The notes under the pieces were generated by a model, which made no database searches, was not told where the DNA came from, and saw only the letters and a program-made list of their open reading frames with translations. This document shows positions 1-20,464 of a stretch of 20,464 nt of DNA, one piece after another (the first letter of the stretch is position 1; the number at the start of each line of letters is the position of its first letter). The translations under genes and the position numbers were made by a program. Origin of the DNA: a virus; IMG/VR virus record IMGVR_UViG_3300009553_000250, positions 1 to 20,464 of that record. One strand, given 5' to 3'.

Positions 1-386
1 CCTAAGAAGAATACATAATGTGATTGTGTTCCAGCAGTTCCTTGTGCCTGTTGGTATTTGTAAATAAATTGTTGTGTTCCTACGTTTGTACCCGTACTGT
101 AATTGGGCGGCTCACTGCCTAGTTGGAGGAAGGGAAGATCGAAAGGATAACAATTAATTGTTAAACCATAACTATGGAATGCTGTCTGTCTTGCATAAAT
201 TAAGTGACTTCCAAGATTTCGGGTATCAATTTCAACATCGTTAATTCTAGGTCTAATTTCTGATACAATACCAACTGCTGTATATGTTGGTGATGCTGTC
301 TTTAACGTTCTAAAAGTTGTTTCAGGTGTATAAGCAAATGCTTCTGCTCTAGCGGAATGGGCTAATGGCCATGTTATGCTACTCAT
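1..386 (-). CDS. Probable tail tube (major tail) protein, N-terminal part, runs off the window
   Basis: The frame is open from an ATG at 386 to the left edge, giving 128 residues of a protein whose C-terminus lies outside. It begins MSSITWPLAH and has an early stretch of the form AYTPETTFRT followed by a VGIVSEIRPRIN and an IDTRNLGSH segment. This pattern, an N-terminal arm followed by a beta-rich segment with residues of the type 'R..G.r' and then 'Y.l.i...P.d', is what I know from siphovirus tail tube proteins, which polymerise into the inner tube of the tail. No signal peptide or membrane segment is visible. It has its own promoter-like motif (416-427) and an inverted repeat in the leader (390-412), as expected for a highly expressed virion gene. 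Another virion beta-sandwich protein is the alternative; the family call is by eye only. Confidence 0.5.
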   Translation of the reverse strand, partial: MSSITWPLAHSARAEAFAYTPETTFRTLKTASPTYTAVGIVSEIRPRINDVEIDTRNLGSHLIYARQTAFHSYGLTINCYPFDLPFLQLGSEPPNYSTGTNVGTQQFIYKYQQAQGTAGTQSHYVFFL

Positions 387-389
387 ATA

Positions 390-412
390 TGACTAAATTA
401 GTCATTTAGTCA
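390..412. repeat. Perfect 9-bp inverted repeat in the leader of the tail tube gene
   Basis: TGACTAAAT (390-398), a 5-nt spacer TAGTC, and ATTTAGTCA (404-412) form a perfect 9-bp inverted repeat, and TGACTAA also occurs as an overlapping direct repeat. It lies between the promoter-like motif and the ATG at 386, ending 3 nt upstream of that start codon. It could be a protein operator or a hairpin in the transcript. It does not look like an intrinsic terminator, because the T-run precedes it on the minus strand. Confidence 0.6.
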
Positions 413-415
413 AAA

Positions 416-427
416 AAGGAAGTAATA
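416..427 (-). promoter_or_regulatory. Late promoter-like motif, copy 1 (tail tube gene)
   Basis: Minus strand TATTACTTCCTT. The core GGAAGT on the plus strand starts 32 nt from the A of the ATG at 386. It is identical over 12 bases to the copy at 2461-2472 and falls just after the stop codon of the phosphoesterase gene. A spacing of about 30 nt to the start fits an archaeal BRE/TATA position for a leaderless or short-leader transcript. Confidence 0.55.
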
Positions 428-430
428 GAA

Positions 431-1303
431 TTAATTAGTTAAATCTATAATTTTGTGTTTAGGATATTCAATATTTGAAACAATATGAGGTTCTATCAGA
501 ATATGCCCATTAGGTTCTATTATAACTTCTACTGCTCCCAATGATGGCGCTGTTCCACCCAAGCCACCTCTAAATAAATGAGAATCAGGCATTTTAAACG
601 CAGGAGTTGTAAATCCAAATTGATTTGAAAATCTAACCATAACAAAGTAGTGTACATGACTTCTAACTATAACTGATGGAGTATGTTCATTATCCCAATA
701 TCTACCTCTTAAAAATTCCATATCTGCCATTTCCCTTGCTAATGCTGTTGTTCTGTATGCGAACCATCTGTTAAAACCTATATGATGAGTTACAGAAAAT
801 ACTTTGCCATGCACAGAAAATGTAAGGTAATAATCCGTCCTAGTGGGTTCGTTTCTATTTGGATCTACTATCTTTTTAGCATCCCTTTCTAAATATCCTG
901 AATAATGTACTGCATTTAGTTTCTCTGCCAGTTGTTCTTCCTGATTATCTGCACCTAAATGAACATGATAATTACTGCCCCTAGTCATAAGAAAATATTT
1001 AGGTTTATACATTTTCAAAAGTTTGGCAGCATCATCTAACTGTTCTCTCATTACTGTTGTCCAACTTTCACTGCCTATCTGTTTAGCATTGGAACCATCA
1101 CAGGGTTCTCCATTCAATACTAGGATGTGAGGATTAGGAATTGAGTCTCTAACATTGCACCATATATCATATAGTTTCTTTTGTAACTTGTTGGGATTCC
1201 ATGAACCACCTTTTAATTCTGGATTTGGTGAACATACTGAATAAGCAGATCCTACGTGGAGGTCGCTGAGGAAGAGTATATTTCTACTCTGCTTTGATCT
1301 CAA
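431..1303 (-). CDS. Calcineurin-like metallophosphoesterase
   Basis: This 290-residue protein has the metal-binding signature of the calcineurin-like phosphoesterase superfamily in order: SDLHVG (D14, H16), NGEPCDG at 64-70 in place of the usual GDxxD, RGSNYH at 108-113 in place of GNH, the HH pair at 173-174, and SHVH at 215-218 in place of GHxH. The family hydrolyses phosphomono- or diesters with a two-metal centre; here the substrate is unknown. Such enzymes occur in many tailed-virus genomes. The start is a TTG at 1303 that overlaps the TGA stop of the HNH gene (TTGA). The motif SDLH sits only 12 residues in, so a later start would destroy the site, and an in-frame TAA lies just upstream. 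Degenerate versions of two motifs leave open altered metal use. Confidence 0.8.
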   Translation of the reverse strand: MRSKQSRNILFLSDLHVGSAYSVCSPNPELKGGSWNPNKLQKKLYDIWCNVRDSIPNPHILVLNGEPCDGSNAKQIGSESWTTVMREQLDDAAKLLKMYKPKYFLMTRGSNYHVHLGADNQEEQLAEKLNAVHYSGYLERDAKKIVDPNRNEPTRTDYYLTFSVHGKVFSVTHHIGFNRWFAYRTTALAREMADMEFLRGRYWDNEHTPSVIVRSHVHYFVMVRFSNQFGFTTPAFKMPDSHLFRGGLGGTAPSLGAVEVIIEPNGHILIEPHIVSNIEYPKHKIIDLTN

Positions 1304-1749
1304 ATAAATTGTCCCTTCTTATTTCTTTGTCTTGTGTGAGTATGTTGATCTGCATGACAATTAAAACATAATTCAATTGTGTTATCTAATGGATTATCTG
1401 AATCATAATTAAAATGGTGTAATGCAGTCCTATCTATTTCACCTTTATGAATTGAACGTTTACATATAGAACAAATTCCAGTTCTAGGTTCTGATTCTCC
1501 TTTCACATAAACACGTTTATCTCCAAACTTAACCATTCTCTTATTAAAATAATTACCCCACTTCTTATGAAATTCTGGAATATGGATAAGTCTATCATAA
1601 CATTTAGAACATAACCAATCATTGGTGTTTGGTTTATGTCTCCATCTACTCCATCCTTGTGGATTCATATAAGTTGTGTTTGATCCACATTCAACACATT
1701 TTCTATCTATTGGTATAGTACAAGTTCCCTTCGGTCTTCCTCTGCACAA
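1300..1749 (-). CDS. HNH endonuclease with N-terminal zinc finger
   Basis: The 149-residue product has a GRPKG basic N-terminus, a first zinc site (C18, C21, C47, C50) and a C-terminal HNH fold: C93/C96, H111-H112, N123, C128/C131 with H132 and H136. The Cys pairs bind structural zinc and the ALHH...N...CFNCH core is the ββα-metal nuclease. Free-standing HNH proteins of this size in virus genomes are commonly homing or nicking endonucleases. No ATG lies upstream of the first zinc site; an in-frame TGA bounds the frame and TTG at 1749 is the best start. A TATTTAAATA box (1785-1794) is placed for a start site near 1764. It separates the membrane cassette from the phosphoesterase and looks like a mobile insertion. 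A structured RNA candidate lies directly upstream. Confidence 0.8.
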   Translation of the reverse strand: MCRGRPKGTCTIPIDRKCVECGSNTTYMNPQGWSRWRHKPNTNDWLCSKCYDRLIHIPEFHKKWGNYFNKRMVKFGDKRVYVKGESEPRTGICSICKRSIHKGEIDRTALHHFNYDSDNPLDNTIELCFNCHADQHTHTRQRNKKGQFI

Positions 1750-1784
1750 ACAAAGTAGTTTAAATACTCAAACAATAAAAACAT

Positions 1785-1794
1785 TATTTAAATA
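1785..1794 (-). promoter_or_regulatory. TATA-box-like element upstream of the HNH gene
   Basis: Minus strand TATTTAAATA, a good archaeal TATA box. With the usual distance of about 26 nt it would start transcription near 1764, giving a leader of about 15 nt before the TTG at 1749. A second TTTAAATA at 1759-1766 is too close to the start to serve the same codon. The element is nearly palindromic, so direction is inferred from the gene. Confidence 0.45.
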
Positions 1795-1796
1795 CG

Positions 1797-1880
1797 TCAC
1801 GTCTAGGTCGGTGGGGATAAGGACAATCCTGTCTTGTATGTTACCATACGATTTTACCCTCTGCACGCTAGACGGTGTGA
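1797..1880 (-). ncRNA. Candidate structured RNA (three-way junction with a GUAA tetraloop)
   Basis: The gap between the HNH gene and the membrane cassette contains nested complementary segments. The outer stem pairs 1797-1806 (TCAC + GTCTAG) with 1868-1873 + 1877-1880 (CTAGAC, 3-nt bulge, GTGA). Inside it, 1811-1816 (GTGGGG) pairs with 1857-1859 and 1864-1866 (CCC...CAC), and TAA/TTA extends this. Two adjacent hairpins fill the centre: 1820-1835 (6 bp, 4-nt loop) and 1836-1849 (5 bp). On the minus strand the loop of the second is GTAA, a GNRA tetraloop; on the plus strand it is TTAC. That argues for minus-strand transcription. G+C is about 50% by hand count in a much more AT-rich setting. A T5 run (1777-1781) follows. 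It lacks a T-arm and fits no tRNA. It may be a free RNA or the 5' leader of the HNH gene. Class unknown. Confidence 0.5.
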
Positions 1881-1891
1881 AGACTCTAAGT

Positions 1892-1921
1892 AAAAAAATA
1901 AAATAAGAATTAATTAAAAAA
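1892..1921 (-). terminator. T-rich archaeal-type terminator after the membrane cassette
   Basis: On the minus strand, starting 14 nt after the stop codon at 1936, there are a T6 run (1921-1916) and a T7 run (1898-1892) within an AT-only stretch. There is no stable hairpin before them. T-runs alone terminate archaeal RNA polymerase. The same stretch could supply a TATA element for the RNA candidate that begins about 15-20 nt further on. Confidence 0.4.
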
Positions 1922-1935
1922 TAGGGGTTTGTTGG

Positions 1936-2100
1936 CTATCTATGCGCAACCAGCAATACTATCAATAGAATCAACCATATTATGATTAGGATTACTCCTA
2001 CCCAAAATAATACTTGATCTAATGGATATGGTACTACAGGTATGTAACTCACTACTACTAGGATTATGCCTATTATTAGGAGTTCTAGTCTGTATATCAT
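1936..2100 (-). CDS. Small two-span membrane protein (holin-like candidate)
   Basis: This product of 54 residues begins MIYRLELLII and consists of two hydrophobic segments (about residues 6-20 and 30-51) split by a short turn SYIPVVPYPLDQ, ending in VAHR. The chosen ATG at 2100 overlaps the TGA of the preceding gene as ATGA. A longer frame is open to an ATG at 2226 but would run through the preceding membrane-protein gene and lacks any such coupling. It is the last gene of a four-gene membrane cassette. Two small hydrophobic proteins in tandem are typical of viral lysis or membrane-permeabilising modules, but no endolysin is visible in the window and the function remains open. Confidence 0.65.
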   Translation of the reverse strand: MIYRLELLIIGIILVVVSYIPVVPYPLDQVLFWVGVILIIIWLILLIVLLVAHR

Positions 2101-2429
2101 TCTGGTTTCTTTGCCTCTGCTTTTACCTGTGTTTCTACTGCTCTGTTTGCAACTGCGCCACTTATTCCAGTTCTCAAGTTGTCTACTCCTACGATTGACA
2201 GTGTTAATGATCCAATTAAGATCCATTGTGCTGTTTCATCTACTGCGTTTAGTATTCCTGATGCGTTTGCTATTGCTAACGCTATGCCTGCGAATACACC
2301 AGTGATTACACCCAAAACAAATTTCTTTGCTTCAAATCCTTCACCGCTCTTTATCCAGCCTACGAATGCACTGAATGCGCCTGCTCCTGAGAATATGAAT
2401 ACTGCTAATATCAGTATGTTTGTGTCCAT
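2097..2429 (-). CDS. Small three-span membrane protein (holin-like candidate)
   Basis: The 110-residue product has an N-terminal hydrophobic segment (about 5-24), a second (38-56) after a KSGEGFEAKK loop, a third (68-84), and a charged, Ala/Lys-rich C-terminal tail ending EAKKPE. Three spans with a charged C-terminus and about 100 residues match class I holins in shape, though I recognise no specific family. The ATG at 2429 lies 34 nt downstream of the core of a promoter-like motif (2461-2472), so it heads a transcription unit with the 54-residue gene that overlaps its stop. A structural membrane protein or an immunity protein are alternatives. Confidence 0.65.
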   Translation of the reverse strand: MDTNILILAVFIFSGAGAFSAFVGWIKSGEGFEAKKFVLGVITGVFAGIALAIANASGILNAVDETAQWILIGSLTLSIVGVDNLRTGISGAVANRAVETQVKAEAKKPE

Positions 2430-2460
2430 GTTCTTACTTATACCTACCTAAACAAAAAAT

Positions 2461-2472
2461 AAGGAAGTAATA
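2461..2472 (-). promoter_or_regulatory. Late promoter-like motif, copy 2 (membrane cassette)
   Basis: Minus strand TATTACTTCCTT, identical over 12 bases to the copy at 416-427. The core starts 34 nt from the ATG at 2429 and lies 21 nt beyond the stop of the preceding gene. It is followed by a T-rich run (TATTTTTTG) on the minus strand. Confidence 0.55.
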
Positions 2473-2492
2473 AAAACATTTGGTTAGAAATT

Positions 2493-3107
2493 CTAAGCCT
2501 TAGATGCCGTATCTGTTGCTACTTTCTTGTCATCCTCTAATTTCTCTAGTTTTATAGCAGGTGCATCATTAAGTGCATCTGCTTTTGCCTTATCTAAATT
2601 GAACATATATCTGGCAATTTCTTGTTGAACTACTTTACTATCAACTATTGCTGAAGAATTCTCTCTAGTTATTTGTTGAACTTGTTTTGATTTGTCATGA
2701 CTCATTTTTGCAACCAAACCACTACCTGCTGCCACAACTGTTCCTATTATTCCCATTATTGAACCTGTGTCAATTCCACCTTGTGTTGGTGATGCTGCTA
2801 TCACTGTTGGCGCTTGTTGTAAAGGTACACCATTAGTTGGAATTCCTATTTCTGGCCCATATGCTTGGACATATGCTTTTTGTGGTAAATATTGAAAGTT
2901 TGGATTTGGTGCTGTTGGTGTTGGAGTTGGTACTACTGTTGGAGGAACGGGCGTTGGCAATGCTGCTGCTGGTTGGTTTGCTGGTCCTGTTGGAACACTA
3001 GCAGGCGGTGGCACTGTTTGTCCATAAACTCTATGTGACAATTGCCATAATATTATTGAGATACTAACAATTAAAATTAAAACTAAAATAAACCATAATA
3101 TTGTCAT
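2493..3107 (-). CDS. Membrane-anchored protein with proline-rich stalk
   Basis: The 204-residue product starts with a strong transmembrane anchor (residues 3-21), then a Pro/Thr/Val-rich stalk (about 32-70, with PVPPTVVPTPTPT), a YGPE motif near 83-86, a Gly/Ala-rich hydrophobic stretch (about 116-133, IMGIIGTVVAAGSG) and a charged helical C-terminus. Pro-rich stalks hold a domain away from a membrane or wall. The neighbour at 3113-3745 has the same plan of N-terminal anchor, helical body and YGPE, so the two probably work together, 5 nt apart. Possible roles are a tail-associated membrane protein or a spanin-like lysis factor; no family is recognised. No promoter motif precedes it, so it is probably co-transcribed with its neighbour. 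Confidence 0.7.
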   Translation of the reverse strand: MTILWFILVLILIVSISIILWQLSHRVYGQTVPPPASVPTGPANQPAAALPTPVPPTVVPTPTPTAPNPNFQYLPQKAYVQAYGPEIGIPTNGVPLQQAPTVIAASPTQGGIDTGSIMGIIGTVVAAGSGLVAKMSHDKSKQVQQITRENSSAIVDSKVVQQEIARYMFNLDKAKADALNDAPAIKLEKLEDDKKVATDTASKA

Positions 3108-3112
3108 TATTG

Positions 3113-3745
3113 TTATGCTTGATCACTCTCTGTTTCTGCATCTTTATCCTGCTCTGATTTAGTTTCTGCTGTTGTTCTACCTTCTCTATCTTTAGTATCT
3201 TCATGAGTTGTATCCGCTCTAGATGCGAACACTCCCTTATATGCTTCCTTTTCATGTGCTGTCGTTCTTTCTTCACCTGTTATGTATGGAGGAATTGATT
3301 TGGCTTCTGGTCCATATTGCATTGTTTGAAAGAAGTCTATTGAACGCTGCATTCTAGTTAGTTCATCCTTTTCCTGTTCAATATGTTGTATTAAATCTGT
3401 TTTTAATTGAACAACTTTGGAATCAATTTCACCCATTTTAGAATATGTTTTAACACTTGCTAGTTCAATTTCTCCTTTTAAAATTACAATAAGTCTATCA
3501 ATGTGATCCTTCATATCCTGTTTAACATCTAACGCCAATGCTGCACTTTGTCCCGCTAGTTCTCTGGCTAGTACTTGCTCTTCTTTAATTTTGCCTCTGG
3601 CTACTGCTTCGACGTTTGCCTGTAAAGATTCTTTGGTTTCTATTACTTTATCCTTTCTTGCTGCTCTATAATAAAATTGTGTACCTACAACTCCACCTGC
3701 TGCAACTACTACACCAACAATTAAGAAAATAATATTATAATCCAT
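3113..3745 (-). CDS. Membrane-anchored coiled-coil protein
   Basis: The 210-residue product has an N-terminal transmembrane helix (residues 4-22), then a long charged heptad-rich region (about 30-135) expected to form a coiled coil, a YGPEAKSIPP segment near 144-153, and a highly charged Thr/Asp/Glu/Lys-rich tail that looks disordered. It follows the fibre gene by 6 nt and precedes the stalk protein by 5 nt. The YGPE motif followed by an IP dipeptide is shared with the stalk protein (AYGPEIGIP). I recognise no family. The architecture suggests a membrane-linked oligomer acting during assembly, entry or release. Confidence 0.7.
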   Translation of the reverse strand: MDYNIIFLIVGVVVAAGGVVGTQFYYRAARKDKVIETKESLQANVEAVARGKIKEEQVLARELAGQSAALALDVKQDMKDHIDRLIVILKGEIELASVKTYSKMGEIDSKVVQLKTDLIQHIEQEKDELTRMQRSIDFFQTMQYGPEAKSIPPYITGEERTTAHEKEAYKGVFASRADTTHEDTKDREGRTTAETKSEQDKDAETESDQA

Positions 3746-3751
3746 TTTTAT

Positions 3752-5598
3752 TTATCCAACTCTTGCAGTAGTATAATATACACTCATTGTTCTATTTGCG
3801 CCAGTTGTATTTTCCATATAAACCCAATACGCTAATCCTGTTGTACTTGCTGGAATATCTGTTGTTATATCTGTACTTACTCCATTGAAAATAAATCTAA
3901 ATTTAGTATCTCCATGTCCATATATTTCAACTGGATAATGTGTTGCTGTTAATGCTGCCACTGTAGTATCATCGGAAACACCAGCACCTGATGCATCATT
4001 GTGATATCTGCGCCAGTTAGCATTAACTGCACTATCAAACCATAAACCTATTCCTGCTTTAGCATTTAATGGATCTGCCTGTGAAGTTGGTGCACTAGCA
4101 TCTGCTACTAGTCCAACAAATACCCTGACATTAGTATTATGATTTAAATGCAGTTCTGCTTTAAAGTAAACATTTTGTAATCTATACATATGTTGTAAAT
4201 CATATCTATGTCCTGCCAGTGAGTTGATAGTTGCACCAGTACTGTATGTTCTATAAAATCCACCACCTGAATCATTACCCTGTGCGTTTGAACCTGTGCC
4301 AACATTTATTGCGACAATTCTACCACTAAAGAAACCACTCGCTCCAATATCGGATGAACCATACCATGAACCATGTTTAGAAAAGTCTGGTCTTGTAAGT
4401 ACATTTAATGCTCCATTATGTTTTCTATTCTGATCAATAATTAAAGTTGAACTACTTTGATTGATGAATGTTCCTGTATCTCCTGTTAATCTGCCGCCAA
4501 CAATTAAAGTTCTAATTGCTGTACTTTTAATATTCATTTCTACATTTGCAGTTGTTGGATCCCATACCATACAACTTATGAAAACGTTTTCTGTACCATC
4601 AACATCTTTGAAACCATAAGTACCTGTTGATAAACTATTTTGTTGAACAGTAACATTGGTAAATGTATTTCTATGAATGTTGCCTCCCTGTTGATCAAAT
4701 AATATTCCAATATTACAACTGAATAATTCAATGTCTTTGAAATGGCTTGATTCAACAAAACAACTCGTCGTAGTTTCTATTTCTATTCCAATATTAGCAT
4801 GATAAATAACAATATCCTGAAATACACAACATGAGATATCATCAGTTCCTGCCATTTCAAACTTTATTCCTGTCCATAATTTGGCAGGTGTTCCCGCTTC
4901 TTCTATTGATAAACCTCTTATTCCTGTACCATCACCATAAGGCTGATCAAATTTGAATACAACTCCACTAAAACCATTTGGAACCAGTATCTGTACTCCT
5001 GTTAGCATACCATCTGTCATAATTTTAGTTTCTATTGGTACTAAGAAACCTGTGAATGCTCCTGATAAAATCCAACTTGTGTCTTGATCAGCAAAATAAA
5101 CTGTACCCTTTGCGTTTAATGCTGCCTGAATTACAGTCTCAGCAACACTACCAGAACTAATTACAGTTCCATCATATTTCATAGCAGTATAAGTTGAACC
5201 TGATTTGAATAACATAGATGAATATTCTTTTTCTCCACCTGCTGCGCCAGTTACAGTACATGTTGCATCAAGTGTTTTATTGCTTAATGTCTCGGTTGCT
5301 GCATTAAATGTATAAGTATCATCTGCTGTTAATAATGGATAAGTTACATTTCTATTTGCTGCAATCGCACTTCCTACATTAACATAGGAAAAAGTATCTG
5401 CTGGATTTCTTAATTCAAGTTTTCCACTTCTAAAATATTGTCTAGTATTAATTTTTACAGGTCCAGTCTTGTCTACGTTGTTCAGATAATCTGCGACATC
5501 ATCCCAGTCGTTTGCGTTTACTTTTAAGTAATTCCGCCGACTGTGTTGGCATCGCCAGGATCTGCATTAATTACCTTCTTTGGTGGAATCGTGCCCAT
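3752..5598 (-). CDS. Tail fibre with beta-helix, broken by a frameshift near its N-terminus
   Basis: From an ATG at 5598 the frame reads MGTIPPKKVINADPGDANTV..., but meets TAA at 5524-5526. The coding signal continues in the -1 frame as NYLKVNANDWDDV... without a break to the stop at 3752; about 615 residues if repaired. The neighbouring fibre gene (6508-7659) has the same N-terminus (KKVINADSGDA..GGDSLDKV), so the shift lies within the collar, around 5526-5540. After the collar come an SNKTLDATC module, a right-handed beta-helix-like region (about 220-360, repeated short V/I and N/G strands) and a C-terminal beta-sandwich-like domain. Known fibres of this plan bind or cleave host glycans. 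The first ATG after the break (5215) would omit the attachment domain. No classical slippery heptamer is visible; it may be a real inactivation, recoding or a sequence error. Confidence 0.75.
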
Positions 5599-5625
5599 TT
5601 AAAATAAATTATGTTTTTATTAACT

Positions 5626-5637
5626 AAGGAAGTATTA
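5626..5637 (-). promoter_or_regulatory. Late promoter-like motif, copy 3 (frameshifted fibre gene)
   Basis: Minus strand TAATACTTCCTT followed by AGTTAATAAAA. The core starts 30 nt from the ATG at 5598 and lies 5 nt beyond the stop of the preceding gene. The following AGTTAATAAAA is identical to the sequence after copy 4. Confidence 0.55.
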
Positions 5638-5638
5638 A

Positions 5639-6511
5639 CTAGTATGGTGTTATTTCTCTAACTGAAAAATATTTAAAATCTACTTTACTTGCGCTATTTA
5701 CACGAATCCAGCACCATTTTGCAGGACCTGGCCATATTTGATGCGCATTTATATCACCAGATAGATTATCACCTTTACCCACACAGTAAGTTAGAAATGA
5801 ATCCCAATAAGTTAACGTTTCTGGTGGTAATGCTGCATTACTGCCATCAAACTCAAAAGATGTTGCAAGTGTCCACGTAGTTTTGTCACCATTGAGATTA
5901 TTATAACCTTCAACGCTTACATGACCATTTGCCAGTGTTCTAGTAACCTGTTTGTATCCTATCCATTCATTATTGTTAATCGTGTATGGGTTTACTGTTG
6001 CATGACTTAATCCATATAATTCGTGTATTATTTCAATTCCAATGTCTACAAATCCTAATGGGTTTGAATTACCCCACCTTACAAAATAGTTTCCAAAACC
6101 ACAACTCATTACATCTTCAACACCTTGTGGATTAGGATTAACAAATATATTAGTTGCAGAATAAGGTTCAAATCCTACTCCAAAATGATTGCTTCTACTT
6201 CTAAATTGAATACTACTTGTAGTTGTGTCTTTTATTTTAATAAATGCTGTCATTTCTGTATTAGTCCAGGGACCATTAACAAAAAGTCTGTATTCTCCCA
6301 ACTGTTTTATTCTACATTCACCACATCTAACTGATAATTTACCTGAATAGGTCTGCCCTACTATGGTGCCGAAATTGCCATCTGTTGAATCATATGTTTG
6401 ATTAGTTACATATCTAGGACCACCAACACCAGATTGCCAGTTGGAGAACCATTCAAGCCCACCACCTAACGTTGGATAAAGTTCAGTTATGCCAAACTGA
6501 TCTAGAGTCAA
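5639..6511 (-). CDS. Tail fibre / receptor-binding protein, lectin-like
   Basis: The 290-residue product is rich in aromatic residues, Asn and Gly and lacks membrane segments. Its length and alternating-strand pattern (for example TNTEMTAFIKIKD, EWIGYKQVTRTLANGHVSVEGY, KVDFKYFSVREI) resemble jelly-roll, concanavalin-A-like domains of glycan-binding or glycan-lyase proteins. It lacks the KKVINAD collar of the two other fibre genes, so it is probably a separate distal domain or a partner attached to the fibre encoded just upstream. The start is a TTG at 6511 that overlaps the TGA of that gene (TTGA), so translation is probably coupled. The fold call is by pattern only. Confidence 0.55.
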   Translation of the reverse strand: MTLDQFGITELYPTLGGGLEWFSNWQSGVGGPRYVTNQTYDSTDGNFGTIVGQTYSGKLSVRCGECRIKQLGEYRLFVNGPWTNTEMTAFIKIKDTTTSSIQFRSRSNHFGVGFEPYSATNIFVNPNPQGVEDVMSCGFGNYFVRWGNSNPLGFVDIGIEIIHELYGLSHATVNPYTINNNEWIGYKQVTRTLANGHVSVEGYNNLNGDKTTWTLATSFEFDGSNAALPPETLTYWDSFLTYCVGKGDNLSGDINAHQIWPGPAKWCWIRVNSASKVDFKYFSVREITPY

Positions 6512-7659
6512 GCGGCATTAATCACTTCTACCTGTTTATGTTTAACTACTGTATGAGTAGCACTATTAGAAACTGACATAGTAACAGTTACTCGCAAAAC
6601 TTGATCAATAGTTGTGTCTTTTGTAGTGTCTGCACCTTCTGAATCAAAATTCCCTGAAAATGCAGGTGGAGAGGTATTGGTATCACTTGATATATCTCCC
6701 AATCCTGTTGTTGCTGCGCCAGTATCATTAACTCTTATCATACCTGAACATCCTTGCGCACCTGTGGCATTTTTATTAAACACTTCTCCTTGTATTCTAA
6801 AAGGTATTTTGGTTGCTGACTGTGCTATTGTTGGACTAACATCAGCCCACATTGTAGTTCCACCAAACTTTACTGCAAACGTATAAGTTGTTCCAGTTGC
6901 TTGGTTTTGTAAAAGATAGCCAGTAATTAGGAATCTAGCAGAACCGTTAGGGCACATATCATTTCCTACAACTGTATAATTTAGTAAATCGGTTTCTGCC
7001 GCTGTCGTATTAATATCAACCGTAGTACCTGACTGAACACCAATGCCTGTTCCTGAAGATGCTCCAACTGCATCCGTTACATCACAAGTTGAATCAAGAA
7101 CTTTATTGCTTAAAGTTGCCGTAGCGTATTGTGCTATTAAATAATCGCTATCAGTTATGTTTGGGAGAAATAAATCAATTTCATTTATTATATTCTGTCC
7201 ATGAATCCAGTATTTACTACCATCACCATTTGGTGTAAGAATATGTAATCTACCACTTCTAAATACCTGGTTGTAAGCAGGCGCATATGTATTTGCTTGG
7301 TCTGTTTTAACTATTGTAGCACCTGCTGCGCCAGTAGCGGCAGTAACATTACAAGTTGCATCAAGTGTTTTATTAGAAAATGTTTGTGTTAATCCTGTTA
7401 CAGCAAATGTATCTGTTCCAGTCAATAAAGGTAAATTTAAAGTTCTATCTGCTGCCAGTGCTGCCGCAACTATATTATAAGAAAATGTATTGCCTGGATT
7501 TCTAATGTTAAGTTTACCACTTCTATAATTCCAATCACAATTAATATCTACATCATCAACATCTACACCTGAAAATAAATCTGAAACCTTATCAAGTGAG
7601 TCCCCTCCGTGGTGGTCAGCATCTCCACTATCGGCATTAATAACCTTCTTCCATACCAT
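6508..7659 (-). CDS. Tail fibre with duplicated collar module
   Basis: The 383-residue product begins MVWKKVINADSGDADHHGG, the same attachment motif as the fibre at 3752-5598. It then carries two copies of a module of about 75 residues: RSGKLNIRNPG...SNKTLDATCNV and RSGRLHILTPN...SNKVLDSTCDV. The C-terminal half (about 225-383) is a Thr/Ala/Gly-rich beta-sandwich of the kind seen at fibre tips, ending TVVKHKQVEVINAA. It has its own promoter-like motif (7686-7697) and an ATG at 7659, and is translationally coupled to the lectin-like gene. Role: trimeric fibre shaft and tip for host recognition, inferred from the shared N-terminal motif and context. Confidence 0.65.
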   Translation of the reverse strand: MVWKKVINADSGDADHHGGDSLDKVSDLFSGVDVDDVDINCDWNYRSGKLNIRNPGNTFSYNIVAAALAADRTLNLPLLTGTDTFAVTGLTQTFSNKTLDATCNVTAATGAAGATIVKTDQANTYAPAYNQVFRSGRLHILTPNGDGSKYWIHGQNIINEIDLFLPNITDSDYLIAQYATATLSNKVLDSTCDVTDAVGASSGTGIGVQSGTTVDINTTAAETDLLNYTVVGNDMCPNGSARFLITGYLLQNQATGTTYTFAVKFGGTTMWADVSPTIAQSATKIPFRIQGEVFNKNATGAQGCSGMIRVNDTGAATTGLGDISSDTNTSPPAFSGNFDSEGADTTKDTTIDQVLRVTVTMSVSNSATHTVVKHKQVEVINAA

Positions 7660-7684
7660 TAATAATATTCTAAATTTTATTAAC

Positions 7685-8053
7685 TTAGGAACTATTGTTA
7701 TGATAAAATCTACATCTTATGAAAGTTTTAGATGACCAGTTAGATTTGGCCCAATTCTTTGAATCATAAATTCGCTGGTATCCACCATATTGAATTTCTT
7801 CTATTCCTTCAATTGCACCTGGTTTATACTGACACATTTCTTTCATAATTTCTCGCTCGACATTTCCAAGTTGCAAATCTACATTGTCCCGCTCTAATCT
7901 TCTACTTGAAATATAAATTTCATATTCAATCCACACATTCCACATTCCTTTGTAGTTGGTTAGTCTTGTCATTGTTGTTCTTGTTGGTAATATTACAGCG
8001 GAATATGGTCTAAAGAAATCACGCAAACCTGATTTAATACTAAAGAAACTCAT
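7685..8053 (-). CDS. Tail-terminator-like protein, paralogue of the gene at 11871-12389
   Basis: The 122-residue product reads FSIKSGLRDFFRPYSAVILPTRTT near its start, which aligns with ISFKAGFPDFFRPYECAIVQTRTT in the 172-residue protein at 11871-12389. Both then show strands with an RDxxD element (RRLERDNVD / KRIQRDAID), a GIxEIQY / GIKDLVYDD element and an S-W-S ending (KSNWSSKTFIRCRFY / KSDWRSIVHIKVFY). The longer paralogue stands in the usual tail-terminator position next to the connector; this copy is shorter at the N-terminus and sits among the fibres. It overlaps the 883-residue gene by 4 nt (ATGA). It could be a second neck or baseplate ring. Its last codons contain promoter-like motif copy 4. 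Confidence 0.55.
   Translation of the reverse strand: MSFFSIKSGLRDFFRPYSAVILPTRTTMTRLTNYKGMWNVWIEYEIYISSRRLERDNVDLQLGNVEREIMKEMCQYKPGAIEGIEEIQYGGYQRIYDSKNWAKSNWSSKTFIRCRFYHNNSS
7686..7697 (-). promoter_or_regulatory. Late promoter-like motif, copy 4 (fibre gene)
   Basis: Minus strand CAATAGTTCCTA, then AGTTAATAAAA. The core starts 29 nt from the ATG at 7659 and overlaps the last codons (AGT TCC TAA) of the preceding gene. Confidence 0.5.
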
Positions 8054-10701
8054 AGGTTAGGATCAACTCCTGACGCACCATACTTGATAATTATGTAGTC
8101 TTTTAACCTCTTGAGCATTGTTGGAATTTGGAAGAATGTTTTTAGTTTGTCTAATGCATCTGTTATATCTACAGTTTCTATTAATGGTCGAGTTCCACTA
8201 AATCTCCTTTGAATACTATCACTGATTGTAACATTTTCAACCAATGTTTTTACTACTGTTCTAAGTTTGGTTAATGATTCACTAATTACTGTATTCTCAG
8301 TTAATGTTCTAACTAGTCCTCTAATTGTTGTTATACTTTCACTTATTATTGTTGTCTCTAAAATGGGCCTGTTTGCTCCTAGTATCCTGTTTATTGATTC
8401 CGTTATTGCTGTTGTTTCTGATAATGCTCTAGTACCTGTGAATGCTCTGGTTAATGATTCTGATAAATTAACAGTTTCACTTAATGTTCTTACAAAGTTA
8501 CCAGCGCTTTGTTTGATATAACTTAATACATCTGATATTGCTGTAGTGTCTGATAGTGCCCTAATTGCAGCAAGCATTCTATTGAGAGTTTCACCTATTG
8601 AAGTATTTTCTGTTAATGCTCTAGTTGCTGCTAATAATCTGGTTAATGTTCCACCTGTTACAGTTATTGTTTCCGTTGCGAGTGTCCTACTAAATGCAAC
8701 AATTCTATTAATTGAATCACTTATTGTTGTAGTTTCTGTACTTAATGCTCTAGTTGCAGCAACTAAACGATTAAGAGTTTCACCAATAGTTGTTGTTTCT
8801 GTTGCTAATGCTCTAATTATTCCTCTAAGTCTTGCTAATGAGTCACTAACTACTGTCGTTTCTGTTGCTAGTGCCCTATTTGCTGCTAATAGTCTGGCTA
8901 GAGTTTCGCCTATTGTAATTGTTTCAGTGGCTAACGCTCTAACTATTGTTTTTATTTGTGCTAAACTATCCGATATTGTTGTAGTATCTGATAGTGCTCT
9001 GGTTGCTGCTAAAAGCCTAGTTAATGTTTCACTACTACTAGTAGTGTCAGATAATGCCCTTGTTGCGGCCAAAAGTCTATTAAGTGAAACTTCTGTTATT
9101 GTTACTGTTTCAGTTGCTAATCCTCTAACAAGTCCTTTAACTCTTACAAGAGTTTCTCCAATAGTTGTGGTTTCAGTAGATAAAGAACGATTGGCTGCTA
9201 ATAATCTGGTTAATGATTCTGTTGAATTTGTGGTTTCTGGTAATGCTCTAACTGCTGCAAGTGTTCGAGCAATTGATTCACTAGATGTTACTGTTTCTGT
9301 TGCAAGTGCTCTAGGAAGTCCTTTCACTCTTACTATACTTTCAGAACTTGTTACTGTCTCAGTTGTAAGTGCTCTATTTGCCACTGTCATTCTATTCAAT
9401 GTTTCAGTACTGGAAACTGTCTCAGTTGCTGGCGCTCTAATTGCTGCAATTAAACGATCAATGGATTCTGATAAACTTACAGTTTCAGTTGTTAAAGTAA
9501 CTGTATAATTATTAGAAGTTGTTAAGTGTGTATGAATTCCTATATTGGTTGGTGTTACAGTATGGGATCCTGACACTGATGGTACTACTAATCTAAAGTT
9601 TATTTCATCACCTGCTGCTACTGTAACGCTATGAGTGTTATCGGCAAATAATCCAGTTAGACTTCCAGTAATAGAAACTGTTACTGCTGTGCTTGCTGCA
9701 CCTTGTCTTAAATCACAAGTTGAAGCAAGAGAAACATCATTCTGCGATATCATTACTTCCATCTGATCTAAAACAAATGGTTCTCTTGCTTTCATCTGAT
9801 TTGTTGATTCTGTGCTAGCAGCGTCACAACTACCTCCTAATGGATAATATGTCGTCAGTGCATCAGTAATTGCTACACCTACAGGTTTTCCAGTAAACGA
9901 AAGTCCATCACCATTAGTAGATACAAATTCAACTTTCATCGTCTGAATAGTTATTGTATCTGCTCCTGTTCCTGTTGTAACACTCCAATTCCAATCCTCG
10001 GCTGCACTCACTGTATCAGTGCTAGATGTATCCTCATACCAACCAGCAGCACCCCCACCAGTTACAGAAACAGAACCGTTTCCATTTGCTCCATTTTTTC
10101 TTATTCTAACTGTTGTTGCTGTTGCTCTATTTGCTGAAACATAAACACCAAAATTTTTAAATGTGCCTGCTTTGCGCATTCTGCATTTTTGGAAAGTTTC
10201 AGTAGTTGTTGAATTGCCAGAATATCCTTGAATTGGGAAAAACCATGTTGTTGATGCAGTAGTTGTAGTAAAAGGACCAGTATTTCCTAATACACTAACC
10301 GTGTTTGTAGTGGCACTAAATATTGTGGACATGACACGAAAGTTTATACTGCCTCCTGCACCTGTGACAGTTTGCATACAGAGTTTATCTCCTGCTGCCA
10401 CTGTATCAGTTCCGCTAGTATCCTCAAATTCACCTGTAGCAGCAATACCAATACTTTGAGATTGTCCACCATTACCTGCATTTTTTCTGGTTCTAATTGT
10501 GGATGCTCCAGTAGTTGCATTTGTTAATACTCTAGCATAAAGTTCTGAAAGAGTTCCAGCAGTTTGGAATTTTATATCTTTATTGGCTTCTGTTGTTGAT
10601 TTGTCAAATAATACTCCTGATAAAGCATGGTATTCTGTTGTTGATGCTGTTGTCGCTGTTCCACTAGTAGTATAGGAACAAATAAGTAGTGTCTTTGCCA
10701 T
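8050..10701 (-). CDS. Large repeat-rich virion surface protein
   Basis: The 883-residue product has two parts. Residues about 10-390 are three related beta-rich domains of about 110-120 residues, each with an element like RTRKNAGNGGQS / RIRKNGANGNGS / DLRQGAASTAVT, then a (E)DTSxTDTVxAxD turn and a closing strand. Residues about 400-860 are about 22 copies of a 20-24-residue repeat with the consensus ATETTTIxETLxRLLAATRAL, followed by a short helical tail (FFQIPTMLKRLKD). Repeats of this ETVTISDS type occur, as I recall, in archaeal and viral surface proteins, and would form an extended rod. It follows its neighbour as TAATG and overlaps the next gene as ATGA. No collar motif is present, so it may be a neck or tail appendage, or an adhesin. 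Position within the tail module supports a virion role. Confidence 0.6.
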   Translation of the reverse strand: MAKTLLICSYTTSGTATTASTTEYHALSGVLFDKSTTEANKDIKFQTAGTLSELYARVLTNATTGASTIRTRKNAGNGGQSQSIGIAATGEFEDTSGTDTVAAGDKLCMQTVTGAGGSINFRVMSTIFSATTNTVSVLGNTGPFTTTTASTTWFFPIQGYSGNSTTTETFQKCRMRKAGTFKNFGVYVSANRATATTVRIRKNGANGNGSVSVTGGGAAGWYEDTSSTDTVSAAEDWNWSVTTGTGADTITIQTMKVEFVSTNGDGLSFTGKPVGVAITDALTTYYPLGGSCDAASTESTNQMKAREPFVLDQMEVMISQNDVSLASTCDLRQGAASTAVTVSITGSLTGLFADNTHSVTVAAGDEINFRLVVPSVSGSHTVTPTNIGIHTHLTTSNNYTVTLTTETVSLSESIDRLIAAIRAPATETVSSTETLNRMTVANRALTTETVTSSESIVRVKGLPRALATETVTSSESIARTLAAVRALPETTNSTESLTRLLAANRSLSTETTTIGETLVRVKGLVRGLATETVTITEVSLNRLLAATRALSDTTSSSETLTRLLAATRALSDTTTISDSLAQIKTIVRALATETITIGETLARLLAANRALATETTVVSDSLARLRGIIRALATETTTIGETLNRLVAATRALSTETTTISDSINRIVAFSRTLATETITVTGGTLTRLLAATRALTENTSIGETLNRMLAAIRALSDTTAISDVLSYIKQSAGNFVRTLSETVNLSESLTRAFTGTRALSETTAITESINRILGANRPILETTIISESITTIRGLVRTLTENTVISESLTKLRTVVKTLVENVTISDSIQRRFSGTRPLIETVDITDALDKLKTFFQIPTMLKRLKDYIIIKYGASGVDPNL
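8125..9500 (-). repeat. Tandem coding repeat, about 22 units of about 62 bp
   Basis: Imperfect units encode E-T-x-T-x-x-x-E-(S/T)-(L/I)-x-R-(L/I)-x-A-x-(N/T)-R-A-L. The unit length is mostly 60-63 bp. The array ends in more divergent units at the C-terminal side (8130-8400). An irregular unit near 8500 carries a 3-residue expansion (KQSAGNFVRTL). The repeat also creates a long spurious open frame on the opposite strand. Confidence 0.8.
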
Positions 10702-11129
10702 TAAGCGATCAGCACCTTCCCAGCACCAAAACGAGTGTTAAGGAAGGTCTGAATACTATTTTTTTGAGCAGTCGTTAAAGTTATACCAGTATAAGAGATG
10801 GTTAAAACTCTATTTGGTGCAGTTCCAGACCATGACCATGAAAATGTTATTCCGTTTTTAAGTTGTCTAGTTCCATTTACTATATCATAAAGACTGGTGG
10901 TTGGTGAATTATCTAATATATGTTGGTATGCTTGATTCTTTCTAGGGTTTTCTTCAAAAACTGCATTCCATCTATCTTGATCAGTCGCTAAAACGGTATG
11001 TGCTGGACATTTATTTATATAATTTGCTAAAGTATGCGTCCTTGTTGATTCTGGTTGAGTATCATCCCATGAATATTCTATAACACATGAACAAGTGTCT
11101 GGACTATATCTAGTAATTTTGGTGACCAT
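10701..11129 (-). CDS. Hypothetical tail-module protein
   Basis: This 142-residue product starts MVTKITRYSPDTCSC. It has an N-terminal Cys-containing strand region (C13, C15, C41), a polar middle with a helix-like stretch (QDRWNAVFEENPRKNQAYQHIL), then a beta strand pair ITFSWSWSG...RVLTISYTGIT and a helix TTAQKNSIQTFLNTRFG. I recognise no family. It is encoded between the conserved tail-module protein at 11139-11615 and the repeat protein. The start ATG at 11129 is preceded by AGGGTGA, a fair Shine-Dalgarno match, and its stop overlaps the next start (TAATG). Confidence 0.6.
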   Translation of the reverse strand: MVTKITRYSPDTCSCVIEYSWDDTQPESTRTHTLANYINKCPAHTVLATDQDRWNAVFEENPRKNQAYQHILDNSPTTSLYDIVNGTRQLKNGITFSWSWSGTAPNRVLTISYTGITLTTAQKNSIQTFLNTRFGAGKVLIA

Positions 11130-11138
11130 TCATATTTG

Positions 11139-11615
11139 TCACCCTAAGTTTAGCGTCCACGTAACTTTCAAAGTGTCTCCAGAAATCAAAGAAGCATCTG
11201 TACCAAATGCCGCTTCATGACATAAAGTAGTTGAAGATGCATTATTAAAAAGTCCTGATACATGAATAAGGTTGACAGTTCCGCTGGCAGTAAATGTATG
11301 TTCTATTACTGTGCTATTGGTTCCACCAGAATGTGTTTTAGTTGTAGCATCTGCCCTTGTAAATCCTGAGGCTGCAAGTTCAGTACCCTGTAAAGCAGTA
11401 TGAGATGCGCTTGGTGCAGTTGTATCCGTAGTAAGTGCAACATATCCTGCTCCCCTTGTTCCGTTAACTGTATTAGTATAACATTGGGCATGGAATAAAT
11501 CTCGTCCAGCATTAGTAAGTAAATTTTTCTTTAAATGCGATACATAAAATGATTCTCCTGTGTCCTTTTTAGTAACTATTCCTGTAACATATCCGCCACT
11601 TGTTTTAAATTTCAT
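11139..11615 (-). CDS. Conserved tail-module structural protein
   Basis: The 158-residue product contains an N-terminal strand region (residues 1-28), then LLTNAGRDLFHAQCY, GYVALTTDTTAPSASHTALQGTELAASGFTRAD, a HTFTASGTV element, GLFNNASS and a GDTLKVTWTLNLG ending. This order (LTNAGRD, YVALtTDTTAP, 'gl.Ra', TFTA.G, GLFN, GD.l.VTWtl.l) is one I know from a widespread small structural protein of tailed viruses, usually annotated as a tail fibre or tail-associated protein. It has no membrane segment. The ATG at 11615 follows the preceding gene by 10 nt. The exact position in the virion is not known to me. Confidence 0.6.
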   Translation of the reverse strand: MKFKTSGGYVTGIVTKKDTGESFYVSHLKKNLLTNAGRDLFHAQCYTNTVNGTRGAGYVALTTDTTAPSASHTALQGTELAASGFTRADATTKTHSGGTNSTVIEHTFTASGTVNLIHVSGLFNNASSTTLCHEAAFGTDASLISGDTLKVTWTLNLG

Positions 11616-11625
11616 TATTATCTAC

Positions 11626-11874
11626 TTATTGCTCGCAATTAGGACATTTTAGAACTATAACATTAGCATCTTCTGGTTTGTTTGAATGCATTCTTTCAAC
11701 AAATCTTTCTGGATGTGTTGGAAGTGTTTCTTTATTCCACTGCCCGCATTTTTTACATTGTTGGGTAACTTCTAGTTCATGTTCTTCCTCACTCATATGT
11801 TGGTCCCATTTCTTTACAGACATTGTTTCAAATTCGTGGATATAACAAATAAAAGCGCCTCCTTCAATACTCAT
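11626..11874 (-). CDS. Small zinc-binding protein, C2H2-like plus zinc ribbon
   Basis: The 82-residue product has an N-terminal region with C10, H13 and later H26 and H32 (ICYIHEF...WDQHMSEEEHE), resembling a zinc finger, and a zinc ribbon of CKKC (40-43) and CPNC (77-80). Small zinc proteins are frequent in archaea and their viruses; they usually bind DNA, RNA or proteins. It overlaps the tail-terminator-like gene as ATGA, so its expression is tied to virion genes. A regulator of late transcription or an assembly factor are both possible. Confidence 0.6.
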   Translation of the reverse strand: MSIEGGAFICYIHEFETMSVKKWDQHMSEEEHELEVTQQCKKCGQWNKETLPTHPERFVERMHSNKPEDANVIVLKCPNCEQ

Positions 11875-12389
11875 GATGTATCTTCCTTTTCATAAAATAC
11901 TTTAATGTGAACTATCGAGCGCCAATCACTTTTGGCATAAGAATCACGTGCACCATAAACCCTTTCTGCCGAAACGTTATCATCATAGACTAGATCCTTG
12001 ATTCCTGTTATCTCATTAGGAATATAGTTTTCTATTATTCTCTGTGTCTCTGTTTCCATATCTTCTAGTTCTGGATCCATATCAATTGCATCTCTCTGTA
12101 TTCTTTTCATTCTCAACATGATATCCAAACCTGTAGTAAACACAAATTTACCTGATATTTTCTCTAAAGGAGTTGTCCTAGTTTGCACAATTGCACATTC
12201 ATATGGTCGAAAGAAATCTGGAAAACCTGCCTTAAATGAAATGGTATCTGGTTCGCTCTCGTAGTCGGTCTGCATAGTTGTACCTTTTGCTGGACTGCTT
12301 GCAGTCCATTTATCATAAATGTATTGTATTATAATATCTTCGAAATCTTGTGAGAAATCTGCATTAAGTTCTGGTACTACCCAAGACAT
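11871..12389 (-). CDS. Probable tail terminator / tail completion protein
   Basis: The 172-residue product starts with an amphipathic helix region (PELNADFSQDFEDIIIQYIYDKW), which fits the 'helix then beta-sheet' plan of tail terminator proteins, followed by FFRPYECAIVQTRTT, a strand-helix segment with KRIQRDAIDMD, and a C-terminal strand RSIVHIKVFYEK. Such proteins form the hexameric ring that caps the tail tube and joins the head. It lies directly after the connector gene (stop/start TAATG), the expected order of a siphovirus neck module. A shorter paralogue is encoded at 7685-8053. A head-closure protein is the main alternative. Confidence 0.5.
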   Translation of the reverse strand: MSWVVPELNADFSQDFEDIIIQYIYDKWTASSPAKGTTMQTDYESEPDTISFKAGFPDFFRPYECAIVQTRTTPLEKISGKFVFTTGLDIMLRMKRIQRDAIDMDPELEDMETETQRIIENYIPNEITGIKDLVYDDNVSAERVYGARDSYAKSDWRSIVHIKVFYEKEDTS

Positions 12390-12823
12390 TAGAAACTCTC
12401 TGTGTCTGTCGAAGTTGAACCTAATCTGTTTGGTGGTGCATTTGCTGAGTCTAAACCCCAGCCTTTGTATTCTGTTCTCTCAATCAAGAATTCTGTTTCG
12501 CTGGTGTCAGTGTCCATGTTCTCAACAATTCCACCCTTGCCAATTAATAACATCATTGCATCGTTGCGCATTGCCTGCCAAATTGGAATCGTTTCAGTGT
12601 CTCCATAATGCGCTATTATGTCGGCAGCAACCAACCTAGTTTCTATTAATTGAAGTGCGCCATATTCTCTATCTGTTATTGCCCAATCATCTTTATCTGT
12701 CATCGTGGCAATGAATGAATATTCTTTATCTTGAAATGATTGAATTTGAGTATCATTAAAATCCGCTGTTACAACATTGCGTGCTAATCTGCGGCACTCT
12801 GTTGTATCTGATAAATGAGTCAT
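12389..12823 (-). CDS. Probable head-tail connector (adaptor) protein
   Basis: The 144-residue, largely helical product begins MTHLSDTTECRRLARNVVTADFNDTQIQSFQDKEYSFI, typical of adaptor proteins in which an N-terminal 'd.a.l..l....dfsd..i...i..A...i' precedes helices; here AALQLIETRLVAADII is the second helix. These proteins form a ring below the portal. The C-terminus is an acidic tail. The ATG at 12823 has promoter-like motif copy 5 upstream and no Shine-Dalgarno site (AATTTATTTAATG). Being the first gene after the sugar/acyl cassette with its own promoter motif, it marks the return to the structural module. Confidence 0.5.
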   Translation of the reverse strand: MTHLSDTTECRRLARNVVTADFNDTQIQSFQDKEYSFIATMTDKDDWAITDREYGALQLIETRLVAADIIAHYGDTETIPIWQAMRNDAMMLLIGKGGIVENMDTDTSETEFLIERTEYKGWGLDSANAPPNRLGSTSTDTESF

Positions 12824-12843
12824 TAAATAAATTATTGTTTATT

Positions 12844-12972
12844 TTAAAATAGGGAACTAATGAGTTTAAATAAAGTGAATCCTATCACTATTGAAACAGA
12901 TATTATTATTCCACGTAAAAACCACTTATCAAAGTTTGAATCACCTAAACCAACACAAGGAGGACTAACCAT
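12844..12972 (-). CDS. Single-span membrane microprotein, 42 aa
   Basis: The frame from the ATG at 12972 (MVSPPCVGLGDSNFDKWFLR...) overlaps the TAG of the glycosyltransferase gene as ATGGTTAG and ends with TAA at 12844. Residues 21-41 form one hydrophobic span after a WFLR positive patch. Overlap with the upstream gene, an uninterrupted frame filling the gap and a clean membrane segment support it as real. It is the last gene of the accessory operon. Its final codons (AGT TCC CTA TTT TAA) contain promoter-like motif copy 5. Function unknown; it may anchor the co-translated glycosyltransferase. Confidence 0.6.
   Translation of the reverse strand: MVSPPCVGLGDSNFDKWFLRGIIISVSIVIGFTLFKLISSLF
12851..12862 (-). 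promoter_or_regulatory. Late promoter-like motif, copy 5 (connector gene)
   Basis: Minus strand CATTAGTTCCCT, then ATTTTAAAATAAA. The core starts 30 nt from the ATG at 12823. The plus-strand sequence atagggaactaatg is identical over 14 bases to copy 6 upstream of the accessory operon. Confidence 0.6.
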
Positions 12973-13831
12973 CTGGTGGTGATCCATCTTCCTTGCATAT
13001 AAGACTTATTGGCCTGCCATTATCATCATACCTATAAAACCCTTCAATGTCTTTTGGCAACCATGTATATTTTTCCATGTCCTGCACGTACATTAATGCT
13101 GTTGATTTAAAGAACTGTCTTCTTTGTTCCTCACAATCATTATTAAATGCCCATCTGTCCCTAATGTCTAATTGTTTTGGAGTTCTTAGAAACGAATTAG
13201 TAGTTATTCTAACACCATCAATAGTATGATCTGAACTAAATATTCCTACCTTTTGTAAAATTATGTCTTCATCTGTTGCATCTTTTGGACACCAATACCA
13301 GTGGCAATCCATACAATAACGCTGCAATCCAGGATTTCTATGTATTCTAACATATGGCCGCCATGAATTTTCCCTTACTGCGTTGTATGCTCTGCGCCAT
13401 ACTTTGCCAGAAGGTATCCATGACTTCATTTTAAATATTTGATAGTCTGGAAATCTTTTGGCATATCTCTTTAGGTTCTTCCAAAATAGTGGCCAGTTCT
13501 GGTGTTCTGGACTAGGATAAATTATGTCATCTGTATCCCATACTATTAACCAATCAATTTTATCTTCACCTGCTAGATCTAAATAATGCTGGCGCATATA
13601 GGGTTGAAATGTTGGTTTGTATCTATGCACTTCTGCATTTGGATATTTCAAGAATGCTTTCTCAGAGTTGTCTATTGAATAATCATGGTCAACTTCAAAG
13701 TTGATAAATCTGCCATGTATTCCATACATTTTATCGAATTGTTTATAGATAGGATCCAGTCCTCTTGGTATCTCTTTCTCTGAATCTAAGAAGCACATTC
13801 CTAGTGCTACTTTACCAATGCCGTCAATCAT
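12965..13831 (-). CDS. Probable GT-A glycosyltransferase
   Basis: The 288-residue product has an N-terminal region of alternating strands and helices (VALGMCFLDSEKEIPRGLDPIYKQFD), then DWLIVWDTDDIIYPSP at 93-108, where the DTDD (99-102) is a DxD-type nucleotide-sugar/metal motif preceded by a hydrophobic strand, as in GT-A enzymes. A basic aromatic region follows (KVWRRAYNAVRENSWRPYVRIHRNPG) and a Cys/His pair CMDCHWYWC. The length suits a single-domain enzyme transferring a sugar from a nucleotide-activated donor; donor and acceptor unknown. It overlaps the 88-residue gene (ATGA) and the membrane microprotein. No transmembrane segment. The family call rests on motif and context. Confidence 0.55.
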   Translation of the reverse strand: MIDGIGKVALGMCFLDSEKEIPRGLDPIYKQFDKMYGIHGRFINFEVDHDYSIDNSEKAFLKYPNAEVHRYKPTFQPYMRQHYLDLAGEDKIDWLIVWDTDDIIYPSPEHQNWPLFWKNLKRYAKRFPDYQIFKMKSWIPSGKVWRRAYNAVRENSWRPYVRIHRNPGLQRYCMDCHWYWCPKDATDEDIILQKVGIFSSDHTIDGVRITTNSFLRTPKQLDIRDRWAFNNDCEEQRRQFFKSTALMYVQDMEKYTWLPKDIEGFYRYDDNGRPISLICKEDGSPPDG

Positions 13832-14094
13832 ATTATATTAATTTTACAGTTATCGGGATTAATGAAGTCTTTTATATGATGATTTACCACTGTATCAAAA
13901 CTTAATGTATCTGCTTCCCGTAGTGTAACATAATCCATACTATCTATTAATTCATGACTTCTATCATTTTCATAGACAAGTACATTTATTATATTTTTTG
14001 AACCTTTTTCTGTTTCTTCAATTGAACTTTCTAGATGTAATGTTATCGGATATCTAGACATATTTGTAATTATAAATTTATCCACTACTTTCAT
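13828..14094 (-). CDS. Hypothetical protein, 88 aa, in the sugar/acyl cassette
   Basis: The product begins MKVVDKFIITNMSRYPITLHLESS and alternates strand-like stretches (INVLVYEND, DYVTLREADTLSFDTVVNHHI), suggesting a small beta-rich domain. No Cys pairs, membrane segment or signal peptide. I do not recognise it. Both ends overlap neighbours by 4 nt (ATGA with the acyl-CoA dehydrogenase upstream and with the glycosyltransferase downstream), so it is translated in step with them and probably serves the same pathway or assembly. Confidence 0.6.
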   Translation of the reverse strand: MKVVDKFIITNMSRYPITLHLESSIEETEKGSKNIINVLVYENDRSHELIDSMDYVTLREADTLSFDTVVNHHIKDFINPDNCKINII

Positions 14095-15164
14095 ACGAAT
14101 GCACTCAATCCTGTTATATGTTTACCAACTATCAACTGTTGCATCTGATAACTACCTTCATATGAATATAGTGCTTCTGCATCTGTGAAGAATCTGCCAA
14201 TATTATAATCAATAGACATACCATTGCCGCCGAATATTTCTCTACCCCATGATACTGTCTCTCTGGCTTTACTAGTGGTAAAGGCTTTGGCTAGTGCTGC
14301 TTGTGCATCATTGAATTCTATCTGCGATAACTGAAACATCATACATTGACATGCAGTAACATTTGCCAACATTTTTACTAATAGGTCTTGAATTAGTTGA
14401 AATCCTGCAATAGGTTTACCAAATTGTTCCCTTTCTTTTGCATATTTTAACGCATGTTCATATGCTCCCATTTGTAAACCAGTTGCTTCCCATCCTACTA
14501 AGTATTTAGTGTATCTTAATATGTCCTTGAAATTTCCTTCTAGTCTGTTGTCTTCTGAAACTCCAATTTTATCTAATGTAATCAATCCATTTTGGCACAC
14601 CTTTAAACCAAATTTATTCTTAATCTTTTCAACTTCATAATATTCAACTATGAAACCTTGAATACCATCATCTGTTTTAGCCCATATTATGGCTATATCC
14701 GCCCATGTTGCATTACCTATCCATTTCTTTTGTCCATTTAGAATCCAATTATTACCTTTCCTCCTTGCTGTTGTTTTCATATCCAGTATTCCAGAACCAA
14801 CATCTGGTTCAGTTAATGCAAAACAACCTATTTTCTCAAACCTTTTAAGAGAAGGTAACCATTTCTTTTTCTGTTCATCTGTTCCTAGTTTCTCAATAGT
14901 GCCAATTACTAGACCATTTTGTATTGTGTAGAATGTTGCAATTGATGGATCTACTCTTCCCATTTCCATTGTAATTAAACCAGTTAGTAATGGACTTCTA
15001 TCTATGATATCTAATTCTTTGAGTCCTTCTAATATGCCAAGTGGAAATCTATCTGCCATCCAATATTGATTTATTATTGGTGCAACTTCATTCTTCATAA
15101 ATGTACGTACTGATATTATAGTATCCTTATCAAGAAAATTGTTATATATTTTATAGAAGTCCAT
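14091..15164 (-). CDS. Acyl-CoA dehydrogenase, glutaryl-CoA dehydrogenase-like subgroup
   Basis: Flavoenzymes of this family oxidise the alpha-beta bond of acyl-CoAs to the enoyl-CoA. The 357-residue product shows the family's blocks in order: GCFALTEPDVGSG at 113-125 (FAD contact), NGQKKWIGNATWADIAIIWAK at 143-163 (two segments around the flavin), REQFGKPI at 245-252, FGGNGM at 311-316, and YSYEGSYQMQQLIVGKHITG at 333-352. E336 in the YEGS motif matches the catalytic base of glutaryl-CoA dehydrogenases. The Arg that binds the second carboxylate in human GCDH (SAMSVQ region) aligns by eye with Ala/Thr (IATFYTIQ), so glutaryl-CoA is unlikely. About 30-40 residues shorter than typical, mostly at the N-terminus. 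It starts 1 nt after the acyltransferase gene. Very unusual in a virion operon. Confidence 0.85.
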   Translation of the reverse strand: MDFYKIYNNFLDKDTIISVRTFMKNEVAPIINQYWMADRFPLGILEGLKELDIIDRSPLLTGLITMEMGRVDPSIATFYTIQNGLVIGTIEKLGTDEQKKKWLPSLKRFEKIGCFALTEPDVGSGILDMKTTARRKGNNWILNGQKKWIGNATWADIAIIWAKTDDGIQGFIVEYYEVEKIKNKFGLKVCQNGLITLDKIGVSEDNRLEGNFKDILRYTKYLVGWEATGLQMGAYEHALKYAKEREQFGKPIAGFQLIQDLLVKMLANVTACQCMMFQLSQIEFNDAQAALAKAFTTSKARETVSWGREIFGGNGMSIDYNIGRFFTDAEALYSYEGSYQMQQLIVGKHITGLSAFV

Positions 15165-15165
15165 A

Positions 15166-15666
15166 TCATTTTAGTTTCCTTGCTGGGTTCCCAACCCATG
15201 TAGTACCTTCTTCAATAATATCTTTAGTGACCACCGCGCCCATTCCTATTGTAGTTCTATCTGCAATCTTAACACCTTGTTTAATCATACAATTCATTCC
15301 TAGAAAACATCTGTTGCCTATTGTACAACTGCCGCCGATAGTAGTACCAACTGCAATTAAACAATACTCACCAATTTGGGTATTGTGGCCAGTGTGTACC
15401 ATGTTGTCCAATTTCGAACCTTTGCCAATTATTGAATCACGCCATGAACCTCTGTCAATACAACAACATGCGCCTATCTCTACATTTTCCTCAATTATTA
15501 CTCCAAATTTATGTTGTTTTCTTTTTAGTGGAATTTTATATTCACTGCTGCCTGCTTTTGTTTCAAATCCAAATCCTGACATTCCTATTACTGTGAATGG
15601 TTTTACCTGAACAGTTTCATGAATTCTTATGTACTCTGGTTGGGTTGCTCCAAATTTTGTAGACAT
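15166..15666 (-). CDS. LpxD-like hexapeptide-repeat N-acyltransferase
   Basis: The 166-residue product is a left-handed beta-helix protein. Residues 55-99 (VIIEENVEIGACCCIDRG..., IIGKGSKLDN, HTGHNTQIGE) follow the UDP-3-O-acylglucosamine N-acyltransferase (LpxD) pattern VEIGAxxxIDRGxxxDxxIGxGxxxDNxxxxxHN closely; H94 matches the catalytic His. The IGMSGFGFE segment before it also matches LpxD. The C-terminus (GAVVTKDIIEEGTTWVGNPARK) is of the sugar N-acetyltransferase type, and the large LpxD N-terminal domain is absent. It probably acylates the amino group of a nucleotide-activated amino sugar, as a trimer. It abuts the 39-residue membrane gene (TAA then ATG) and is 1 nt from the acyl-CoA dehydrogenase, suggesting a dehydrogenase/acyltransferase pair. 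Confidence 0.8.
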   Translation of the reverse strand: MSTKFGATQPEYIRIHETVQVKPFTVIGMSGFGFETKAGSSEYKIPLKRKQHKFGVIIEENVEIGACCCIDRGSWRDSIIGKGSKLDNMVHTGHNTQIGEYCLIAVGTTIGGSCTIGNRCFLGMNCMIKQGVKIADRTTIGMGAVVTKDIIEEGTTWVGNPARKLK

Positions 15667-15786
15667 TTATTTTATTTTATCTCCTAATTCCATTCCGATA
15701 TTTGCAAGCCAACACGAAATTACTATAATTGTTAAAGTTATGCTACCACAAATCATGATAAGAATATCATCTTTAGTAATTTTCAT
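15667..15786 (-). CDS. Single-span membrane microprotein, 39 aa
   Basis: From ATG at 15786 the frame reads MKITKDDILIMICGSI... and ends at TAA (15667), directly against the ATG of the acyltransferase. Residues 8-28 are a single hydrophobic span; the N-terminus is charged and the C-terminus is GDKIK. Its ATG directly follows the TAA of the 31-residue gene. The pattern of three genes joined as TAA-ATG supports a real coding unit. Function unknown. Confidence 0.6.
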   Translation of the reverse strand: MKITKDDILIMICGSITLTIIVISCWLANIGMELGDKIK

Positions 15787-15882
15787 TTATTTATTTTTCT
15801 CCCCTTTCCATAATAAGTACAAAACTGCAAAACTCAATGATAACATCCATCCTAAATTTATCCAATCTGTAGAATCAACCAT
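15787..15882 (-). CDS. Single-span membrane microprotein, 31 aa
   Basis: From ATG at 15882, 1 nt after the TGA of the glycosyltransferase-like gene, the frame reads MVDSTDWINLGWMLSLSF... and ends at TAA (15787). Residues 8-24 are hydrophobic and aromatic, followed by a basic tail WKGEKNK, which predicts the C-terminus in the cytoplasm. It is probably translated together with the glycosyltransferase and the 39-residue microprotein. Function unknown. Confidence 0.55.
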   Translation of the reverse strand: MVDSTDWINLGWMLSLSFAVLYLLWKGEKNK

Positions 15883-15883
15883 T

Positions 15884-16528
15884 TCATTTCCCCTCAAATA
15901 TAATCCTCTCTGGTTTCTTTCCAACTTGTATCTCTTCTACACTACGCCTTAAGTGTTTTGTTCTTGCTTTCAAATTACAATACTGATCTATTCGTGCATC
16001 ATACAAATCTAATGCAAATGTTGCGTCCATGCAACAATCTTGGTCTCCTCTAAACATTACTTGTTCTAGCACATTTCTAGGAATTGAACAGAGTGCGAAC
16101 CCTGAGAATTTCACCTTAATTATCGCAATACCATCACTTAAAAAAGTGTTGATATGTTTGGCTGGAATAAAGTTAAATGATTCATAGGTTGCCGCTCTTG
16201 GTGGATCATAACAAAGTGTGTATGATATACTTGTCTCATTAATTTGCTCCCAATTCTCTTTTATTGTATTTATGCACCAACCACTTATGACTTTATCATT
16301 TGCTGATAGTAGTAAAAATTCAAGTGCTGCCTGTGTTGCTAGTAGATCATCTGGATGTATGATAAGGTGGGTATATTCATAATGTCTTAGAAACCAATCC
16401 CTTGCAGTAACATATGCTTCTTCTTGTGGATAATATTTGAGCCACAATTTATCTATCTTTAATTTGTCCACACTTTCTTTAACTTCTGCTATGTCTCTTG
16501 GGCTAGGCAAAAATAATAAGGGTTTCAT
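15884..16528 (-). CDS. Probable glycosyltransferase, GT-A-like
   Basis: The 214-residue product opens with a strand LLFLPSPRD, followed by YTHLIIHPDDLLATQAALEFLL at 52-73: a hydrophobic strand ending in an acidic pair (DD, 60-61), as in small GT-A enzymes. Later GFALCSIPRNVLEQVMF (143-159), an acidic CMDATFALDLYDARIDQYCNLKARTKHL (166-193) and a His near the end (H192) match the 'D..f...l...g..i..d.....H' end of the fold, where the His binds metal or diphosphate. It overlaps the zinc-ribbon gene upstream as ATGA. No membrane segment, but two membrane microproteins follow at once. Donor and acceptor unknown. Confidence 0.5.
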   Translation of the reverse strand: MKPLLFLPSPRDIAEVKESVDKLKIDKLWLKYYPQEEAYVTARDWFLRHYEYTHLIIHPDDLLATQAALEFLLLSANDKVISGWCINTIKENWEQINETSISYTLCYDPPRAATYESFNFIPAKHINTFLSDGIAIIKVKFSGFALCSIPRNVLEQVMFRGDQDCCMDATFALDLYDARIDQYCNLKARTKHLRRSVEEIQVGKKPERIIFEGK

Positions 16529-16800
16529 ATATTAACCGTCATGGTTTCTTTACATTTAGTACATTCAAGTATTATGTATAGGTCATCTATGTTTGTAGTC
16601 GTTTGTTTCCAGTCGTGTTCACATTTCTTATCCTCTTTATTAAACATGGAGTCTAGTATCATAGGTCCTTCATATGTTTCTTTTCTCAGTTTATCAAAGG
16701 TTTTCATTTTATTTTTTATCATCCTGACGCGACAATCAAATATACTATGATTATCTACTCTCGGTATTATCATCTGACATTTGTCACATATCCAAACCAT
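16525..16800 (-). CDS. Small zinc-finger protein, 91 aa
   Basis: The product has a first zinc site C5-x2-C8-x9-H18-x4-C23 (C2HC type) and a probable second site from CEH (60-62) and CTKC near the C-terminus. A lysine-rich helix (RMIKNKMKTFDKLRKE) lies between them. It follows the 61-residue zinc ribbon as TAATG and overlaps the glycosyltransferase as ATGA. A nucleic-acid or protein adaptor is likely; no specific family recognised. Confidence 0.65.
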   Translation of the reverse strand: MVWICDKCQMIIPRVDNHSIFDCRVRMIKNKMKTFDKLRKETYEGPMILDSMFNKEDKKCEHDWKQTTTNIDDLYIILECTKCKETMTVNI

Positions 16801-16985
16801 TATTTCTTATCCTTTTCACAATAACATTCGTCACACGTATCCCACTCCCATGTTGTATATTTCCGTCTATGTCCTATGTAACTACAGTTATAACATAACA
16901 TTGTTATCATTTGTTGTTTATCATCATTTTCCAACGTGTATGCATACGGTGCAACGTTTATTGAACCACAATTAGGACATTTCAT
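16800..16985 (-). CDS. Zinc-ribbon protein, 61 aa
   Basis: The product has a classical zinc ribbon CPNC (3-6) and CYNC (31-34), with GHRRKY after it and a second Cys cluster C51, C54, C56. The ribbon resembles those of archaeal transcription factors and ribosomal proteins but is too short and general to place. It overlaps the 44-residue gene as ATGA, and the following gene as TAATG. Confidence 0.65.
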   Translation of the reverse strand: MKCPNCGSINVAPYAYTLENDDKQQMITMLCYNCSYIGHRRKYTTWEWDTCDECYCEKDKK

Positions 16986-17116
16986 TTACTATTATCCTCT
17001 AGTTTTAAACCACAATAAGGACAAAACTCAAAACCATTATCCTCTAGAGAATTGCCTAATGAATCTGTGCAACCGCAATAATGCTCATATCTATCACAAC
17101 AATATTTCACTGACAT
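16982..17116 (-). CDS. Cys-rich zinc-ribbon microprotein, 44 aa
   Basis: From ATG at 17116, which overlaps the end of the methyltransferase gene by 10 nt, the frame reads MSVKYCCDRYEHYCGC... and ends as ATGA over the next start. Cysteines C6, C7, C14, C16 and the CPYCG knuckle (32-36) indicate zinc binding. It is the first of three consecutive zinc proteins. The exact coupling at both ends and the CPYC knuckle make it convincing despite its size. Confidence 0.6.
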   Translation of the reverse strand: MSVKYCCDRYEHYCGCTDSLGNSLEDNGFEFCPYCGLKLEDNSK

Positions 17117-17811
17117 AAAATATTACGTCCTCCAGATGGATCACTTGTCAATACATACAATTCTTCATAAGTTAGTGGTTGTGTTATGTTGGGAATTAGT
17201 CTAATTGTATATCCTAGTTTCTTGATAAAGTCATAAACATTTCTTGGATCCACTCCATATTCTATTATTGATAATGGGTGGAATTCCATTATGATTAGTG
17301 GTTTATCTCTTTTCAGGAGTTCGACCATTCCTTTTAATGCGCCATATTCTGCACCTTCAATATCCATTTTAATTAGATTTATTCTTGGTAATGTGAAACT
17401 ATCTAAATCCCTTGTTAAAACCTTTATACTTCCACCATTGCACCATTTTGATTTGTATAACCTATGCATTCCATGATCTGTATCACATAAATATAATTTT
17501 GTTCTTTCTCTGTTATCTGAAATTGCTACTTCAATCCAATTTACATTAAGAAGTTGATTCAATCCAATATTAGATACTAATAATTTAAAATTATTTGGTT
17601 CAGGTTCAAATGAGTAAACATGCTTACATTTTCTTGCCATGAGTATAGTGAAATAACCAATATTAGCGCCAATGTCAATACATATCCAATCAGGTTGTAC
17701 TATGTTTTTTATGAATTTGGTTTCTTCTGGTTCGCAGAATCCATCATGTAAACCATTAGCCTCTTTATCTCTAACATACATTTGAAAACCTTCTATGTCA
17801 ATTTTTTTCAA
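17107..17811 (-). CDS. FkbM-family SAM-dependent methyltransferase
   Basis: The 234-residue product has the SAM-binding loop CIDIGANIGYFT (44-55), an acidic ribose-binding segment SFEPEP (67-72), the family hallmark KMDIEGAE (148-155) and EFHP (176-179). FkbM-type enzymes methylate hydroxyls, often on sugars of polysaccharides and glycoproteins, and are common in surface-glycan clusters. Full length for the family. The start is a TTG at 17811 overlapping the TGA of the deacetylase-like gene (TTGA); the next in-frame ATG is only 10 residues in, so the start is not certain. Its neighbours suggest it methylates a cassette-made sugar. Confidence 0.85.
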   Translation of the reverse strand: MKKIDIEGFQMYVRDKEANGLHDGFCEPEETKFIKNIVQPDWICIDIGANIGYFTILMARKCKHVYSFEPEPNNFKLLVSNIGLNQLLNVNWIEVAISDNRERTKLYLCDTDHGMHRLYKSKWCNGGSIKVLTRDLDSFTLPRINLIKMDIEGAEYGALKGMVELLKRDKPLIIMEFHPLSIIEYGVDPRNVYDFIKKLGYTIRLIPNITQPLTYEELYVLTSDPSGGRNILCQ

Positions 17812-18488
17812 TATACAATATTCAACTCCTTACAATACTGTACCAAATCTGTTTTAATTTGTTGCATCTCTCTTGCCATACTATCTTGTATACCAGTGTA
17901 CAATTTATTTATTCCATCTATTCTATTTTTTGATTCTGATATCCACCATTCAGGATGAATTAATACTTGCAGTTTATCTTTTTTACCTATATGCTGGCAC
18001 ATACAACCTTCTCTCCAATTGCGCCCACTATCTGAAATATACTTCAATGGTAAATCTGCAACGTCCAAAATACCCTGATATGTTTCCTTTTTGGTTGCGC
18101 CAGGATAATGTTGCGAGCATGAAAATATTGCCTTGTTGTGTATCCTACTAAGTAAATCTATTTCATATGACATACTATATCTTGAATCATAATGCAACCC
18201 AATTTCATGTCCCATTCCATATATCTGTCTTATCATTTCAATACTCTTTGGTGCTAGTGCTGAATATGTAGATGAATGCATATAAACATAATATGCTGAA
18301 TTAATACCTAGATCGTATTCTATGTTTGCGAGTTCGTATGCGTTTTCTATTGACCAATCTATGTCGTGCCTGAGTACTATTACTTTCTTTTGTTCTAATA
18401 GACCTATTGGTGGAACTATTGAATAATCTTTATCTCTTGCAAGTTGTAGACATTCTTTGAAGTGTTTTATTGTGAACCCACAATTCAA
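17808..18488 (-). CDS. NodB/CE4-type polysaccharide deacetylase-like protein (WbmS-like)
   Basis: The 226-residue product has the elements of the NodB fold: VIVLRHDIDWS (36-46) as motif 1 with metal/catalytic Asp, GHEIGLHYD (93-101) as the metal-binding motif 2 region, SDSGRNWREG (152-161) and LIHPEWW (176-182) with the late His. The RHDID...GHEIGLHYD combination with the SDS.G.WR segment resembles the WbmS-like branch found in lipopolysaccharide and capsule clusters, rather than the classical chitin deacetylases with TFDD. Probable activity: removal of an acyl group from an N-acylated sugar, which would prepare an amine for the acyltransferase. The start is TTG at 18488, coupled as TTGA. No signal peptide, so it acts in the cytoplasm. 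Confidence 0.7.
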   Translation of the reverse strand: MNCGFTIKHFKECLQLARDKDYSIVPPIGLLEQKKVIVLRHDIDWSIENAYELANIEYDLGINSAYYVYMHSSTYSALAPKSIEMIRQIYGMGHEIGLHYDSRYSMSYEIDLLSRIHNKAIFSCSQHYPGATKKETYQGILDVADLPLKYISDSGRNWREGCMCQHIGKKDKLQVLIHPEWWISESKNRIDGINKLYTGIQDSMAREMQQIKTDLVQYCKELNIVY

Positions 18489-19153
18489 CGGTTCAACCCT
18501 TTACCCTGTTTACTTATTTCCTGACATTCCTCAAATGTTGAGTCTCTGAACTGTTCTAATGAATAGGTATCGTCTCTGTTTGACTGTGAAGTTCTCACCA
18601 TATATTTTACAATTTCTGGTGAATTAACTTGGTTTTCCAGCGCTTCATTTACTGCTTCTTTACTAAAGGGAACATCATATACTGGCTGCCAATTTTGGTA
18701 CTGTGTTATTCTTTTTCCTTTAACTATTGTTGTTTGTGTTATTGGTTTGTTATGCATTCCTTCCAATACTTTAGTAGACACTAGATCGTTTCCTAGAAAG
18801 TCCTTTGCTAGCCATTCAACATGAGTAACTAAATATTCCTGCATTTTTCTAGTCTCTGGGTTTAGATCACGTCTACGTTCTAATTTGACAACTCTTCTCT
18901 CAATTGCACCTTTTGATAAGTCTACTTTGTTTAAGAAATCTCGGCGCAATCTTCTAAACAATCCATCGTCTAGAATTCTATTTACTGTGGTTATGTCTCT
19001 ACCTTCTACGTCTTTACCTATTGAATCTCTGTTTAATCCTTTTTCTTTGAATAGTCTATAGGTTGGATGGTTGTTTTCAAATTCCTCTAATAAATCGCCT
19101 GATTGCGGAGGATAATAATTATTTTTCGTAACTTGTTTGTTTGCTGTTGGCAT
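18485..19153 (-). CDS. Hypothetical protein, 222 aa, first gene of the accessory operon
   Basis: The product is highly charged and mostly helical, beginning MPTANKQVTKNNYYPPQSGDLLEEFENNHPTYRLFKEKG, with Arg-rich stretches (GLFRRLRRDFL, ERRVVKLERRRDLNP) and a C-terminal EQFRDSTFEECQEISKQG. No Cys pairs or membrane segment. I do not recognise it. Its position after the capsid block and its basic helices could suit a head-associated or nucleic-acid-binding protein, but this is inference. It carries promoter-like motif copy 6 at 28 nt from its ATG and leads into the deacetylase through TTGA, so it heads the accessory operon. Confidence 0.65.
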   Translation of the reverse strand: MPTANKQVTKNNYYPPQSGDLLEEFENNHPTYRLFKEKGLNRDSIGKDVEGRDITTVNRILDDGLFRRLRRDFLNKVDLSKGAIERRVVKLERRRDLNPETRKMQEYLVTHVEWLAKDFLGNDLVSTKVLEGMHNKPITQTTIVKGKRITQYQNWQPVYDVPFSKEAVNEALENQVNSPEIVKYMVRTSQSNRDDTYSLEQFRDSTFEECQEISKQGKGLNR

Positions 19154-19178
19154 AAATCTAACTTATATTTAAGATAAT

Positions 19179-19190
19179 AGGGAACTAATG
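19179..19190 (-). promoter_or_regulatory. Late promoter-like motif, copy 6 (accessory operon)
   Basis: Minus strand CATTAGTTCCCT, then ATTATCTTAAATATAAG. The core starts 28 nt from the ATG at 19153. This copy has no closely preceding gene on the same strand, so it cannot be a terminator of an upstream gene. It shares 14 identical bases with copy 5. Confidence 0.6.
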
Positions 19191-19245
19191 GTACTCTACA
19201 ATTTATTAACTTGAGCGCTGTAGTATATAGTAGGTGAATCAAGAC

Positions 19246-19377
19246 ATGACTGAAAAAGTATTAAGTTGGAGAAAGTGTTTAACCTGTAAACATAGAAAAG
19301 AAGGAATGTGTGGGAAGTGTGTGGTAGATACTATACAAAAATATGGGTTAAAAGTGACAATAGAAGATGAAGGATAA
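19246..19377 (+). CDS. Zinc-finger microprotein, 43 aa; the only plus-strand gene
   Basis: From ATG at 19246 the frame reads MTEKVLSWRKCLTCKHRKEG... to TAA at 19377. C11-x2-C14-x7-C22-x2-C25 is a compact zinc finger in a basic region, followed by DTIQKYGLKVTIEDEG. A Shine-Dalgarno AGGTGA (19232-19237) lies 8 nt upstream, matching the archaeal 16S tail, and a TTTATTAA (19202-19209) could serve as TATA box. It sits between the capsid block and the accessory operon, divergent from the latter. A DNA-binding regulator of the flanking late genes is a natural guess, not shown. Confidence 0.6.
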   Translation: MTEKVLSWRKCLTCKHRKEGMCGKCVVDTIQKYGLKVTIEDEG

Positions 19378-19383
19378 TTATTA

Positions 19384-19389
19384 TTTTTT
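19384..19389 (+). terminator. T6 run after the plus-strand microprotein gene
   Basis: A T6 run in an AT-only stretch begins 7 nt after the stop codon; no hairpin precedes it. This fits hairpin-independent archaeal termination. The remaining 76 nt to the converging minus-strand gene show nothing further. Confidence 0.35.
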
Positions 19390-19465
19390 AATAAAGGTTG
19401 AAGATGAGTTAATGGTTTTGTTCAGTGGAGGCTAATTAATTATCCTGGAAATATTGGAATTGTCA

Positions 19466-19726
19466 TTACGCATGACATCTACATTTACAAGTATAATCTG
19501 TTTTTGCTGTACCTGATAGATGATAACAACATGTACAACCTGCTTCACAACAAGGACACATGTCATTAACCTTTTCTTTAATTGGTTCAGGTTCTTTAAC
19601 TCGTGGTTTTGATGCTCTATCTAATTCTTGTTTAAGTTTGCTTGCTATTTGTTTAGGTTCTGATTTAAAATCAGATTTAGGTTCTTTAAAAGATTTTTTC
19701 TTAGAAGATTTATTATGTCCGAACAT
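19466..19726 (-). CDS. Basic protein with Cys-rich zinc-binding C-terminus, 86 aa
   Basis: The product has a lysine/serine-rich N-terminal half (FGHNKSSKKKSFKEPKSD...) that looks disordered or helical, and a C-terminal cluster CPCCEAGCTCCYHLSG...CKCRCH with eight Cys and two His, enough for two zinc sites. It follows the capsid gene by 21 nt and converges with the plus-strand microprotein. No family recognised. A basic tail and a zinc domain directly after the capsid gene could mean nucleic-acid binding or a capsid accessory protein. Confidence 0.6.
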   Translation of the reverse strand: MFGHNKSSKKKSFKEPKSDFKSEPKQIASKLKQELDRASKPRVKEPEPIKEKVNDMCPCCEAGCTCCYHLSGTAKTDYTCKCRCHA

Positions 19727-19747
19727 AAAAAAGATTGCCTTAAAAAA

Positions 19748-20464
19748 CTAGGCTTGGATCCCTGTTACACGTGCAATGGCAGTGCCATCAACTATGAGAC
19801 ATTCAAAATGACTCTTAGTTACGTATTTTTCGGTTTCGGTGTCAGGATCTGTGACGGTATAAGCGCGAGTCGGCCCTCGGAAATTTTTACCAGCCATTGA
19901 ACTATCAATAGCATATCCTTCTGTTAGTGTAGTCATAAGATTGTCAACTACCCAACGAACTCCTTCAAGTCCTGGTGCGCTTCTGATAGATTGGTTTATG
20001 TTTCCTGGAATTGCTTGAGGTGGTGTTACTACTGTTCCTCTCGTGTTGTAATTACCTATATATTCATAGTAAGGTAATGCATTGCTTAGGAATGTGTCAA
20101 AGTTTCTATTCTTTCCATTAAAGAAGTCGTATATCTTTGGCCACAATAATAGAGATGGATTGTATGTTGCTACTGCTGGCGTTCCTGTAGTTGCGCCGAA
20201 ATCTACTCCCGTTTGATCGTTAGTTGCCGCAATTGCTTCGATTGCATTTCTTACAACTGTGTTTTCTGCTAGTGCTCTTTTACCTTGTAATCTATTTATA
20301 AGTCTACTATATTCTGCGTCTATTCCTGATATAATTTGTCTTGCCCTATCAGTAATTGCTACTGCTCCACCCATCTTTGGTACTTCAACAGTTACTTCAG
20401 TTGCTGCTCCAAAGGTTGGCTCTGGACTCTTGCTTTCTGGTAGATTGGTAAAGTAAACTAGGTC
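19748..20464 (-). CDS. Probable HK97-fold major capsid protein, C-terminal part, runs off the window
   Basis: The frame is open to the right edge, giving 238 C-terminal residues that begin DLVYFTNLPESK; the ATG at 20374 is internal. EVTVEVPKMGGAVAITDRARQIISG followed by a long helix (DAEYSRLINRLQGKRALAENTVVRNAIEAIAA) fits the P-domain strand and spine helix of HK97-like capsid proteins, in which an 'it.e.......d......' helix follows a strand. An A-domain-like middle (PALL/PKIYDFF, alternating strands) and a C-terminal strand set (SHFECLIVDGTAIARVTGIQA) complete it. Position at the head of a connector/tail gene series supports the call. A different capsid-associated protein is possible since the N-terminal arm is not visible. 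Confidence 0.55.
   Translation of the reverse strand, partial: DLVYFTNLPESKSPEPTFGAATEVTVEVPKMGGAVAITDRARQIISGIDAEYSRLINRLQGKRALAENTVVRNAIEAIAATNDQTGVDFGATTGTPAVATYNPSLLLWPKIYDFFNGKNRNFDTFLSNALPYYEYIGNYNTRGTVVTPPQAIPGNINQSIRSAPGLEGVRWVVDNLMTTLTEGYAIDSSMAGKNFRGPTRAYTVTDPDTETEKYVTKSHFECLIVDGTAIARVTGIQA

Follow-up and report, generated by a model that had tools for sequence, protein, structure and literature searches.

The DNA analyzed here raises the question of what a G+C-rich segment is doing in an AT-rich gap between viral genes. The window, i.e., the whole stretch of 20,464 nucleotides, comes from the IMG/VR record IMGVR_UViG_3300009553_000250. A sequence-only reading had proposed an unassigned structured RNA at this locus that could be a free noncoding RNA (ncRNA), a leader controlling the HNH endonuclease gene, or the remnant of a mobile RNA element. 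We found the element where that reading had placed it, with a core of ~75 nt running from P1 to P1′ (Table 1). The setting held up as well: the G+C content was 49% in the element versus 23% and 16% in its flanks, no gene was present on the coding strand from 1750 to 1935, and a T5 run, read on the minus strand, lay beside the element. All of the neighboring genes are on the minus strand, and a minus-strand RNA is in sense with them. A plus-strand RNA, which had a similar energy z score, was rejected because the minus strand carries all of the genes and promoter-like motifs and is the only strand on which the conserved loop is a GNRA loop. ARAGORN detected 0 tRNA or tmRNA genes in the whole window, ruling out these two identities.

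Homologous copies were found in two related viruses. One, on IMG/VR contig 3300025934_000024 (L004), was located by neighboring-protein searches; its metallophosphoesterase-like protein (MPE) is 86 to 87% identical to that of the window. The other, on contig 3300018073_000033 (L032), was located via the tail tube protein (88% identical). The covariance model R1, built from the window and L004 only, recovered the L032 copy at 5872 to 5960 with 55.1 bits and an E value of 1.5e-11; since L032 had no part in building the model, this was an independent test. Contig 3300025961_000015 is 100% identical to the window over the 2.5 kb compared, and L137, nearly identical to L004, is a partial copy that stops at its own contig end. 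The covariation sample is three independent copies, all from one virus group, with one copy per virus record. Searches of IMG/VR with 16-base core patterns and a gapped core pattern returned the known copies only, and the other pattern matches were judged by the covariance model to be chance ones. Nothing was found with an MPE profile in the GTDB genomes, and blastn against phages gave a single short chance match only. No coding frame across the element is open in all three copies; a short frame that is open in the window and L004 is broken in L032.

Folded as single sequences, stretches of 88 to 96 nt on either strand were better than their shuffles by z scores of −1.2 to −2.1, and the minus-strand core reached −2.8. 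The energy alone is unremarkable, and without the homologs the structure could not have been sure; the decisive evidence for the RNA is comparative (homologs, pairing, and alifold), not the single-sequence energy. With an ungapped alignment of the window and L004 that involved no fitting, alifold gave a z score of −5.3 (1/1,000 shuffles). The three sequences were aligned structurally, by hand and with knowledge of the structure; under a 21-pair model, 63/63 cells are standard pairs, and double changes have occurred in 12 of the 21 pairs. When the partner was shifted by 1 to 3 columns, only 21 to 28 of 57 to 62 cells remained paired, with 0 to 2 double changes. The consensus fold of the three sequences had an energy of −25.3 versus −5.2 ± 2.3 for column shuffles (z = −8.7; 0/2,000). 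A second count on a model-fitted alignment, which leans to the structure by construction, gave 60/60 cells and double changes in 11/20 pairs (0/500 shuffles). Covariation was present in the outer stem, where the sequence-only reading had suggested looking for it (Table 1), and the two outcomes that would have spoken against the RNA, conserved letters with lost pairing and an energy no better than that of shuffles, were the opposite of what we found. Between the window and L032, 61% of the letters agree inside the RNA, versus 73% and 85% in the flanks, with no broken pair; because 100% of the pairs are shared all the same, the structure has outlasted the sequence. These results confirm a real RNA, whose fold persists in two related viruses despite the changes in its sequence.

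Read from 1874 to 1800 on the minus strand, the 5′ half of the RNA is CGUCUAG-C-GU-GCAGA-GGG-UAAAAUC-GUAUG-GUAA-CAUAC-AAGAC, and the 3′ half that follows is AGGA-UUG-UCCU-UAU-CCC-CACCG-AC-CUAGACG. In the predicted fold, P1 is closed and is followed by an internal loop, P2, and a three-way junction, from which P3, capped by the GNRA loop, and a short P4 branch. Each of the features previously proposed from the letters, namely, the junction, the 10-bp bulged outer stem (7 bp, a bulged C, and 2 bp), and the GUAA tetraloop on the minus strand, is present, and covariation in three sequences backs the junction and the GNRA loop. The bulged C is invariant, and the second pair of the extension beyond it is UA, UG, and AU across the three viruses. 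The internal loop between P1 and P2 sets G.AGU against a CAACCG-like strand, and P2 consists of three conserved pairs that can be extended via the UAU strand in each copy. The P3 loop is GUAA, GGAA, and GGAA in the three viruses, so that a GNRA hairpin is kept, and the innermost pair of P4 is sterically doubtful in L032, where it would close a 2-nt loop. The single-sequence minimum-energy fold of L004 departs from the consensus inside the junction; such a difference is common among junction RNAs.

TABLE 1 Coordinates, in the window, of the RNA element, its helices, and the features around it
Feature	Position	Strand	Remarks
Structured RNA, three-way junction	1800..1874	−	Homologs L004:4877-4951 and L032:5879-5955; pairing 63/63
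P1 5′ arm CGUCUAG, pairs with 1800-1806	1868..1874	−	7 bp in 3/3 viruses; 4 pairs double-changed
P1 3′ arm CUAGACG	1800..1806	−	Structural alignment
Bulged C (1867) and 2-bp extension GU (1865-1866), pairs with AC (1807-1808)	1865..1867	−	
P2 5′ arm GGG, pairs with CCC (1814-1816)	1857..1859	−	Third pair G-C / C-G / A-U
P3 hairpin GUAUG-GUAA-CAUAC, GNRA tetraloop	1836..1849	−	4/5 pairs covary
P4 hairpin AGGA-UUG-UCCU	1820..1830	−	AGGA/UCCU becomes CGGC/GCCG in L032
Promoter-like element TTAATTCTTATTTTATTT, 39 nt before P1	1896..1913	−	10.1 bits, TTASTTCCYTWTTTT motif PWM
TATTTAAATAA (1784-1794), then T5 run (1777-1781)	1777..1794	−	Possible TATA-like element of next gene and/or terminator-like tail
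Membrane protein, 96 aa, upstream of RNA	ends 1936	−	
HNH endonuclease gene	1300-1749	−	PHROGs; begins at 1749
Metallophosphoesterase-like protein (MPE)	431-1303	−	Pfam Metallophos reached by L032 homolog

What the RNA does depends in part on how it is transcribed. A virus-wide motif, TTA[GC]TTCC(C/T)TWTTTT, occurs in 22 sense versus 3 antisense copies in 88.8 kb, and 18 of the 22 sense copies have an ORF start 33 to 43 nt downstream, making it a candidate promoter of the virion-gene region in these archaeal viruses. Its sites include sense copies in L141, L030, L031, L032, and L142, and minus-strand copies near 2465 and 420 in the window. A variant, TTAATTC(T/C)TTA, lies 39 nt before P1 in both the window and L032, where it scores 10.1 bits each time, the best in 280 nt; L004 has a degenerate TTTAATTCAATAA at 38 nt before P1, with only TTAATTCAATAA and a score of about 0. 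The variant has an A at a position that is G or C in 18/18 of the gene promoters from which the matrix was built, and plain TTAATTC elsewhere was tied to gene starts in 0/22 cases. Given the motif-to-start spacing seen at genes, the transcript would start near the P1 base. On the other side of the RNA, TATTTAAATAA has only two occurrences in 88.8 kb, both directly 3′ of the RNA (window and L032), and L004 carries ATTAGTTCTTG just after the RNA, 39 nt before the MPE start codon. Because ATTAGTTCTTG lies between the two, transcription of MPE in L004 need not pass through the RNA. As judged from these motifs, the arrangement favors separate transcription of the RNA, i.e., a free ncRNA over a leader.

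The order of the genes bears on the two other proposals. In L004 and L032, which lack the HNH gene, the RNA directly precedes MPE, whereas in the window the HNH gene sits between them, and its stop codon and the TTG start of MPE overlap. Since only one of the three viruses has the HNH gene at this site, the RNA is not a leader of HNH, nor is it an HNH-tied remnant. Control of the nuclease by a leader thus found no support, and neither did descent from a mobile RNA element, as purifying selection acts on the structure in three viruses with one copy in each. The HNH gene itself (1300-1749, minus strand) is possibly a recent homing-type insertion. As a separate observation, MPE (L032:6000-6905; window 431-1303) appears to have undergone fast evolution or replacement beside a conserved RNA: its identity between L032 and the window is 37%, versus 88% for the tail tube protein, and the position of the RNA is kept.

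The main rival to a free RNA is a cis-acting 5′ leader (riboswitch-like, protein-binding, or processing) of MPE or of the downstream tail-tube unit, with the HNH gene inserted between, which we consider unlikely but well ahead of the alternatives discussed further below. The RNA stands directly before MPE, or before HNH and MPE, on the same strand and at a nearly constant distance of about 43 to 50 nt from the start codon, and it would lead the next gene if the promoter before the RNA were the sole active one. However, promoter-like elements lie between the RNA and the start codon in all three viruses (ATTAGTTCTTG in L004; TATTTAAATAA in the window and L032), and the MPE that would be controlled is poorly conserved in L032. 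Moreover, MPE relatives at 45 to 50% identity (L005, L019, L021, and L023) are preceded by other genes and lack the RNA, which also resembles no known Rfam riboswitch.

The likely host was indicated by the terminase, whose closest match is the terminase of the Nitrososphaera provirus Pro-Nvie1 (33% identity over 81%; E = 9e-58), the next matches having E values of 1e-6 to 1e-7. Because of this closeness, the virus is most likely thaumarchaeal, with a soil ammonia-oxidising archaeon as its likely host. The window also contains a cargo cluster (13828-18488, minus strand) with genes for an acyl-CoA dehydrogenase, a hexapeptide acyltransferase, and an FkbM methyltransferase, which may serve in glycan modification in an archaeal virus. 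The acyl-CoA dehydrogenase has its closest relatives in soil bacteria (56%) and is uninformative on the host. Other large proteins were seen in these viruses, including an 883-amino-acid protein (8050-10701, minus strand) that is built from numerous repeats resembling ETVTIGESLNRLLAATRAL and is probably a tail fibre or a surface protein, and two tail-type proteins, one with a Pfam calcineurin-like phosphoesterase domain (L142:463-2502) and one with PTPTPT repeats (L142:4278-5507).

Our best guess is that the RNA is trans-acting and protein-binding. The free ncRNA is the option favored among the three initially proposed, and we give a probability of roughly 0.55 to a free-standing, trans-acting ncRNA with its own promoter in viruses of soil ammonia-oxidising archaea. 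Such a small RNA of ~75 to 100 nt from these tailed viruses would be a minus-strand transcript with a virus-type promoter of its own, probably starting at or near the P1 base. Its 3′ end would probably fall in the U-rich stretch that immediately follows P1′, at which the promoter of the next unit (MPE, or HNH and MPE) would begin. The RNA would be made together with the virion genes and act in trans by binding a protein; it might serve in assembly or packaging, for example, or divert a host factor as a decoy. More tentatively, it may represent a new RNA class specific to these viruses, a discrete late RNA that works by a tertiary fold and serves, for instance, as an essential assembly RNA, as a decoy aimed at a host defence or RNA-processing factor, or as a new small ribozyme.

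Three other explanations are far less probable. The phi29 pRNA, which has a three-way junction, is ~120 to 174 nt long versus the ~75 nt of the present RNA. A packaging RNA analogous to it, a special case of a trans-acting RNA, would fit the small size, the junction, and the virion-gene region, and has an archaeal-virus precedent in the putative packaging-related RNA of Acidianus bottle-shaped virus (ABV; PMC5882107). We nonetheless regard this role as very improbable, given the shorter length, the terminase gene lying far off (L141:6442-7926), and the multimer loops: on inspection of the model, no complementary pair was kept, P3 having a GNRA loop and P4 having UUG or UG. A self-cleaving ribozyme, either a hatchet or a new class, is slightly less probable still; the compact junction and the conserved internal-loop letters would suit it, and the window copy has a weak match to the hatchet ribozyme (RF02678) at CGUGCAGAgggUAAAAUC (16.2 bits; E = 0.7), but this match covers the 3′ part of the model only and falls short of the gathering score of 51 bits. 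We rate lowest a 3′ end or terminator of the upstream membrane/lysis-like gene unit or an HNH-linked mobile leftover: the RNA does lie 35 to 60 nt after the upstream gene, with T-runs near and the HNH gene adjoining in the window virus, but a terminator needs no elaborate conserved junction, invariant bulge, and GNRA loop, and a leftover is at odds with the absence of HNH from L004 and L032 and with a single copy per virus and none elsewhere.

The RNA is of interest because structured RNAs encoded by archaeal viruses are scarcely described in the open-access literature that we found. For the present one, covariation gives strong support, the secondary structure is defined, and a covariance model is at hand; it is also a junction RNA retained while a neighboring gene diverges strongly. 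Ammonia-oxidising archaea, which are important for soil nitrification, are difficult to cultivate, and the RNA offers a concrete way into the RNA-based functions of their viruses.

Comparison with known families was consistent with the RNA being unassigned, as first described. All matches to Rfam 15 were far below the gathering scores for the window (E up to 5) and for the element with flanks (E up to 10); L031 and L032 had none at the gathering score, and the L004 and L032 elements at E values up to 10 gave noise or nothing. The RNA is previously uncatalogued with respect to Rfam and to the open-access papers compared. Its likeness to the hatchet ribozyme lies in the CGUGCAGA..UAAAAUC letters of the window copy only; the corresponding regions of the homologs are GUGAGUGGC and GAGAGUGGA, without a hatchet match in L004 or L032, and GUGCAGA of the window is GUGAGUG or GAGAGUG there, departing from the conserved hatchet letters. 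The published hatchet is cleaved at the P1 base, and its conserved letters lie in the linker joining P1 to P2 and in the P2-P3 bulge (PMC4604424), a helix order and topology that the present RNA does not fit. Membership was therefore rejected on score, homolog conservation, and helix order; a circular permutation was rejected too, since the helix after UAAAAUC is closed by the GNRA tetraloop and leaves no room for a cleaved P1. Pro-Nvie1 (FR725450.1; host Candidatus Nitrososphaera sp. EN76), the nearest annotated terminase relative, has no copy of the RNA. Although its virus is tailed and neither phi29-like nor ABV-like, and the likeness is one of general character, the present RNA is, like the phi29 pRNA and the ABV RNA, small, virus encoded, and structured, and ABV is likewise an archaeal virus.
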